Source of the DNA: Desulfurivibrio dismutans
Lineage (GTDB): Bacteria; Desulfobacterota; Desulfobulbia; Desulfobulbales; Desulfurivibrionaceae
Direction: 5' to 3'
DNA length: 64,000 bases
NCBI RefSeq assembly: GCF_029210385.1
Contig: NZ_JARGDQ010000006.1
Span: forward strand, 1-64,000
In this document: positions 1 through 64,000 of the stretch, piece by piece
How positions within the stretch are numbered: position 1 is the first letter of the stretch
How the letters are laid out: each line of letters starts with the position of its first letter
Translations under genes and position numbers: made by a program
Notes under the pieces: generated by a model
Told to the model about the DNA's origin: nothing
Database searches by the model: none
The model's input: only the letters and a program-made list of their open reading frames with translations

Positions 1-208
1 GGGGGGGTGCTTGAGGGCAAGCAGCATGGAACCTGGACGGGGGGCGCGAGGCCCGGTAGCGACGGGTTTGCCGGCGGGTCGGGCGCATGGACGCGCATGA
101 GGCCGCCGGCACCTCGGAGGCCGCCCAGGATGCCGACCTCCGATAATTAGTCGCTAGCGGGCTTCGCGGCACCCACCCCGGTGCCAAAACCAATAACCTT
201 GACGATGC
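1..208. other. GC-rich region without a recognisable gene, repeat-like
   Basis: No credible coding frame was found here. The part from about 90 to 165 contains nested GC-rich inverted repeats around the words CCTCGGAGGC and AGGATGCC. The same words in the same order recur inside the long palindrome at 18654-18784, so this is probably one copy of a dispersed palindromic repeat family. The first 60 bases could also be the end of something cut by the window edge. Confidence 0.4.
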
Positions 209-241
209 CAGGCTACCAGGGCAGTAGGTCCTGGTAGCCTG
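209..241 (-). terminator. Hairpin downstream of the efflux operon
   Basis: Perfect 12-bp inverted repeat, CAGGCTACCAGG (209-220) with CCTGGTAGCCTG (230-241), 34 bases past the stop of the outer-membrane factor gene. There is no strong U-tract on the minus strand, so it may act as a weak terminator or an mRNA 3' end stabiliser. Confidence 0.55.
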
Positions 242-274
242 CTGTTGTTGCGGCAGGGTCCGCCATGTCCCGGC

Positions 275-1687
275 TCAGGTTGTGTGGTCCCAGCCGCCGC
301 CCAGGGCTTTGATCAGCGCGATGTTGGCCTGCAGTAACTGATTCCTGGTCTGCAGTACCGCCCGTTCATGCCCCAGGGCGGATCTTTCGCTTTCGATGAC
401 TTCCAGGTAGCTGACCAATCCGGCCCGATAGCGATGATGGGCCAATTCGACGGTCTCCCGGGCGTGTTTCAGGGCTCTTTGCTGGCTATGCTGCTGTTCG
501 GTGAGCAGGGAAAGGGCTACCAGGGCGTCTTCCACTTCCTGCATGGCCTGCAGCAGGCTCTGCTGGTAATTGGCCAGGGCCTCTTCATGGGCTGCTTGGG
601 CCTGGGCCAATTGCGCCCGGTTACGGCCGCCGTCAAAGATGGGCAGATTGATTTGCGGTCCGAAATTCCAGAAACGGTTGCCGCTGGTCAACAGGTTGGA
701 AAGTTCGTTGCTGGCAAAACCCGCCGCCCCGGTCAGGCGAATGGCCGGAAAGAAGGCGGCCTGGGCGGCGCCGATCCGGGCGTTGGCGGCCATCAGTTTG
801 CGTTCCGCCGCCGCTACATCGGGGCGCCGTTGCAGCAGTTCCGCCGGCAGCCCCGGTTTAACCGCCGGGATCTGGATCTCAGTCGGGGCAACCAGTGCTT
901 GTTTGAAGCTGGAAGCCGGCTCACCCAGCAGCAGGGCCAGGGCATTCTCCACTTCGCTGCGCCGGTGCCGCAGCATGATCACTTCGGCCTCGGCGGCGGC
1001 CACTTCCGTTTCCGCCCGGCTTAAGTCTAGTTTGTCGCTTAAACCATGCTGGTAGCGGTTGGCCACCAGGCGCCGGTTTTCTCGCCGCAACTCGGCGGTC
1101 TTTTCCAGCAGGGCCGTTTCTCGGTCCAGGGTCAGCAGAGAAAAGTAGGTTCTGGCCACTTCGCTGTGAAGGGTTAAAAGAAAACTTTCCACTTCCGAGG
1201 CGCTGGCCTCCACCTCGGCCTCGGCGGCTTCGTTGAGCCGGCGCAATCTGCCGCGAATATCCAGTTCGTAACCAAGATCCAGGGGCAGGTTGAAGGTGGT
1301 AGTGGTTTGCCCTTCACCCAAAGGAGAAAGATCATCGGCGGTACGGCCCCGTTGCGCCGCCGGTTGTAAGTCCAGCCTGGGCAGCAGATCGGCCCGGCTG
1401 AGGCCGGCCGCGGCCCGGACTTGGTCCAGCCGTGCCACGGCCCCTTGCAGTTGGCGGTTATTGACCGCCGCTTTATCCTGCAGCTCATTGAGTACCGGGT
1501 CTTGGTAAATTTGCCACCACTGGCCCTTGGGCAGATCATCGGTGGGCATGGCCTGCTGCCAGATTTCTTCGTATCCTTCGGCGTAGCGGTACTCAACGGG
1601 CGGGTTGGTTTCGGGACGTTGATACTCCGGCCCCATGGTACAGCCGCTCAGCAGGACAACAATCAGGATTGGGCAGAACCTGCGCAT
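275..1687 (-). CDS. Outer-membrane efflux channel lipoprotein (NodT/OprM family)
   Basis: This 470-residue protein is the outer-membrane duct of a tripartite RND pump. The N-terminus is a lipoprotein signal with lipobox LLSGC (Cys16). The rest consists of two repeated outer-membrane-factor modules of long Ala/Gln/Leu-rich helices (about residues 60-250 and 270-460), typical of the TolC/OprM fold, and the length matches OprM-like proteins. GGAGAG precedes the ATG at 1687. It is the last gene of the operon tetR - adaptor - RND pump - channel, 27 bases after the pump gene, so it should be the exit duct for that pump. The substrate cannot be read from sequence. Confidence 0.93.
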   Translation of the reverse strand: MRRFCPILIVVLLSGCTMGPEYQRPETNPPVEYRYAEGYEEIWQQAMPTDDLPKGQWWQIYQDPVLNELQDKAAVNNRQLQGAVARLDQVRAAAGLSRADLLPRLDLQPAAQRGRTADDLSPLGEGQTTTTFNLPLDLGYELDIRGRLRRLNEAAEAEVEASASEVESFLLTLHSEVARTYFSLLTLDRETALLEKTAELRRENRRLVANRYQHGLSDKLDLSRAETEVAAAEAEVIMLRHRRSEVENALALLLGEPASSFKQALVAPTEIQIPAVKPGLPAELLQRRPDVAAAERKLMAANARIGAAQAAFFPAIRLTGAAGFASNELSNLLTSGNRFWNFGPQINLPIFDGGRNRAQLAQAQAAHEEALANYQQSLLQAMQEVEDALVALSLLTEQQHSQQRALKHARETVELAHHRYRAGLVSYLEVIESERSALGHERAVLQTRNQLLQANIALIKALGGGWDHTT

Positions 1688-1714
1688 CTATTCTCTCCAT
1701 TTACTGAAAAGTGT

Positions 1715-4700
1715 TTAAGATTCGTGACTGGTCGACCTACCATTTGCCGTAGATCCCAATGTTATCGCTTTGTGTCGCCGGCTGGCCAGATTTTCCAGCA
1801 GGGCGTAGAACATCGGCACGAAAATCAGGGCTAAAGTACTGGCCGCCAGCATCCCGCCCAGCACCACTGTGCCGATTTCCTGGCGGCTGGCAGCACCAGC
1901 GCCGGAGGCGAAGACCAGGGGCAGGGTGCCGATGATAAAGGTCATGGCGGTCATGACGATGGCCCGGAAACGTTGGCGGGCAGCGGCCATGGCCGCTTCC
2001 GCCGGGCTCATCCCCTGGCGACGGTTCTGGGCCGCGAACTCGACAATCAGGATGGCGTTTTTGGCCGCCAGACCAATTAATACCAGCAAACCCACCTGAA
2101 AGTAAATATCATTGGGCAGTCCCCGCAGCAGAGCGGCCCCCGTCGCCCCGAAAACCGCCACCGGCACGGCGGAGGCCACCGCCAGCGGCAGGGTCCAGCG
2201 CTCGTACTGGGCGGCCAGGATCAGGAAGACCATCAGCATCCCCAGGCCGAAGGCCAGGCCGCCGGCCCCGGCGGCCACTTCCAGCTGGTAGGCCTCACCG
2301 ATCCAGCCCAGCAGGGTATCGCTGCCGGATTCGCTTCGCCCCAGTTCGGCCACCACCGCCTCCAGGGCCTCTTTGGCCTGGCCGGAAGTGTAGCCCGGCG
2401 CCGGGTCGGCCATCAGCTTGGCGGCGGGATAAAGGTTGAAGCGGTTGATGATATCCGCCCCGCTGGTCCGCTCAAGTTTCAGCAGAGAACTCAGCGGCAC
2501 CATCTCGCCGCCCTGGGAGCGGACGAAAACATGGCGCAGATCCTCGGGCTGGCTGCGAAATTCACCCTCGGCCTGCAGATTGACCTGCCACAGGCGCCCC
2601 AGGTAGCTGAAGTCGTTGACGTAATAAGAGCCGAAGGTGCTCTGCATGGCCTCGAAGATGGTGTTGACCGCAACCCCCAGCTCGCGGGCCTTTTCCCGAT
2701 CCACCTCGGCCCGGTAGCGGGGGATACCGGCATCCAGGGTGGTGCGTACCTGGCCCAGCTCCGGGCGCTGGGTGGCCTGTTGCACCACTTGCCGGGCCAG
2801 GGCCTCGATCTCGGCCGGTGAGGTTGCCCCTCGCACCTGCAGGTAACCCTCCACCCCGCCGGTGAGCGACATGCCCATGATGGGCGGCGGGATAAAGGCG
2901 AAGATATTGGCCTCTTGGATGCCAAAACCCATGCCCATGGCCCGCTGGGCCACCGCCGCGGCGTGCTGCTCCGGAGCCCGCCGCTGCGACCAGTCGGTGA
3001 GGTTGGCAAAGCCGATCAGGGCGCTGGTGCGCAGGGAAGAGGCCAGCATATCGAAGCCGGCAAAGGCGGTGAACTCGGCGATCTCATCCTGGGCCTCCAG
3101 CATTTGGGAAAGGGTGTCGCGAACCTGGCTGGTGCGGGCCAGGGAGGAGGAAGGCGGCAGGTTGCCCACCACCAGGGCCACCCCCTGGTCTTCCTGGGGA
3201 AGCAGGCCGGTGGGCAGTCGCTCCAGCAGAGCCGCGGTCATTCCCAGCAGCCCGGCAAAAAGCAGCAGCCCCAGCATCCAGCGACGGACCAGGAAACCGG
3301 CACAGGCCACGAAAAAGTCGGTGGCGTACTCAAAAAGCCGGTTGAAGGGCTTGAAGGGGGCCATGACCGTGGTTTTTTGTCGGTCCAGTAGCTTGGCGCA
3401 CATGGCCGGGGTCAGGGTCAGGGCTACTATCCCGGAGACCACCACCGACACCGCGATAGTAACGGCAAACTGGCGGTACAGCTCACCGCTCAAGCCGCCC
3501 AGAAAGGAGACCGGAGCAAACACCGCCACCAGCACCAGGGTGGAGGCCACCACCGCGCCGGCCACCTGGTCCATGGTGGCAAAGGCCGCTTCCTTGGCCT
3601 TCATCCCCTGTTCCTTCATCAGCCGTTCCACGTTTTCCATCACGATGATGGCGTTGTCCACCACAATACCGATGGAAAGCACCAGCCCGAAGAGGGTCAG
3701 CAGGTTGATGGAAAAACCGAAAAGCTGCATGCCGGCAAAGGTGCCGATCAGCGAGACGGGAATGGCCGCCACCGGAATCAGGGTGGCCCGGAAACGCTGC
3801 AAAAAAACAAAGGTGACCAAAATCACCAGCACCGCAGCGACCAAAATGGTCTTGATCACCTCCTGGATGGAAATCTGGACGAATTCGGTGGTGTCATAGG
3901 GCACCCGGTAGGCGATGTCGGCGGGAAAACGCTGTTCAATCTCGGCCAGGGTGTCATGCACCCGCTCGGCGGTGGCCAGGGCGTTGGCCCCGGGTTGCAG
4001 GTAAACCCCGATGGGCACCGTCGGTTGGCCGTTGTAGGTGGCCGAAAAGTCGTAACGCTGGGAGCCCAGTTCCACCCGGGCCACATCCCCCAGGCGCAGA
4101 ATGGCGCCATCATCGCCGCTGCGCAGAATAACCTGTTCAAACTCCGCCGGGGTATTGAGTTGCCCCCGAGTGGTGACGGTATAGGTAAAGGCCTGGTCTT
4201 GGGGGGCCGGTTCGGCACCGATCTGGCCGGCGGCGAACTGGGCGTTCTGTTCCCGCAGGGCGGCGGCGATGTCGCCGGGGGTGAGTTGGTATTGGGCCAG
4301 CCGGTCCGGTTGCAGCCAGATGCGCATGGCGTAATCCTGACTGACAAACAGCGAGGCCGCACCAACCCCCGGCAGCCGGGCCAGTTCATCCACCACGTTG
4401 AGCAGGGCGTAGTTGCTCAAACTTAAAGTGTCGTGGCTGCCGTCCGGGGAAGTCAGCACCGCCACCAGCATCAGGTTGGTGGAACGGGCCTCCACCCGCA
4501 CCCCCAGGTCCCGCACCCTTTGCGGCAGCCGGGGCAGGGCCGCCTGGACCCGGTTATTGACGTTGATCGCCGCCTGGTCCGGGTCGGTGCCCATGGCAAA
4601 GGAGACGGTGATCATCAGGGTGCCGGCGTCGGTGCTGGTGGATTCCTGGTAGAGCATGTTCTCCACCCCGTTGATCTCCTGCTCCAACGGGGCCGCCACG

Positions 4701-4879
4701 GACTCGGCCAGGGCCTCGGCATCGGCGCCGGGGTAGGCGGCCTGGACCACCACCTGGGGCGGTATCACGTCCGGGTACTGCTCCACCGGCAGGGTGTAGA
4801 GGGCCACCGCCCCGGCCAGCATGATGATGATGGAAATGACCGAGGCGAAAATGGGGCGTTCAATGAAAAAACGAAACAT
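1715..4879 (-). CDS. RND multidrug efflux pump inner-membrane subunit (HAE1 family)
   Basis: 1054 residues, close to AcrB/MexB (about 1050). It opens with [12 protein letters not shown], followed by the duplicated RND layout of one TM helix, a large periplasmic loop, six TM helices and a second half. The pump exchanges protons for drugs or other hydrophobic compounds in the inner membrane. TM4 reads GIVVDNAII around residues 404-412: Asp408 matches AcrB Asp407, but the second proton-relay Asp (AcrB 408) is Asn409. The Lys-bearing TM10 motif [14 protein letters not shown] is intact. GGAGGAATAGG precedes the ATG, which lies 2 bases after the adaptor stop. Substrate range is unknown. Confidence 0.95.
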
Positions 4880-4881
4880 GC

Positions 4882-6141
4882 CTATTCCTCCGCCGGTGCC
4901 GTCTGCTCCGCCGGCTCGGAGGTTTGCAGCTGCACCGGCATGCCGTCTCGCAGGGCCGCCAGGCCGTTGATCACCAGCCGATCGCCCGCCGCCAGGCCGC
5001 TGATAATCACCTGCCGGTCTTCGATTATCGGCCCCAGTTCCACTTTCCGAGCCCGGGCGATATCGTCGCCATCCACCACAAAAACCTCAGCACCGTTACG
5101 GCTGCCGCCCACTGCCACCGCCGGAATCAGGAAAACCTCGGTGAGTTCGGCCAGGGCCAGCCTGATGCGCACAAACTGGCCGGGCACCAGTTGCTGGTCC
5201 GGGTTGGCGAAGATGGCCCGCCCGGTCACCGTGCCGGTGCGCGGGTCGATGGTGCCGGCGGTGAAATCGATCTTGCCGGCTTCATCATAACGGCGGCCGT
5301 CGGGCAGCAGCAGGGTGGCTTCCGGGTCCGCTGCCGGTTCCTGGTGATTGCCAACCAGTTGGCGGCCCAGTCGCCGGGCGGCGGCATCCTCTTCCGGCAG
5401 GGAAAAACGAACGTGCACCGGATCCAGGCTGGTGATGGTGGTAAGCAGGGTGCCCGGTTCAACCAGGCTGCCTTCGGTAAAGACTTCCAGCTCGGTAATC
5501 CCGGCAATGGGAGCGGTTACTTCGGTGTAGCGGCGGTTGCGGGCGGCATCGGCCAGCATGGCCTCGGCCAGCTCCAGGCGGGCCCGGGTCAGCTCCAGGT
5601 TGGCCAAGGCCTGGTCGCGCTCCCGTGCGCTAATTGCGGTATCCCGGAAAAGGGCCTCGGTGCGGCGCCACTCCCTTTGGGCCTGATTCAGGTTGGCCGT
5701 CGCCGCGGCCTGTTCCGCCTTGGCCTGGCGCCAGGCGATTTCAAAGGGTTCGGGGTCAATGAGAAAAAGCGGCTCATCTTTGGCCACCGTCGCTCCTTCC
5801 CGATAGAGTCGCTCTTCCAGGATGCCGCCCACCCGGGCCCGCACTTCCACCCGGCGGGAGCCGTGCACCCGGGCCGGGTATTCATTTTCGATCAGCACAT
5901 CCTGAGGGCTGACGGTGGTAACGGTGACCGTGGGCGGCGGCATGCCGCCGCCAGCCGGGCCGTTTTGTTCATTTTCGGCGCAGGCGGTCAGAAAGATTAA
6001 CGGCAGGATAAGCAGGCCAAGCAGTAACAGCCCCGGTTGACTTAACCCGGCACAGGTAAGCTTGGCAGAAGGCCAAAAGGGGCGGCGCTGTTGAGAATCC
6101 AACGGTGCTTTGGCCGGGTTGGCGGTGATCTTGGTGCGCAT
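4882..6141 (-). CDS. RND efflux periplasmic adaptor (membrane fusion protein)
   Basis: This 419-residue lipoprotein links the RND pump to the outer-membrane channel. A longer-than-usual hydrophilic N-terminus (about 35 residues) precedes a hydrophobic segment and lipobox LTAC. Then come the biotinyl/lipoyl-like half ([20 protein letters not shown]), the coiled-coil hairpin with [11 protein letters not shown]-type heptads, the second lipoyl half (APIAGI), a beta-barrel and the membrane-proximal domain. AAGGAG sits 6-7 bases before the ATG at 6141. It is in operon with the TetR gene upstream and the pump downstream. Confidence 0.93.
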
Positions 6142-6224
6142 GAAAGTCTCCTTGCCGCAACCTGCGGCACCACGTGAACGCTTACTCTTGGTCGAACACT
6201 GTGATCAGTTACGGTTGGCCCGCT

Positions 6225-6803
6225 TCAAGTTTGCCGCACGGCGTCCCAAGCGGCCCGGGCGGTTTGGTCGATGATTTCCCGGTTGATGTCCAGGCGGCGG
6301 ATGCTGTTTTCCTTGGCCAGGGCCACCAGCGGCCCCCAGGCCAGGGCCTCCAGCACCTTCATCGGCACCGCCTTGCACAGCCCCTGTGCCTGAGCTTCCC
6401 GCAGGACCTGGTAGATGATGCCTTGATCGTCGGGCAGGCGCGAGGAGGCGGCGGTGGCGTAGGGCGAATAGTAATAAAGCTCCATGAAACGAAATTCCGT
6501 CGGGTTACGGATAAACATCCGCAACAGTTCCCCAACCAGTTGCTGAAAACGCCGGGGCAGCGGGGCGGCGGCATCATAGCCGGCCAGCAGTTGTTGGTGG
6601 TAACGCTCTTGCAGGTCGTGGAAAAGCTCGTGGATCAGCGTTTCCTTGTCCTGGAAGTAACGATATATGGTGCCGACCCCGATCCCCGCCTCGCTGGCGA
6701 TGGCGGAGGTGGGGGAACCATGCAGCCCCCGCTCGGCAAAAAGCCCCAGGGCGGCTTGCAGAATCAACTCCCGTTTGCCGGTTTTTGCTACGTCTGGTGT
6801 CAT
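6225..6803 (-). CDS. TetR/AcrR-family repressor of the efflux operon
   Basis: 192 residues. The N-terminal TetR helix-turn-helix is clear: KRELILQAALGLFAERG, then SAIASEAGIGVGTIYRYF. The C-terminal ligand-sensing half is variable, as expected. The ATG at 6803 is preferred over an in-frame ATG at 6881, because the longer version would translate the promoter and the palindromic operator (6825-6852) as protein. As first gene of the operon it probably represses itself and the three pump genes until a substrate binds. The inducing compound is unknown. Confidence 0.9.
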   Translation of the reverse strand: MTPDVAKTGKRELILQAALGLFAERGLHGSPTSAIASEAGIGVGTIYRYFQDKETLIHELFHDLQERYHQQLLAGYDAAAPLPRRFQQLVGELLRMFIRNPTEFRFMELYYYSPYATAASSRLPDDQGIIYQVLREAQAQGLCKAVPMKVLEALAWGPLVALAKENSIRRLDINREIIDQTARAAWDAVRQT

Positions 6804-6824
6804 CGTTGGCTGGTCTCGTAAAAA

Positions 6825-6852
6825 GCGGCGGAGTGAACGTTCACTCCGCCGC
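6825..6852. promoter_or_regulatory. TetR operator, perfect 28-bp palindrome
   Basis: A perfect palindrome centred on GAGTGAACGTTCACTC, with GCGGCG arms outside. It begins right after the -10 box of the minus-strand promoter, so a bound TetR dimer would cover the transcription start. The centre, TGAACGTTCA, is of the kind bound by TetR-family repressors. Confidence 0.75.
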
Positions 6853-6881
6853 AGGATAGGCCAATTGGTAAGCTTTGACAA
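6853..6881 (-). promoter_or_regulatory. Sigma-70-type promoter of the tetR-RND operon
   Basis: Minus strand: -35 TTGTCA (6881-6876), 17-base spacer, -10 TATCCT (6858-6853). The palindromic operator follows immediately. Spacing is ideal and the position fits repression of the operon. Confidence 0.6.
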
Positions 6882-6899
6882 GTCAAATTAACCATCAAA

Positions 6900-7415
6900 T
6901 CAATAGAGTTCGCTAATGGCCTCGGCGGGGGAAACCCGGGGTGGAGCGGTGGGTACTTTGGCGGGATACCCCATCGGGGCCATGGCCACCGGGATCAGGT
7001 TGGGAGGCAGATCCAGCAGGCGGCTGATCTCGTCTTCGTGGAAGGCCCCCACCCAGACGCTGCCCAGCCCCTCGTCATGGGCCAGTAGCATCATCCCCAT
7101 GAGGCTGGCGGCCACGTCCTGGACGGCATAAAGGTTGATCCCGCGGGCACCGTAGCGGGATTCAATGGCCCGGTCGGCGCAGGCCACGATTACCAGCGGG
7201 GCGGCGGCGACAAACCGCTGATTCAGGGCGGCGGCGGCCAACTCATTTTTTAGCTGCTCGTTATAGACAAAAAAGAATTTCCGGGCCTGCAGATTTCCGG
7301 CACTGGGCGCCCAGATCAGCGCTTGCTGCAACCTGTCCACCAGCTCGGCGGGCACCGGCTCGGGGCGGAATTTACGGATGCTGCGGCGATTTTTGATGGT
7401 CTCCAAAATACTCAT
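6900..7415 (-). CDS. Nitroreductase family protein (FMN-dependent)
   Basis: 171 residues beginning MSILETIKNRRSIRKF, the characteristic nitroreductase-fold opening in which the RRSxRKF basic residues bind FMN phosphate. A central PSAGNLQARKFF segment contributes to FMN binding, and GLGSVWVGAF lies near the C-terminus. These small enzymes use NAD(P)H to reduce nitro, quinone or similar groups; the true substrate cannot be told. The ATG at 7415 is chosen because GGAGGT stands just upstream and the motif starts there; upstream in-frame sequence overlaps the preceding gene and is not conserved-looking. It is last in the mscS - small Cys protein - nitroreductase run. Confidence 0.88.
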   Translation of the reverse strand: MSILETIKNRRSIRKFRPEPVPAELVDRLQQALIWAPSAGNLQARKFFFVYNEQLKNELAAAALNQRFVAAAPLVIVACADRAIESRYGARGINLYAVQDVAASLMGMMLLAHDEGLGSVWVGAFHEDEISRLLDLPPNLIPVAMAPMGYPAKVPTAPPRVSPAEAISELY

Positions 7416-7417
7416 GG

Positions 7418-7618
7418 TCACGACCTCCGTAGTTTTTTGCTTTTCCCGGCTCTTTGCCGCTGCTTTTTTTCCTCCAGCGCCGCCAGGCGTTTTTCTAGTT
7501 CCTCGCTGAGCTTGACCTTGCCTTCCAGGGCGCAGCCCCGGCGGCCGGGGATGCAGTCGTCGTGGAGCTTGCGACACTGATCCAGGTTGAGATCGTAGTT
7601 GCGGCAGGAAAAGGTCAT
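7418..7618 (-). CDS. Small Cys-containing conserved hypothetical protein
   Basis: 66 residues beginning MTFSCRNYDLNLDQC, then KLHDDCIPGRRGCALEG, and ending in a basic helical tail (LEKRLAALEEKKQRQR). Four cysteines in the first 32 residues suggest a small metal or Fe-S site. I recall similar small proteins in sulfate reducers but no assigned function. The ATG overlaps the stop of the upstream mechanosensitive channel gene (ATGA at 7615-7618), and the next gene begins 2 bases after its stop, so it is almost certainly translated within this operon. Confidence 0.7.
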   Translation of the reverse strand: MTFSCRNYDLNLDQCRKLHDDCIPGRRGCALEGKVKLSEELEKRLAALEEKKQRQRAGKSKKLRRS

Positions 7619-9048
7619 GCGGCGGTCTCCCCGGTTTTGGAGCGGTTCTGGTGGACGGGGCTGGAACCGTGGTCGGTATCTACACCGGCACCTACACCGG
7701 CACCGGTACCGGCGGTGGCGGTGTATACCGGGTCGGCGGGAACCAAATCCGGCCGCAGGGCGCCGCTGGCGGCAGGCAGGCTTTTCAGATGCAGGTCGCG
7801 CTGCGGGTAGGGGATGGTGATCCCGGCCTCTTTGAAGGCTCGCCAGATGGCGATGTTGATCTCCGAGCGGACGTTGCCGCTGCCGGCCTCCGGGTCACCG
7901 ATCCAGACCCGTAGCTCCAGGGCAATGCCGCTGTCGGCAAAAGCCAGCAGACGCACCGCCGGGACCGGGTCGGCAAGCACCCGCTCCGAGGCCGTCGCCG
8001 CCTGCACCATCAGGGCCATGGCCTCTTCGGGGTCGTCGTCGTAGCTGATCTGCACCGGGATCTTAAGGCGTACGTTGCGATCCCCATAGCTCCAGTTGAT
8101 CACCTGGGTGGTGATCAGGGTCTCGTTGGGAATCAGGGTGTCGACCCCGTCCCGGTTGCGGACCACAATGTAGCGGGCCCGCATCTCCTCCACCCAACCG
8201 TACTTGTCGTCCACGGTGATTACATCGCCGGGCTTGACCGAATTGTCCATGATCAGGATAAAGCCGCTGATGAAGTTGGAGGCAATCCGCTGCAGGCCGA
8301 AGCCCAGGCCCACCCCCAAAGCGCCGCCGAAGACGGCAAAGGCGGTAAGGTCGATCCCCACCAGGTTCAGGGCCACCAGCAGGCCGATGGTAATCAGCAG
8401 GAATTTGGCAAATTTGGCCAGCCCCACCTGCATGGTGACGCTGAAATACTTGAAGGCATGCAACCGGCGTTCGATCAGGGCCGAAAGCCAGATGGCCACC
8501 ACAATGGCCAGGCCTAGGAGCATGGTTATCTCAATGGCTGCCAGCAGGGAAATCCGGGTTTGCCCCACCCGCAGGGCCAAAGTGTCCAACCCGGCCCGCA
8601 CCGCCGGTAGCCAGCCCACCAGGTGCAGCCCCACCACCAGCCAGATACCGGTGGCCAGAATATTTTCTCCGGCTTTCAGGGCCGGACTCGGAGCGAAACT
8701 CTTGCGCAGCATGTAAAGCAGGATGCGGATAATGGCCAAAGACAGCAGCAGGGGCATGGCCAGGTCCAGCAGCCCGTGGGGCAAATCGCGCGCCGCCATG
8801 ACCTCCCGCCCCACCAGGACGAAAAAGAGCAGGCTCAGCGGCCAGACAATCCGCATGGCGCTGCGCAGGGTCAGGTGGCGCCAGCCCGTGCCGTCATCGG
8901 CGGTGTAAAGCTCCAGCCAGCGTTTAAGCCCGTGATGAACCGCCCAGGAGGCCAGCAGGGCCGGAATAATTATCGCCAGTTGCCACCAGTTGTCACTTTG
9001 CCGCCCCCAGGAGGCAATATTTTCGGCCAGAAAGTAAATGGCGTCCAC
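7615..9048 (-). CDS. Mechanosensitive ion channel protein (MscS family)
   Basis: 477 residues. Several N-terminal TM helices (to about residue 200) precede the MscS core: a pore helix rich in Ala/Gly (LTAFAVFGGALGVGLGFGLQ) and the beta domain (SVKPGDVITVDDKYGWVEEMRARYIVVRNRDG). The final 45 residues are a low-complexity Gly/Ala/Thr tail. MscS channels release solutes on hypo-osmotic shock. The start is GTG at 9048, with GGGAGG 10 bases upstream. It overlaps the next small gene by 4 bases. Confidence 0.9.
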   Translation of the reverse strand: MDAIYFLAENIASWGRQSDNWWQLAIIIPALLASWAVHHGLKRWLELYTADDGTGWRHLTLRSAMRIVWPLSLLFFVLVGREVMAARDLPHGLLDLAMPLLLSLAIIRILLYMLRKSFAPSPALKAGENILATGIWLVVGLHLVGWLPAVRAGLDTLALRVGQTRISLLAAIEITMLLGLAIVVAIWLSALIERRLHAFKYFSVTMQVGLAKFAKFLLITIGLLVALNLVGIDLTAFAVFGGALGVGLGFGLQRIASNFISGFILIMDNSVKPGDVITVDDKYGWVEEMRARYIVVRNRDGVDTLIPNETLITTQVINWSYGDRNVRLKIPVQISYDDDPEEAMALMVQAATASERVLADPVPAVRLLAFADSGIALELRVWIGDPEAGSGNVRSEINIAIWRAFKEAGITIPYPQRDLHLKSLPAASGALRPDLVPADPVYTATAGTGAGVGAGVDTDHGSSPVHQNRSKTGETAA

Positions 9049-9074
9049 GCTGATGTTCCTCCCTTGGTGGTCCG

Positions 9075-9106
9075 CTTAACAGCCCGTTTTTCAACGGGCT
9101 GTTAAG
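9075..9106. repeat. 14-bp stem hairpin between antiporter and channel genes
   Basis: CTTAACAGCCCGTT (9075-9088) pairs perfectly with AACGGGCTGTTAAG (9093-9106) around a 4-base loop. The right arm includes the antiporter stop codon. There is no U-tract on either side, so it is more likely an mRNA processing or stability element than a full terminator. Confidence 0.5.
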
Positions 9107-10739
9107 GCTCGTTGGTCCATTTTTGTCGGGGCAGGACACAGAGCATTTCCCCCAACAGGGGTTCCACCTCGGCGGCAAAACCGGCCCCGGCCTCTTCGTA
9201 CAGGTTAAAGGCCACCTGCGCGCCGGCCTCTTCCAATTCCTTGGCGTCATCGGGGAACATGGCCAGGGCGGCGATGAAGCCGTTGAAGCCTGCTTCCTGC
9301 AGTTGTTTTAAGGCATAAAGGTTGGCATGGTGCTCGGGCATGGCCAGCAGCACCATCTTCAAATTGTCGTGCCGGGTGCGGTTCCAGAAACCGGGATCGG
9401 TGGCATCGCCGTGCACCACCCGCCGTCCCTTGCTCTGGTGTTCCTGCACCTTGTTGGCGTTGCTTTCCACTCCCACCACTATTTCGCCAAAATCATCGCG
9501 GATAAAATCATAGGCCCCGCTGCCGACCCGGCCCATCCCGAAGATGGCCACCACCGGCGCACTGAGGTCGATGGGCTCTTCCTCGGGATGACGGATTTCA
9601 GTCTCGTAGCGCTGCAGATAATGGTGGCTGATTTTATACAGCCAGTGGGACGCCTGGTTCAGGGGAGCGGCGACCATAAAGGAAATGGACAGGGCAATGG
9701 CGATGATCAGCATCCAGGAAGGATCCATCCAACCGTTGCTGACGCCCACGGCCCCGACGATCAAACCGAATTCGCTGTAGTTGGCCAAGCTCAGGGAGGC
9801 CAGCAGGGAGGAACGGGCCCGCAGCCGCAGCCGGGTGAGCAGCAGGAAAAAGAGCGCCACCTTGAGCGGCACCAGCAGCACCAGAAAGACGGCCAGGCCG
9901 ATATCTTCCCAGCCGGGCAGGCCGCCCAGGCCGATCTGAACAAAAAAGCCCACCAGGAAAAGCTCTTTGAGGCTGAACAACCGGTCGGCAATTTCCGAGG
10001 CCCGCTTGTTGTTGGCCAGCAGCATCCCCAGGGCCAGAGCACCGAGGTCGGGTTTAAGCCCCACCAGGTCAAAGGAGGCCACCCCGATGGCCAGAGCCGC
10101 AAATAGTCCGAACATCGGCAGTAACTCGCCGTGGCCGCAGCGATTGAGGATATAATAGATGGCCGGTCGTACCAGCACCAGTCCCGCCAGCAATGGAATG
10201 GCCCACGGGGAGGGCAGTTTGCCGGTGGAGGCGGTGAGAAAGAGGACGGCAAAGACGTCCTGCATGATCAAAATACCCACTGCCGTGCGGCCGTGCAGGG
10301 AAAGGCTCTCTCCCTTTTCTTCCAGGATCTTGACGGCAAAGACGGTGGAGGAAAAACAGAGGGCGAAGCCCACCAGCAGGGCTTCGGTCAGTTCCAGGCC
10401 GGCAAAGGCCTGAATGCCCATAGCGCCGAACAGGGTGAAGGCCAGGCCGAAAACCATCACGGTGATCAGGGCATGCCCCGTGGCGCCGATCCAGACCTCC
10501 GGTCGGGCCAGGTTTTTAAGCTTAAGTTTGAGCCCGATGGTAAAAAGCAGCAGGGTGACGCCCAGGTCGGCGACGATTTCAATGGTGGGGTCGGGCTGGA
10601 TCCCGAACCCATAAAATAAAAACCCGGCCAAAAGAAAACCCACCAGGGGCGGCAGCCCCACCTGGCGAGCAATAAAGCCCAGCAGAAAAGCCAGGGAGAG
10701 GGTAACCGGATAGGCCGTGATGACGGAGTATGGTTCCAT
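9102..10739 (-). CDS. Cation:proton antiporter with TrkA-N domain (CPA2, KefB/YbaL-like)
   Basis: 545 residues. A 12-13 TM Na+/H+ exchanger domain covers about residues 1-370, with CPA2 features (GLKLKLKNLARPEVW, FSSTVFAVKILEEKGE, LGALALGMLLANN). It is followed by a cytoplasmic Rossmann TrkA-N/RCK domain from about residue 400 (VVAIFGMGRVGSGAYDFI, then VVHGDATDP). Such proteins export K+ or Na+ in exchange for protons and are gated by nucleotide or glutathione binding to the RCK domain. It sits 42 bases after the ftsB-like gene on the same strand. Confidence 0.9.
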   Translation of the reverse strand: MEPYSVITAYPVTLSLAFLLGFIARQVGLPPLVGFLLAGFLFYGFGIQPDPTIEIVADLGVTLLLFTIGLKLKLKNLARPEVWIGATGHALITVMVFGLAFTLFGAMGIQAFAGLELTEALLVGFALCFSSTVFAVKILEEKGESLSLHGRTAVGILIMQDVFAVLFLTASTGKLPSPWAIPLLAGLVLVRPAIYYILNRCGHGELLPMFGLFAALAIGVASFDLVGLKPDLGALALGMLLANNKRASEIADRLFSLKELFLVGFFVQIGLGGLPGWEDIGLAVFLVLLVPLKVALFFLLLTRLRLRARSSLLASLSLANYSEFGLIVGAVGVSNGWMDPSWMLIIAIALSISFMVAAPLNQASHWLYKISHHYLQRYETEIRHPEEEPIDLSAPVVAIFGMGRVGSGAYDFIRDDFGEIVVGVESNANKVQEHQSKGRRVVHGDATDPGFWNRTRHDNLKMVLLAMPEHHANLYALKQLQEAGFNGFIAALAMFPDDAKELEEAGAQVAFNLYEEAGAGFAAEVEPLLGEMLCVLPRQKWTNEP

Positions 10740-10781
10740 GGGGCAGCTATGTCCTGAAATAGGAAAAAAAGGTGAAAAAAA

Positions 10782-11087
10782 TCAGCGGCGATTGAAATCA
10801 AAGAGGATTTCGTTTTCCTTGAGCATGTCGTAGTGGCGCCGGGCCACTTCTTCGATGTATTGCGGGTCGTGCTGCAGGCGTTCGATCTCTTCCTGCAACT
10901 GCCGGTTTTCGGTTTCCAGCACCCGGTTTTCCTGCTGCAGGGCCGCCCGTTCCCGGGAAACCTGGCCGTACTGCCAGAGTCCGTAGGGGCTGAACAGCAA
11001 CCACAGGGCCAGGGCCGCCAACACCAGCAGCACCAGTGGCCGGGAGGTTTTTTTTACGGGTTGTCTGTACTGATATGATCGAACCAT
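10782..11087 (-). CDS. FtsB/DivIC-like septum formation initiator protein
   Basis: 101 residues with a short basic N-terminus, one TM helix (about residues 18-35, LVLLVLAALALWLLF), a coiled coil (AALQQENRVLETENRQLQEEIERL) and the tail PQYIEEVARRHYDMLKENEILF, characteristic of DivIC/FtsB proteins of the divisome. Its place between tatC and the antiporter gives no division-gene context, so the assignment rests on topology and the tail motif. Confidence 0.8.
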   Translation of the reverse strand: MVRSYQYRQPVKKTSRPLVLLVLAALALWLLFSPYGLWQYGQVSRERAALQQENRVLETENRQLQEEIERLQHDPQYIEEVARRHYDMLKENEILFDFNRR

Positions 11088-11112
11088 GGTGATCTTAATA
11101 TACCTTTGGCGC

Positions 11113-11814
11113 TTACTCTAATTTCATCATTCTGATGATGATTATTCCCGATTCGTAAAGCAGGTACATTGGCACCGCCATGAAGGAGAGGTTGACCACG
11201 TCCGGGGTGGGGGTGATCAGGGCGGCGACGATGGTCATGATCAGCACCGCGTATCCCCGGCCGCTTTCAAACTTGCGGCGCGGGCAGAGCCCGGTCTTGG
11301 CCCCGAAGATCATGAAGATCGGCAGCATGGCGATAAAGCCGAAGGCCAGCACGAAGACGGTGATAAAGGTGACGAACTTGCCCACCGCGATCACCGCCTG
11401 CAGCTGTTCGGACTGGTAACCCAAGAGAAAATTGACCCCTAAAGGCAGGGTGACAAAAAAACAGAACATGGTGCCGCCGTAAAAGAGCAGACAGCAAAAG
11501 ATGACAAACCAGGCCCGGGTGGTGCGGGTCAGGCCGAAAGGCTCGGCCATGGCCTTCCAGAACCAGTAGACGAAAAAGGGCACCAGGGAAAACAGGGCCA
11601 GGGCCAGACCCAGCCGCACATGGGCCAGGAAGGGGTCGGTGACGGTGAAGTAGGCCAGTTCCTGGCTTAGGTGGTTCTGCAGAAAAATCAGCGCTCGGGG
11701 CGAGACCACGGTGAAAGCGGCGGTGGCCGCCACCAGGGTCAGGCCCAGGTAAAGGGAAGGCCCGCGCAGACTCCGGATGATCCGGGCCAGGGGATGACCT
11801 TGCCGGCGGGCCAT
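11113..11814 (-). CDS. tatC: Twin-arginine translocase subunit TatC
   Basis: 233 residues with six predicted TM helices. TatC hallmarks include the conserved first-loop segment around YFTVTDPFLAHVRLGL, VPFFVYWFWKAMAEPFGL and the C-terminal ALITPTPDVVNLSFMAVPMYLLYESG. TatC is the receptor for twin-arginine signal peptides in the inner membrane. The ATG lies 3 bases after the purQ stop, implying coupled translation. A tatA gene is about 31 kb away at 42707, and the small hydrogenase subunit at 29125-30105 is a likely Tat client. Confidence 0.92.
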   Translation of the reverse strand: MARRQGHPLARIIRSLRGPSLYLGLTLVAATAAFTVVSPRALIFLQNHLSQELAYFTVTDPFLAHVRLGLALALFSLVPFFVYWFWKAMAEPFGLTRTTRAWFVIFCCLLFYGGTMFCFFVTLPLGVNFLLGYQSEQLQAVIAVGKFVTFITVFVLAFGFIAMLPIFMIFGAKTGLCPRRKFESGRGYAVLIMTIVAALITPTPDVVNLSFMAVPMYLLYESGIIIIRMMKLE

Positions 11815-11817
11815 AAA

Positions 11818-12645
11818 TTAGAGCAGGTTGTCGCGGATAAAGTTGACGCCGTTTTTCAGCAGCAGCACGCCCTGGCCCTCTTCCGGCAACTCTTCCCTGG
11901 TCCAGCGGGGATGGTTGGTGCGGTGGAGGTAGGCCTCCGGATGGGGCATCAGGCCGAACAGCCGGCCGCTGGGGTCGCAGATGCCGGCAATGCCGCCGGG
12001 GGAGCCGTTGGGGTTGGCGGGGTAGGCCATGGTGGGCTCACCGGTTTCGCCATCGGCGTAACGCAGCACCACCTGTTTGTTTTCCTGCAGCAGACTGCAG
12101 ACCCCCTCGCCGGCGCAGACGAACTTGCCCTCGCCGTGGCGGACCGGAAAGTAGAGTTTGTCCAATCCTTGGGTAAAGACGCAGGGGGTGTCCGGTTCGA
12201 CCCTCAGGCGCACCCAGCGGTCTTCAAAGCGGCTGGAGTCGTTATGGGTGAGGCTGACCAGGCGATGGTCGTAGCGTCGTTCAAAACCCGGCAGCAGGCC
12301 CAGCTTGACCATCAGCTGAAAGCCGTTGCAGACCCCGAGGATCAGTTTGCCATCATTGATGAAGCGATAGAGCTGGTCCCGCAGCGGTTCTCCACCGGGT
12401 TTGACGGTGGCGTAGCGCCAGCGGTGGGCCCCGGCTTGGCCGGCGCCGAGGTCGTCGCCGTCGAGAAAGCCGCCGGCCAGGTTGAGCAGGTGGTAGTCAT
12501 CCAGGCGGTACTCGCCGTGCAGCAGCTCGCTCATGTGGACGATATCCACTTGGTCGGCGCCGCCCAGCCGGCAGGCATGGGCCATTTCCATCTCGCAGTT
12601 GGTCCCGTAACCGGTAATCACCAAGGCCTTGACCTGTTTGCTCAT
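11818..12645 (-). CDS. purQ: Phosphoribosylformylglycinamidine synthase glutaminase subunit PurQ
   Basis: 275 residues, class I glutamine amidotransferase fold. It opens VKALVITGYGTNCEMEMAHAC, as in PurQ; the nucleophile Cys is in LILGVCNGFQLMVKLG, and the catalytic His/Glu pair is in the C-terminal GLMPHPEAYLHRTNHPRW. It supplies ammonia for step four of purine synthesis. The partner PurL is not in the window. It follows the ykgJ-like gene by about 20 bases and precedes tatC by 3. Confidence 0.93.
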   Translation of the reverse strand: MSKQVKALVITGYGTNCEMEMAHACRLGGADQVDIVHMSELLHGEYRLDDYHLLNLAGGFLDGDDLGAGQAGAHRWRYATVKPGGEPLRDQLYRFINDGKLILGVCNGFQLMVKLGLLPGFERRYDHRLVSLTHNDSSRFEDRWVRLRVEPDTPCVFTQGLDKLYFPVRHGEGKFVCAGEGVCSLLQENKQVVLRYADGETGEPTMAYPANPNGSPGGIAGICDPSGRLFGLMPHPEAYLHRTNHPRWTREELPEEGQGVLLLKNGVNFIRDNLL

Positions 12646-12666
12646 TTCCGTGCCTCGTAAATTTTA

Positions 12667-13428
12667 CTATTTATCCAGCCGACCGTCACTTTTGTGGCCG
12701 GGCCAGGTGGTAGGCAGCCACTTGATGGCGGCCAGCAGGAGTTGGTAATCGTCCAGCTCGGCCACGTTGTGGCGGTCAATCCCGGTTTGAGCCGGCGGGC
12801 TGATCTCGCCGCCGGCCACCCGCTGCCGGAAGTATTCCGGCTGATACAAGGTGTGCAGGTATTCCTGCTGCTGTTCCGGGGTGGGTTGCCACCCCTGCAG
12901 AATAATGGGATGGCGCAGCAGCGGCAGCATGGCCTCGCTGAATGTGTTGTAGGGTTCCAGCTCCTGGTCGGCCATCCATTTTTCCGGGGTGATCTCCCGA
13001 GGCTCGGCAAACCCCTGACAATGCTCTTCCCGCACCAGGACAAAAAGCTCCTGCAGGTGACTGCGGCAGGGGGTCATGCGCAGGCCGCGGCCGACGGGGT
13101 AGGCCCGACAGGCGGCGGGGCGGTCTTCATAAACCGCGCAGCCGTCAGCGCCGACAAAGGGGCAACGCTGGCGTTCATCTTCCAGCATGGACAGATAAAC
13201 CAGGGGAAAGGCCTCGTCCGGCTGTCCCTCAATGGCCGCGTAGCGCTCCAAAAAGGTGGCGGAGTCCAGCCCCAGGCGGTGGCGCAGCCGCAGGGCGTCA
13301 TAGGGGGTCAGGACCAGTTCCAGGGCCCGGCAGCATTCGGTGAAGCAGGGTACTTCCGGCCCGCAGTCGAAGGAAAATTTTTCGGTGGCCTGAATGGGCT
13401 GCACTTTCTCCGGTGGCTTGACACTCAT
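12667..13428 (-). CDS. YkgJ-family cysteine cluster protein
   Basis: 253 residues. Two Cys clusters typical of the YkgJ/Fe-S or zinc cluster family are present: CGPEVPCFTECC near the N-terminus and CPFVGADGCAVYEDRPAACRAYP around residues 85-110. The C-terminal half has no recognised domain. The biochemical role of the family is unsettled; metal binding is inferred from the cysteines. It starts 3 bases after the secDF stop and lies in the same operon. Confidence 0.82.
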   Translation of the reverse strand: MSVKPPEKVQPIQATEKFSFDCGPEVPCFTECCRALELVLTPYDALRLRHRLGLDSATFLERYAAIEGQPDEAFPLVYLSMLEDERQRCPFVGADGCAVYEDRPAACRAYPVGRGLRMTPCRSHLQELFVLVREEHCQGFAEPREITPEKWMADQELEPYNTFSEAMLPLLRHPIILQGWQPTPEQQQEYLHTLYQPEYFRQRVAGGEISPPAQTGIDRHNVAELDDYQLLLAAIKWLPTTWPGHKSDGRLDK

Positions 13429-13431
13429 AAA

Positions 13432-16044
13432 TTACACCTGTTCGATTACCACTTTCTCCTCTTCGCTCTTGGCCATGTCCTCCTGACTGCCCGGCAGCAT
13501 CATCAGCAGCGGACTGGCGACAAAGATCGAGGAAAAGGTGCCGACCACGATGCCAATCAGCAGCACCAGGGAGAAGTCGTGCAGCACTACGCCGCCATAA
13601 ATCAGCAGCGAGATCAGCACCAGGGCGGTGGTCAGCGAGGTGATCACGGTACGGCTGATGATCTCGTTGACGCTGCGGTTGATCAGCTTCTTCAGATCAT
13701 CCCCCGGCCGCTTCTTGATATTCTCCCGGATGCGGTCGAAGACCACCACCGAGTCGTTGAGGGAATAACCGGCGATGGTCAGCAGGGCGGTGACAATCAG
13801 CAGGGTAATTTCAATATTGAGCAGCCAGCAGATGCCCAGCACCACGATGACGTCGTGGAGGGTGGCGCCGGCCGCCGCCAGCCCGAAGCGCATCTGGAAC
13901 CTCAGCGCCAGGTAGATCAATACCCCCAGCAGGGCGATGAGGATGGCCTGCAATGCCTTGTTGCGCAGGGTTTCGCTGATGGCCGAGCCGATTTCCGACT
14001 GGCTTTCCAGCCAAAACCCCTTGTCGCCCAATTGTTCGTTAAGGGCGGCGGTGATGGTGTTGGTAATCTGTCCCACCACTTCACGGTCCTCCTTGATGCG
14101 AACGATCAGCCGGTTTTCCCCCTCTACGTGCTGGGGCTGGGCGCCTTCCAGGCCGGCGGCGTTCAGCGCCTGGCGCACCTCGCCCAATTCGAAGGGCTGC
14201 TGGGCCTGGTACTGGGCCATGGTGCCGCCGGAAAAATCAACCCCCAGGTTGGCCGTGCCCCGGTAAATCCCGACAAAGGCCACCACGCCGACCAGCAGCA
14301 TGATGCCGGAAATCCCGAAGGCGTAACGGCGCAGCCGCATGAAATCAATGCCGGGATTGGTCAGCAGGGTCAGGAAACGGATTTCTTTGAGTTTGCGCTT
14401 GCTGTGCAGCACATCGTAAACGATCTTGGTGCCGAACAGGGTGGTGATCAGGTTGAAGGTAACGCCCAGGGAGAGAGTGACGGCAAAACCCTGGATGGGA
14501 CCGGTGCCGAAGAGAAACAGGGCCAGGGCGGTGATCAGGGTGGTCACCTGGGAGTCGATGATGGTGGAAAAGGCCTTGTTGTAGCCGCCTTCCACCCCGG
14601 ACTTGACGGTCTTGCCCAGGGCGAACTCTTCCCGCATCCGTTCAAAGATCAGCACGTTGGCATCCACCGCCATGCCGATGGCCAGGATGATGCCGGCAAT
14701 ACCGGGCAGGGTCAGGGTGGCCTGGAGCATGGCCAGGCCGGTGAAGATAAAGAGCACGTTCAACAGCAGGGCGGCGTTGGCGATCACCCCGGACAACCGA
14801 TAATAAATCACCATGAAGACGGCCACCATCAAGGCGCCGAAGAGACCGGCGATGATACCGCGCTGGATGGAGTCCTGCCCCAAAGAGGCGCCGACCGTGA
14901 GGTTCTGAATGATATCCACCGGGGCGGGCAGGGCACCCACCCGCAGCACGATGGCCAGGTCGGAGGCCTCGCCGTGGCTGAAGCCGCCGCTGATCTGGGC
15001 GCTGCCGCCTAAAATCCGTTCCCGGATCACCGGGGCCGAGCGCACCACCTCATCCAGCACAATGGCCAACTGCCGGCCCACGTTGCGTTCGGTGATCTGG
15101 CCAAAGAGTCGGCCGCCACGGGCGGTAAGGTCCAGGCTGACGTAAGGTTCGTTGAAGGTGCCGCCCACCCGCACCCGGGCGTCGCGGACCATTTCCCCGG
15201 TCATTAAAGAGGTGGTGTAGAGCAGGATCGGCTCCAGCCGTTCCTGGCCGGTATCGCGGTCCACCCGGCGGTGGAAATAAATCTCCCGCTCCTCCGGCAA
15301 CTGGCCGCGCAGGGCCTGATTGAGCTGCTGCCGGTCGCCGCCCCGTTCCCATTGCCCGGCCTCGATGGCCTGGTTGATCAAGCGATCCAGATCCACGACG
15401 CCGGAATCATCCACCAGCTTGAACTCAAGCTGGGCGGTTTGGCCGATGAGGTCGATGGCCCGATCCGGGTCGCGCACCCCGGGCAACTGGACCACGATTT
15501 CATCGACCCCCTGGCGGACGATTACCGGCTCGGCCACCCCGAACTGATCGATGCGGTTACGGATAATCTCCAGCGACTGGCGCACCGCGTTTTTTTCAAT
15601 GAAGTCGAGCTGTTCATCATCCAGGGAAAGAAAAACCCGGGGAAAGGTACCTTCCTCACTTTCCACCCGGATCTTGAGGTTGGGGAAATCATTGGCCACC
15701 GTCCGTTCCACGGTGTTGAGAGCCTCGACGTTGGGCAGGGTGAAGACGGCGGTGTGGGCGTCGTCGTGACGGGCTCGCACCAGGGTGATGCGCTCATCCC
15801 GCATGGTGGCCCGCAACTCTTCGGCGGCCAGGTCCAGGGAGTTGGCAATGGCCTGGTCGATATCCACCTTAAGCACCAGGTGCATGCCGCCCTGCAGGTC
15901 CAGTCCCAGACGCAGTCCTTCCGGGGCCAGGTTCTTTTTCCACCAGCCGGGCACCGACACCGACAACGAGGGCAGAACAGTGATCACGGAAAAGACGATC
16001 ATGAAAAAGAGCAGGCCGATTTTCCATTTTAACGAGCTGGGCAT
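13432..16044 (-). CDS. secDF: SecD-SecF fusion, protein translocase accessory subunit
   Basis: 870 residues joining SecD (about 1-560) and SecF (about 570-860) in one chain. SecD marks are LRLGLDLQGGMHLVLKVD, the large P1 periplasmic domain and the AVDANVLIFERMREE motif in TM4; SecF marks are LGVDFSGGTM and GYSLNDSVVVFDRIRE. SecDF uses the proton gradient to pull proteins released by SecYEG. Most Proteobacteria encode the halves separately. The ATG at 16044 has AGGAG 8 bases upstream; in-frame sequence further up lacks a ribosome site. No yajC gene is adjacent. Confidence 0.94.
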   Translation of the reverse strand: MPSSLKWKIGLLFFMIVFSVITVLPSLSVSVPGWWKKNLAPEGLRLGLDLQGGMHLVLKVDIDQAIANSLDLAAEELRATMRDERITLVRARHDDAHTAVFTLPNVEALNTVERTVANDFPNLKIRVESEEGTFPRVFLSLDDEQLDFIEKNAVRQSLEIIRNRIDQFGVAEPVIVRQGVDEIVVQLPGVRDPDRAIDLIGQTAQLEFKLVDDSGVVDLDRLINQAIEAGQWERGGDRQQLNQALRGQLPEEREIYFHRRVDRDTGQERLEPILLYTTSLMTGEMVRDARVRVGGTFNEPYVSLDLTARGGRLFGQITERNVGRQLAIVLDEVVRSAPVIRERILGGSAQISGGFSHGEASDLAIVLRVGALPAPVDIIQNLTVGASLGQDSIQRGIIAGLFGALMVAVFMVIYYRLSGVIANAALLLNVLFIFTGLAMLQATLTLPGIAGIILAIGMAVDANVLIFERMREEFALGKTVKSGVEGGYNKAFSTIIDSQVTTLITALALFLFGTGPIQGFAVTLSLGVTFNLITTLFGTKIVYDVLHSKRKLKEIRFLTLLTNPGIDFMRLRRYAFGISGIMLLVGVVAFVGIYRGTANLGVDFSGGTMAQYQAQQPFELGEVRQALNAAGLEGAQPQHVEGENRLIVRIKEDREVVGQITNTITAALNEQLGDKGFWLESQSEIGSAISETLRNKALQAILIALLGVLIYLALRFQMRFGLAAAGATLHDVIVVLGICWLLNIEITLLIVTALLTIAGYSLNDSVVVFDRIRENIKKRPGDDLKKLINRSVNEIISRTVITSLTTALVLISLLIYGGVVLHDFSLVLLIGIVVGTFSSIFVASPLLMMLPGSQEDMAKSEEEKVVIEQV

Positions 16045-16215
16045 GGATACTCCTGAATGTGGCGCCGCAAAAGCGGCGGTTGGAATTTTAATGGTATCGC
16101 AAAAAACCGCCAAACGTGCTGGTCGGTAATGCGAAAACAAGTAGTTACAAAACGTACCCCGTCAGTGTCATCGCTACCTTTGTGGCGCCGACAATAGTAC
16201 CGATAAAAACGAGAG

Positions 16216-16243
16216 ATTATACCCGAAACCGGGGGGAAATCAA
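16216..16243 (-). promoter_or_regulatory. Promoter of the secDF operon
   Basis: Minus strand: -35 TTGATT (16243-16238), 16-base spacer, perfect -10 TATAAT (16221-16216). It lies about 170 bases before the secDF ATG, implying a long leader. Confidence 0.55.
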
Positions 16244-16318
16244 AGGGCACTTTTGGCAGCCGGTAGAAATTTTTCAAACAAAGTCATTGGTTTTGGCGCC
16301 GAGTTTAGCGGTCCCCAT

Positions 16319-16354
16319 CCTGGTGCGGCTTTGGCGTGACTTTTCCGCACCAGG
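16319..16354 (+). terminator. Hairpin followed by T-run upstream of the rsfS promoter
   Basis: CCTGGTGCGG (16319-16328) pairs perfectly with CCGCACCAGG (16345-16354) and is followed by TTTT. It has the form of an intrinsic terminator on the plus strand although no plus-strand gene ends here. It may end a short antisense or leader transcript, or insulate the rsfS promoter. Confidence 0.4.
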
Positions 16355-16363
16355 TTTTCCAGG

Positions 16364-16392
16364 TTGCATGAAGGTTCGTGACGATATATTAT
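16364..16392 (+). promoter_or_regulatory. Promoter of rsfS-gpmI
   Basis: -35 TTGCAT (16364-16369), 17-base spacer, -10 TATTAT (16387-16392), about 70 bases before the rsfS ATG. Confidence 0.55.
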
Positions 16393-16462
16393 ACGTAGCT
16401 TTTTGTATGTGGTTTTTTTGTGTTGATGACCTAATTAACTGGCGTTATAACCGAGTGGAATT

Positions 16463-16891
16463 ATGCGAATAAAAACAGTAAGCAGTGAACTGCAGGACCG
16501 TTCGGGCCTGGAACTGGCCCGAATCGCTGCCGCAGCAGCTTTGGATATGAAGGCAGAAAACCTGGTTATTTTGGATGTCCGGGGGCTGTCGTCGGTGACC
16601 GATTATTTTGTGCTGATGAACGGTCGCTCCACCCGCCACGTGCAGAGCCTGGCGCGGGCAGTGGAGGAGTCCCTGGCCAGTAAACGCCTGAAAAGCGGCG
16701 ACACCGAGGGCCTGGCCGAGGGACTGTGGGTGCTGCTGGATTTCAACGATCTGGTGGTGCATATCTTTTACCGGGATCTGCGGGAGTTTTATGATCTTGA
16801 TGGTTTGTGGCACGATGCCGAACGGATAATCCCCGAGGAAGAAGCTCCCGCCAAGAATTCGGCTGAAAAAACCAACCCCGGCAAAGGCTGA
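16463..16891 (+). CDS. rsfS: Ribosomal silencing factor RsfS (Iojap/DUF143)
   Basis: 142 residues. The core is VILDVRGLSSVTDYFVLMNGRSTRHVQSLARAVEE, then WVLLDFNDLVVHIFYRDLREFYDLDGLW, diagnostic of RsfS. The protein binds L14 on the 50S subunit and blocks subunit joining when nutrients are scarce. An acidic/Ala tail of about 20 residues follows. The next gene, gpmI, begins 3 bases downstream. Confidence 0.95.
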   Translation: MRIKTVSSELQDRSGLELARIAAAAALDMKAENLVILDVRGLSSVTDYFVLMNGRSTRHVQSLARAVEESLASKRLKSGDTEGLAEGLWVLLDFNDLVVHIFYRDLREFYDLDGLWHDAERIIPEEEAPAKNSAEKTNPGKG

Positions 16892-16894
16892 ACC

Positions 16895-18601
16895 ATGAGC
16901 AGGCAGATCCGGCCGGTGATGCTGGCTATTTTAGACGGCTGGGGCGAGGCGCCAGCGGGGCCGGGCAACGCCGTGCATTTGGCGCACACCCCCAACATGG
17001 ACCAATGGCGGCGGGAATACTCCTTTACTACCCTGACCGCCCACAACGGGGCGGTGGGGTTGCCCGCGAGCCAGATGGGCAACTCCGAGGTGGGCCATCT
17101 CAATATCGGCGCCGGTCGCGTAGTCTACCAGGATTTCACCCGCATCGGGCTGGCGGTGCAAAACGGCGAGTTTTTCGCCAACCCAACCTTGAACGGGGTT
17201 ATCGACCAGGTGCTGGCCGCCGATGGTACCCTGCACCTCATGGGGCTGGTCTCCGACGGCGGGGTGCACAGCCATTTGGACCACCTGGTGGCCCTGCTTG
17301 AACTGGCCGCCCGCCGCGGCCTGGCCAAAGTTCTGGTGCACGCCTTCATGGACGGCCGGGACACCCCGCCGGATGGCGGCCAAGGCTACATGCAAACCCT
17401 GCTGGCCGCCATGCAGCGGCTCGGGGTAGGGCGAGTGGCCACGGTCTGCGGCCGCTACTACGCCATGGACCGGGACAAACGCTGGGACCGGGTGCACCTG
17501 GCCTGGCAGGCGGTGGTGGACGGCCAAGGGCAATTTACCGCCGCCGACCCCCTGGCGGCGGTGACCGAGGCCTATGAACGTGGCGAAACCGACGAGTTTA
17601 TTAAACCAACGGTAATCCGGCCCACGGAAAACCAGGAGGCGGTCGGCAAAAGCGGGGCCGCCAGCCACGGTACGCCAGCGGCGGATACCGCTGCCGCTGA
17701 TGCCCCGTTGCTCAACGACGGCGACGGCGTGATCTTCTTCAACTTCCGCGCCGACCGGGCCCGCCAGTTGACCGCCGCCCTGACCATGGACGATTTCGAC
17801 GGCTTCCCCCGCCCCCGCCGGCCCAAGCTGAGCGGCTTTGCCACCATGACCCGGTACGAAAAAGAGTTCAGCCTGCCGATGGCCTTCCCGCCCCAGGAAC
17901 TGCACCGCATCTTGGGCGAAGAGGTCAGCCGCCACGGCCTGCGCCAACTCCGGATTGCCGAAACGGAAAAGTACGCCCACGTCACCTACTTCTTCAACGG
18001 CGGCCGGGAAGAACCCTTTGCCAACGAGGACCGGGCCCTGATTCCCTCCAACCGCGAGGTGGCCACCTACGACCTCAAACCGGAGATGAGCGCCCCGCAG
18101 GTCACCGAAGAACTGCTGCGCCGCCTGCACAGCGAAGAGAAAAAAGGCGATGACGCCACTTCCCCCGCCGCCGCTGTTGCCGCCCAGCCTGTTGCCGCCG
18201 ACCTGCCTTATTCCCTGGTAATCCTCAACTTCGCCAACGGCGACATGGTGGGCCACAGCGGCGTGCTGCCGGCGGCCATCAAGGCCTGTGAAACGGTGGA
18301 CCACTGCATCGGTCGAGTGGTGGATGCCTTTACCGGGGCCGGCGGCATCGTCCTGATCACCGCCGACCACGGCAGCGCCGAGGAGATGCTGGATAAAAAC
18401 GGCGGCCCGATGACCGCCCACAGTTGCAACCCGGTACCGCTAATCCTGATCGACCGAGAGGCCGCCCCCGGCACCTACCGGCTGCGCCAGGATGGCTCCC
18501 TGCCCAACCTGGCCCCCACCATCCTGCAGTTGATGGGCCTGCCGGTACCAAATGAAATGGACAGCGAAAGTTTGCTTGAGAAGTTGGAGAAGAGAGATTG
18601 A
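16895..18601 (+). CDS. gpmI: 2,3-bisphosphoglycerate-independent phosphoglycerate mutase
   Basis: 568 residues, longer than the usual 510-515. It interconverts 3- and 2-phosphoglycerate with two Mn2+ ions. The N-terminal LAILDGWG holds the first metal Asp, GNSEVGHLNIGAGR carries the phosphoryl-accepting Ser, and the C-terminal ITADHGSAEEM motif binds metal. Two Ala/Pro-rich low-complexity insertions, around residues 248-272 and 415-432, explain the extra length and probably loop out. AAAGG precedes the ATG by 8 bases. Confidence 0.95.
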   Translation: MSRQIRPVMLAILDGWGEAPAGPGNAVHLAHTPNMDQWRREYSFTTLTAHNGAVGLPASQMGNSEVGHLNIGAGRVVYQDFTRIGLAVQNGEFFANPTLNGVIDQVLAADGTLHLMGLVSDGGVHSHLDHLVALLELAARRGLAKVLVHAFMDGRDTPPDGGQGYMQTLLAAMQRLGVGRVATVCGRYYAMDRDKRWDRVHLAWQAVVDGQGQFTAADPLAAVTEAYERGETDEFIKPTVIRPTENQEAVGKSGAASHGTPAADTAAADAPLLNDGDGVIFFNFRADRARQLTAALTMDDFDGFPRPRRPKLSGFATMTRYEKEFSLPMAFPPQELHRILGEEVSRHGLRQLRIAETEKYAHVTYFFNGGREEPFANEDRALIPSNREVATYDLKPEMSAPQVTEELLRRLHSEEKKGDDATSPAAAVAAQPVAADLPYSLVILNFANGDMVGHSGVLPAAIKACETVDHCIGRVVDAFTGAGGIVLITADHGSAEEMLDKNGGPMTAHSCNPVPLILIDREAAPGTYRLRQDGSLPNLAPTILQLMGLPVPNEMDSESLLEKLEKRD

Positions 18602-18653
18602 GTTTGGCCAAAAGTTAACCGGGAAGGCCGAGTTGTGGCCAAAGAGAGTCAAC

Positions 18654-18784
18654 CGGTGGTTCGGTCCTCTGTTTTCGCGGGTTTGGCCGCTGCCGGAGGA
18701 CAGGACGTCCGGGAGGCGGCGGCCCCCTCGGAGGCGGGCAGGATGCCCGCCGAGAATGAGCGAAAACAGAGGGCCGAACCACCG
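18654..18784. repeat. Long imperfect palindrome between gpmI and thrC
   Basis: Two 25-base arms (18654-18678 and 18760-18784) are complementary at 24 positions, the exception being a G-T pair. The 81-base interior holds smaller hairpins, GGACAGGACGTCC and GGGCAGGATGCCC. The interior words recur at about 90-160, so this may be one member of a dispersed repeat family. It may also serve as the gpmI transcript end. Confidence 0.65.
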
Positions 18785-18832
18785 CTAACGGGCATCAAGA
18801 GAAACCCCCAATAACGCCAACAAGGAACAAAA

Positions 18833-20224
18833 ATGCGCTATATTTCAACCAGGGGCGGCATCACTCCCATCCCCTTCAGCGAAGCGGTAATGATGGGCCT
18901 GGCCAACGACGGCGGCCTGCTGCTGCCGGAAAAATTACCGCCGGCCACCAGCGACGAAATCGCCGCCTGGCGGCAGCTCGACTACCCGGACCTGGCGGTG
19001 GCGGTACTCAGCCGCTTCATCGACGACATCCCCCATGTTGACCTGGAACGACTGGTGAAAAAATCCTACGCCGGTTTTCAGCACCCCGAAGTCACGCCGA
19101 TAGTAAAGCATGGCGAGTGCCACATCCTGGAACTCTTTCACGGCCCCACTCTGGCCTTCAAGGACGTGGCCCTGCAGTTGCTGGGCAACATCTTTGAATA
19201 TCTGCTGGCCAAATCCGGCGGCCGCATGAACATCATCGGGGCCACCTCGGGGGATACCGGCAGCGCCGCCATTTACGGAGTGCGGGGCAAGGAGCGGATC
19301 AACATCTTCATCCTCCATCCCCAAGGGCGGGTCAGCCCCATCCAGGAACGGCAGATGACCACGGTGCTGGATGACAACGTGTACAACATCGCCGTCCAGG
19401 GCACCTTCGACGACGGCCAGGCCATCGTCAAAAAGCTCTTCGGCGACCTGACGTTCAAGGAAAAACACCAGCTTGGGGCCATCAACTCCATCAATTGGGC
19501 CCGTATCGTGGCCCAGGTGGTCTATTACGTTTACGCCGCCCTGAAGCTCACCGGCGAGGGTCGGCCCGGTCAGGTGGACTTTGCCGTGCCCACCGGCAAC
19601 TTCGGTGATATTTTTGCCGGTTTTGTCGCCCGACGATTGATTCCCGAACAGATCGGCCAACTGATTCTGGCCACCAACGAAAACAACCTGCTCACCCGTT
19701 TCGTGCAGGCCGGCGATTATTCGGTGAGCAGCGTGCGGCCCACCTCCAGCCCCTCCATGGATATCCAGGTGGCCAGCAACTTCGAGCGTTATCTCTACTA
19801 CCTCAACGATCAGGACGCCCGGCGAACCAGCCGGGATATGGAACAGTTCGCCGCCACCGGTAGCCTGCAGTTTGACCCCGCCCGGCTGGCGCGCATCCAG
19901 CAGGATTTTGTCTCCCGGAGCGCCGACGAGCCAGCCACCAAGGCCACCATCCGTGACTTTCACCAGGCCCATGACTACCTGCTGGACCCCCACACCGCCG
20001 TGGGCGTTTATGCCGGCCTGGCCTGCCGGCGGGCCGACATCCCACTGGTCTGCCTGGCCACCGCCCACCCCGCCAAGTTTGGCGAGGCGGTGGAAGCGGC
20101 CATCGGTCGGCCGCCGGAGTTGCCGCCGGCCCTGGCGGCCCTGGAAAACCTGGAAAGCCGCTGCCGGGTACTGCCGGCCGAAGAGTTGGTGATCAAGGAT
20201 TTTGTGGCGCAGCATGCGCTGTAA
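18833..20224 (+). CDS. thrC: Threonine synthase
   Basis: 463 residues; the PLP-dependent enzyme that makes threonine from O-phosphohomoserine. It opens MRYISTRGG, typical of the family. The PLP lysine is in HGPTLAFKDVALQLLG, and the phosphate-binding and substrate loops ATSGDTGSAAIYGVRG and VPTGNFGDIFAG are intact. Length is as expected for the longer class of ThrC. AAGGAAC stands 6 bases before the ATG. No other threonine gene is adjacent. Confidence 0.95.
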   Translation: MRYISTRGGITPIPFSEAVMMGLANDGGLLLPEKLPPATSDEIAAWRQLDYPDLAVAVLSRFIDDIPHVDLERLVKKSYAGFQHPEVTPIVKHGECHILELFHGPTLAFKDVALQLLGNIFEYLLAKSGGRMNIIGATSGDTGSAAIYGVRGKERINIFILHPQGRVSPIQERQMTTVLDDNVYNIAVQGTFDDGQAIVKKLFGDLTFKEKHQLGAINSINWARIVAQVVYYVYAALKLTGEGRPGQVDFAVPTGNFGDIFAGFVARRLIPEQIGQLILATNENNLLTRFVQAGDYSVSSVRPTSSPSMDIQVASNFERYLYYLNDQDARRTSRDMEQFAATGSLQFDPARLARIQQDFVSRSADEPATKATIRDFHQAHDYLLDPHTAVGVYAGLACRRADIPLVCLATAHPAKFGEAVEAAIGRPPELPPALAALENLESRCRVLPAEELVIKDFVAQHAL

Positions 20225-20250
20225 TTGATGACTTCGCAAGAAGTCATCAA
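20225..20250 (+). repeat. Hairpin with GCAA tetraloop after thrC
   Basis: TTGATGACTTC (20225-20235) and GAAGTCATCAA (20240-20250) form a perfect 11-bp stem closed by GCAA. About 20 bases on, GACTTTTTGCGA can also pair with part of the left arm. I recall similar TGATGACTTCG/CGACTTTTT elements as dispersed repeats in sulfate-reducing bacteria. It may end the thrC transcript. Confidence 0.5.
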
Positions 20251-20372
20251 CGTGCTCATGGATGGACTTTTTGCGACTTCAGCCGTAATTGGGAGTTTAT
20301 TGGTTCTGGGTAGGGCTTGCAAGTTGTTCCCGGAAATTCCTGCCTCAGTAAAGCAGCCAGGAGGTTTTGATT

Positions 20373-21227
20373 TTGTCGCTTGCCAGTCAAACCACAAACG
20401 CGCCGGAAGATTTTGTACAACGGGTGGAGGTCGCGCGGGATTTTTTGGCCGCCCGTTTAGCCGCTACCCCGGAGGTGGTGCTGATCCTGGGCACCGGCCT
20501 GGGCGGGGTGGCGGATTTGGTGGAAGAGCCTCGGATTTTGCCCTATGCCGAAATTCCCCACTTCCCCCGTGCCACCGTCCCCAGTCATGCCGGCAACCTG
20601 GTCTGCGGTCGGCTGGGGGGCAAACAGGTGGCGGTGCTGCAAGGCCGCTTTCACTATTATGAGGGCTACAGCACCCGGGAGTTGACCATGCCGCTGCGGG
20701 TATTCTCCCGCCTGGGCACCCGGACCCTGATCACCACCGGCTGTGCCGGCGGCCTCAACCCGCAGTACGCCCCCGGCACCCTGATGCTGCTTAGCGATCA
20801 TCTCAATCTGATCCCCGACAACCCCCTGCGGGGGCCCAATAACCAGGACTGGGGAGAACGCTTTCCCGATCTCTCCCGGGCCTACGACCCGGAGTTGCGT
20901 CGCCTGGCCCGGGAATGCGCCGGCAGCCTGGGTATCGACCGGCTGCAGGAAGGGGTTTACGTGGCCATTGGCGGCCCCAGCCTGGAAACCCCGGCGGAGA
21001 CCCGTTACCTGCGCCACTGCGGGGCCGACGCGGTGGGCATGTCGATGGCCCCGGAGGTCATCGTGGCCCGCCACGCCGGCCTGCGGGTGCTGGGGCTGGC
21101 GGTGGTGGCCAACGTCAACGACCCCGACAACCAGCAGCCCATTTTGCTGGATGAAATCATCCGGGAAACCGAGGCCTGCGCCCGGCGGGTCCATGATCTG
21201 GTACTGGAACTGTTGCGGCGACTGTAG
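20373..21227 (+). CDS. Purine nucleoside phosphorylase (trimeric, PunA-type)
   Basis: 284 residues; phosphorolysis of purine nucleosides to base and (deoxy)ribose-1-phosphate. Visible signatures are VVLILGTGLGG, GRFHYYEGY, TTGCAGGLNPQYAPGTLMLLSDHLNL, GGPSLETPAETRYLRHCGADAVGMSMAPEV and VVANVNDP. The start is TTG: of two in-frame candidates (20367 and 20373), the second is 8 bases from AGGAGG (20359-20364) and the first only 2, so 20373 is preferred. The deaminase downstream suggests both serve purine and SAM by-product salvage. Confidence 0.9.
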   Translation: MSLASQTTNAPEDFVQRVEVARDFLAARLAATPEVVLILGTGLGGVADLVEEPRILPYAEIPHFPRATVPSHAGNLVCGRLGGKQVAVLQGRFHYYEGYSTRELTMPLRVFSRLGTRTLITTGCAGGLNPQYAPGTLMLLSDHLNLIPDNPLRGPNNQDWGERFPDLSRAYDPELRRLARECAGSLGIDRLQEGVYVAIGGPSLETPAETRYLRHCGADAVGMSMAPEVIVARHAGLRVLGLAVVANVNDPDNQQPILLDEIIRETEACARRVHDLVLELLRRL

Positions 21228-21369
21228 GGGGAAGCATGGCTGCAAACAAATTGAGCGCGGCCGGCGATGATGGGCGGTGAAAAACCCCAGGGGTCGTTGA
21301 TGTCTGGCCGAGGTCCGCAAGGTTGTGGACGAGTGGCCGGCAAAAGAGAAAAAATAAGCGGATACGCCC

Positions 21370-22695
21370 ATGAGTGACGCACCTGTTGATTTACTGTTGA
21401 CCGCCGGTAGGGTACTGACCCTGGATGACCGGAACCGTGAGTTCACCGACGGCGCGGTGGCGGTGCGGGGCAGCGAGATCGTCGCCGTCGGTCCTGCCGC
21501 CGACCTGGCCGCCCGTTGGCCCCGGGCCCCCCGGCTCGACACCCCCCACGGCCTGCTGCTGCCGGGGCTGATCAACTGCCACACCCATGTGGCCATGAGC
21601 TGTTTCCGGGGCCTGGCCGATGACCTGCCCCTGATGACCTGGCTCACCGAACACATCTTCCCCGCCGAGGCCAAACTCACCGCCGAGATGGTCTACCACT
21701 CCAGCCTGCTGACCATGGCCGAGATGATCCGCTCCGGCACCACCAGCTTCTGCGATATGTACCTTTTCACCGCCCAGGTGGCGGCGGCCGCCGCCGACAG
21801 CGGGATGCGGGCCTGGGTGGGGGAAGTGCTTTACGACTTCCCCTCGCCCTGCTACGGTGAACTCGCAAGTGGTTTTCGTTATCTTGAACGGTTGTTTGCC
21901 GATTACGCCGGGCATGAGCTGGTCACCATCACCGTCGATCCCCACGCCGTCTACACCTGCTCGCCCGATCTGTTGCAGCGGTTGCACGGAGTGGCCCAAC
22001 GCCACGGCACCTTATATCATGTGCATCTGGCGGAAACCCGGGACGAGGTCAAAGGGTGCCTGGATAAATACGGTAAACGCCCGGTGGCCCATCTCGACGC
22101 CCTGGGGGTGCTGGACGAACGCACCGTGGCGGCCCACGGGGTCTGGCTGGAGCCCGATGAAATCGAGCTGCTGGCCCGGCGCGGCGTTAAAGTGGTTCAT
22201 TGCCCGGAAAGCAACATGAAGCTGGCCTCCGGCATCTCGCCGGTGCCGGAGCTGCTGGCCGCCGGGGTTACCGTGGGGCTGGGCACCGACGGGGCGGCCA
22301 GCAACAACGATATCGACCTGTTCAGCGAAATGGACATGGCGGCCAAGTTGCACAAGGTCAATAAAATGGACCCCACCGTCCTGCCCGCCGTCGAGGTGCT
22401 TGCCATGGCCACCCGTCAAGGAGCGCAGGCGCTGGGGGCCGGGGCGACCATCGGCAGCCTGGAGCCGGGGAAAAAGGCCGACTGCATTGTCCTTGATCTG
22501 CGGCATCCCCATCTTACTCCCTTGTACCATGCCGCTTCACAACTGGTTTACGCCGCCCGCGGCGCTGATGTAATCCACTCCCTGATCAACGGCCGGCTGT
22601 TGATGCAGGATCGCCGTCTGCTGACCATCGATGAAGCGGCGCTGGGTCGACAAATGCGGGATATCCAGGCCCGCCTGGCCGAAAAAGCGGCCTGA
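21370..22695 (+). CDS. mtaD: 5'-methylthioadenosine / S-adenosylhomocysteine deaminase
   Basis: 441 residues, amidohydrolase superfamily. Metal ligands are visible in INCHTHVAMSCFRGLADDLPL, HLAETRDE, the H of VAAHGVWL, and LGTDGAASNNDIDLF. Together with MTWLTEHIFPAE these fit the MtaD/SAH-deaminase group rather than guanine deaminase. It converts SAH and MTA to inosine derivatives, which the neighbouring phosphorylase may cleave. Deamination is the SAH-removal route in several organisms lacking AhcY. A short spacer with a GC-rich hairpin separates it from the phosphorylase gene. Confidence 0.88.
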   Translation: MSDAPVDLLLTAGRVLTLDDRNREFTDGAVAVRGSEIVAVGPAADLAARWPRAPRLDTPHGLLLPGLINCHTHVAMSCFRGLADDLPLMTWLTEHIFPAEAKLTAEMVYHSSLLTMAEMIRSGTTSFCDMYLFTAQVAAAAADSGMRAWVGEVLYDFPSPCYGELASGFRYLERLFADYAGHELVTITVDPHAVYTCSPDLLQRLHGVAQRHGTLYHVHLAETRDEVKGCLDKYGKRPVAHLDALGVLDERTVAAHGVWLEPDEIELLARRGVKVVHCPESNMKLASGISPVPELLAAGVTVGLGTDGAASNNDIDLFSEMDMAAKLHKVNKMDPTVLPAVEVLAMATRQGAQALGAGATIGSLEPGKKADCIVLDLRHPHLTPLYHAASQLVYAARGADVIHSLINGRLLMQDRRLLTIDEAALGRQMRDIQARLAEKAA

Positions 22696-22705
22696 GGAAA
22701 ATGCC

Positions 22706-24163
22706 ATGAATCTGACCCTGATGCACCGGCTGCTGCTGGTGGCCGCCCTGATTGGCTGGACCCTGACCGTGGGCGGTTTTTTCTTTTGGGACTTGCGCCT
22801 GGCCCGGGAGCACATGGAAGAGCTGGCCATCAAAGAGGCCCGCAGCAATTTTAATAAGGACCTTTCCTTTCGCCTGTGGGCCAGCCGTCATGGCGGAGTA
22901 TATGTGCCGGTTGACGAACGCACTCAACCCAGCCCCGGGCTGGAGCACCTGCCGGAAAGGGATATCTTAACCCCCTCCGGCCGACAGTTAACTTTGATGA
23001 ATCCGGCCTATATGCTGCACCAAATGATGGCCGAATACGGTGATTATTACGGGGTGCATGGGCGGATAGTTGGTTTCCGGCCGATCAACCCGATTAACGC
23101 CCCGGACTACTGGGAGAGATCGGCGTTGTCCCGCTTTCAGCAGGGCGCTGAAGAAGTGCTGGAGTTTTTTCCCGACGGAGATCTCCGTTTGCGCTTAATG
23201 CGACCGATCGAGGCCAGGGAAAGTTGTCTGAAGTGCCACACTGTACAAGGATACCAGGTCGGCGATGTTCTTGGTGGGATCGGTGTCAGTGTCTCGCTGC
23301 AACCATATCTGGAAACCCTGGTGAACACCCGCAAAAGCCGGACCACCTTTTTTGGTGTGATCTGGATCCTGGGGATGACGGTCATCTTGTTGCTGAACAC
23401 GCAGATTCTGCGGCGGCTGCGAGCCCAAGATGAACACGAAAAGGAACTCAGGGCCCAGCGGCGAGCTCTGCGCCGGGCCAATACCGACCTGACCCGGCTG
23501 GCCGAGGTCTCCGCTCATCACCTGCAGGAGCCATCCCGGCGGTTACTCACCTTCAGTCAGTTGTTGCGCGATCGACTCAACGGCGCGCAGACGGACCCGG
23601 AAGTCGCCCGGGCCCTGGAGTTTGTCGAGCATAATGCCACCTATCTGCGCAATCTGGTGCGGGATATCAAGCAGTTTCTGGATGCCGACCAACCTCGCGC
23701 CACCATGACCGAAGTGCCGATGGAGCAGGTTGTCGAGCAGGTGTGGCAAAATTTGTCGCCCCTGGTCAGGGAAAGCCGGGCGGAAATCAATGTGCTGCCG
23801 TTGCCGCCGGCCTTTTTCGATCTGCCGCGCCTGCAGGATGTTATTTTTGTTTTGCTGGAAAACGCCATGCTGTACGGAGTATCGGAAAAACCGCCCAAGA
23901 TCGAGATCAGCGGTGAAGCACTGGGGACCATGAACCGCTATCGGGTCAGTGATAATGGGCCGGGAGTACCGTCAAGCTATCGCCTGCGGGTCTTTGAGAT
24001 TTTTGAACGGCTCAACGGCGGCAGCCGCGGTACCGGCATCGGTCTGCCCATTGCCCGCCGCATCGTGGAAAGCGCTGGCGGCGAAATTGCTCTGGAAACT
24101 TCCGAGAGCGGTGGCTTGTGCGTGGTGTTCACCCTACCTGCTCAGCCGCCGGCTGGATCTTAA
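22706..24163 (+). CDS. Membrane histidine kinase with periplasmic heme-type DUF3365 sensor
   Basis: 485 residues. TM1 is about residues 8-28, TM2 about 214-232. The periplasmic part resembles DUF3365/Tll0287-type sensors and carries one c-type heme motif, CLKCH (174-178). A coiled linker leads to a phosphoacceptor helix AHHLQEPSRR (about 270-279); the related cyanophytochrome-type box is usually SHDLQEPLR, so His271 is the likely acceptor and His272 replaces Asp. The ATPase domain has NAMLYG (N box), DNGPGVP and RGTGIGLPIARRIVE. The ATG at 22706 has GAGGA 8 bases upstream. No response regulator is adjacent on this strand; redox or ligand sensing is an inference. Confidence 0.85.
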   Translation: MNLTLMHRLLLVAALIGWTLTVGGFFFWDLRLAREHMEELAIKEARSNFNKDLSFRLWASRHGGVYVPVDERTQPSPGLEHLPERDILTPSGRQLTLMNPAYMLHQMMAEYGDYYGVHGRIVGFRPINPINAPDYWERSALSRFQQGAEEVLEFFPDGDLRLRLMRPIEARESCLKCHTVQGYQVGDVLGGIGVSVSLQPYLETLVNTRKSRTTFFGVIWILGMTVILLLNTQILRRLRAQDEHEKELRAQRRALRRANTDLTRLAEVSAHHLQEPSRRLLTFSQLLRDRLNGAQTDPEVARALEFVEHNATYLRNLVRDIKQFLDADQPRATMTEVPMEQVVEQVWQNLSPLVRESRAEINVLPLPPAFFDLPRLQDVIFVLLENAMLYGVSEKPPKIEISGEALGTMNRYRVSDNGPGVPSSYRLRVFEIFERLNGGSRGTGIGLPIARRIVESAGGEIALETSESGGLCVVFTLPAQPPAGS

Positions 24164-24181
24164 ATTGCTGGAGATGGCGTT

Positions 24182-25858
24182 TTGAGCCTGTTGTTGACGG
24201 AACTGATTTTTAACTTGGCCCTGCTGGTGGCCTTAAGCGTGTTCTCCGGTTTTCTTGATCAGCGCTGGCCGCGGGAGCATCGTTTGGGACCGGTGCTGCA
24301 GGGGCTGCTCTTTGGCTGCGCGGCCATCATCGGCATGCTTAACCCCTTGGTGCTGGAGCCGGGACTGATCTTTGACGGCCGTTCGGTGATGGTCAGTTTG
24401 GGCGCTCTGTTTTACGGCCCCTGGGCGGCCGTCCTGGCCGCCGCCATGACCATCGGCGCCCGGGTGGCCATGGGCGGGGTCGGAGTGGCCATGGGGGTGC
24501 TGTCGGTCCTCATCGCTGCCGGAGTCGGCCTGCTGGCTCACTACTACCTGCGTCCCCGGCGGACGGTGCTTACCGGCAAGGATCTTTACCTCTTTGGCCT
24601 GGTGGTGCACCTTGGCGTACTGGTCGGGATTTTGCTGTTACCCTGGGAGAGCGCGCTTAAAGTCATAGGCGAGATTGCTCTGCCCATCCTCCTTTTCTAC
24701 CCCCTGGCCACCCTGCTGGCCGGCAAGATCCTGGCCAACCAGGAGGCCCTGCGGCTCAGCGAAAAAAATTACCGGCAGCTGTTCGACAGCCATGCCGCCG
24801 TCAAACTGCTGATTGATCCCGATGATGGTCGGATTATCGATGCCAACCTGGCGGCGGCGCATTATTACGGCTGGTCGCAGCCGGAACTCAAGCTAATGCG
24901 GATCTCCCAACTCAATATCCTGTCCGACGAGCAAATCAGGTCGGAGATGACAAAGGCCCGCCGCCAGCAACGTTACCACTTCGAGTTCAAACACCGTCTG
25001 GCCGATGGGACGGTGCGGGATGTGGCGGTGTTAAGCAGTCCCACCCTGGTTGATGGCCGGGCCTTGCTGCATTCCATCATTTTCGACATTACCGAGCAAA
25101 AAAAGGCCGAAGAGGAGCAGGAACGGCTCACCGACCAGCTTTTTCAGGCCCGCAAAATGGAGGCGGTGGGCCGCCTGGCTGGCGGCGTTGCCCATGAGTT
25201 CAATAACCTGATGACGGCGATTTTGGCCAACGTACACCTGGCAAAAAACAAGCAGGGGAAGGACAGTCAAGCCGCCGAGGAGTTGGCGGGAATCAAGGCC
25301 GCCGGTGAACGGGCCGCCGAGTTGACCCGGCAACTGCTGGCCTTTGCCCGCAAGCAGAACATCAAGCTCGAGGAGCTTGACCTTAACGGGGCAGTGGATG
25401 CTTTTTTACCCCTGTTGCTCCGGTTGATCGACCATGGTGTGGAGTTGCGCTGGCAACCGGGCAGCGATCTTCCCCAGGTCCGGCTCGACCCGGACCAGCT
25501 TGATCAGTTGCTGGTCACCCTGGTGCGCAACGCCAAAGAAGCGGTGGGCACCAAAGGGGTGATTACCATCGCCACCGCCACCGCCGAACTGGACCAGGCC
25601 TTTTGCGATGAGCACCCCGGCGCCCGGCCCGGCCGCTATATCGCCCTGACCGTCAGGGATGACGGTTGCGGCATGGACCAAGAAACCCTGGGTAAGGTGT
25701 TCGAGCCCTTTTTTACCACCAAGGAATTCGGCCAGGGGTCCGGCCTTGGCCTGGCCACGGCTTATGGCATTATCAAGCAGAACGAAGGTTTTATTGATGT
25801 GGTCAGCGCCCCCGGCCGAGGTACCACGGTGACGGTATACTTACCGGTGGCGGGGTGA
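24182..25858 (+). CDS. PAS sensor histidine kinase with LytS-like 5TM domain
   Basis: 558 residues. Residues 1-190 are hydrophobic with the 5TMR-LYT pattern (IIGMLNPLVLEPGLIFDGRSVMVSLGALFYGPWAAVLAA). A PAS domain follows (about 195-310, NYRQLFDSHAAVKLLIDPDDGRI), then HisKA with GGVAHEFNNLMTAIL (His about 340) and an HATPase domain with N, G1 (DDGCGMD), F and G2 (GSGLGLATAYG) boxes. The start is TTG at 24182, with GGAG about 8 bases upstream. It follows the heme kinase by 18 bases and probably shares its transcript. Signal unknown. Confidence 0.87.
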   Translation: MSLLLTELIFNLALLVALSVFSGFLDQRWPREHRLGPVLQGLLFGCAAIIGMLNPLVLEPGLIFDGRSVMVSLGALFYGPWAAVLAAAMTIGARVAMGGVGVAMGVLSVLIAAGVGLLAHYYLRPRRTVLTGKDLYLFGLVVHLGVLVGILLLPWESALKVIGEIALPILLFYPLATLLAGKILANQEALRLSEKNYRQLFDSHAAVKLLIDPDDGRIIDANLAAAHYYGWSQPELKLMRISQLNILSDEQIRSEMTKARRQQRYHFEFKHRLADGTVRDVAVLSSPTLVDGRALLHSIIFDITEQKKAEEEQERLTDQLFQARKMEAVGRLAGGVAHEFNNLMTAILANVHLAKNKQGKDSQAAEELAGIKAAGERAAELTRQLLAFARKQNIKLEELDLNGAVDAFLPLLLRLIDHGVELRWQPGSDLPQVRLDPDQLDQLLVTLVRNAKEAVGTKGVITIATATAELDQAFCDEHPGARPGRYIALTVRDDGCGMDQETLGKVFEPFFTTKEFGQGSGLGLATAYGIIKQNEGFIDVVSAPGRGTTVTVYLPVAG

Positions 25859-25868
25859 GAACATCCTG

Positions 25869-26267
25869 TTACTCCTTTTTGTAGCGTGAAATCACCTGAT
25901 TGATGCTCTCTTTGAGTTTTTCTATTTTGAACGGTTTAAGTACATAGCCTTTGGCGCCGGCTTCGATGGCTTCAACGACCATCTGCTCCTGGCCGTGGGA
26001 AGTTACCATGATGATCAGGACGTCGGGGTCCATGGCCAAGATGCGGCTGGTGGCGGCAATGCCGTCCATTTCCGGCATGGTGATATCCATGGTTACCAAA
26101 TCAGGCCGGGGCAACCCTTTCTCTTTCAGGTACTTGAAGGTCTCCACCGCTTCCATCCCGCTTTTGCAGGTTTTGCTCACCTCGTGGCCAAGTTGCTCCA
26201 GCATGGCGCCCAGTTTTTTTATGGTCAAGGCCGAGTCGTCGACAACCATGATCTCGAGCTTATTCAT
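25869..26267 (-). CDS. CheY-like single-domain response regulator
   Basis: 132 residues, one receiver domain and nothing more. Acidic pocket Asp10-Asp11, phosphoacceptor Asp61 (TMDITMPEMDG), Ser90 at the conserved Thr/Ser position and Lys111 (LKPF) are all present. The ATG at 26267 has GGAGGG just upstream and overlaps the end of the CheX-like gene by 8 bases. As last gene of the hydrogenase operon it is the likely phosphate acceptor of the CheA-like kinase; no output domain means it must act by binding another protein, such as a flagellar switch or an enzyme. Confidence 0.93.
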   Translation of the reverse strand: MNKLEIMVVDDSALTIKKLGAMLEQLGHEVSKTCKSGMEAVETFKYLKEKGLPRPDLVTMDITMPEMDGIAATSRILAMDPDVLIIMVTSHGQEQMVVEAIEAGAKGYVLKPFKIEKLKESINQVISRYKKE

Positions 26268-26805
26268 TGATTCCCTCCGCATAGTCCAAGTTCATGGTGA
26301 AAAATTCTTTAGGGCCTACAAAATGAATACTCATCATGCCGGCGCCGGTTGTAACTTCGATGGTTCGGAAAGTCGCACCTTTATGACGGGTTATGGACTT
26401 TGCTTCATTGATCACCACCGGGGGAGTGATCGAAATGGTTTTCCCATTTACTTCATGGCCGGCAATGGCGTTGCCTGCAACGATGTTAATCATTTCCGCC
26501 ACCGCTTCCCCCCGCATCTCATCTCTTTCGTCGTCGGCAATTTCCAGCCCTTCGGCGCTGGCGGTTAGAATCTGTTCGGCCAACCCGTGATCGAAGCTGA
26601 AAGCCACCAGCAATCGAATTTCTGCGTCCAGAGCCAAGATTGAGGTCAGCTCCCGTAACTGCATCCGCACCACATCGTCACCAGCTTGATGTGCCTTGCT
26701 TACCGGGATTGCCAGCTCCTCTTTCATGTACTCGATGGTCCGTTTGCCGATGGCCTGCATCAGGCGGCGCACCCGGCCGCTGTCCAGCTTGTCATTGCTC
26801 ATCAC
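26260..26805 (-). CDS. CheX-like chemotaxis phosphatase domain protein
   Basis: 181 residues. The C-terminal 150 residues match the CheX/CheC-type fold, with the helix DEMRGEAVAEMINIVAGNAIAGHEVNGKTISITPPVVI. In CheX the corresponding helix carries an Exx(N) pair that dephosphorylates CheY; here E and N occur in EMINIVAGN. A 40-residue N-terminal extension precedes it. It overlaps both the kinase gene (14 bases) and the CheY-like gene (8 bases), so the three are translationally coupled. It probably shuts the CheY signal off. Confidence 0.82.
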   Translation of the reverse strand: MMSNDKLDSGRVRRLMQAIGKRTIEYMKEELAIPVSKAHQAGDDVVRMQLRELTSILALDAEIRLLVAFSFDHGLAEQILTASAEGLEIADDERDEMRGEAVAEMINIVAGNAIAGHEVNGKTISITPPVVINEAKSITRHKGATFRTIEVTTGAGMMSIHFVGPKEFFTMNLDYAEGINE

Positions 26806-29128
26806 TTTCCTCCGGTGTGATGTTGGTCGGTTTTTTCTCCAGATAAGGCAACCGGAAGCGGAAAGTGGTGCCCTGCCCGGGAGTTGATTCCACCTCTATT
26901 CGACCACCAAGCTTTTCCGTTTCCGCCTTCACCGCCGCCAGCCCTACACCACGGCCGGATAACTCGTTGGCCTGGTCCTTGGTGGAGAATTCGTCGTCGA
27001 AGATCAGCAGGTAGAGTTCTTCAGGCCGGGCGGCGGCGGCCTGGTCAGCGCTCAGTCGACCGAGGTCCACCGCTTTGAGACGAATGGCCTCGGCGTCCAG
27101 GCCGCGGCCGTCATCGGCGATTTCCAGGATAATGCCGTCGTCGCCTTCTCGAACCAGGCAGGTGAGATGTCCTGTCTCGTCCTTGTCCTGTTCCCAGCGC
27201 TCTTCCGGCGTTTCAATGCCGTGGTCCACTGCGTTGCGGAAAAGGTGGACCAGAGACTTGCTGAAAGATGCGTAAACTTCAGGTGCCACCTGCAGACCAT
27301 GGTCATCAATCTCGATAGGGGCCAGCTCTTTTTCCAAGCGTTCGGCAAGCCTCTGGGCCGCTTTGGTATAGCCGGCCAGCAGGTTACGAAATGGAAGATA
27401 GCGCAGCCGTTTAAGCCGCAGCAGCATGGTTCTGGTTTCATCGCTGTTCAGGTTCGGACCATGGCCGTGCAGCAGACGTTCGGCCAGTTTTTCCAGCATC
27501 TCCACTTCCTCGGAGGCCAATGAGAGCTGGCCGCGGCGGGCGAAAAATGCCTCTCCCAAGGTTTCACGCAGGATAACCAGATCCTGCTCCAGGGCCGCAG
27601 TGGCCTGTTGCATTTTGTTTTGCAACTCTTCGGGGGCGGGCTGTTGCTCGGCGGTTTCTTTATATTGCCGCAGTTCTGATTCGAACTGGTGCAGGCTTTG
27701 AGGCAGGTGAATAAATTCCAGTTGGCCGAAAAGTCCTTTGAAAGTGTGGACCTGGCGATAGATCTCGCTTAAGGCCGATTCCCGGTCGGTTGCCGCATTG
27801 TGCAGGAGCCTGGGTAGTTCTTGTTGTTCGAAGTGATGGTAGTCGTCAAGAACCTCGAAAAGCTCCGCCGATTCTGTAGCGGCACTGACAATCAGCCGTA
27901 GCCGGGTCTGTTCCTCGGCGATCTGGGACTCCAGTCGCAATTTTTCGGTGATATCGGTGATGATCAGCATCATTAGCCCCTCACCGATGACCCGGTAGGC
28001 GATTTCCAGGTTACGGCCGTTCAACTGGAACGTGGCGGGCAGCAAGGAGAGCAGGGTGTCGCGCTTGAACTCATCAGGGGTTTCTAGAATCCGCCGGATA
28101 TTGCTGCTGAAGCGGGTCGCTTCCGCCTCGTTATCGGGATAAAAAAGCTCGGTGATGGTTTTGCCGGTCAGGTCGGAGCCCATCAGGGTCTCACATTCTC
28201 GGCTGTATTCGGGGTCCACCCGCAGGTCGGGGCTGAAAGAGAGAAATCCCTGGCCAGAGTTGTTCAGCAGTCCGCCCAGGCGGTCGCTCTTCTCCGTCAG
28301 TTGTTGCCGAGTGATAAGGATCTGACGGTACATGGTGGCCACCAGGAAGGTCACCGCCAGCACCACGGCAGCGTTGATCAGCAGAAAGTAGATGAGCCTG
28401 CGGGTGTTTTCGTGGGCCTGGATCAGAAATGCATTTTTATCCATACTGACCCCCAATACTCCGGCCAACTCGCCGATTCGCCAGTTGGTGTGGCAGACCA
28501 GACACTGGCTGTCCACCGGGATTTGTTCATAAAAGTGAGCGGTGCGGTTGCCCAATGATTCAGCTCTGCCCTGGTCGTCGAAATGCAGACCTTCATCGAG
28601 CAGAAAATGGCAGTCAGCGCAAGGCGTTCCAGCCACCTGGGCCCGGTGTTGTCGGCCACGTGGCGAGTCAATGCGATCCACCAGATTCCAATCATCCCGC
28701 AGGAACATTCCTCTGGTTTGCCGGTAGAGCTCCTCGTTGGGGTTGATGAAATTGCCCTGGTCATCGTGGATAAAGGGGATGCCAACGGTAACCGTACCGG
28801 AGCGGTAGTTCATCAGGCCGTCGCGGTCGTAAAGGGTGGTGTCGACAACACCTTCCAGTTGGGCGATGTTGTCCATAACCAGGGCAAAGGATTTACGCTG
28901 ACCTTTCTCGATGGAATCCCTGGTTTGGGTAATGTAGTTGGTAAGTACCCCGTAACCCTGGTCCCGGATCATCGCCTCGGAGGTCTGAAGTTGGTAATGA
29001 TGGAAAAGCACCACCGCCGGCAGGGAGATAAGCAGCAGGCAGAAAAAAACGGTGCCCAGGAAACGGCAGCGCACTCGTTCCGGGTTGCTGATTCTGAACC
29101 ATTGCCGCCATGCCTGTCCAGGATTCAC
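26792..29128 (-). CDS. CheA-like hybrid kinase with two-heme periplasmic sensor domain
   Basis: 778 residues. TM1 about 23-43; periplasmic DUF3365-like region with two c-type heme motifs, CADCH (170-174) and CLVCH (209-213); TM2 about 245-266; a PAS-like domain (about 280-395); an HPt domain with phosphorylatable His461 (VHTFKGLFGQLEF); and a CheA-type ATPase with N box HLFRNAVDHGIE, DDGRGLD, FSTKD and GRGVGL. It ends right after the ATPase, without the CheW-like domain CheA uses to join receptor arrays. The start overlaps the hydrogenase small-subunit stop (ATGA). A periplasmic heme domain coupled to a hydrogenase suggests sensing of H2-derived electrons; that is inference. Confidence 0.85.
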   Translation of the reverse strand: MNPGQAWRQWFRISNPERVRCRFLGTVFFCLLLISLPAVVLFHHYQLQTSEAMIRDQGYGVLTNYITQTRDSIEKGQRKSFALVMDNIAQLEGVVDTTLYDRDGLMNYRSGTVTVGIPFIHDDQGNFINPNEELYRQTRGMFLRDDWNLVDRIDSPRGRQHRAQVAGTPCADCHFLLDEGLHFDDQGRAESLGNRTAHFYEQIPVDSQCLVCHTNWRIGELAGVLGVSMDKNAFLIQAHENTRRLIYFLLINAAVVLAVTFLVATMYRQILITRQQLTEKSDRLGGLLNNSGQGFLSFSPDLRVDPEYSRECETLMGSDLTGKTITELFYPDNEAEATRFSSNIRRILETPDEFKRDTLLSLLPATFQLNGRNLEIAYRVIGEGLMMLIITDITEKLRLESQIAEEQTRLRLIVSAATESAELFEVLDDYHHFEQQELPRLLHNAATDRESALSEIYRQVHTFKGLFGQLEFIHLPQSLHQFESELRQYKETAEQQPAPEELQNKMQQATAALEQDLVILRETLGEAFFARRGQLSLASEEVEMLEKLAERLLHGHGPNLNSDETRTMLLRLKRLRYLPFRNLLAGYTKAAQRLAERLEKELAPIEIDDHGLQVAPEVYASFSKSLVHLFRNAVDHGIETPEERWEQDKDETGHLTCLVREGDDGIILEIADDGRGLDAEAIRLKAVDLGRLSADQAAAARPEELYLLIFDDEFSTKDQANELSGRGVGLAAVKAETEKLGGRIEVESTPGQGTTFRFRLPYLEKKPTNITPEESDEQ

Positions 29129-30105
29129 TCACCGTCTCCCTGGGCCTTTCGGTTAAAAGTAATAGTTTCTCCCTGTAGCAGGCCTTCTCGCACCCGAGGA
29201 TCATCGTAAAGATGGTATATTACCGGCCGCGGAAAAAGCTCGCTGGCGCAGCCAATACAAGGATGGCCGGCTCGGAGACAGTAGTTGCTGTTGCCATTGT
29301 AACCGGTACTGGGGCAGTCATTGTAGGTGACCGGTCCCTGGCAACCTAACTCAAGCAGACAGCCGTCTTCCCAGATGTGGCGGGCAAAGTTCTGTTCTTG
29401 GAAAAATGCGTAACGAGGACAGCGTTGGTGGATGGTGTAACTGAAAAAACGGCTGGGGCGCCGGCGGCCGTCCGTTTCCGGTAAATTCTGGTGACGCATA
29501 AAGTGCAGCAGAGTGTAAACCAGGTGCTCTGGTTTCATGGGGCAGGCGGGCAGGTTGATCAACGGGGTCTTGATCCCTTCTTTGGCAAGATGTTCGGCCA
29601 GGGAAATAACTCCGGTGAGGGTGCCGGGCATGGCTGCCACCCCGCCGGAGACGGCACAGGTGCCGGCGGCCAAACAGGCGCTGGCTCCCGCCGCCAGTCT
29701 GCTGACCCATTTACCGAGGGGTTGATGGTCAAGCATACAGGCATGGGGCATAGCGGCCGGGATCCCGCCTTCAAGGACAAGAATATAAGGTTCATCACCA
29801 TCGGCCAAGGCCGAAAGCAATTCTCCCACCTGATCACCGGTGGCCTGTGCCAGGTTGGGGTGGTAAAGCAAGCGACTGAACTGAGTCAACAGGTCCAGCA
29901 CGGTTATCTGTTCGATATTGAGCAGAGAGATGGAACATCCCGAACAGGAGGCCCCTTGCAGCCAGACCAGATTGGGACGCTGCCTGGGCCGCTCACCACT
30001 TTCGGCGGCCAGCAACTCATCAAAGGAGAGCAGTGGCGCCGCCCCGGCGGCCACCACCACCCGATAAATTTTTTTAAGGAACTCCCGGCGACTGAATGGA
30101 ATCAT
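29125..30105 (-). CDS. [NiFe] hydrogenase small subunit, Tat-exported
   Basis: 326 residues. A twin-arginine signal, SRREFLKK (5-12), leads a hydrophobic stretch, so the enzyme should be periplasmic. Proximal cluster ligands are Cys54, Cys57, Cys150 and Cys188; distal ligands are His226, Cys229, Cys249 and Cys255; the medial cluster has Cys264, Cys283 and Cys286. An additional Cys276 (NYCLRAGHPC) stands where Desulfovibrio-type enzymes have Pro, so the medial cluster may be [4Fe-4S] rather than [3Fe-4S]. No C-terminal membrane anchor follows. It lies 9 bases after the large-subunit gene, the reverse of the usual order, and overlaps the kinase gene. Confidence 0.92.
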   Translation of the reverse strand: MIPFSRREFLKKIYRVVVAAGAAPLLSFDELLAAESGERPRQRPNLVWLQGASCSGCSISLLNIEQITVLDLLTQFSRLLYHPNLAQATGDQVGELLSALADGDEPYILVLEGGIPAAMPHACMLDHQPLGKWVSRLAAGASACLAAGTCAVSGGVAAMPGTLTGVISLAEHLAKEGIKTPLINLPACPMKPEHLVYTLLHFMRHQNLPETDGRRRPSRFFSYTIHQRCPRYAFFQEQNFARHIWEDGCLLELGCQGPVTYNDCPSTGYNGNSNYCLRAGHPCIGCASELFPRPVIYHLYDDPRVREGLLQGETITFNRKAQGDGE

Positions 30106-30114
30106 AAAAATTAC

Positions 30115-31682
30115 CTAGTGCACGGAACAGGCTATACAAGGATCCGCCGAGCGGGCAATCCGCGCCGCCTCCAGCGGTTGTTCCGGGTTGCTGATCCTGG
30201 TGCCCAGCAGCATCTTTTCCACCGCCCCGGGCTTGCCTTCGGCGTCTTTGGGGCCGAAGTTCCAAGTGGACGGCACCACCAATTCATAATTTTTGATCAG
30301 GCCGGCCTCGTCGGTTTCCAACCAGTGTCCCAAGGCGCCTCGGGAGGCCTCGGTTATGCCCACACCCCGGGCATTGCGCGGCACTTCCCGTTCTTCAAAC
30401 CCCAGTACACCGTCTTCAACCATTTCAACCTGCTCTTTAAGCCGGCCGATGATCAGTGCCGCCGAGAGGTAACGGCTGAGGTGGCGACCCATAACCGAGT
30501 TGTAATCGGCCAGGGTTATTCCAAGCTCTCGGTTGGTGTGACCCACCAGTTCCCGCAGAACTTGGTTGCCGCCCTGATGGTAGGAGTTGACGATGCGGGC
30601 TGCAGCCCCAACTTCCATTACCTCCCCGTGATAACGGGGGGCTCGACTCCAGCTGTATTTGCCGCCTTTTTGCTGTTCTTCTCGCTGAAATTCCTGCCAG
30701 TTAAGGGGGGTAAGGCGCTTGGTGCCCAGGGGCGGCAGGGCAGCGCCGGATTCCTGGCGATAAAAGGCATAGGTGTGATCTTCGCTGATGGCTCCAAGAT
30801 CCAGAGGTTGGTGTTCACCGTTCAGCAGGGCGCCGCCGGTAAAGAGATGATTGTCGCCGTCGGCTTCGGGCATAAAGGGGAAGGAGAGTAGGTTGCCGTA
30901 TCCCCGGCCTTCCTGGAAATAGTGAGGAAAAGCCCGACAAACGCTGAAAATGTCTTCACGGTAAGGCCCCAGTACAAAAGCTTCCGCCCGGCGCAGCAGG
31001 GTGCGATATTGGGCCAGCATCCCCAGGGTGGGACGGGTGGTGACCCCGCCGGCTTCAATGGCCACCGGGTGCGGCGCTTTGCCGCCGAAAATGGCCACCA
31101 TTTTTTGTAATTCGGCCAGGAGGGTGAAGTTGGAAAAATAATTGCGGACCAGCAGCAGGCTGTCGGCATCACCCTGCATTTGATCATCATTACGGTAGCG
31201 GGGCAGGAAGGGGGCGCCGGGGAAAATACGGGAAGAACCGAGCTCCTCCCGCACCCATTGGCGAACTGTGCCAAGTACGGGATCGGTGCCTTTATAGGCC
31301 AGCACCGCCTCAATGTCTATAAAGTCCAAGGCACTAAGTTGGTAGAAGTGCAGCAGAGAGTCATGTACCAGGTAGGCGCCGGTGATGAGATTACGCAGCA
31401 ACTGGCCGTTGGTGTTGGGGCGGATGCCCATGGCGTCTTCCAGGGCCAGGGCGGCGGCTTCGGCATGAGAGTACGGGCAGACCCCGCAGACCCGCTGGGT
31501 TACCTGTTGGGCCACTCGGGCGTCGTACCCGATCAGGGCCTTCTCCAGGCCACGGAAGAGCAGGCCGGCAACTTGGGCTTGAGTGATTATCCCATCTTCC
31601 ACCCGGGTTTCGATTTTAAGATGTCCTTCCACCCGGCTGAGAGGGTCTATGACAATTCTGGTACTTGTACCTTTTTATTCAT
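30115..31682 (-). CDS. [NiFe] hydrogenase large subunit, no C-terminal extension, apparent N-terminal frameshift
   Basis: The reading frame from 31632 down is intact and encodes RVCGVCPYSH and the terminal DPCIACSVH, the four Cys ligands of the NiFe site. The stop directly follows the final His, so there is no peptide for a maturation protease to remove, as in H2-sensing regulatory hydrogenases. Upstream in the same frame the conserved TRIVIDPLSRVEGH is present, but a stop lies 7-8 codons earlier and no usual start codon precedes it. The nearest ATG (31682) is one frame off; adding one A to the A5 tract at 31676-31672, or a -1 slip on AAA-AAG there, joins MNKK to GTSTRIVIDP. A GTG at 31632 would drop part of the conserved motif. 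Expected length about 522 residues. Confidence 0.88.
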
Positions 31683-31692
31683 GATAGTTAAG

Positions 31693-31721
31693 GGTTTAAC
31701 CAAAACTTGATGTTCTGTCAA
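31693..31721 (-). promoter_or_regulatory. Possible promoter of the hydrogenase-kinase operon
   Basis: Minus strand: perfect -35 TTGACA (31721-31716), 17-base spacer, weak -10 TAAACC (31698-31693). It would put the transcript start within a few bases of the ATG at 31682, nearly leaderless, consistent with the absence of a clear ribosome site there. The surrounding 150 bases are AT-rich, with an imperfect inverted repeat around TTGTT-AATTC-AACAA near 31740. Confidence 0.35.
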
Positions 31722-31839
31722 TAAAATCATTTTTTGTTGTTGAATTAACAAAGAGAGGGGGTCAAATATTTGTTGTTTCGCAAAAAATGTGAACATTAGT
31801 TGTTGGTGCAGTGCGAGGAAGCAATACTTGCAGGTAAGC

Positions 31840-33276
31840 TTACCCCCGGTAACCGAAAAAGATTTTCAGTATTTTGCGGACCTTGGGGGAGAAGATTTTG
31901 GGGGCCAGCAGCGAGCCCGCCACCTTTTTGTTGATCTCGCTCAGGGTGGGGTAGGGATGGATGGCGGCGGCGATTTTGGCCAGGCCCACCTTGCCGTTCA
32001 TGATCGCCACCCACTGGCTTAGGATGTCGCCGGCGCCGGGGCCGACAATTCGCACCCCCAGGGGGCGGTCCCGTGGCCCCAGCAGCAGCTTGAGCCGGCC
32101 ACCGGTTTCGCCCTCGGCCTGGGCCCGGTCGTTGGCGGTGAATTCTTCGCTCAGCACCCGGTAGCTCAGGCCGGCGGCGGTGGCACTTTTTTCGTTGTGG
32201 CCCAGCCCGGCCAGCTCCGGCCGGGTGTAGGTGCAGTGGGGCACCCAGGTGTAGTCGGCCTTGCGCGGCAGCCGGAAAACGGCGTTGCTCAGGGCGATGC
32301 CGCCCTCATATCCGGCCACGTGGGTGAACTGGTAGCCGCCGATGACATCGCCGGCGGCGAAAAGATGCTTATGGCCGGCCCGCAGCCGCCGGTCCACCTT
32401 GATGCCCCGGCGGTCAAAGGGCACGGCGATTGCCTCCAGGCCCAGATCGGCGGTGTTGGGGTTTCTGCCCAGGGCCACCAGCAGGGCTTCGGCGGCAATG
32501 GTCCGTTCCCGGCCCGCCGCATCCGCAATCACCACCTCTCGCCGATCACCGGCATCGGCCACCCGCCGCACCGCCGTGTTAAGCAGAAAATTGACCCCTT
32601 CCCGTTCCAGTTCCCGCTGGACCAGGGCCGCCAGGTCGGGATCCTCCCGGCTGAGGATCTGGTCGCTGCGCTGCACCACCGTCACTTTGCTGCCCAGGCG
32701 GGCAAAGGCCTGGGCCATCTCGACGGCGATGGGGCCGGCCCCCAGGATCAGCAGCGAGGCGGGCAGGTGGTCCAGGTAGAAAATTTCCCGGTTGGTCAAA
32801 TGCGGGGTCTTATCCAGGCCGGGGATGGCCGGGATTTGCGGCGAGGAGCCGGTGGCGATCACCCAGGCCCGGGCGCTGACGGTTTGGCCGTCGATCTCTA
32901 CCTCGTGTTGGTCGCGAAAGCGGGCCGGTCCGAAGCGAATTTCCGCCCCCAGCCGCGAAAAGCGTTCCACCGAGTCATGCTGCTGGATCACCGCGACCAC
33001 TTCCTTGATCCGGGCGGCCACGGCGGCAAAGTCCACCGGCGGCGGATCGACGGCCGGCAGCCCGAAGCGTGGCCCTTCCTTCATCTGCTGATAGACATGG
33101 GCCGACTTGAGCAGGGTCTTGCTGGGCACGCAGCCGTAATGCAGGCAATCCCCGCCCAGGGCCTTTTCTTTTTCCACCAGCAGGGTCTTGACCCCCAGTT
33201 GCGCCGCTCCCGAGGTCACGGTCAAGCCCGCCGCCCCGCCGCCGATAACACCGAGATCAAAGTCAAATTTGCTCAT
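31840..33276 (-). CDS. FAD-dependent pyridine nucleotide-disulfide oxidoreductase (mercuric reductase/Lpd-like)
   Basis: 478 residues. FAD-binding GGGAAGLT near the N-terminus, redox-active disulfide GGDCLHYGCVPSK (about residues 40-52), NAD-binding GAGPIAVEMAQAF, a second FAD segment (FAAGDVIGGYQFTHVAGYEG) and a C-terminal dimerisation domain (PELAGLGHNEKSA) with a His near HPYPTLSE. This is the dihydrolipoamide dehydrogenase/mercuric reductase family. There is no Cys pair at the C-terminus and no HMA domain, so Hg(II) reduction is not indicated. The ATG at 33276 has AAAGG upstream. The TVP38 partner just before it in the operon is a frequent companion of this subfamily; substrate unknown. 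Confidence 0.88.
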   Translation of the reverse strand: MSKFDFDLGVIGGGAAGLTVTSGAAQLGVKTLLVEKEKALGGDCLHYGCVPSKTLLKSAHVYQQMKEGPRFGLPAVDPPPVDFAAVAARIKEVVAVIQQHDSVERFSRLGAEIRFGPARFRDQHEVEIDGQTVSARAWVIATGSSPQIPAIPGLDKTPHLTNREIFYLDHLPASLLILGAGPIAVEMAQAFARLGSKVTVVQRSDQILSREDPDLAALVQRELEREGVNFLLNTAVRRVADAGDRREVVIADAAGRERTIAAEALLVALGRNPNTADLGLEAIAVPFDRRGIKVDRRLRAGHKHLFAAGDVIGGYQFTHVAGYEGGIALSNAVFRLPRKADYTWVPHCTYTRPELAGLGHNEKSATAAGLSYRVLSEEFTANDRAQAEGETGGRLKLLLGPRDRPLGVRIVGPGAGDILSQWVAIMNGKVGLAKIAAAIHPYPTLSEINKKVAGSLLAPKIFSPKVRKILKIFFGYRG

Positions 33277-33309
33277 TTTCAACACCTTTTGCCGGCAGGC
33301 CGGCTCCGA

Positions 33310-34008
33310 TCATTGCTGCTCTTCCACCGGTACCGCCTGTCGCAGCGCCTGGCGGGCCAGCCGAGTGACGTAAATGGTGACGGCCAGGGTGGCCAGCAGT
33401 CCCAGGCCCTGGAAGGCCAGTTCCCAGGGCCCGGTGGAGGGGGTTTCCGCCAGGGCCGCCCGGGCCACGTTACCGGCCAGTGAGCCGGTATAAACATAAA
33501 GCAGGGTGCCGGGCATCATGCCGATCCAGGAGGCCAGCACGTAATGGGGAAAGGGGATGCGAGTCAGGCCGTAGGCGTAGTTGATCAGGTTAAAGGGAAA
33601 AACGGGGCTCAGCCGGGTAAGAAAGACGATTTTCCAACCTTTTTGGGCCACGGCGGCATCAATGGCGGCAAATTTGTTGTTGCCCGCCACCTTGCGCTCA
33701 ATGGCCCCACGGGCCAGAAATCGCCCCAGCAGAAAGGCCAGGGCGGCGCCCATGGTGCTGCCCAAAGATACCGCCACAAAACCGCCGACCAGTCCGAAGA
33801 TGGCCCCGGCCCCAACGGTGAGAATAAACCCCGGCAGAAACAGCACGGTGAAAAAGGCGTACAGCAGGAAAAAAACCACGTAACCGCTAAAACCCAGGCC
33901 CTCCACCCACTGCATGGCCTCCACGGCCAGATCCCGGGCCGGCAGCAGGTACAAACTCACAGCAATAAGCACCAGCAGTAGGCCGGCAACGAGCAGACGA
34001 TTTTTCAT
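33310..34008 (-). CDS. TVP38/TMEM64 (VTT/DedA-like) membrane protein
   Basis: 232 residues, five to six TM helices. The VTT-domain signature is present: LPGFILTVGAGAIFGLVGGFVAVSLGSTMGAALAFLLGRFLARG, then FLTRLSPVFPFNLINYAYGLTRIPFPHYVLASWIGMMPGTLLYVYTGS. Such proteins are thought to move lipids or solutes. The ATG at 34008 has GGAGGG 9 bases upstream and overlaps the HD-GYP stop by 4 bases; longer in-frame sequence upstream belongs to that gene in another frame. Confidence 0.9.
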   Translation of the reverse strand: MKNRLLVAGLLLVLIAVSLYLLPARDLAVEAMQWVEGLGFSGYVVFFLLYAFFTVLFLPGFILTVGAGAIFGLVGGFVAVSLGSTMGAALAFLLGRFLARGAIERKVAGNNKFAAIDAAVAQKGWKIVFLTRLSPVFPFNLINYAYGLTRIPFPHYVLASWIGMMPGTLLYVYTGSLAGNVARAALAETPSTGPWELAFQGLGLLATLAVTIYVTRLARQALRQAVPVEEQQ

Positions 34009-35531
34009 GCGGCTTTTCCCTCCGATGCGGGGGCGATGTTTTGCTGGTCGGCGTACTCCCGGGCGATGCGGATGAATGTTTTTTCCTCGGAAAGAAAGGC
34101 GTCCACCACGCGCGGGTCGAAATGGCCTCCCCGACCGGCCAGGATGATCTCTTTGGCCTGCGCATGGTTGAAAGCCGGCTTGTAGACGCGCTTGCTGATC
34201 AGGGCGTCGTAAACATCGGCCAGAGCCATCAGCCGACCGCTCAACGGTATTTCTTCGGCGCGCAGTCCCTGGGGGTAACCGGAGCCGTCCCACTTTTCAT
34301 GGTGGGTCAGGGCGATCTCCCGGGCCAGTCTGAGAAAGGAATTTTCACCCAGCCGTTCCTCGGCCAGGGCCAGGGATTGGCTGCCGATCTCCGGGTGTTC
34401 CTTCATGATGGCGAACTCCTCATCGGTGAGTTTGCCGGGCTTGAGCAGGATCCGGTCGGGAATGCCCACCTTGCCGATATCGTGCAGCGGCGCCGACTTG
34501 AACAGCAGGTCGATGGTGTCGGCCGACAGCAGCGGGCGGTAGGGTTCATGTTCCGCCAGATGTTCGGACAACGCCCGGATGTAGCGCTGGGTACGCAGGA
34601 TGTGCTGGCCGGTTTCGTTATCCCGGGTTTCCGCCAGGCTGGCCAGGGCGACGATGGTCACGTCTCGGGTCTGTTGCAACTCTTCGGTGCGCTGGCGCAA
34701 CCCTTCGATCATGTTGTTGGTGTGCTTGGCGATCACCCCGAACTCGTTACGGCTGGTCACCGGCACATGCTGTTCCAGATGCCCCAGGCTGACCTCTTTC
34801 AGCACCTCGGTCTGGCGTTGAAAAAGCTGCTGCAGATTACGGCTGTAGCTGGTTGCAAGATTGATCGTAAGCCCCAGCAGCACCGCCAGCACGAAAAAGA
34901 ATTCGATGGTCACGCTGCGGATGGCCGCATCCAACTGGCGGGCGGGATCGGCGGCCAGCCACTGCATGTCCTTGATTACCAGGAGCAGCAGAATCAAGGT
35001 TAGAAAGACCACGCCGATGACGGTGAGCAGCAGAAAACGGCGGGTCAGGGAAAAATAGCCGTGTTCCGGCAGCAACTCCTGGCCGCCGGCCTCCAGTTGC
35101 CGGGCCACTTGTCGGTCCCGTTCCAGGGCCAGGTCCAGGGCGGCGAAAAAGCCCAGGGTGGCGCAGCCCAGCACCAGTTTCAGGCCACTTTCCACCATCG
35201 GGAAATCATGTTTGAACCAGTGAAATATGGCCACAGCCAGGCTGGCGCCAAGAAACAGCCCGCCCACCAGCCAGCCCAGCAAACGGGCCTGTTGCTCCAG
35301 GGGGGCGGCGGCCAGCCACCGGCGGCCGGCCCAAAGGTAAAGCACCCAGGCCACGGCAAAGGCGGCCAGCAGGGTTAGAAACAACCGGGACCACGGCAGG
35401 GTTTCGATGAGCGGACAGACCTTGCCGCCGTAGATACTCAGCAGTAAAGGGGAGAGGATGAAATAGACCAGCGCCCGCGGGGTGGTGTCGACGGTGGTCG
35501 GCTTGTCCGTGTTGTCCGTGGTATTCATCAT
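34005..35531 (-). CDS. Membrane HD-GYP domain protein, probable c-di-GMP phosphodiesterase
   Basis: About 508 residues. Several N-terminal TM helices and a HAMP-like linker (about 270-310) lead to an HD-GYP domain, with HDIGKVGIPDRILLKPGKLTDEEF and HHEKWDGSGYPQGLRAEEIPL as metal and GYP motifs. It probably degrades cyclic di-GMP. Two adjacent ATGs (35531 and 35528) begin the protein; GAGG lies 11 bases before the first. The longer in-frame start at 35633 lacks a site and reads low-quality sequence. The TVP38 gene overlaps its stop. Confidence 0.88.
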   Translation of the reverse strand: MMNTTDNTDKPTTVDTTPRALVYFILSPLLLSIYGGKVCPLIETLPWSRLFLTLLAAFAVAWVLYLWAGRRWLAAAPLEQQARLLGWLVGGLFLGASLAVAIFHWFKHDFPMVESGLKLVLGCATLGFFAALDLALERDRQVARQLEAGGQELLPEHGYFSLTRRFLLLTVIGVVFLTLILLLLVIKDMQWLAADPARQLDAAIRSVTIEFFFVLAVLLGLTINLATSYSRNLQQLFQRQTEVLKEVSLGHLEQHVPVTSRNEFGVIAKHTNNMIEGLRQRTEELQQTRDVTIVALASLAETRDNETGQHILRTQRYIRALSEHLAEHEPYRPLLSADTIDLLFKSAPLHDIGKVGIPDRILLKPGKLTDEEFAIMKEHPEIGSQSLALAEERLGENSFLRLAREIALTHHEKWDGSGYPQGLRAEEIPLSGRLMALADVYDALISKRVYKPAFNHAQAKEIILAGRGGHFDPRVVDAFLSEEKTFIRIAREYADQQNIAPASEGKAA

Positions 35532-35662
35532 TGGGAAGATGGCCTCGCAGTCAAGCACGAAAGGTGCCTGGTGATGGTGCTGAAACAATGAGTTGTCGAG
35601 CAGGCCGGGCCGTTGTGGCCGATTTTGCAGCACCGGCAGTAACTAGCGTAGCATTATTTTAC

Positions 35663-35691
35663 TTGCACAGCCAGTACTCTATGTGGAGAAT
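35663..35691 (+). promoter_or_regulatory. Possible promoter of the cytochrome c gene
   Basis: -35 TTGCAC (35663-35668), 17-base spacer, -10 GAGAAT (35686-35691), about 75 bases before the start codon. Confidence 0.35.
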
Positions 35692-35770
35692 GAAGTAGGC
35701 ATTCCAAACTGGATAAACTGCTTGATGAAATCCAAGCAAGATGAAATCAAAGTAATAAGGAGGTAGCGGC

Positions 35771-36238
35771 ATGAATGGAAAAGGTAAAAAGATGGCATTG
35801 GCGGCGGCACTGATGATGGGGTTGGCTATACCGGCGGCCCTGGTGGCACAGACCACGGCCGAGGAACGGGGCCGGGTTTTGTTTGAGAATCCGCAGGCCT
35901 TTGGCGGCCAGATGTCCTGCAACGCCTGTCATCCCGGCGGGCAGGGCCTGGAGCGGTCCGGTACCAAAAGTAACTTCCGGATCATGGGCCAGCGCCAGGC
36001 CAGCCTGGCCGAGGCGGTTAATTTTTGCATCATCAACGCCAACAAGGGTGAGGCCATCGCCGAGGACTCTCAGGAGATGCAGGATATGATCGCCTATATT
36101 AAATCCCTGGGTGAAAAGACGCCGGCCCCGGCATATGGCACGCCACCGCCGGCCCCGGGGCCGGGTTACGGGGCGCCGCCCAGGGCTCCCGGTTACGGCC
36201 CGCCGCCTCCGGCACCAGGGCCTGGCTACGGTCGTTAA
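35771..36238 (+). CDS. Small monoheme c-type cytochrome with Pro/Gly/Tyr repeat tail
   Basis: 155 residues. A Sec signal (MNGKGKKMALAAALMMGLAIPAALVAQ) is cleaved to a single-heme class I-like domain with CNACH (about 52-56) and a downstream MQDMIAYIKSL helix that may supply the Met ligand. The last 35 residues repeat PAPGPGYG and PPRAPGYG, flexible and probably surface exposed. AAGGAGG precedes the ATG. The next gene is the radical SAM-ArsM fusion 120 bases downstream; a functional link is possible but unproven. Confidence 0.87.
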   Translation: MNGKGKKMALAAALMMGLAIPAALVAQTTAEERGRVLFENPQAFGGQMSCNACHPGGQGLERSGTKSNFRIMGQRQASLAEAVNFCIINANKGEAIAEDSQEMQDMIAYIKSLGEKTPAPAYGTPPPAPGPGYGAPPRAPGYGPPPPAPGPGYGR

Positions 36239-36358
36239 CGCGTTCGGCAATAACGTTTTCCGATGATTCGAGGCCTGCCGGATTAGCAAAATCTATTTGA
36301 CCGTGCCCTGGCTATTGCTTAAGTTGCGCCGCTGGATTTCAAAACAAGGGGCGCAACC

Positions 36359-39300
36359 ATGCTTGACGAGTGGCAACGGCTGACCTGCGACGGCCGGTCG
36401 ATTTATGTGCATCCGGAAAAACCGGACTGGGTGGTGGTCAATGACCGGGCCGATGAACTGTTGCAGGCCCTGCAGGGCGTTGGCTCATCCGGCTCCCTGG
36501 GCGAGGCGGTTTGTGCCGTCAGCCGGGGAGCCGGGCTGAGCGAACAGAACCTGGCCGGCAACCTGCTGGCGGCCGAGCGTTTGCGGTCCCGGCTGGATGA
36601 GCCGGCCCCACCCTATCCGGGCCGGGCCGAGCTGCTGCGGGGAGGAACCTCGGCTCTCCCCACGCTCAAGGAGTGCTGGTTTCATCTCACCAACAACTGT
36701 AACCTTGCTTGCCGCCACTGTCTTTTTGCCTCCCGCCCCGGCCTGGCGGCGGAGAGCCTGCCCGCCGAGCTGTTGCGCCGTGGCCTGGCCGAGGCCCGCG
36801 AGTTGGGCTGCCGGCTCTTTTATTTCACCGGCGGCGAACCTTTTACCTACCCCGATTTCACCGCCGTCCTGGCCGAGTTGTTGGCCGACCCCGACCACCA
36901 TGCGGTGGTGCTGACCAACGGCCTGCTGCTGGCCGATCACCTGCCCGCATTGCAAAAACTGCCTAGCCAGCGTCTGCACCTGCAGCTCAGCCTGGACGGC
37001 CTGGCCGAGCAGCATGATCAACTGCGCGGCCGGGGCAGTTTTGCCCGCCTGGTGGAAACCCTGCAACTGCTGCGCCGCCACGGCCCGGCGGTCACCCTGG
37101 CGGTGGCGGTGAACCGCGCCAACATCGAGCAACTGCCGGCCTTGGTGGATTTTGCCGCCGATCAGGGGGTGGGTAATCTGCATCTGCTCTGGCACTTTGT
37201 CCGGGGGCAGGGGAGCCGGGAGCAGTTTGTCCCCCCGGCCGAGATCCTGCCCCGGTTGCTGGCCGCCCAGGAGCGGGCGGAGGCGCGCGGGGTGTTGATC
37301 GACAACGTGGAAACCCTGCGCGGCCAGGTTTTCTCCTCACCGGGCACCCGTTATGACCTGGCCAACACCGCCTGGGAATCATTGACGGTAGGCCCCGACG
37401 GCCGTGTTTATCCCTCGCCGGCCCTGGTGGGCATTAACGAATTGGACTGTGGCCTCCTCACCGACGGCCTGGCCCGGGTCTGGCAACAAAGCCCGGTGTT
37501 GCGGCAAATCCGTGCCGCTTCCTTGCAGGACAGCGAAGTTTACCGGCAAAACCCGCTGAAATTCCTGGTCGGCGGCGGCGACTTGGACCACAGCTACCTG
37601 GCCGGCGGGGAGCTGATCGGCCATGATCCTTACCTGGAACTATACAACGGCCTGACCCTGTGGCTGATCGCCCGCCAGGCCGCCAGTTACCCCGAAAATA
37701 TTAACCAACCGTTGGGCCAACAGGGGGGTGGCTCCGCTGAGGAGGGTGGCGCTGGTGAGGAGAGTAGCTCCGTTGGAAGGGAGCCTGGGCACCGTGGTCA
37801 ACCACCGGCCCTGTTGCTGGCCATGGGCGAGGTGCGCCATGACTGCCCCGACGGCGGGGCGGCGGTAAGCTTCACCCATTGCAATTGCGTGATTTCCCTG
37901 GCCCAAGGGCAGGGCCACGGGCACGGGCCGGTGCGGGATTTTTACGCCGCCGCCGCCCGCTCCGCCCGGGATGATATCCTCAACCCGCTGGCCCCGGAAC
38001 AGGCTCTGGCCACCTTCATTCCCGAAGAGTCCCGGCGGAAATCTTACGGTTGCGGCAGTCCGGTCCATGATGCCGCCCCGCAGCCCGGCGAGGTGCTGGT
38101 GGACCTGGGCAGCGGCAGCGGCGTGGAATGTTTTATCGCCGCCCGAGCAGTGGGGCCGACCGGCCGGGTCTACGGCATTGACATGACCGACGAGATGCTG
38201 GCCCTGGCCGAAAAGTCCAAGGCGGCGGTGGTGCGGGAGTTGGGCGGCGATAATGTGGAGTTCAAAAAGGGGCTGCTGGAGGCCATTCCCCTGCCGGATG
38301 ATTGCGCCGACGTGGTGATCTCCAACTGCGTGATCAATCTCAGTCCGGACAAGCGGCGGGTTTTTTACGAGATTTTGCGGACTCTCAAGCCCGGCGGCCG
38401 GCTGGTGGTTTCCGATATCGTCACCGATCAGCCGGTGCCGGTGGCGATAAAAAACAACGTCCGGTTGCGGGGCGAATGCCTGGGTGGGGCCATGCGCCAG
38501 GAAGACCTGCTGGCCATGCTGCAATGCTGCGGTTTTGTCGGCGGCCGCCTGCTTAAACGCTTTCCCTACCGCCAGGAGGGCGACACCCGTTTTTATTCCC
38601 TGACCTTTGCCGCCGACAAGCCGGTGGAGCCACAAAGCCTGGAGGTCATCTACCGAGGCCCCTTTGCCGCCGTGCAGACCGCATCCGGGGTGCTGCTGCG
38701 CCAGGGGCAGCGGGTGCGGGCGGAGTTGAACGAGTCCGAGCGCCGCGACGAAACGATCTTTGTGGTGGACGACCGCGGTGCGTTTACCAATCTACCCATG
38801 GGTGACGGCTGTTGCTCGCCGGCCCCAAAGGGAGATCCAGCGCCAGGGAAAGCTCCGGCAATGGTGGCTGCAGCACCGGCCAGGAAAACCCTGCCGCTGT
38901 TGGCGCCCGGGGTGGGAGTTCCGGCCGCTGGGCCGGGGCCCGCCGCCGGCGCCTGTTGCCCGCCGTCGCCGATGGGAGCGGATGCGTCATCGGAGAAGTC
39001 GGCCGGCGCTCCCGCAACCGCCCGGCACCAGGCCGGCTGCCTGGTCTGCGGCGAGGAGATTCAATACTCCCGGCAAGATCGGGCCCATGGCTGTCATTAC
39101 TGCGGCGGAAGCAAGAAAACCAACGCCGTCTGCCGGCAGGGTCATTATATCTGCGATGACTGCCATCAGCGCGACGGCCTGTCGGCCATCCGGTTGATCT
39201 GCAGCGAAACCACCGAGCAGGACATGCTGGCCCTGCTGGCCCAAATCCGCCGTCATCCCGCTATTCCCATGCACGGTCCGGAACACCACGCCCTGGTGCC

Positions 39301-39715
39301 GGGGGTGATTCTGGCCACCTACCGCAACCTGGGCGGCGAGTTAAGCAAGGAAGCGATTCTCACCGGGATAGAACGTGGCGCCAAGGTCCCCGGCGGGGTC
39401 TGCGGTTTTTGGGGCAACTGCGGGGCGGCCGCCGGGGCCGGTATCGCCTTCAGCGTCCTGCTGGAGGCCACTCCGTTGACCCCGGAACCCCGCCGCCAGG
39501 TCCAGGAGATCACCGCCCGCATCCTGAGCGCCATTGCCGGTATCACCGGCGCCCGTTGCTGCCAGCGGGAATCTTACACCGCCCTGCGCGAAGCGGCGGC
39601 GATCTCTCGAGAGCTGCTGCCCGTTTCTCTGCTGGCCGAGGCCGATTTTACCTGTGGCCAGGCCGCCGCCAATCCCCAGTGCATCCGTCGCCAGTGCCCG
39701 CTGACCCCTGCTTGA
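36359..39715 (+). CDS. Fusion protein: PqqD-like, radical SAM, ArsM-like methyltransferase and DUF5714-like modules
   Basis: 1118 residues. Residues 10-85 resemble a PqqD/RRE-type domain. A radical SAM domain follows with its cluster motif CNLACRHC (Cys114, 118, 121) and GGEP (158-161), then a SPASM-like stretch poor in Cys. A linker with THCNC (507-510) and GHGHGP precedes an ArsM-type methyltransferase: YGCG (Cys565), DLGSGSG (582-588), SNCVINLSPDK (Cys657) and GECLGGA (Cys707). The 50-residue Cys657-Cys707 spacing equals that of the arsenite-binding Cys pair in ArsM/AS3MT. Cys pairs at 818-819 and 866-867 flank a low-complexity linker. Residues 893-1118 look like DUF5714 (GVCGFWGNCGAAAGAGI). 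It may modify arsenic or another soft metalloid; that is inference. Confidence 0.85.
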   Translation: MLDEWQRLTCDGRSIYVHPEKPDWVVVNDRADELLQALQGVGSSGSLGEAVCAVSRGAGLSEQNLAGNLLAAERLRSRLDEPAPPYPGRAELLRGGTSALPTLKECWFHLTNNCNLACRHCLFASRPGLAAESLPAELLRRGLAEARELGCRLFYFTGGEPFTYPDFTAVLAELLADPDHHAVVLTNGLLLADHLPALQKLPSQRLHLQLSLDGLAEQHDQLRGRGSFARLVETLQLLRRHGPAVTLAVAVNRANIEQLPALVDFAADQGVGNLHLLWHFVRGQGSREQFVPPAEILPRLLAAQERAEARGVLIDNVETLRGQVFSSPGTRYDLANTAWESLTVGPDGRVYPSPALVGINELDCGLLTDGLARVWQQSPVLRQIRAASLQDSEVYRQNPLKFLVGGGDLDHSYLAGGELIGHDPYLELYNGLTLWLIARQAASYPENINQPLGQQGGGSAEEGGAGEESSSVGREPGHRGQPPALLLAMGEVRHDCPDGGAAVSFTHCNCVISLAQGQGHGHGPVRDFYAAAARSARDDILNPLAPEQALATFIPEESRRKSYGCGSPVHDAAPQPGEVLVDLGSGSGVECFIAARAVGPTGRVYGIDMTDEMLALAEKSKAAVVRELGGDNVEFKKGLLEAIPLPDDCADVVISNCVINLSPDKRRVFYEILRTLKPGGRLVVSDIVTDQPVPVAIKNNVRLRGECLGGAMRQEDLLAMLQCCGFVGGRLLKRFPYRQEGDTRFYSLTFAADKPVEPQSLEVIYRGPFAAVQTASGVLLRQGQRVRAELNESERRDETIFVVDDRGAFTNLPMGDGCCSPAPKGDPAPGKAPAMVAAAPARKTLPLLAPGVGVPAAGPGPAAGACCPPSPMGADASSEKSAGAPATARHQAGCLVCGEEIQYSRQDRAHGCHYCGGSKKTNAVCRQGHYICDDCHQRDGLSAIRLICSETTEQDMLALLAQIRRHPAIPMHGPEHHALVPGVILATYRNLGGELSKEAILTGIERGAKVPGGVCGFWGNCGAAAGAGIAFSVLLEATPLTPEPRRQVQEITARILSAIAGITGARCCQRESYTALREAAAISRELLPVSLLAEADFTCGQAAANPQCIRRQCPLTPA

Positions 39716-39764
39716 TTGCCGATGCCGCTGGTGGTATCGGATGTTGTGTCTTGATCTTGAAAAT

Positions 39765-39818
39765 GATAAAGGCTGAATTTCCATGGCATTGCTCTGCGCA
39801 AATAGCTGAACCTTTATC
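39765..39818. repeat. Inverted repeat between convergent fusion gene and znuB
   Basis: GATAAAGG (39765-39772) and CCTTTATC (39811-39818) can pair around a 38-base loop between the convergent genes. It may be a weak shared transcript end. Nothing else is recognisable in 39716-39895. Confidence 0.25.
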
Positions 39819-39895
39819 AGTGAATCGGGGATGATGAAATTCTTATCCGGTTAGTGTCGCCTGATGACCGCTTGGGGGCCGGGAGCTAGCCTGGC

Positions 39896-40729
39896 TTACT
39901 GCCGTTTGAGAGCCAGCGAGACCATAAAAGCGCCGGCGGCCACCAGGATAATGGTGGGGCCGCTGGGCAGGTCATGCAAAAAGCTGATCCCCAGGCCGAG
40001 ACTGACAAAAAGCATGCAACAACCGATGGCACCCAGCATCATCTGCCCCAAAGTGCGGGCGAAAGTGCCTGCCACTGCCGCCGGCAGGGTCAGCAGGGCA
40101 ATCACCATGATGATCCCCACCACTCGGACCAGCAGGACCACGGTCAGGGCGGTCAGGCAGAGCAGCAGCAGATGGTACAGATCGCTGTTAAGGCCCCGCA
40201 GCCGGGAAAACTCCTCGTCGAAACAGACGGCCAGCAGTTTGTGATAAAAAACCGCGCTGACCGTCACCACCACCAGATCCAAGGCCAGCACAAGCCAGAT
40301 ATCGGTTTGGGTGAGCAGCAGGATATTGCCGAAAAGATAACTCATGGGCTCGACATAGCCCGGGGTTTTGGCGATAAAAAGCAAACCGACGGCCATGCCC
40401 GTGGCCCACAGCGCGCCGATCACCGTATCTTCCCGCTGCTTGGCGTGCAGGCTGACCAGGCCGATGATCAAAGCCGCCAGCAGGGCGGCGATCAGGGCTC
40501 CGTACAGAGGATCAAACCAGCTGATGCCCATCTGGTGCTGGAGATAAAGCCCGGCGCCAACCCCCCCCAACACACAGTGGGCGATGGCCCCGGCCAGGTA
40601 GCTGATCCGTTTGGCCACCACGTAGGTGCCGACAATGCCGAAAGAAACACTGGCCAGCAGGCCAACCACAAAGGCGTAGCGGAAAAAGGGGATATCGGGA
40701 TTGCGCAGGGCTTCGAAAAACTCAAGCAC
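39896..40729 (-). CDS. znuB: ABC transporter permease, zinc/manganese type (ZnuB family)
   Basis: About 277 residues, eight to nine TM helices, ABC-3 family. Conserved parts are SFGIVGTYVVAKRISYLAGAIAHCVLGGVGAGLYLQ and VVGIIMVIALLTLPAAVAGTFARTLGQMM. I favour the GTG at 40729: GGAGAA lies 7-8 bases upstream and the overlap with znuC falls to 8 bases, against an ATG at 40777 with no site and a 56-base overlap. It forms the membrane channel of the ZnuABC-type importer. Confidence 0.88.
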   Translation of the reverse strand: MLEFFEALRNPDIPFFRYAFVVGLLASVSFGIVGTYVVAKRISYLAGAIAHCVLGGVGAGLYLQHQMGISWFDPLYGALIAALLAALIIGLVSLHAKQREDTVIGALWATGMAVGLLFIAKTPGYVEPMSYLFGNILLLTQTDIWLVLALDLVVVTVSAVFYHKLLAVCFDEEFSRLRGLNSDLYHLLLLCLTALTVVLLVRVVGIIMVIALLTLPAAVAGTFARTLGQMMLGAIGCCMLFVSLGLGISFLHDLPSGPTIILVAAGAFMVSLALKRQ

Positions 40730-41525
40730 CGCAATTCTCCCCAGGGCGGCAACTTCGGCCGGCGCAGTTATGATCATGCCTGATCATTGCCACTTCTCCG
40801 CCGTAAAGTTCCTGAATCATCCGGCCGTCCAGCTCGGAGACCGGGTGGGTGACCACCTGGCGGTTGACACAGGCCACCCGCTGGAAAAAGCTGGAGGCAA
40901 AACCGATATCGTGGGTGACCACCACCACGGTGCGGGTGCGGTTCAACTCTTTGAGCAGGGCAAAGAGGCTTTGTTCCGATTCCAGGTCGATGTTGGCCGT
41001 CGGTTCGTCCAGCAGCAGGATCTCGGCGTCGCTGGCCAGGGCCCGGGCGATCAGGGCTCTCTGCCGCTGGCCGCCGGATATGGTGGCAAAACGGCGCTGG
41101 GCCAGGTGCTCCAGCTTCATCAGGGCCAGGGCCTTTTGAGCGGCCCGGCGGTCGGCAGCCCGATACCAGCCCAGGGGCTGGTGACCCAGGCGGCCCATGA
41201 GCACTACATCCATGACGGTGACCGGGAAGAGGGGATCGTAATGGGCATACTGGGGAACATAACCCAGACGCAAGCGTACTCCCGAGGGGGGGCGGCCTAA
41301 AACTCTGATCTTGCCCTTCTGCGGGGTCAACAACCCCAGGATCAGCTTGACCAGGGTGGTCTTGCCACCGCCGTTGGGACCCACCAGGCAGATGGAGTCC
41401 AGGCGGTTGATGCACAGGTTGACCTGCTCCAAAACCAAAGGTTGCCGGGGGCTGTAGGTGAAATCCAGCCCGTGGACCTCAATTACAGGTTCTGAAGCGG
41501 GTATTGGGCTGCTGGCCGGACTCAC
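40722..41525 (-). CDS. znuC: ABC transporter ATP-binding protein, zinc/manganese type (ZnuC family)
   Basis: 267 residues. Walker A GPNGGGKTTL, Q loop (YVPQYAHYDPLFPVTVMDVVLMG), signature SGGQRQR, Walker B ILLLDEPTANID and the switch His in VTHDIGF are all present. The Cys/His-rich tail HDHNCAGRSCRPGENC (last 20 residues) is unusual and could bind metal. It overlaps znuA by 4 bases. Confidence 0.92.
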   Translation of the reverse strand: MSPASSPIPASEPVIEVHGLDFTYSPRQPLVLEQVNLCINRLDSICLVGPNGGGKTTLVKLILGLLTPQKGKIRVLGRPPSGVRLRLGYVPQYAHYDPLFPVTVMDVVLMGRLGHQPLGWYRAADRRAAQKALALMKLEHLAQRRFATISGGQRQRALIARALASDAEILLLDEPTANIDLESEQSLFALLKELNRTRTVVVVTHDIGFASSFFQRVACVNRQVVTHPVSELDGRMIQELYGGEVAMIRHDHNCAGRSCRPGENCGA

Positions 41526-42460
41526 TGGTCACCGTCGTTGGTTAAGGCCGTCTTAATTGTGGTGGCCATCTGCTCAAGATTGGTCAGCAGGTCGGCGGCC
41601 AGCGGGTCCAAAGCGACCACCCGGCCGTCGATGGCCCGGGCCACGGCGACGGCGCTGCGCTGGTCGAATTGTGGTTGCACAAAAATAATCCGCACCCCGG
41701 CCTGGCGCGCTGCCTCAATAAGTGCGATCAGTTGACGCGGGGTGGGGGATTTGCCGGAGATCTCCACCGTCGTTTGCCGCAGATCGTAAGCGGCGGCGAA
41801 ATAACCGAAGGCCGGATGATAGACAAAAAAGGTTTGGCCGGCCAGGGGGGCCAGTTTTTCCCGGTTGCGGGCATGCACTTCTTCAATGGTCCGCCGCAGC
41901 CGGTTATGTTTTTCCCGGTAAATCGAGGCATGGTCCGGGTCGGCGGTCACGAGTCCGTCCCGGATATGTTCGATGACGGTCAGCAGTTGTTCCGGCCCCA
42001 GCCAGATGTGGGGATCGAGTTCGCCGTGACGGTTATGGCTTTTACTCTCACCGTGATGATCATCATGGTCATCGTGATGATGGTGTTCCGGCATGGGCAG
42101 CTTGTCAATGCCCCGGGTTACATCGATGATCCTGGGGCCGCTTGCTCCTCGCCGGGGCAGTCTGGCCAGCAGGGTTCGTTCAAAAGGCATGTCCAAGGCA
42201 AAATAGAGGTCGGCCTGGCCCAGTTCGGTCACCTGGCCGGGGCGAGGTTCAAATGTGTGTGGGTCCTGGCCCGGTGGGATCAGGGTGCCGACCCGCACCC
42301 GTTCTCCGCCGATTTCAGAAACCAGGAATGAAAGCGGAGCGATACCGGTAACAACTTGCAGTTCGGCGGCCGGCAAGGTGATCGGACCAAATAGTAGCGC
42401 TCCGCAACCAAGCAGCAAAGAAAGTAAACGTTTAGGCAACAGGCAAATCATGTTATCCAT
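41522..42460 (-). CDS. znuA: Metal ABC transporter substrate-binding protein (ZnuA family)
   Basis: 312 residues with a Sec signal (to about residue 32, LPAAE). Metal ligands are expected at DPHTFEPRP, the later H of DPHIWLGPE and VYHPAFGYFA, and the Asp near the C-terminus. Between the first two lies a His/Asp-rich loop (HHHHDDHDDHHGE), a hallmark of zinc rather than manganese binders. AGGA stands 9 bases before the ATG. It begins the znuA-znuC-znuB operon; no Zur site was recognised. Confidence 0.92.
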   Translation of the reverse strand: MDNMICLLPKRLLSLLLGCGALLFGPITLPAAELQVVTGIAPLSFLVSEIGGERVRVGTLIPPGQDPHTFEPRPGQVTELGQADLYFALDMPFERTLLARLPRRGASGPRIIDVTRGIDKLPMPEHHHHDDHDDHHGESKSHNRHGELDPHIWLGPEQLLTVIEHIRDGLVTADPDHASIYREKHNRLRRTIEEVHARNREKLAPLAGQTFFVYHPAFGYFAAAYDLRQTTVEISGKSPTPRQLIALIEAARQAGVRIIFVQPQFDQRSAVAVARAIDGRVVALDPLAADLLTNLEQMATTIKTALTNDGDQ

Positions 42461-42475
42461 GGTAAGACGTCCTGA

Positions 42476-42590
42476 TCAGGTTGGGTTAACGGGTGACCCC
42501 GAAGGGGGATGCAGCCCGGAAAGCTTGTGGTTTTTATGTACCCGGTCGGTCAGGCTTTCGCAACATGGATTGCGAAAGATGGTTTTTTTT
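42476..42590 (+). ncRNA. Possible structured leader or small RNA ending in a terminator, upstream of tatA
   Basis: From about 42476 the plus strand has GC-rich pairable sequence (GGGTGACCCCGAAGGGGG) and ends in a perfect 9-bp hairpin, CTTTCGCAA (42555-42563) with TTGCGAAAG (42570-42578), then eight Ts (42583-42590). As an intrinsic terminator it would end a rightward RNA of about 100-130 bases before tatA. I do not recognise a known riboswitch class. On the other strand this is the znuA leader. Confidence 0.35.
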
Positions 42591-42706
42591 CGTGTAATAT
42601 GAGTTAGTATGGGATGCGTAAGTGTTTGTTCGACAAAGGTGGTGACCAGCGCCACTGAGGGCTGTTTTGGTTACCATGTGCCAGCTGCAGAGCAAGGAGA
42701 ATCGCC

Positions 42707-42934
42707 ATGTTTGGTTTGGGAATGCCGGAGTTGATTGTCATCCTGATTATCGCCTTTCTGGTTTTCGGTGGCAAAAAGCTGCCCGAAATCGGCTCGGGCC
42801 TGGGCAAGGCCATTAGCTCGTTCAAGAAAGGGGTGAAGGAGGTTGAACAGGAAAGCGGAGTCAACGATATCAAATCCTTAAAGGAAGACCTCGAAGACGA
42901 GGTGAACAAGGTCAAGGACGTGGGCAGCAAGTAG
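42707..42934 (+). CDS. tatA: Twin-arginine translocase subunit TatA/TatE
   Basis: 75 residues. One short N-terminal TM helix (ELIVILIIAFLVFGGKKLPEIGSGLGKAI) with the FGxKKLPE hinge, then an amphipathic helix and a charged, acidic/Lys-rich tail. It forms the pore of the Tat pathway together with TatC encoded at 11113-11814. AAGGAG precedes the ATG. It stands alone, away from tatC. Confidence 0.93.
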   Translation: MFGLGMPELIVILIIAFLVFGGKKLPEIGSGLGKAISSFKKGVKEVEQESGVNDIKSLKEDLEDEVNKVKDVGSK

Positions 42935-42979
42935 CAAGCGGCCTGCTTCGCCGACTTTAGTTTTTCATCCTGTCAGGTA

Positions 42980-43026
42980 AAAAGCCGTTACCGCCATCCC
43001 TTATGGAGATGGTGATAACGGCTTTT
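42980..43026. terminator. Bidirectional terminator between tatA and aldolase
   Basis: AAAAGCCGTTA (42980-42990) pairs perfectly with TAACGGCTTTT (43016-43026), with further pairing inside (GCCATC with GATGGT). It lies between convergent genes and is A/T-flanked on both sides, so it can end both transcripts. Confidence 0.75.
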
Positions 43027-43034
43027 GCCGTTTA

Positions 43035-44318
43035 TTAATCGTCGAAATCTCCGGCTGGGCCCTTATCGCTGTCCAGGGTGGCGGCTTTGGCGGCGATTTT
43101 GTCGCCGGTCCACTGAGCTGGGTCTTCCAAACGTTCGGCCTTGGGGCCCAAGTCGTAGCTGCCCTGCTGGATAATCTCCGCCAGGGCGGCTTCGGCGGTA
43201 TCTTCGGCGCTGAAGACATCGGTGAGCAGCTTGTAGACGAAGTCCTCCACTGCCTTGCACATTCTTTGCCGCACCGCCGCCGGCTGGCCCGTCAGGCGGT
43301 TGGCAAAGGGCAGGTTGAGGTTCTTGTAATTGCCTCCCTTCCAGCCTTGAGCCTCGGCATAGGCTACCATTTCCTCCCACAGGGATTCCGTGACACCTTC
43401 ATTCTTGAGTTTAACGAAACGGCCGTCGGCATCCAGCCTGGCGTTGCCGTAATCGTTGACCTCGACCCCCCAGGAGACCATCTGCAGGGCGGTGGCGACG
43501 TTGGCCTTGGTGGTGCGGGTCTGTTCGGCAATGGCCCGCAGCCGCTCCGAGGAGTTACCCGAGGTGCCGTGCTGGGCGCCAGAAATCCGGTATGGAGAGA
43601 GCTGGTCATGGATTTTGCGGGTCAATTCCACGTCGATGCCGGTGTCGCAGGCCTCGATACCGTGAGTGGTGCCGTTGTTCAAGGCGATCCAGTCCGGAAA
43701 GATATTGTGGGCGTTGAGCCCCTGGATCAGAAACAGGGCCTCGTCGGCGGTGGACAGACCACTGGTGCCCTTGATTTCCCCCACCTCGGTTTCATAACCG
43801 GCCCAGGCGGGCACCAGCTGGCTTAAGGCCAGACTGGTCAGCAGGTTCTTGTCGTCGGGCAGGTGGGAGGCGTCGATGGCGATGGAGGTGATGCCGTGTT
43901 CGAACAGGGTGGGGATCTCCACCTTGGCGAAATCGATATCGCTCTCCTTCTTCAGCCCGTAATGGTCGGCGTGAATGGCCACCGGAATGGTGATCCCCAT
44001 TTCGTTCATGAATGCATCCACCAAGGTGGCCATGTTCCAGTAGTTGACCGGACAGTATGCCTTGGCGCCGCCCTCGGAGCGGGCGATTTCGATGATCACG
44101 GCGGCCTTGGCCCGTTGGGCGGCGGCCAGGGTGCCGCGGATAACAAAAGGATTGCGGGCGTTGGCGGCGATGGTCATGCAGCGCCCTTTGGCCAGCAGGG
44201 CCCGGTCGATCACCTTGCCGCTGACGATCAGGGCTTTGGAGTTGGGAAACAGGGCGGTGATGTTGGGCGGGCGTCCCACCGCCAGTGCACGTTCGAAATC
44301 AGCCTGGTTAATGGCCAT
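43035..44318 (-). CDS. Class II fructose-bisphosphate aldolase
   Basis: 427 residues. The zinc-binding motif AIHADHYG and the second-ligand region NNGTTHG are visible, as is the GTSG loop (AQHGTSGNSSE) that binds phosphate. It is a longer type of class II aldolase than the E. coli enzyme (359), with an extended C-terminus (about 60 extra residues). It cleaves or forms fructose-1,6-bisphosphate in glycolysis and gluconeogenesis; a related ketose bisphosphate substrate is possible. AGGAGG lies 7-8 bases before the ATG. Confidence 0.88.
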   Translation of the reverse strand: MAINQADFERALAVGRPPNITALFPNSKALIVSGKVIDRALLAKGRCMTIAANARNPFVIRGTLAAAQRAKAAVIIEIARSEGGAKAYCPVNYWNMATLVDAFMNEMGITIPVAIHADHYGLKKESDIDFAKVEIPTLFEHGITSIAIDASHLPDDKNLLTSLALSQLVPAWAGYETEVGEIKGTSGLSTADEALFLIQGLNAHNIFPDWIALNNGTTHGIEACDTGIDVELTRKIHDQLSPYRISGAQHGTSGNSSERLRAIAEQTRTTKANVATALQMVSWGVEVNDYGNARLDADGRFVKLKNEGVTESLWEEMVAYAEAQGWKGGNYKNLNLPFANRLTGQPAAVRQRMCKAVEDFVYKLLTDVFSAEDTAEAALAEIIQQGSYDLGPKAERLEDPAQWTGDKIAAKAATLDSDKGPAGDFDD

Positions 44319-44512
44319 GGCAAAACCTCCTGTCTGGCAATCGCTGGAATTTTATTTAAGGCTTTATATAAACTGAAGAGTACTGCGACTGTAGCTATTC
44401 GCAAGAATAGCCAAGCGGGCTCAAGGGTGCAACCATTGAATGGTCCGACGGTGCCGTGGAGGCAAAACTTATCACTGCCCGAAGCTTTAACCGCCGTGGC
44501 CAGGGCGCAAAA
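44319..44512. other. Leader of the aldolase gene
   Basis: Holds the aldolase ribosome site (AGGAGG complement at 44327-44333), a TATATAAA-like stretch around 44364-44372 (minus strand) that may be a -10 region, and a perfect 7-bp hairpin GCTATTC-GCAA-GAATAGC at 44394-44411. No gene is seen. Confidence 0.35.
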
Positions 44513-44545
44513 AAAGCCCCGTACCAAATTAAGGCACGGGGCTTT
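44513..44545 (-). terminator. Intrinsic terminator of the cold-shock gene
   Basis: On the minus strand, AAAGCCCCGT and ACGGGGCTTT (arms at 44536-44545 and 44513-44522) form a perfect 10-bp stem followed by seven Ts (complement of the A-run 44509-44515). It lies 23 bases past the csp stop codon. Confidence 0.85.
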
Positions 44546-44567
44546 GTGGGTTCAGAGCGAAAAAATC

Positions 44568-44768
44568 TTAGAGCTGGCGAACGTTGCTTGCCGCCGGACC
44601 CTTGGGACCATCAACGATTTCGAATTCGACCCGAGCTCCTTCCTGCAGGGATTTGAAACCCTGCCCCATAATGGCGGTGTGATGTACGAATACGTCACTG
44701 CCGCTGTCCTGGGCGATAAAGCCGAAACCTTTTGCATCGTTGAACCACTTTACTGTACCTTCTGCCAT
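44568..44768 (-). CDS. Cold-shock protein (CspA family)
   Basis: 66 residues. RNA-binding motifs KGFGFIAQ and VFVHHTAI fit the five-stranded OB fold; the start [18 protein letters not shown] is classical. It is an RNA chaperone that may be induced by cold or growth changes. The long, structured upstream region (44769-44920) would suit post-transcriptional control. Confidence 0.95.
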
Positions 44769-45072
44769 GATCTGCTACTCCTCATACTGGACGCGGTCAT
44801 AATGACCACTTGATAAGTTCACCGAAAGTCAGCGGTTATTCCCCGATGATTCCCGGCTTGCCGCCTGCCTGCGCAAACAAAAAAACCGCACGGATAATCT
44901 TTGCCTGTGCGGTTTCCTTCTTTCTTCGTAATAATCTTGTTCCACAAATTAATCACAAAAGATACTGCGCAACGACGGCGTCTAAATAAAACGTAACATA
45001 CCTATTACCATAGGGGTTGAACGGAAAGCAAGATAAAAAACGTATCCGGGAGCTGAAGGGCTATATTTTCCC
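44769..45072. other. Divergent intergenic region between csp and ppaC
   Basis: Includes the csp leader on the minus strand, a terminator-like hairpin (44883-44915), a possible minus-strand promoter near 44925-44960 and, at its right edge, the ppaC promoter. No coding sequence is evident. Confidence 0.4.
44883..44915 (-). terminator. Terminator-like hairpin upstream of csp
   Basis: AAACCGCAC (44883-44891) and GTGCGGTTT (44907-44915) pair perfectly; on the minus strand a T-rich stretch (TTTTTGTTTG) follows. No minus-strand gene ends here, so it may attenuate the csp leader or end a small RNA. Confidence 0.4.
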
Positions 45073-45101
45073 TTGACGTCAGCCTGTCGCCCCACTATCT
45101 T
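45073..45101 (+). promoter_or_regulatory. Promoter of ppaC
   Basis: -35 TTGACG (45073-45078), 17-base spacer, -10 TATCTT (45096-45101); the leader is about 80 bases. Confidence 0.6.
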
Positions 45102-45188
45102 TCCACAATTCTAAATGCTTGGTCGTCTTTGTTAACCATATCTTAACCATCAGCATTTTACTCGTAACTTTTGCAAGGAGGAACCCGT

Positions 45189-46112
45189 ATGTCAGTCTAT
45201 GTTGTAGGTCATTCAAGCCCCGACACCGATTCCGTGGCAGCCGCCATCGCGTTTGCCCATTACCTGAAAGCCACCGGCACCGACGCTGTGCCCGTGGCCC
45301 AGTCCGCCGACCTCAGCCCCGAGACCACCCTGGTGCTGGAGCGCTTCGGTCTGCCCAAGCCTGAGGTGTTAACCGACGCCGCCGACAAGGATATGGCCCT
45401 GGTGGACTTCAGCGACATCGGCCAGGCCCCGGATAACATCCAGAAAGCCAACGTGGTGGCCATTGTCGACCATCACAAAATCGGCGACATCACCACCGGC
45501 GGTCCCATCTTCTTCTACGCCAAGCCGGTGGGCTGCACTTGCACCGTACTCCACGAGATGTACAAGAACAATAACGTGGACCTGCCCAAGGAAATCGCCG
45601 GTGGCATGCTCAGCGCCATCCTGAGCGACACCGTCAACTTCAAGTCCCCCACCTGCACCGACGAAGACAAGGCCGCCGTCAAGGATCTGGCTGCCAAGGC
45701 CGGGGTTACCGATACCGATTCCCTGTTCATGGATATGCTCAAGGCCAAGTCGGCGGTGGACGGAGTGCCCATCAAAGACCTGATCTTCCGCGACTACAAA
45801 GATTTCGACATGGGCGGCAAGAAGGTCGGCATCTGCCAGCTGGAGCTGGCCACCCTGGACCAGGTAGCCGCCATCCGCGACGACCTGATCAAGGGGTTGC
45901 AGGAAGTTAAGGCCGAAGGCCGCCACACGGTGATTATGATGCTCACCGACGTGGTCAAGGAAGGTTCCGACCTGCTGGTCTTCTCCGATGAGCCGGCGGT
46001 TATCGAAACCGCCTTCGGCGGCAAGCTGAGCAACGACACCATGTGGATCGATGGCATGATGAGTCGCAAGAAGCAAACCGTACCGCCCCTGCAGAAGGCC
46101 TTCGGCGCCTAA
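45189..46112 (+). CDS. ppaC: Manganese-dependent inorganic pyrophosphatase (DHH family)
   Basis: 307 residues. DHH-family motifs GHSSPDTDSVAAAIAFAHY and VDHHKIGD, plus the C-terminal DHHA2 domain with the catalytic SRKKQ segment. It hydrolyses pyrophosphate to phosphate, pulling biosynthesis forward. The ATG at 45189 is used because AAGGAGGA lies 6-8 bases upstream and MSVYVVGHSSPDTDS is the family start; the earlier in-frame GTG/ATG-like codons overlap the ribosome site. Transcribed alone from the promoter at 45073. Confidence 0.95.
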   Translation: MSVYVVGHSSPDTDSVAAAIAFAHYLKATGTDAVPVAQSADLSPETTLVLERFGLPKPEVLTDAADKDMALVDFSDIGQAPDNIQKANVVAIVDHHKIGDITTGGPIFFYAKPVGCTCTVLHEMYKNNNVDLPKEIAGGMLSAILSDTVNFKSPTCTDEDKAAVKDLAAKAGVTDTDSLFMDMLKAKSAVDGVPIKDLIFRDYKDFDMGGKKVGICQLELATLDQVAAIRDDLIKGLQEVKAEGRHTVIMMLTDVVKEGSDLLVFSDEPAVIETAFGGKLSNDTMWIDGMMSRKKQTVPPLQKAFGA

Positions 46113-46114
46113 GT

Positions 46115-46222
46115 GTAATCGTCCAGCAGCTCCGCATCTTTGGGCGATCAGCCAAGCTTGCGTACCTGGGGTACGCGGCGCTTGGCAGCTTGCCCGAATC
46201 TGCGGCACTGCTGAACGATTAC
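46115..46222. repeat. Imperfect long palindrome after ppaC
   Basis: Outer arms GTAATCGT (46115-46122) and ACGATTAC (46215-46222) enclose further pairing (CAGCAG with CTGCTG; GCCAAGC with GCTTGGC) and a core CGTAC-CTGGG-GTACG. It is similar in layout to the element at 46340-46450. Confidence 0.6.
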
Positions 46223-46244
46223 GCCTCTTGCAGCGTACTTAAAG

Positions 46245-46283
46245 AAAGCGAGGACCGGGTGATTTTCACCTGGTCCTCGCTTT
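46245..46283 (+). terminator. Intrinsic terminator of ppaC
   Basis: AAAGCGAGGACC (46245-46256) and GGTCCTCGCTTT (46272-46283) form a perfect 12-bp stem with additional GGGTGA/TCACCT pairing in the loop, followed by CTTTTTG. Confidence 0.75.
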
Positions 46284-46339
46284 CTTTTTGACAGCCCAAT
46301 GACAGAGTTGAAATCCTTAAACGATCACGAGGTCAAAGG

Positions 46340-46450
46340 GGTAAGCGGTCAAGGGGTGCCACAGGTTGCGGCAAGCGAGACGGCGATGCGTACACCAGTA
46401 CGTGAGCCGGCTCGATCGCCGCAAGATGCGGCACCCCTTGACCGCTTACC
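46340..46450. repeat. Long palindrome with perfect 21-bp arms beside the selenoprotein gene
   Basis: Arms at 46340-46360 and 46430-46450 are perfectly complementary over 21 bases; inside, TTGCGGC pairs with GCCGCAA and the core is CGTAC-ACCA-GTACG. The right arm ends 3 bases before the selenoprotein stop codon, so it may serve as the 3' end of that operon. The shared CGTAC...GTACG core with 46115-46222 suggests one family of elements. Confidence 0.6.
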
Positions 46451-46453
46451 TGC

Positions 46454-48166
46454 CTAGGGTGTTGGTCGGCACAGTTCCTCCAGGTAGTTCATGGCTTCCA
46501 GGTAATTAAAGTCCGGGCTTTGGTCGACGGTATGACAGCGTCGGCAGGTTTCTGCCGGTGGGCGTCGGGTGAGGGCAGTGGCGGCGCCCGCCTGATCGCG
46601 GCCGGCCACATGCTGGCGGCCGGGGCCGTGGCAGACCTCGCATCCCACCCCCCGCAAGGGGGCCGGCAGCGACAGGGCCAGTGACTCGTCGTCCTCGTAG
46701 GTGCCGGTAACATGGCACGAAATACAGGCCGGATCATACTGGCGCTGCCGCTGTTCCAGGGTTTCGTAAGCCTGGGCGTGGCGGCTCTGTTGCCAGTTGG
46801 CGGTTTGCGGCTGGTGGCACTGGGCACAAGCCGTCCAGCCCAGGTATGGGGAGGTCTCCCGCTCTTCCTGGTTTTGCCGGCGGACAGCGGCCTGTCCACG
46901 GCCGATTTCGTTGATCTCCTGATTGATTGTTGCAACCATCTGCAGCATTTCCGCATCTTCGGGGAAGTTGTGGTCCAGGTTGAAAAAGAGGTTGTTAAAA
47001 CTGCCGGCCTGGCGCCGCCCGGCCACCTGTTCCAGTTCCGCCACGGCCTTTTGCAGGGCCTCGATTTCCTGTTGCAACTCATCCTGGTAGGCGGCCATGC
47101 GCTGCCGGTAGATCTTTTGGCTTTCCGTTTCCGCCGCCGGTGGCTCTGAACCCCCTGGCGACCGTTCCTCTTCCACCCACTGCAAGGAACGTTGCAGGCT
47201 GCGCCACTGCCAGTTCAGGCGATCCAGTTCCTGGCGTTTTTCCTCCAGTTGGGCCAGTTCCTGGTCGAACCAGATTCGGTCCCGGGTCCAGGTAATTTCC
47301 ATCAGCCCCACCCGTTTGCCCTGGCGGCCGACGGCGGTGATGACGGTGTTGTTATGGCGCCGGGGGTGCAGGTTGGCCTCGGTGTTGCGACCCGCCACAA
47401 TGATCAGGTGAACTTCGGGAAATTCAGCGGCGATGGCTTCATTGTCCGCCGCTTCCAGGCCGGAGAGCAACACCAGTAAATCGCTTTCGGGGCTGAAACG
47501 CGCCACCAGTTCCGGTAGTACCTGCCGCCAGGGCAACAGGGCCAGGCCGCTGGTGCCGGTGGGTGCCGATGGGCCGACTTCATCCTCCATCATGGCGGGC
47601 GGTAACGAGCCGGTGAGGGCGATAACCCCGATCTTGCTGTCGCCTTTGTCCAGGATTATTCCCGACGGAAACGGGGCCTCGTCGAGCTCCTGGTGGATCA
47701 AATCGGCACTGAGCCAGACCGGTGGTTGCCGGTCGGCGGTGATTTCCAGTAAGAAATCCAGGCCAGCGGCCAGGTCAAGGGCGTTGATCCCCACCGCGTC
47801 AAACTCCATGGCGTGATAGGCGGCGACAAGCCCACGGGCGACAGCCTGGTCTTGCAATTTCAGACCCGGGTTCAGCCGTTGTCGTTTAAAGAGCAGGCCG
47901 CCGGCGTCCAGGGCCAGCAGGGCCGGGTCCTGCTGGCGGGCCAGGTTCAGTTGCGCCGCTTTTCTGGGCAGACCGCCCAGTTGGTCGGAGACTCAGCCGC
48001 AGGGCTCAATCTCACCCCGCACGTCATTAGCGTAGAAGAGCAGCAACTCCGTTGGTGACTGGCCGGGGTTCTGCCGGTCGGCCGTGACCATGACCACGGC
48101 CGGGCCGGCGATCAGGGCCGCCACCGTGAGCATGCTTATTAACCATATCTTGCGGTAACCAATCAT
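46454..48166 (-). CDS. Multiheme UshA-like selenoprotein (metallophosphoesterase plus cytochrome, Sec at codon 58)
   Basis: 570 residues if UGA at 47995-47993 is read as selenocysteine. The context EPCG-U-VSDQLGGLPRKA matches the EPCGC...LGGL motif of UshA-like proteins in which Cys or Sec is known. A signal/TM segment (residues 5-27), a calcineurin-like phosphoesterase region (about 38-260), a coiled segment (about 290-370) and a C-terminal cytochrome region with four heme motifs (CAQCH, CISCH, CEVCH, CRRCH) follow. The ATG overlaps the rarA stop (ATGA). A SECIS-like hairpin starts 12 bases after the UGA. A stop-based gene call would start at 47857 and lose about 103 residues. The partner selenocysteine genes are not in the window. 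Confidence 0.85.
47964..47980 (-). promoter_or_regulatory. Bacterial SECIS element
   Basis: Immediately downstream of the UGA the minus strand reads CTGGGC-GGTCT-GCCCAG (47980-47964): a 6-bp stem with a GGUCU loop, 12 bases past the UGA. The E. coli fdhF SECIS likewise has a GGUCU loop at about this distance. This is the signal SelB recognises. Confidence 0.8.
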
Positions 48167-49608
48167 TTTTTATCTCCCGCCGAGGTTGGATTGCTTTTTC
48201 GTTGGGCCAGAATTTTACGCCATTTTTCCAGCCGTTCCTTAACCAGGGCCTCGTGCCCGCGGTTGGTGGGATGGTAAAACCTGGTGCCGACCAGTTGTTC
48301 CGGCAGGTGTTGCTGGTCCACCAGCCCCAACCGGTCGTCGTGGGCGTACTGGTAACCTTTGCCGTAGCTCAGATCCCGCATCAGTTTGGTGGGGGCGTTG
48401 CGCAGGGGCAGCGGCACCGGCAGGCTGCCGGTTTTTTTAATGGTGGCCATCACCTGATTGTAGGCGGCATAAACGGCATTGCTTTTGGGGGCGGTGGCCA
48501 AATAAACCACCGCCTGGGCCAGGGCCAGTTCACCTTCCGGGCTACCCAACAGATGGTAACTCTCCCGGGCCTGAATGGTCAGTCCCAGGGCCTGGGGGTC
48601 GGCATTGCCGATGTCTTCCGAGGCAAAACGGATCAGGCGACGGGCGATGTACAGCGGCTCCTCGCCGGCGGCCAGCATCCGGCCCAGCCAGTACAGAGCG
48701 CCGTCGGGGTCACTGTCCCGCAGACTTTTGTGCAGAGCCGAAATCAGGTTGTAATGCTCTTCGCCGTCGGCGTCGTAGCGCAGACTGTGGCGCTGGATGG
48801 CCTCTTCCACAGTGTCCAGCTCAATTTGTAAGCGGTCACGGGGCACCGCATCTTGCGGCACCTCGTGATCGCTCACGGGGGAATCCATGTTGTCTGGAGC
48901 TGCCCGGTCCAGGGCCAGGGCGGCGGCGATTTCCAGGCTGTTGAGCAGGCTGCGGGCGTCGCCGTCGGCGATGTTGACCAGGTGAGTGGCGGCTTCATCA
49001 CTGATGGTGAGCTTCAATTCCCCCAATCCTCGCTCTTCATCGGCCAGGGCCCGATCCAGGATGCTGCGCAAATCGTCCGGTTCCAGGGGATTGAGGACAA
49101 TCACCCGGCAACGGGAGAGCAGCGGGGCAATGACATGAAAAGAAGGGTTTTCGGTGGTGGCCCCGATCAGGGTGATCAGGCCGGCCTCGACGTGGGGTAG
49201 AAAGGCATCCTGCTGGCCCTTATTGAAACGGTGAATCTCATCGACAAAGAGCACGCTGCCCCGACCGCTCTCCTCCCGCAGTTTGCGGCTGCGCTCGACA
49301 ATTTCCCGGATCTCCTTGACCCCGGAGAGCACCGCCGAGAAGAAGACAAAATCCGCTCCGCTGCCACCGGCCAGAATGCGGGCCAGGGTGGTCTTGCCGC
49401 TGCCCGGCGGCCCCCAAAGCAACATCGAAGGCAGGTAACCGTGGCGGTTCAGGCCGGAGAGCAGCTTGTCGTCGGCCAGCAGGTGGCGTTGACCGACAAA
49501 GTCCTCCAGGCGCGCGGGGCGCATCCGTTCGGCCAGGGGGGTGACCGAGGCGCCCCGGCCGCTGCCGTCAAAACCGGTTTTTTCAGATGATGGTTGACGT
49601 TTGCTCAT
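48163..49608 (-). CDS. rarA: Replication-associated recombination protein A (RarA/MgsA)
   Basis: 481 residues. Clamp-loader-like AAA+ ATPase: [15 protein letters not shown], Walker [12 protein letters not shown], Walker [11 protein letters not shown], then the RarA C-terminal tetramerisation domain with [30 protein letters not shown] and the [12 protein letters not shown] tail. It acts at stalled replication forks. The ATG overlaps the stop of the pseudokinase gene by one base (TGATG), and its own stop overlaps the selenoprotein start. Length is slightly above the usual 430-450. Confidence 0.93.
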
Positions 49609-51974
49609 CAGATAAGGTCGAAATCCAGTTGATAAATCAGTTGCCAGACGTTGATGCTGCCGTCGGCCCGGCCGGCCAGCAGCGTGTGCGGCCGGGGGCC
49701 GGTGGCCAGGCTGCAGATGCCGCCGCCTCGGCCATCGAGGCTGAAAAGTTTTTCGCCGCGGTCCAGGTTGATAATATTGATCAGGTCGTCATCGCCGGCA
49801 GAGGCCAGGCAGCGGCCGTCGGCCAACCCCAGCACCGATCGGATGCGTTCATGGTGAGGCTTGATGCTGTAACGTGGTTCTTCGCCGTGGCGGGGCCAGA
49901 TCTTTAGCCGGCGGTCGCCTCCAATGGAAACGAAATGCTGGCCGTCGGCCGTGGCGCTCAACTCATACACGGCGCCGGCATGCGCCGACACGGTGGCGGT
50001 ACAGTCCCGCAGGCGGCTTTTCCATTGGCGCAGCAGACCGTCTTCGCTGCCTGAAATCAGCTCCAACTCCTGATCCGGGTAGCAAAGGGCGGTAATAGCG
50101 CCGCTTTCCGCCAACGAAACCCCATCCTCCCGGCCGGTGGCCAGCCGGCGGACAATGATGCTGCCGTCGGCCCCGCCGGAGGCCAACAGTTTGCCGTCGC
50201 GGCTGAAAGTCAGGGCCGTGACTGGCGCCCGGTGGCTTTGTTCCTGACCCAAAAATTTGCCGCTGCGCGGCGAGACCAGTTGCACACTTCCCTCCCTGGT
50301 GCCGACGGCCAGGTGTTTACCGCCGGGGGACACCACCAGGGTGGTAATGGGCTGTTCATCATTCTCCACCATTTCCGGCTGGCTGCCGCTGCCCAAGTGG
50401 AAAATAAGCAACCGGCCGTCCCGTCCCACCGAGGCAATACGCCGACTGTTAGGGATACAGGCCAGGGCCATTACCGGCTCGCGATGACCGGTAAGGGTAA
50501 GAAAACGCTGGCCGTGGAGGGGCAGCAGCTTTTCCCGAACCAGCAGCAGTTCCTCGTAAATACGATTGAAAAAACGATCTTTGCGGAAACCTTCCGGCTG
50601 CCAGGCTTTGATCAGGGTCTCAAAACAGGCCTGGTAGCGGCGGTTGACCAGATGATCGTGAATCTTTTCTTCCACCTGCCGCCGCTGGGCGCCCCGGCGA
50701 TAAATGGCCAGGTGGGTGGGCGGAGGAACCAGGCGAAATTCCGGCCCGGTCTCGTGGTCTTCGGCAAAGTCGCTTTTAAGACCGGTGATGTTCAGCTTGG
50801 CGGCTTTTTCCAGTTCCTGCAGCAGGTCGTCCTGGCCCGGCGGCCGGCCGTACTGGCGGTTGGCCTCGATACGACGGAGAATCCGGGTCGGGTTTGTACC
50901 TTCCAGACGCCAGCGCAGCAGCAGTTCGTTGTGAACCCCCTCGGGGAGGGTGTCGTGAAACTCCAGGCAGCGGACCAGCTTGCCGGTCGCCTCCCGGTGG
51001 CGGCCTTCTTCCAGTAAAAAAACCGCCTGGTTGTTGAGTACCTCCGCTCGCTGATCCTGCATCGGTGGTTCATAATAGGGGCAGGACATTTTATAAAGCT
51101 CCCGGTAGGCCCGGTTCAGGTCATGCCGCAGGCCGGCAAAGGCGGTATAACCCTGGCTGGCCCCGGCCGCCTGACAGCGGTGTAAAGCTTTCTGCAGGCC
51201 AAGAGGCAGTTTGGAAACCGACCCTGGTTGGTAGGCAAGGGCATCCAACATCCGCTGCAAACATTGGCCAAAAGCGGCCAGATCGGTGGCTACAGAAGGT
51301 TGGTTTGCTCCGGTGGCCAAACCGAACCCGGTGATCTTCAGCAGCGAACCGGGAGTGATACAAATATTTTCCGGCCGCAGATCGCTGTGAATCAGCCCCA
51401 AGGCGTGGCAGTACTCCATGCCGTGGCAAAACTGAATGGCCAGAGAAAGGGCGATGCGGGGGTTGTGGCAGCGTTTGTCGACCAGCCAGGCCGCCAGGGT
51501 GTCGCCTTCCACCAGTTCGCTGATCATCACCGGCAGATTTTTAATGAAACGAAGATTGTATGAAGTGGCGATATTGGGGTGCAGCCCGGTTTTAACCCGC
51601 AGTTCGGCGCGGCTGAGGCATTTTTTTAGCCCGGCCGGGCTTTGCAGCAGTTCCTCGGGCGGGGTTTCCAGCCGCAACGGTATTTGCCGGACCAGATGAA
51701 AACAGCGCCAGGCTCGGCTGCAGGTGGCGCCGACGGGCAACGGTTCGTCAACCCGGTAATGCTCCAGCACCCTGTCGTCTTTTTGCCAGTCAGGCAGCCG
51801 GGGGGGGACGAAAGGAGCTGGTTTTGGGGCGGGGCGGGCGACCGGTGGGGTCGGCTGCGGTTTGGCGGGGGCGGTTTCCGCCACCGCCGGTCCGGGTGCC
51901 GACCGGTCCGGCGGTCCGGCCGTTTCCCGGCCGGGGATCTTATTGCCTATCTTCTGCAGCCAGCGATTGAGCAT
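49608..51974 (-). CDS. Probable pseudokinase with C-terminal WD40 propeller
   Basis: 788 residues. A Pro/Ala-rich leader (to about residue 60) precedes a protein-kinase fold (about 65-330): HSDLRPEN (196-203) keeps the catalytic Asp198, but the VAIK lysine position reads PLRLE (Arg101) and DFG reads GFG (Gly216). Loss of the ATP lysine and the magnesium Asp suggests a pseudokinase. A helical middle (about 330-500) leads to some seven WD40 repeats (about 490-788). The ATG at 51974 lies 11 bases past the M48 stop; longer in-frame sequence upstream overlaps the M48 gene. Its partner or scaffold role is unknown. Confidence 0.78.
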   Translation of the reverse strand: MLNRWLQKIGNKIPGRETAGPPDRSAPGPAVAETAPAKPQPTPPVARPAPKPAPFVPPRLPDWQKDDRVLEHYRVDEPLPVGATCSRAWRCFHLVRQIPLRLETPPEELLQSPAGLKKCLSRAELRVKTGLHPNIATSYNLRFIKNLPVMISELVEGDTLAAWLVDKRCHNPRIALSLAIQFCHGMEYCHALGLIHSDLRPENICITPGSLLKITGFGLATGANQPSVATDLAAFGQCLQRMLDALAYQPGSVSKLPLGLQKALHRCQAAGASQGYTAFAGLRHDLNRAYRELYKMSCPYYEPPMQDQRAEVLNNQAVFLLEEGRHREATGKLVRCLEFHDTLPEGVHNELLLRWRLEGTNPTRILRRIEANRQYGRPPGQDDLLQELEKAAKLNITGLKSDFAEDHETGPEFRLVPPPTHLAIYRRGAQRRQVEEKIHDHLVNRRYQACFETLIKAWQPEGFRKDRFFNRIYEELLLVREKLLPLHGQRFLTLTGHREPVMALACIPNSRRIASVGRDGRLLIFHLGSGSQPEMVENDEQPITTLVVSPGGKHLAVGTREGSVQLVSPRSGKFLGQEQSHRAPVTALTFSRDGKLLASGGADGSIIVRRLATGREDGVSLAESGAITALCYPDQELELISGSEDGLLRQWKSRLRDCTATVSAHAGAVYELSATADGQHFVSIGGDRRLKIWPRHGEEPRYSIKPHHERIRSVLGLADGRCLASAGDDDLINIINLDRGEKLFSLDGRGGGICSLATGPRPHTLLAGRADGSINVWQLIYQLDFDLI

Positions 51975-51984
51975 CCGGGGGGCC

Positions 51985-53421
51985 TTATTTATTGCCCAAG
52001 CGGGCGATGGTGGCCAGCTGTTCCTTGGCTTGGCGCTGGATGGCGCCGTCATCTTCATCATGGCGAACGGCTTCATTAAGATGATGCCGGGCCATGCGGG
52101 CCTCCCCCAGGTACCAGTGGTAAAGACCCAGGTGATAATGGCCGGCGGCCCGGTCTCCCTGGTCGGAACGGACCTGGCCGTAACGAAAATGCAGCCGGGC
52201 ATGATCCGGAGTTTTGCTCAGCAGTGTTTCATAAATGGGCCGGGCCTCGGCCAGGCGGTCCAGTTGCTGCAGGGTTCTGGCCAGGTTGAAAAGGATATAG
52301 GGATCATTCGGATCACGCTTTCGGGCTTCGTTCAAATTTTCCAGAGCTTCTTCGCCATGGCCGGCTTCAAACAGGATGATCGCCAGGTCCGCCAGTAAAA
52401 TCGGGCGGTCGGGAAAACGGGCGATGACCTTGCGGATCTCTTCCAGGGCTTTTTTGTACTGCCGGTCCGCCAGGTAGACCTGGGAGAGGCCGTAACGGGC
52501 CATGAAATTGGCCGGATTTTCCTCACCCTCCCGCAGACGGTGCCGCAACGCCGGCAGGAGATCCTGGGGGGTACGGGTCAGAGCGAAAATTCGTTGTCTT
52601 ACCCGGTGAAATTCAAACTCGAAATCTTCGTCTCCTTGCCGGGGCTCAATCCGGGCGGGCAGCCGGTCGATGTATAGTCGGTCTTCAATGTAGGCAATGC
52701 GCCGCTCCGGCTCCGGGTGGGTCAACAGGTAGGCCGGCAGCTGGGCCCGGCGAAAACGGCTGATGTTGCGCATGGTGCGCAGCATGCCCAGCATCTCCGC
52801 CGGGTCGCGGCCCATTTCCCGCATCCAACGCAGGGCTAGCAGGTCGGCCTCCTCTTCGTCCTGGCGGCTGAACTGCAGGCTCATGGTGGCGCTGCCGGCC
52901 AGGGAGCCGGCCACCACGGCCTCGGCCAAGGGGCCGGCGCCTAAAATCAGCCCGGCCAAGGCCAGGGCGGTGGCCCCCAGGTTGACCCGCTGGGTTTTAT
53001 CCAGGCGGTCGGCGTAATGGCGGCTGGCGGCATGTCCCACTTCATGGGCCAGAACACTGACCAACTGGCCCTCGCTTTCGGCCGATTCAATCAAGCCGGA
53101 ATGAATGACGATGATTCCGCCGGGGGCGGCAAAGGCGTTGAACTCCCGGTTATCGACCACAAAAAAATGGTAGTCGAAGGGCTGGGGACCGGCCACATCC
53201 AAAATCTCCCGGCCAAGGCCTCGGATATAGGTGGTGATATCCGGGGCGTCGAGAAATTTGAATTCCTTGCGGACCAAGGTCAGCAGGTGCTCACCCAGCT
53301 CTTTTTCTTCCTGGATGGACAGAGCACTGGCGGGCGCCGGTTGGACCAGGCTGACGGCCAGCATCAGCAAAACCGCCAGCCAGGTCGCTAATTTTTTGGG
53401 GATTTGGGCAGAAAAAATCAT
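51985..53421 (-). CDS. Periplasmic M48 metalloprotease with TPR repeats (BepA-like)
   Basis: 478 residues. Signal peptide (LATWLAVLLMLAVSLVQPAPASA), M48 zinc motif HEVGH with a downstream Glu in DEEEADLLALRWM, then TPR-like helices (about 330-478, ALEEIRKVIARFPDRPILLADLAIILFEAGHGEEALENL). BepA-type enzymes repair or degrade outer-membrane assembly substrates. The ATG at 53421 gives a typical signal peptide with AAGG 12 bases upstream; an in-frame ATG at 53463 adds 14 residues and cannot be excluded. Operon with the pseudokinase, rarA and selenoprotein genes. Confidence 0.9.
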   Translation of the reverse strand: MIFSAQIPKKLATWLAVLLMLAVSLVQPAPASALSIQEEKELGEHLLTLVRKEFKFLDAPDITTYIRGLGREILDVAGPQPFDYHFFVVDNREFNAFAAPGGIIVIHSGLIESAESEGQLVSVLAHEVGHAASRHYADRLDKTQRVNLGATALALAGLILGAGPLAEAVVAGSLAGSATMSLQFSRQDEEEADLLALRWMREMGRDPAEMLGMLRTMRNISRFRRAQLPAYLLTHPEPERRIAYIEDRLYIDRLPARIEPRQGDEDFEFEFHRVRQRIFALTRTPQDLLPALRHRLREGEENPANFMARYGLSQVYLADRQYKKALEEIRKVIARFPDRPILLADLAIILFEAGHGEEALENLNEARKRDPNDPYILFNLARTLQQLDRLAEARPIYETLLSKTPDHARLHFRYGQVRSDQGDRAAGHYHLGLYHWYLGEARMARHHLNEAVRHDEDDGAIQRQAKEQLATIARLGNK

Positions 53422-53562
53422 GGTGTTAAGACACCTTCCATGTTGAAAAAGTTGCAGTACCATGCGTCATGATAACTTTGCGCCATTAAAAACGCCATAA
53501 CTTATCGCTGGCAACTTATCTCATTGTCTTGCAATTCCGGAAGGATACGGTATTTTGGCAGA

Positions 53563-55296
53563 ATGCTCAAGGAACTGTGGATCAAAAACCTGGCGCTGGT
53601 GGAAGAACTGCGGCTGGATCCGGGGAAAGGGCTGGTGGTGCTCACCGGCGAGACCGGGGCCGGCAAGTCGATCATCCTCCAGGCCATTCATTTGCTGGCC
53701 GGCGGCCGGGCTTCGGCGGAGTGGGTCAGAAGCGGGGCGGAGCAGGCCACGGTGGAAGCCTTTTTTGAATTCGACCCGGCCCACGCGGAACTGCTGCAAC
53801 TTTTGCATGACGCCGGGGTGGAATCGCCGGCCGATGACGCCGCCGCTGAACTCCCCGGGGAGCTGATCGTCAAACGCATTATCAGCGCCAAGGGCAAGAG
53901 CCGTTTTTACCTGAACGGATCCATGGCCACCGCCGCCACCGTCGGCGGCCTGGTTGAACACCTGGTCAGCGTGGCCAGTCAGCACGATCATCAGCAACTG
54001 CTGCAGCCCCGCTATCATCTGGAGTGTATCGATGCCGCCGGCAATCTGCTGCAACAGCGGCAGGACTTTGCCGCCCTTTACGATCAGTGGCAGGAGGTAA
54101 AAAAACGTCTGCAGCAATTGCGCGCACAAGAGCAGGACAAGGAGCAGCGCCGCGATTTTCTTTCCTTTCAGTGCCGGGAAATCGAAGAGATCGCCCCGGA
54201 AGCGGGCGAGGATGAACGCCTGGCAGAGCAGCGGGACCGGCTGAAATACGCCGACAAGCTCATCGACCTGGGGCGGAAAAGCTATGCCGCCCTGGCTGAG
54301 AAGATCAGCCCCCCCCTGGCCATGGTGCGCAAAAACCTGCAGGAGATGGCGGCCCGGGATGAAGGGGTCAACAAACTGGCCGAGGACGTGGCTGGCGCCT
54401 CTTTCGTGCTGGAAGACGCTCAGATGGAAATCATTCGCTATCTCGACATGTTGCCCAACGACGCCACCGCCTTGGACCAGGTGACGGCCCGCATCGATCA
54501 GCTCCAAAAGCTCAAGCGCAAATACGGCCCCACCCTGGAGGAGGTGCTGGCCTTTGCCCGACAGGCCCGAGTGGAGCTGGATACCCTGGAAAACATGGAA
54601 GCCGCCCTGGCGGAACTGGAAGCCGAAGCGGCCCGCCTGGAAGCCGAAGTAACGGCCGCCGCCGCCGAACTGTCGGCAGCCCGCCGTCGGGTGGCCGATG
54701 ATTTTGCCGCCCGGGCAGGCGCGGAGTTGAGTTCGCTGGCCCTGGAACAGTCCCGCTTTGCGGTTGATCTGCCCGCCGGCGAACTGTCCCGCTTAACTCG
54801 TCTGGGCTGGGACAAACCGGAGTTTGTCTTTTCCGCCAACCCCGGTGAGGAGTTGCGCCCCCTGGCCAAGGTAGCCTCCGGTGGTGAGCTGTCCCGCCTG
54901 ATGCTGGCCTTGAAATGTGTGCTGGCACGGCAGGATAAGGTGGAAAGCGTGGTTTTCGATGAAGTTGATGCCGGCATCAGTGGCCAGGCCGCCGAATCGG
55001 TGGCCCGGAAGATCCGCCAGTTGGCCGGGCATCACCAGGTGGTCTGCATCACCCATCTGCCGCAGATCGCCGCCGGCGCCGATGATCATTACCTGGTGGC
55101 CAAGCGCCAGCGCGACGGCCGGACCATCACCGAAATCGACCAGCTGCCGGCCCCGCAACGGCCGGCGGAACTGGCCAGGATGCTGGCCGGGGCGGCGGTT
55201 ACCGATAAAACCATGGCCTATGCCACGGAACTGATCAGCCGGGCGGAGGAAGACAAGAAACAATTGGCCGTCGGCCAAAAGAGAGAGCAACAATGA
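53563..55296 (+). CDS. recN: DNA repair protein RecN
   Basis: 577 residues, SMC-like. Walker A GETGAGKSIILQAIHLL, a long central coiled coil (about 160-360), the C-terminal signature ASGGELSRLMLALK, Walker B VVFDEVDAGISG and CITHLPQIAAGADDHYLV are all RecN features. The start MLKELWIKNLALVEEL is the family's usual N-terminus; no strong ribosome site is seen. It overlaps the PP-loop gene by 4 bases. Confidence 0.94.
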   Translation: MLKELWIKNLALVEELRLDPGKGLVVLTGETGAGKSIILQAIHLLAGGRASAEWVRSGAEQATVEAFFEFDPAHAELLQLLHDAGVESPADDAAAELPGELIVKRIISAKGKSRFYLNGSMATAATVGGLVEHLVSVASQHDHQQLLQPRYHLECIDAAGNLLQQRQDFAALYDQWQEVKKRLQQLRAQEQDKEQRRDFLSFQCREIEEIAPEAGEDERLAEQRDRLKYADKLIDLGRKSYAALAEKISPPLAMVRKNLQEMAARDEGVNKLAEDVAGASFVLEDAQMEIIRYLDMLPNDATALDQVTARIDQLQKLKRKYGPTLEEVLAFARQARVELDTLENMEAALAELEAEAARLEAEVTAAAAELSAARRRVADDFAARAGAELSSLALEQSRFAVDLPAGELSRLTRLGWDKPEFVFSANPGEELRPLAKVASGGELSRLMLALKCVLARQDKVESVVFDEVDAGISGQAAESVARKIRQLAGHHQVVCITHLPQIAAGADDHYLVAKRQRDGRTITEIDQLPAPQRPAELARMLAGAAVTDKTMAYATELISRAEEDKKQLAVGQKREQQ

Positions 55297-56372
55297 CCAC
55301 CGCGCTGGCACTCTACTCCGGTGGGCTGGACAGTACCCTGGCCTGCCGGGTGATCATGGAACAGAACATCCGGGTGGTGGCGGTCAAGTTCGTCACCCCA
55401 TTTTTCGGTGCCGACCTGCTGAAAGATCCAGAAAAATACCAGCAGACGGTGCACCGCAAGTACGGCATCGAAGTAATCCTGCGGGATCTCACCGAGCCCT
55501 ACCTGCGCATGCTGGCCCGGCCGGCCCATGGTTACGGCAAAAACTTCAACCCCTGCGTGGACTGTAAGATCATGCTCATGGGCGAGGCCAAGCGGATGCT
55601 GGCCGAACTGGGGGCGGACTTTCTGATCTCCGGCGAGGTGCTGGGCCAGCGCCCCATGAGCCAACGGCGGGACACCCTGCGGGTGATAGAACGGGACAGC
55701 GGTTGCGCCGATCTGCTGTTGCGCCCCCTGTGCGCCCGCAATTTGCCGCCCACCAAGCCGGAACGGGAAGGGCTGGTGGACCGGGGAAAAATGTACGATT
55801 TCAAGGGCCGCAGCCGCACCCCGCAGATGAAGCTGGCGGAGTATTTCGGGATCAGCGACTACGAATCCCCCGGCGGCGGCTGCGTGCTCACCGACCCCAA
55901 CCTGGCCCAAAGGATTCGGGATCATTATGTGGCGGCCGCCGCAGAAGAAAAAGCGGTGCAGGCTGATGATATCCTGCTGTTGCTCAGCGGCCGGATTTTT
56001 CAACTGCCCGGTGGTTCGATTTTGGCCCTGGGCCGGACCGAGGCGGGCAACCAGCGGGTGCTGTCCCGCCGTCGGCCCGGTGACTGGCTGCTGAACCTGC
56101 GCGACGACCCCGGCCCGCTGGCGGTTTTGCGGCCGCCTGCCAACCTGTGGGCGGCAGGATATCCCGCACCGGGACAGGCTCCCGATCAGCCGGCGGCAGC
56201 CGATCTGGCGGCGGATTTGCAGCGGGCCGCGGCCCTGGTGCTGCGCTATGCCGGCAAGGCGGTGCGGCAGCGGGGTCGGGCGGCGGTGGAAGTCAGCCGC
56301 GATGAGGGGGAGAGCCACGCCATCGAAGCCGCCCCGGCCCGGGATGAGGAGTTTATCCCCTGGCGCCGCTGA
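55293..56372 (+). CDS. PP-loop (ThiI/MnmA-like) ATPase domain protein
   Basis: 359 residues. ALYSGGLDSTLACRVI is an N-type pyrophosphatase loop; FNPCVDCKIMLMGEAKRM and GEVLGQRPMSQRRDTL follow, as in the tRNA-thiolation-like PP-loop family often misnamed tRNA methyltransferase. A C-terminal domain (about 240-359) rich in Arg/Ala is unassigned. The CxxC (PCVDC) and CADLLLRPLCARNLPPTKPE could take part in sulfur transfer or metal binding. Substrate unknown. ATGA overlap with recN. Confidence 0.78.
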   Translation: MTTALALYSGGLDSTLACRVIMEQNIRVVAVKFVTPFFGADLLKDPEKYQQTVHRKYGIEVILRDLTEPYLRMLARPAHGYGKNFNPCVDCKIMLMGEAKRMLAELGADFLISGEVLGQRPMSQRRDTLRVIERDSGCADLLLRPLCARNLPPTKPEREGLVDRGKMYDFKGRSRTPQMKLAEYFGISDYESPGGGCVLTDPNLAQRIRDHYVAAAAEEKAVQADDILLLLSGRIFQLPGGSILALGRTEAGNQRVLSRRRPGDWLLNLRDDPGPLAVLRPPANLWAAGYPAPGQAPDQPAAADLAADLQRAAALVLRYAGKAVRQRGRAAVEVSRDEGESHAIEAAPARDEEFIPWRR

Positions 56373-56375
56373 CCG

Positions 56376-57920
56376 TTACAGCTCCTTGTCGATCACCACT
56401 TTCCGGTAGAACTCGCACTCTTCACAATCCCCCAGTTTCTGGGCAATGGACCCGCTGATCTTTTTGCCGCAGAAAGTGCCGGCCACCGCCCAGCAGATGC
56501 GGCCGTAATGGGGGTAGGCGGCGCAACGGAACTGAGCGGCCCCTTCGGTTTTTTTCACCCCGCACTGATGAAACTCCCAGCACGGCATTTTGTCCGCTTC
56601 CGCCGGAGGCTGGTAGGGGAAGTAGAGCTTGAAGGTGGAGCCCTGCCCCAAAGCGCTTTCCGCCAGAATCAGGCCGTTGTGTTCCTCCATAATTTTCTTG
56701 CAAATGGACAGCCCCAGCCCGGTACCCACCCCGATTTTCTTGGTGGAATAAAAGGCCTCGAAGATCATCTCCAGCTTGTCCGCCGGAATCCCGTGGCCGC
56801 TGTCGCTGACCATGATCACCACGTAATCGACTTGGTAAAGCCGCTCCATGCCGGTGCTTAAGCGTAGCTCACCGCCTTCGGGCATGGCGGCAAGGGCATT
56901 GTTGATCAGGTTGTCCACCGCCTGTCGAACCTGGTCTCGGTCACACAACACCCGGGGGATGTCCGAGTCCAGGTCTTCACGGATTTTCACCCCTTGCTGA
57001 TCACAGGGCTCCAGCCAGAGGGTAATCGCCTTGCGGACGGCATTGTTGACCCGCCGCAGTTCCAGGTTGAATCGAGTTTCCCGGGAAAAGGTCAGCAGAT
57101 CCTTGAGGATGCTTTCCAGCCGATCAACCTCCGCCACGATCACCCCGGCACTTTCCTTTTCGGCGGAATCATCGGCCAATTGTTTGTGCAAACGGCGGGC
57201 AAATCCGCCGATGGAGGTCAGCGGGTTGCGGATCTCGTGGGCCACGTCGGCGGTCAGTCGGCCGATTGCAGCCAATTTCTCCGCCTCCACCAGCCGATCC
57301 TGCAAGGCCTTGATGCTGGCCAGGGAATCCTCCAAGTCCCGGTTGATCTTGCTGATGGTTTCTTTATCCCGCTGCAGCTTCTGGGAAAACATCCCGATGG
57401 GAACGGCCAGCAGGAAGAGGAAGGCGGCCCGGACGGAAAAATCGGTCCAGTGCAGGATGGAAAAGTCGATCCCCTCGCTGACGAAGTAAAGCAGGGTGGA
57501 AAGCAGGGCCACGCCCAGGCCGATGAGCACCCCGTAATAAAAGGAGTACAGGGCGGTCATCAGATAAAAACCGTTGGTGAAAGGGCTTTGGTAGCCGCCG
57601 GAGATATGCACCAGCAAGGAAACGAAGGCCAGGTCAAGAAACAGGGAAATCAGGTAGAAAACCCTTTTGCGCTGGGGAAAAAGGTAGAGCAGCAGGGTAA
57701 GCAGCAGGCCGTAGGCGGCAAAATAGAGCAGCAACCAGGCCATTTCCCGGACCAGCACCGGTGGCAGATCGGAAAAAAGCACCCAGCCCGCACCACCCAG
57801 CAACACCACCAGCCGCAACGCGACAAAGCCCAGGTCGGTGAGATCAAGGCAGGTCCGGGCGGAGCAAGTGCTGAACGATTCCAGCCAGTCTTTAAAATTT
57901 TTCAGTCTGTTTGGCCGCAT
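56376..57920 (-). CDS. Membrane histidine kinase with C-terminal two-CW cysteine domain
   Basis: 514 residues. Five to six TM helices (about 25-190), a coiled linker, HisKA with VAHEIRNPLTSIGGFARRL (His about 240) and a complete HATPase domain (NNALAAMPEGG, DSGHGIPADK, GTGLGLSICKKIME). The last 60 residues are Cys-rich (CWEFHQCG, CAAY, ICWAVAGTFC, CEECEFY), the pattern called a two-CW domain in deltaproteobacterial proteins. The ATG at 57920 begins the family-like MRPNRLKNF; longer upstream sequence is non-coding in character. Signal unknown; the Cys tail may bind metal or report redox state. Confidence 0.88.
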   Translation of the reverse strand: MRPNRLKNFKDWLESFSTCSARTCLDLTDLGFVALRLVVLLGGAGWVLFSDLPPVLVREMAWLLLYFAAYGLLLTLLLYLFPQRKRVFYLISLFLDLAFVSLLVHISGGYQSPFTNGFYLMTALYSFYYGVLIGLGVALLSTLLYFVSEGIDFSILHWTDFSVRAAFLFLLAVPIGMFSQKLQRDKETISKINRDLEDSLASIKALQDRLVEAEKLAAIGRLTADVAHEIRNPLTSIGGFARRLHKQLADDSAEKESAGVIVAEVDRLESILKDLLTFSRETRFNLELRRVNNAVRKAITLWLEPCDQQGVKIREDLDSDIPRVLCDRDQVRQAVDNLINNALAAMPEGGELRLSTGMERLYQVDYVVIMVSDSGHGIPADKLEMIFEAFYSTKKIGVGTGLGLSICKKIMEEHNGLILAESALGQGSTFKLYFPYQPPAEADKMPCWEFHQCGVKKTEGAAQFRCAAYPHYGRICWAVAGTFCGKKISGSIAQKLGDCEECEFYRKVVIDKEL

Positions 57921-57970
57921 GGTGATTGCCTTGCAATGCAGATTTAAAAAAAATACTGCCTGAAAGTTAC

Positions 57971-58001
57971 TCTCTTTGGTGCTTCTCGTAAAGCACCGAG
58001 A
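57971..58001. repeat. Hairpin between the two-CW kinase and the WYL gene
   Basis: GGTGCTT (57978-57984) with AAGCACC (57991-57997), extended by CTCT/AGAG, followed by CTTTTGCC on the plus strand. It may be a regulatory hairpin of the divergent promoters. Confidence 0.35.
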
Positions 58002-58047
58002 GCTTTTGCCCCTCATTCCTTTCCGTATTGGCATTTTTAGGTTACCG

Positions 58048-58076
58048 TTGCAATGGTCAGGCAGCCATATTGTAGT
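58048..58076 (+). promoter_or_regulatory. Possible promoter of the WYL regulator gene
   Basis: -35 TTGCAA (58048-58053), 17-base spacer, -10 TGTAGT (58071-58076), close to the GGGAGGGG ribosome site. Confidence 0.35.
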
Positions 58077-58095
58077 TTGCTTCTGGGGAGGGGCC

Positions 58096-59100
58096 ATGGG
58101 GGACAACCTGGTTTATGCGCGTTATCACTGGTTTGATCGGGAGATTCGCCGGGGGCGGTTCCCCAATGTGCCGGCCCTGGCCGCCGAGTTCGGCATCACC
58201 GAACGCACCGCTCGCCGGGCCATTGCCGCCATGCGGGATGATTTCGATGCCCCCCTGCAATACCTCCCCGCCCGCCGAGGCTACATTTACAGCGACGACC
58301 AGTACCGCCTGCCCGCTTTCTGGCTCAGCCAGGAGGAGATTTTTGCCGTCCTGCTGGCCAAAACCCTGCTCTCCTGCTGCGCCGACGGCCTGGTCAGCCA
58401 GGCCATCGCCTCGTTGAACCACAAGCTCTTGCAGCAGATCGCCGCCCGCGGCCTGGAGGCGGCCAAGTTCGACCAGCTCTTTTCCGCCACCTGGCCGGGC
58501 TACGCCCCGGCCCCGGCCGAGGTCTTCCGGCCGGCGGCCCGCGCCCTGCTGGAACAGCGCCTCTTTTCCTTCACCTACTCCTCGCCGCTTGAAGCCGGCA
58601 ATTCCCACCCCCGCCTGGTGGAACCCCATCACCTCCAACATTACATGGGCAACTGGGTGCTGCTGGCCCGCTGCCACCTGCGCCGCGACTGGCGCAAGTT
58701 CGTCCTCTCCCGCATGGAAAATCCGCAAGTAAAAGAAGAAACCTTCACCCCTCGCCCCCGCCGGGAATGGCTGCCCCACCTGGAGGGGGCCTACGGCATC
58801 TTCCAGGGTAACCCCCCGGAAACGGCGCTGATCCGCTTCACCCCCGCCCGCGCCCCCTGGATCAAAGAACAGCTCTGGCACCCGGACCAGCGCCTGGAAC
58901 CCACCCCCAACGGCGGCCTGCTACTGACCCTACCGGTGGCCGACTACCGGGAAATCAAGCTCCGCCTGCTCCAGTTCGGAGCCGAAGCCGAAGTGCTGCA
59001 ACCGGCCGGTCTGCGGGAGGAAATAGCCCGCGAAGCCCAAGCTTTGGCGGAACTTTACCGGCCCCAGGCGGCAAATGAAAAGGCCCGGCGAAAAAAATGA
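58096..59100 (+). CDS. WYL-domain transcriptional regulator
   Basis: 334 residues. N-terminal winged helix (NVPALAAEFGITERTARRAIAAMRDDF) and a WYL-like ligand domain (RLVEPHHLQHYMGNWVLLARCHLRRDWRKFVLSRM), with NWVLLA in place of the usual WYL core. Such regulators bind nucleic acid or nucleotide ligands and are often found next to CRISPR-Cas and other defence loci. The ATG at 58096 has GGGAGGGG upstream; the upstream in-frame stretch covers the promoter. It lies 2 kb before cas3 on the same strand. Confidence 0.85.
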   Translation: MGDNLVYARYHWFDREIRRGRFPNVPALAAEFGITERTARRAIAAMRDDFDAPLQYLPARRGYIYSDDQYRLPAFWLSQEEIFAVLLAKTLLSCCADGLVSQAIASLNHKLLQQIAARGLEAAKFDQLFSATWPGYAPAPAEVFRPAARALLEQRLFSFTYSSPLEAGNSHPRLVEPHHLQHYMGNWVLLARCHLRRDWRKFVLSRMENPQVKEETFTPRPRREWLPHLEGAYGIFQGNPPETALIRFTPARAPWIKEQLWHPDQRLEPTPNGGLLLTLPVADYREIKLRLLQFGAEAEVLQPAGLREEIAREAQALAELYRPQAANEKARRKK

Positions 59101-59189
59101 ACCGGAAGCGAAAATAATTTTTCCCCTGACACAGAATGACAGGGTAGGTGTGGTATGAAGGGATCAAAATAGTGGGGAGGGGGCAAAGG

Positions 59190-59753
59190 ATGAGCAGGGA
59201 AATTATTCCGGATGATTTGATGGCGGTGAGAGAAATGGAAACGTTACCGGTGGTTCTTGGGGATAGAGAGATACGGCGCGTCCGCCAGGACGGCGAGTGG
59301 TGGTTTGCGATGGAGGATGTGGCCGCAGCCCTGACCGAGGGGCCGGACCCGGCCGGCGCCTGGCAGCGCCTGAAGGAGCAAGTGTTGACGGCCTGCGGCG
59401 CTGATTTGTCGGAGCTGTGCCGATGGCTGGAAATGGAACGCGTGACATCCGGCCCTGGGCTCCAAGTGGAAGCCGCCACCATGGAGGGAATTTTCCGCAT
59501 CGTCCAGGAGATTTCTTCTCCCAAGGCAGAAATTTTCAAACGCTGGCTGGCAAAGGTGGCAGCGGAACCCGTAACCCCGCGTGGTTATCGGACTGATCTC
59601 GATATGGTTTTTGCCATGCTGGAAGACGCAGCCACCGCCGTGATTGCCAATTGGTCGGAGGACCGGGGCGATGAACAGGGAAGGGATGGTGGAAATGCCG
59701 TCCGGAAAGCGGCGAGGATTGCCGGGGAGGCACGGAGGATGTTGGAAAGTTAG
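59190..59753 (+). CDS. Bro-N/DinD-like antirepressor domain protein
   Basis: 187 residues. An N-terminal Bro-N-like segment (REIRRVRQDGEWWFAMEDVAAALTE) and a central EGIFRIVQEISSPKAEIFKRWLAKVA, found in DNA-damage-inducible and phage antirepressor proteins. A helical tail (about 130-187) is unassigned. The ATG at 59190 has GGAGGGG upstream. Its place between a WYL regulator and cas3 suggests a mobile or defence island, but its partner is unknown. Confidence 0.75.
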   Translation: MSREIIPDDLMAVREMETLPVVLGDREIRRVRQDGEWWFAMEDVAAALTEGPDPAGAWQRLKEQVLTACGADLSELCRWLEMERVTSGPGLQVEAATMEGIFRIVQEISSPKAEIFKRWLAKVAAEPVTPRGYRTDLDMVFAMLEDAATAVIANWSEDRGDEQGRDGGNAVRKAARIAGEARRMLES

Positions 59754-59787
59754 TTCGGGTTGTCTGTTTATGGAGAACAAAAAAGGA

Positions 59788-59819
59788 AAGGCGTTGGATT
59801 CCTAGGTCTCCAACGCCTT
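59788..59819. terminator. Hairpin after the Bro-N gene
   Basis: AAGGCGTTGGA (59788-59798) and TCCAACGCCTT (59809-59819) form a perfect 11-bp stem. It abuts the repeat-like element; no U-tract, so its role as terminator is uncertain. Confidence 0.4.
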
Positions 59820-59840
59820 CATCCCCGCGAATGCGGGGAA
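59818..59840. repeat. Single CRISPR-repeat-like element (type I-E style)
   Basis: The core CCCCGCGAATGCGGGG with flanks TTCAT and AA matches the middle 23 bases of typical type I-E repeats (reverse orientation, GTTCATCCCCGCG..TGCGGGGAACAC). Only one copy is present, about 330 bases before the type I-E cas3 gene. It may be an orphan repeat, a degenerate array end, or a Cascade/Cas6e binding site used in regulation. Confidence 0.5.
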
Positions 59841-59925
59841 ATTAACCCGTTCATGCTAGTTTGAAAAACTAACTCACGGTTCATCCCTTCAAGTAGGGAG
59901 CTATGGTGAACATAATCTGTTTTGA

Positions 59926-59949
59926 AGAGATTTGAAAACCAAAATCTCT
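59926..59949. promoter_or_regulatory. Inverted repeat upstream of cas3, candidate operator
   Basis: AGAGATTT (59926-59933) and AAATCTCT (59942-59949) with an 8-base spacer, about 25 bases before the possible -35 box. A shorter palindrome, TAGTTT-GAA-AAACTA, lies at 59857-59871. Either could bind the WYL protein; this is inference from position. Confidence 0.35.
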
Positions 59950-59974
59950 AAACTTACTCATTTATATTATGGCA

Positions 59975-60003
59975 TTGACAATAAACCTCTCCTGTTTTAT
60001 TTA
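59975..60003 (+). promoter_or_regulatory. Possible promoter of the cas operon
   Basis: Perfect -35 TTGACA (59975-59980), 17-base spacer, weak -10 TATTTA (59998-60003). Confidence 0.4.
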
Positions 60004-60037
60004 TGGGTATCGTCTAAATTATCTCAGGAGGGGAGCG

Positions 60038-60154
60038 ATGAAAGAAGTAACAGATTTTGTTTGTAAAATTATCACGATATGTAGAGAGGCCACTCCAATG
60101 GCAGTCGCGGTTCTTGCCCTGCTCGTAGCTTTGTCGGTTGTCTGGCTCAGATAA
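60038..60154 (+). CDS. Small membrane peptide upstream of cas3
   Basis: 38 residues, MKEVTDFVCKIITICREATP then a hydrophobic helix (about 21-36, VAVLALLVALSVVW). One TM segment and two cysteines. AGGAGGGG stands 4-5 bases before the ATG, as strong a ribosome site as any in the window. It sits 14 bases before cas3. I do not recognise a family. It could be a membrane partner of the Cas system, a toxin-like peptide or a leader peptide. Confidence 0.5.
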   Translation: MKEVTDFVCKIITICREATPMAVAVLALLVALSVVWLR

Positions 60155-60168
60155 AAACTCCAGGGAAG

Positions 60169-62844
60169 ATGATGCATATCAATTATCGAAGGCTTTGGGC
60201 CAAAACAGATAATGATGTCAGCGAAAATTGGCATCCGCTCGTTCTTCATTTGTTTGATATTGCGGCCAGTGCAGATGCCATCCTGGCACGTGAACCGGAA
60301 GCGACACGCCTAAAGATGGCCGATGTTCTTGGGATGAAATGGCAAGATGCCCGTCCTTGGCTTCTTTTCGTTATCGCCTGCCACGATCTGGGCAAGGCCT
60401 GTCCGGGATTTCAGTGCAAGTGGAAGAATTTGGCCGAGCTGCCCGTGCCACATAGTCCAAACACGGGGATCAACCATGGCTTCGTGAGCCAGCTTGTTTT
60501 GGCGGAACGCCTGCGATCCATGGGGTGGCCAGAAGAATTAGCCGAATTGATTGCCGATGCTGTGGGATGCCATCATGGGGTGCGGGCCAATCAAAATGGC
60601 CAGAACGAGGCAGAACGTGAAATTCAGGTTGGCCGGGGCGAGCGACTGACAGCCATCCGGAATGAGTGGAAATTTGCGCGTCAGGAGTTGATGGAAGCCC
60701 TCCTGGCGATCTTCAACCCTTCACAGTTTCCTGGAAAACCGGGCCTCTCTGGCCCGGATTTCATGCTGCTTTCTGGTCTTACCAGTTTTGCCGACTGGAT
60801 CGGCTCGAACGAAGAGTGGTTTCCTTTTGGTACGCCGCAGGATTGTGAAGACCTTCCCGCTTGGTTCCAGGGTCGCCGCGTTCGAGCCGACCAAGCTCTG
60901 GATGCCATAGGCTGGGAACCCCGCATCCCACTTGCCTCGCGTTCAAAATCCTTTATCCAGGTTTTTGGCTTTGCCCCCCGCCCTTTGCAGCAAACACTCA
61001 TTGATGTTTTGGCTGATTTGCCGACCCCTGCCATTCTGCTCGTGGAGGCACCTATGGGCGAAGGAAAGACCGAGGCGGCCTTCTTTGCCCATCTGGAGTT
61101 ACAGCGCCGGTTTGTTCATCGCGGCTTGTATGTGGCTCTCCCTACTAAGGCCACCGGCAATGCCATGTTTGCTCGCACCCTTGAGTTCCTGCAGAAGCAG
61201 GGCTCAAACCGGAAGATCGACCTGCAATTGCTACACGGCGGAACCCTTTTGAACGACACTTTTCAGGAGTTGCATATTTCTGGGGTTTACGACCAGGAAA
61301 CCGGGGGTGAGGTTCGCGCAGGAGAATGGTTTACCAACAAGAAAAGAGCGCTTCTGTCCGAATACGGGGTTGGAACCGTTGATCAGGCTCTACTCCCGAT
61401 TTTGCCGGTGCGCCACAACTTTGTACGTCTATGGGGGCTTGCCAACCGGGTGGTGGTCTTTGACGAAATCCATGCCTATGACGCCTATACTGGCACACTC
61501 CTCATTAATCTGCTGCGCTGGTTGCTCTGCCTTGGCTCATCGGTGGTGTTGCTCTCGGCAACCCTTCCACCGTCCATTCGTCGCAAACTGGCCACGGTGG
61601 TTAACGCCGATTTGCCGGAGAAGGAAGAGGCATATCCCCGCCTTTCCGTTTTTAGTCCTGGTGCAGCGACGCAAAGGCATTTTCCAGCTGACCCCTCGCG
61701 ACGTTTGATCGTGCGGCTGGAAGCGATTGGCGAGGACCTTCCGACCATGCTAGCCGGTCTGGAAAAACATCTTGCTCAAGGCGGCATGGGGCTTGCTCTG
61801 GTCAATACCGTGCAACGCGCCCAAGAGCTTTATCGACTTTTTCCCGAGGGTGAGATTCTGGAATACCAAGGCCAACGGGTGGGCAAGCGGCTTGCCGACG
61901 GCACGGTAGTTTTTCTTTTTCATGCTCGCTTCCCGGCGGACCAACGGCAGAAGCGCGAGGATCATGCTTTGGCCATTTTTGGTGAGCGCGGAGTACGGAC
62001 CGGCCGGAAGATCCTCATAGCCACTCAGGTTGCCGAGCAGAGTCTTGATCTTGATTTTGATGTGATCGCCACCGACCTCGCCCCTATTGACCTTATCCTT
62101 CAACGGGCAGGTCGTTTGTGGCGACATAAGCGGGATCAGGTGGAAAGAGGTGGGGTCCGCGAACCGCTCCTCCTGGTGGCGGGATTGGCCGGCGATGAGC
62201 CGCCCGCATTCGGAAAGCCGCTTTGGTGGGGAAAAGTGTACCGCGAAGACCTGCTCCTGTATACCTGGAGCCTGTTGCAAAAAAGGCAACATCTGACTCT
62301 ACCGGACGAAATAGATACCTTGGTGCAGACAGTTTACGAGGAACTGGTGGAGATGCCTGACTCCCTACGGGATCGGGCGAACAAAGCTCTGATGGACGAG
62401 GATGGAAAAGATTGCGCGCATCGAGGACAAGCCAGTCAGGCGATCATCGGCCTTCCCGACGATGCTTCATGGAACGAACCTGGCCGATTTGTGCGCTACG
62501 ACGAGAACCATCCAAACGTACATCGAACGCTGACGGCCCAGACAAGGCTTGGTGAAGAGTCAGCGGTGGTGATTCCGTTCTGTCCGGCAGACGGTTTCCG
62601 CCCGGAAATTATGCCGGACTTTGAGCAGGCCAAGCAATGGTTTCAGCGGGCCGTGGGCCTGTCGCGTAAAGGTGTAATCAGGAAACTCCAGGCCCAGGGT
62701 TTACCGGCTGGCTGGAAAAAGTCGCCGCTTCTGCGCAACTGTTTTCCACTGGTATTGAACACGGAAGGGCACTGGCAGGAGGATACAGCCGTGCGGTTGG
62801 ATAAGGATTTAGGCGTGGTGTACGAGCAAAAGGAGGATGCATGA
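60169..62844 (+). CDS. cas3: CRISPR-associated helicase/nuclease Cas3 (type I-E)
   Basis: 891 residues. N-terminal HD nuclease: His22, CHDLGK (His72-Asp73), NHG (His103) and CHHG (His135-136). Superfamily 2 helicase: Walker A PMGEGKTE about residue 295, DEIH box about residue 432, motif III LLSATLPP, and motif V/VI region TQVAEQSLDLDFDVIATDLAPIDLILQRAGRLWRH. It degrades DNA recruited by Cascade. The start could be the ATG at 60169 or 60172; GGGAAG lies just before the first. The stop overlaps cse1 (ATGA). Confidence 0.94.
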   Translation: MMHINYRRLWAKTDNDVSENWHPLVLHLFDIAASADAILAREPEATRLKMADVLGMKWQDARPWLLFVIACHDLGKACPGFQCKWKNLAELPVPHSPNTGINHGFVSQLVLAERLRSMGWPEELAELIADAVGCHHGVRANQNGQNEAEREIQVGRGERLTAIRNEWKFARQELMEALLAIFNPSQFPGKPGLSGPDFMLLSGLTSFADWIGSNEEWFPFGTPQDCEDLPAWFQGRRVRADQALDAIGWEPRIPLASRSKSFIQVFGFAPRPLQQTLIDVLADLPTPAILLVEAPMGEGKTEAAFFAHLELQRRFVHRGLYVALPTKATGNAMFARTLEFLQKQGSNRKIDLQLLHGGTLLNDTFQELHISGVYDQETGGEVRAGEWFTNKKRALLSEYGVGTVDQALLPILPVRHNFVRLWGLANRVVVFDEIHAYDAYTGTLLINLLRWLLCLGSSVVLLSATLPPSIRRKLATVVNADLPEKEEAYPRLSVFSPGAATQRHFPADPSRRLIVRLEAIGEDLPTMLAGLEKHLAQGGMGLALVNTVQRAQELYRLFPEGEILEYQGQRVGKRLADGTVVFLFHARFPADQRQKREDHALAIFGERGVRTGRKILIATQVAEQSLDLDFDVIATDLAPIDLILQRAGRLWRHKRDQVERGGVREPLLLVAGLAGDEPPAFGKPLWWGKVYREDLLLYTWSLLQKRQHLTLPDEIDTLVQTVYEELVEMPDSLRDRANKALMDEDGKDCAHRGQASQAIIGLPDDASWNEPGRFVRYDENHPNVHRTLTAQTRLGEESAVVIPFCPADGFRPEIMPDFEQAKQWFQRAVGLSRKGVIRKLQAQGLPAGWKKSPLLRNCFPLVLNTEGHWQEDTAVRLDKDLGVVYEQKEDA

Positions 62845-64000
62845 GCCGATTTAACCTGATTGATGAGCAATGGATTCCGGTGCGCTATCCCGATGGCCTT
62901 AGAGGCGAACTGGGCATTCGTGACACCCTGCTGCGGGCAGCGGAAATCGAGTCCATCGAAGATCCTTCGCCCTTGGTGGTGGCGGCCCTGCACCGCTTCC
63001 TGCTTGCAGTGCTGTATCGAGCGCTGGAAGGTCCGACCGACATTGATCAGGCCAAGGCCCTGTTCAGGAGCGGCCTGCCCGGTGAGATAATAGCGGCTTA
63101 CCTGGAAAAGTGGCGAAATCGATTCTGGCTATTCGATGAGAATTACCCCTTTGGCCAGATACCGACTTTTACTCCAAAAATATGGAGGGCTTGGACCGTC
63201 CTTGCAGCCGAGCATAATGCTGACAATGCCAAGGTTCTCTTCGATCATATTGATGTCACAGCATCGGGAACCATTTCCGAAGCTGCCGCAACCCGCTGGC
63301 TTTTGGCAACCCAGACTTTTTCGGTGAGCTGCGGCAAGAGCGAGCTTTCCCATACCGGCACAGCTCCATCGGCGACTGCGGCTATGGTCCTGCCGCGTGG
63401 TCACAATCTCCAGGATACACTTCTCCTTGCACTTGTCTGGCAAAATCGGGAGGTTCTTGCCCAGGATCTCCCGTTGTGGGAGAGAGAACCTGAATCGGTT
63501 GAAACGCTGCAAAAAGGGGTTGGTCGCCTCGCAAGCGGTTTGGCTGACCGGTACACCTGGCGGATCAGGGCAATACGTTTCGCGGGAAATGGGGCCGGGA
63601 TAGATAAATTGGCCTTTGCTTCCGGGGTGGGAAATACTTTATCTGATCAGCTTGATCCCATGCTTGCTTACCGGAAGGACGAGAAAAAAGGCTTGCTCCC
63701 CATTCAGTTCAAGGAGAGGGGAATCTGGCGGGATTTCGATTCCCTTTTGCCTGATGGGTCAAAGCAGGCTCCTCGGGTGATCGAACATGCGGCGGAGTTG
63801 GGCAAAATGATTCCGGAGCGGTTTCCACAGTCGGTAATGGTGGTAGGTCAAGCCAACAACAAGGCGAAAATCGAGTTTTGGCGACTTGAGCGTTTTGCCC
63901 TGCCCAAAGCTTTGGTCGGTGATCGTCTTGTCCGGGAGGAAATAAGGCAGCTTCTTGCCGATGCAGAGGATACCCAAAAGGCTCTCTGGTTAGCTTGTCG
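62841..64000 (+). CDS. cse1: Cascade large subunit Cse1/CasA (type I-E), 3' end beyond the window
   Basis: An ATG overlapping the cas3 stop opens a frame read without a stop through position 64000 (386 full codons). It begins MSRFNLIDEQWIPVRYPDG, the usual Cse1 N-terminus, with SPLVVAALHRFLLAVLYRAL and FLLA-type helices following, and WLLATQTFSVSCGKSELSHTG around residue 155, the loop region that in Cse1 contacts target DNA. GGAGG precedes the ATG. Cse1 reads the PAM and recruits Cas3. The rest (to about 500 residues) and the following cas genes lie outside. Confidence 0.92.
   Translation, partial: MSRFNLIDEQWIPVRYPDGLRGELGIRDTLLRAAEIESIEDPSPLVVAALHRFLLAVLYRALEGPTDIDQAKALFRSGLPGEIIAAYLEKWRNRFWLFDENYPFGQIPTFTPKIWRAWTVLAAEHNADNAKVLFDHIDVTASGTISEAAATRWLLATQTFSVSCGKSELSHTGTAPSATAAMVLPRGHNLQDTLLLALVWQNREVLAQDLPLWEREPESVETLQKGVGRLASGLADRYTWRIRAIRFAGNGAGIDKLAFASGVGNTLSDQLDPMLAYRKDEKKGLLPIQFKERGIWRDFDSLLPDGSKQAPRVIEHAAELGKMIPERFPQSVMVVGQANNKAKIEFWRLERFALPKALVGDRLVREEIRQLLADAEDTQKALWLAC

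Follow-up and report, generated by a model that had tools for sequence, protein, structure and literature searches.

A hydrogenase-heme kinase operon of Desulfurivibrio dismutans and the probable sensory role of its family of periplasmic [NiFe] hydrogenases

Genes of the operon

We analyzed a stretch of 64,000 nucleotides from Desulfurivibrio dismutans (the window in the text below), which corresponds to contig 30 of a genome of 2,838,417 bases in 33 contigs. On its minus strand, at positions 25869-31682, the window holds five genes in the order hydrogenase large subunit (LSU), hydrogenase small subunit (SSU), heme kinase, CheX and CheY (Table 1). A gap of 9 nt separates LSU from SSU, and the later junctions overlap by 4, 14 and 23 nt. 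The initial annotation had described such a set of close-packed genes on one strand, and it was confirmed by reading frames, spacing and Pfam matches. We detected NiFeSe_Hases in the LSU (E 5e-129), Oxidored_q6 and NiFe_hyd_SSU_C in the SSU, Hpt and HATPase_c in the kinase, CheX in the fourth gene (E 1.5e-13) and Response_reg in the fifth.

Table 1. Genes and motifs of the operon, with positions in the window
Feature	Positions	Strand	Remarks
[NiFe]-hydrogenase large subunit (LSU)	30115..31682	-	ATG at 31682 matches the AHT2 start; no open frame before 31674
[NiFe]-hydrogenase small subunit (SSU)	29125..30105	-	Tat signal; without C-terminal membrane anchor; Pro to Cys at the medial cluster
Twin-arginine motif of SSU, SRREFLK	30073..30093	-	read directly from the sequence
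CheA-type membrane kinase	26792..29128	-	TM, heme sensor, TM, PAS-like region, Hpt, HATPase; without CheW domain
Periplasmic heme sensor domain of kinase	28400..29002	-	homologous to the sensor of hydrogenase-linked MCPs
CxxCH heme motif 1, kinase residue 170	28607..28621	-	kept in kinase-type operons, lacking in MCPs
CxxCH heme motif 2, kinase residue 209	28490..28504	-	invariant in kinases and MCPs alike
Hpt phospho-acceptor His461 (QVHTFKG)	27746..27748	-	invariant in 11 homologues
CheX-like CheY-P phosphatase	26260..26805	-	catalytic E-x2-N present (E104, N107)
CheY-like single receiver	25869..26282	-	phospho-acceptor Asp66

Both cysteine pairs of the active site were present in the LSU (RVCGVC and DPCIACSVH), and the stop codon stood directly after the last ligand histidine, which leaves the protein without a C-terminal extension. 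The L2 motif has a Cys codon and not selenocysteine, and NCBIfam scores of the [NiFeSe] type were below their cut-offs. The SSU has the twin-arginine motif SRREFLKK near its N-terminus, and nearly all of its relatives have a Tat motif too. All Cys and His ligands of the three Fe-S clusters were present and were invariant among the relatives. Beside the medial cluster we observed Cys, while the ordinary hydrogenase of the same genome has Pro in this place. HysB also has Cys at its medial cluster.

In the kinase we identified two hydrophobic spans (about residues 19-47 and 243-273). Both CxxCH motifs lie between them, therefore the heme motifs are placed outside the membrane, on the same side as the Tat-exported SSU. 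In both respects the initial annotation was right. The Hpt phospho-acceptor and the CheA-type N and G boxes were present. The protein ends with its ATPase domain, and no CheW match (P5, CheW-binding) was found in it. Comparison of its sensor domain with the sensors of MCPs revealed an insert, present only in the kinase, which bears the first CxxCH. The sensor profile gave nothing above cut-off against Pfam, with weak echoes of Tll0287 and dCache only, and the single-sequence fold of the domain had a pLDDT of 44. The two last genes agreed with the expected CheX-like phosphatase and lone receiver, since the phosphatase residues E104 and N107 are invariant among the homologues and the receiver retains Asp66. 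The genome of the strain also holds HypD (maturation) and cytochrome c assembly genes.

The upstream limit assigned earlier to the operon stood only in part. By homology the gene starts at ATG 31682. In the present assembly, however, an apparent 1-nt frameshift puts this codon out of frame with the remainder of the LSU. The stretch from this ATG to GAC measures 35 nt here and 36 nt in D. alkaliphilus AHT2, and there is a run of five A at 31672-31676. As the A run is one nt short, the LSU as assembled lacks an in-frame ATG where the gene should begin. The copy of AMeS2 might be a recent pseudogene, with a frameshifted LSU and a decaying operon that is functional in D. alkaliphilus. Such a reading is limited to the copy in the window and is compatible with hydrogen sensing by the operon. 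Apart from the one-nucleotide difference two codons into the LSU, it would agree with a strain that does not use H2 (PMC12142623) and with a decayed MCP-type copy in the same genus. We regard it as rather unlikely, because the rest of the LSU is an open frame (omega 0.096), the other four genes are intact, and assembly errors can account for a one-base difference in a run of A.

Upstream of the LSU, at 31683-31760, we noticed an inverted repeat resembling TTGTTaattcAACAA together with a TTGACA box, which are roughly retained in AHT2 and are a possible promoter or operator. Near the operon, the plus strand encodes a second, unrelated c-heme histidine kinase with a Tll0287-like domain and HATPase (22631-24163), and 3' of it lies a 5TM-LYT PAS histidine kinase (24182-25858). 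Further, positions 36359-39715 are occupied by a single frame of 1118 aa, in which a radical SAM domain is combined with an ArsM-like methyltransferase and DUF5714.

Conservation of the operon and its MCP-type relatives

Conservation of the gene order had been set beforehand as a test of the proposal. The order was kept in D. alkaliphilus AHT2, which is the nearest genome to the source, and at nine further loci, so that with the window it was found at 11 of 11 kinase-type loci in ten genomes (contig ends interrupt two of these loci). These loci belong to two families of the order. The full-length kinase homologues detected in a set of 58 related genomes were all located inside the same operon (G002, which is AHT2, G013, G014, G017, G021, G022, G025 and G041); G025 carried two copies of it. 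The tenth locus outside the window, in G115, has its kinase split over two frames. The homologues came from this search of related genomes, and a contig scan with the kinase as query returned no full relative. Among plasmid records no member of the clade was detected, the best identity being 33%. All five genes are under purifying selection compared with AHT2 (omega 0.06-0.20). Since the whole operon is conserved and omega is in this range, we consider the arrangement to be more than chance.

Besides this operon, the genome encodes another LSU-SSU pair (42% and 39% identity). The gene after it is that of an MCP whose periplasmic domain has a single CxxCH. The heme domain of this MCP is homologous to the sensor of the kinase. 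LSU searches covered 243 genomes from the order and 395 from the phylum and yielded homologues of 38-46% identity; 60 gene neighbourhoods were read for their layouts. We observed three: LSU-SSU-heme kinase-CheX-CheY, LSU-SSU-heme MCP, and LSU-SSU-heme MCP-CheA-CheW-MCP. The second, with a Tat signal on the SSU, was present at about 60 Desulfobacterota loci. CheA, CheW and another MCP were added at four to six loci (L098, L107, L115 and L117, partially L109 and L124), and the CheA of L098 comprises Hpt, dimerisation, ATPase, CheW and receiver domains. The third gene after LSU and SSU encoded an MCP in 35 and a kinase in 7 out of 44 cases. When the 44 third-gene proteins were aligned, eight positions were invariant, all of them in the periplasmic domain, and CxxCH was among them. 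A draft genome of the same genus (G003) contains decayed remnants of a hydrogenase-MCP operon (L197).

The sensory reading is stronger than when it was first put forward, because the same sensor domain sits on MCPs, both in the same genome and in relatives. The five-gene operon of the initial annotation was retained; that picture did not include the MCP family, the frameshift and the missing C-terminal extension.

The signalling part of the operon also has relatives of its own. The CheY of the window shares 57-60% identity with its counterparts in kinase-CheX-CheY cassettes at other loci, and cassettes of kinase core, CheX and CheY occur free of hydrogenase genes (L288-L291), with a receiver (L288) or dCache (L289) as input. 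As kinase-CheX-CheY recurs without a hydrogenase, the operon looks like a ready-made cassette joined to a hydrogenase-linked heme input, and kinase core-CheX-CheY may be a general signalling cassette.

Phylogeny and linkage with the heme sensor

We built a tree of 82 large subunits. All members without the extension grouped together (SH-aLRT 89), to the exclusion of the uptake hydrogenases from those genomes, the NiFeSe enzymes and the references HyaB, HybC, HoxG, HupL and HoxC. HoxC was placed outside this clade, on a long branch shared with the other group-2 reference. The LSU of the window falls within the clade, whose other members adjoin heme chemoreceptors, and so outside the ordinary uptake hydrogenases, as the sensory proposal had implied. 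The kinase-type LSUs formed one group (support 100) next to or inside the MCP-type members. We do not claim that they are nested inside the MCP-type clade: the tree placed them so (97% SH-aLRT), and the AU test was not significant (p = 0.18).

An ordinary periplasmic uptake hydrogenase that feeds a respiratory chain and is merely co-transcribed with signalling genes would share with these enzymes the full set of active-site and cluster ligands, Tat export and membership of the wider group 1. We find this explanation very improbable. No gene for cytochrome b, NrfD, or a multiheme or quinone-linked partner was found in the operons that we read, the enzymes have neither a membrane anchor nor a C-terminal extension and form a separate clade, their tie to signalling proteins is fixed at about 64 loci, and H2 does not support growth of the strain (PMC12142623).

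The sensor domain was detected 1.04-1.39 kb after the LSU stop at 64 of 64 loci without the extension and at 0 of 39 loci with it (p = 3e-29), where the sensor profiles had been built from 38 of the tested loci and most of the extension loci had only about 1.5 kb of downstream sequence. In the 243 genomes of the order the profile was positive for all 44 hydrogenase genomes and for five more. Three of the five had hydrogenase loci at contig ends or with broken frames, one had a decayed copy and one gave a weak match. One genome (G071) carried a second sensor MCP without a hydrogenase. In the phylum-wide search the profile recovered operons that were missing from the LSU list, namely three no-extension hydrogenase-MCP operons (L279, L281 and L282) and another hydrogenase-MCP operon, L274, which is probably of the same type. 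FliM was present in 42 of 48 sensor-bearing genomes and in 130 of 195 others (p = 0.004), which is a modest link with flagella, uncorrected for relatedness.

At the level of the phylum we rejected the idea that the heme domain occurs solely in hydrogenase operons, as weaker heme MCPs without hydrogenases were found there. Eight loci (L270-L273 and L275-L278) represent a wider family of sensor-related heme MCPs, mostly not beside hydrogenases. As such weaker relatives are borne by MCPs with no hydrogenase nearby, the heme domain itself is not specific to H2, and it was probably recruited from a general family of heme receptors. One could therefore propose that the domain serves in general to sense redox state, O2 or NO, and that its heme is merely reset by hydrogenase electrons, with H2 as co-substrate and not as signal; the kinase-CheX-CheY cassettes with other inputs (dCache, receiver domains) would agree with it, like the distant heme-domain relatives. 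We judge this unlikely, since in the order the close sensor subfamily practically always occurs with a hydrogenase, and the linkage is that of one receptor per hydrogenase.

Proposed function and comparison with known systems

Taken together, these results suggest that the hydrogenases of the clade are very likely signal inputs. We consider it probable that the operon is a hydrogen-sensing signal operon and that the whole clade consists of sensory, mostly chemotactic, periplasmic [NiFe] hydrogenases. Judged from sequence, H2 is likely to be the signal and its electrons are likely to pass to the heme. In such a mechanism the SSU would carry the LSU to the periplasm by the Tat pathway, where the pair would oxidise H2 and dock on the heme domain of the kinase. 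Electrons would then leave the distal Fe-S cluster for c-type hemes, which are predicted at the CxxCH motifs, and the redox state of the hemes (or the docked state of the hydrogenase) would set autophosphorylation of the CheA-type core. The phosphate would be transferred from His461 to Asp66 of CheY and removed by CheX, so that the output would be at the protein level, most likely in flagellar behaviour. Elsewhere in the genome and in relatives the same type of hydrogenase would feed a heme MCP, in some genomes with a complete CheA-CheW set, for which reason the whole clade is best read as sensory and mostly chemotactic. With moderate confidence we lean towards a wider proposal, namely that this is an unrecognised lineage of [NiFe] hydrogenases across Desulfobacterota which act as periplasmic chemosensory subunits, pass electrons from H2 to the c-type heme of an MCP or a CheA-type kinase, serve H2 taxis and represent a second origin of sensory [NiFe] enzymes without the extension.

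Cells of D. dismutans AMeS2 are motile and bear one or two flagella. The strain shows no growth on H2 (PMC12142623), and a role in H2 metabolism is therefore not evident. D. alkaliphilus has been called non-motile (PMC5016858), contrary to PMC12142623. Possible H2 chemotaxis was described in Oleidesulfovibrio alaskensis, with the receptor unnamed (PMC12004927). H2 is among the main currencies of anaerobic sediments, and swimming directed by H2 has been suspected in sulfate reducers, for which the receptor is not known. The operons supply candidate H2 receptors that can be tested with one gene cluster. They also suggest a principle of sensing whereby a chemoreceptor binds its ligand through a redox enzyme. 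On the sensory reading, such genes, when found in metagenomes, should not be counted as evidence of H2-based growth.

The clade shares the active-site Cys pairs, the Tat-exported SSU and the three Fe-S clusters with group 1 uptake [NiFe] hydrogenases. It differs from them in the C-terminal extension, which is cleaved during maturation and was present in 39 of 39 others compared and in none of 64 clade members. In the operons no gene for a respiratory electron acceptor lies between the LSU and SSU genes or next after them, where a heme receptor is encoded instead. The nearest solved structures are those of enzymes from sulfate reducers, the periplasmic [NiFe] hydrogenase 1e3d and the [NiFeSe] hydrogenase HysAB (4kl8 and 1cc1). 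These are likewise periplasmic, whereas the enzyme of the window has Cys and not Sec, the gene order LSU-SSU, no extension and no gene for a cytochrome c3-type partner.

A periplasmic c-type heme domain on an MCP, with a redox signal, is also a feature of DcrA of Desulfovibrio and of the heme MCPs of Geobacter. We know of no pairing of these chemoreceptors with a hydrogenase. With the CheA-CheX-CheY system of Thermotoga the operon has in common the Hpt His, the CheA-type ATPase, a CheX with E-x2-N and a lone CheY. The kinase of the window, however, is its own membrane sensor and lacks a CheW-binding domain, which puts it outside the receptor array.

HydDB in 2016 listed two sensory [NiFe] groups, 2b with a histidine kinase and 2c with a diguanylate cyclase, and associated none of its [NiFe] classes with MCPs or with CheA-type kinases; its [FeFe] group C2 was labelled 'chemotactic (putative)' (PMC5037454). 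H2 sensing through MCPs was proposed for group C2 too, an enzyme class unrelated to [NiFe]. In the open-access literature we found no earlier account that links a [NiFe] hydrogenase with an MCP or a CheA-type kinase, and the present clade would be a sensory [NiFe] class that HydDB 2016 lacks.

The regulatory hydrogenases HoxBC-HoxJ and HupUV-HupT (HydDB group 2b) similarly use a hydrogenase as input to a histidine kinase. HoxC is a proven H2 sensor and is not C-terminally processed (PMC9100943); it ends with DPCMVCTVH and, like the LSU of the window (DPCIACSVH), has no extension. The regulatory hydrogenases are cytoplasmic group 2 enzymes with a soluble PAS kinase, a DNA-binding regulator and a transcriptional output, whereas the system of the window is group 1-like and Tat-exported, with a c-heme membrane kinase or MCP and output through CheY. 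The contrast drawn in the initial annotation therefore holds: because location, partner and phylogeny all differ, the hydrogenase of the window is not a regulatory hydrogenase by membership, though similar in its proposed function. If both HoxC and the periplasmic clade are sensors, the C-terminal extension would have been lost twice.
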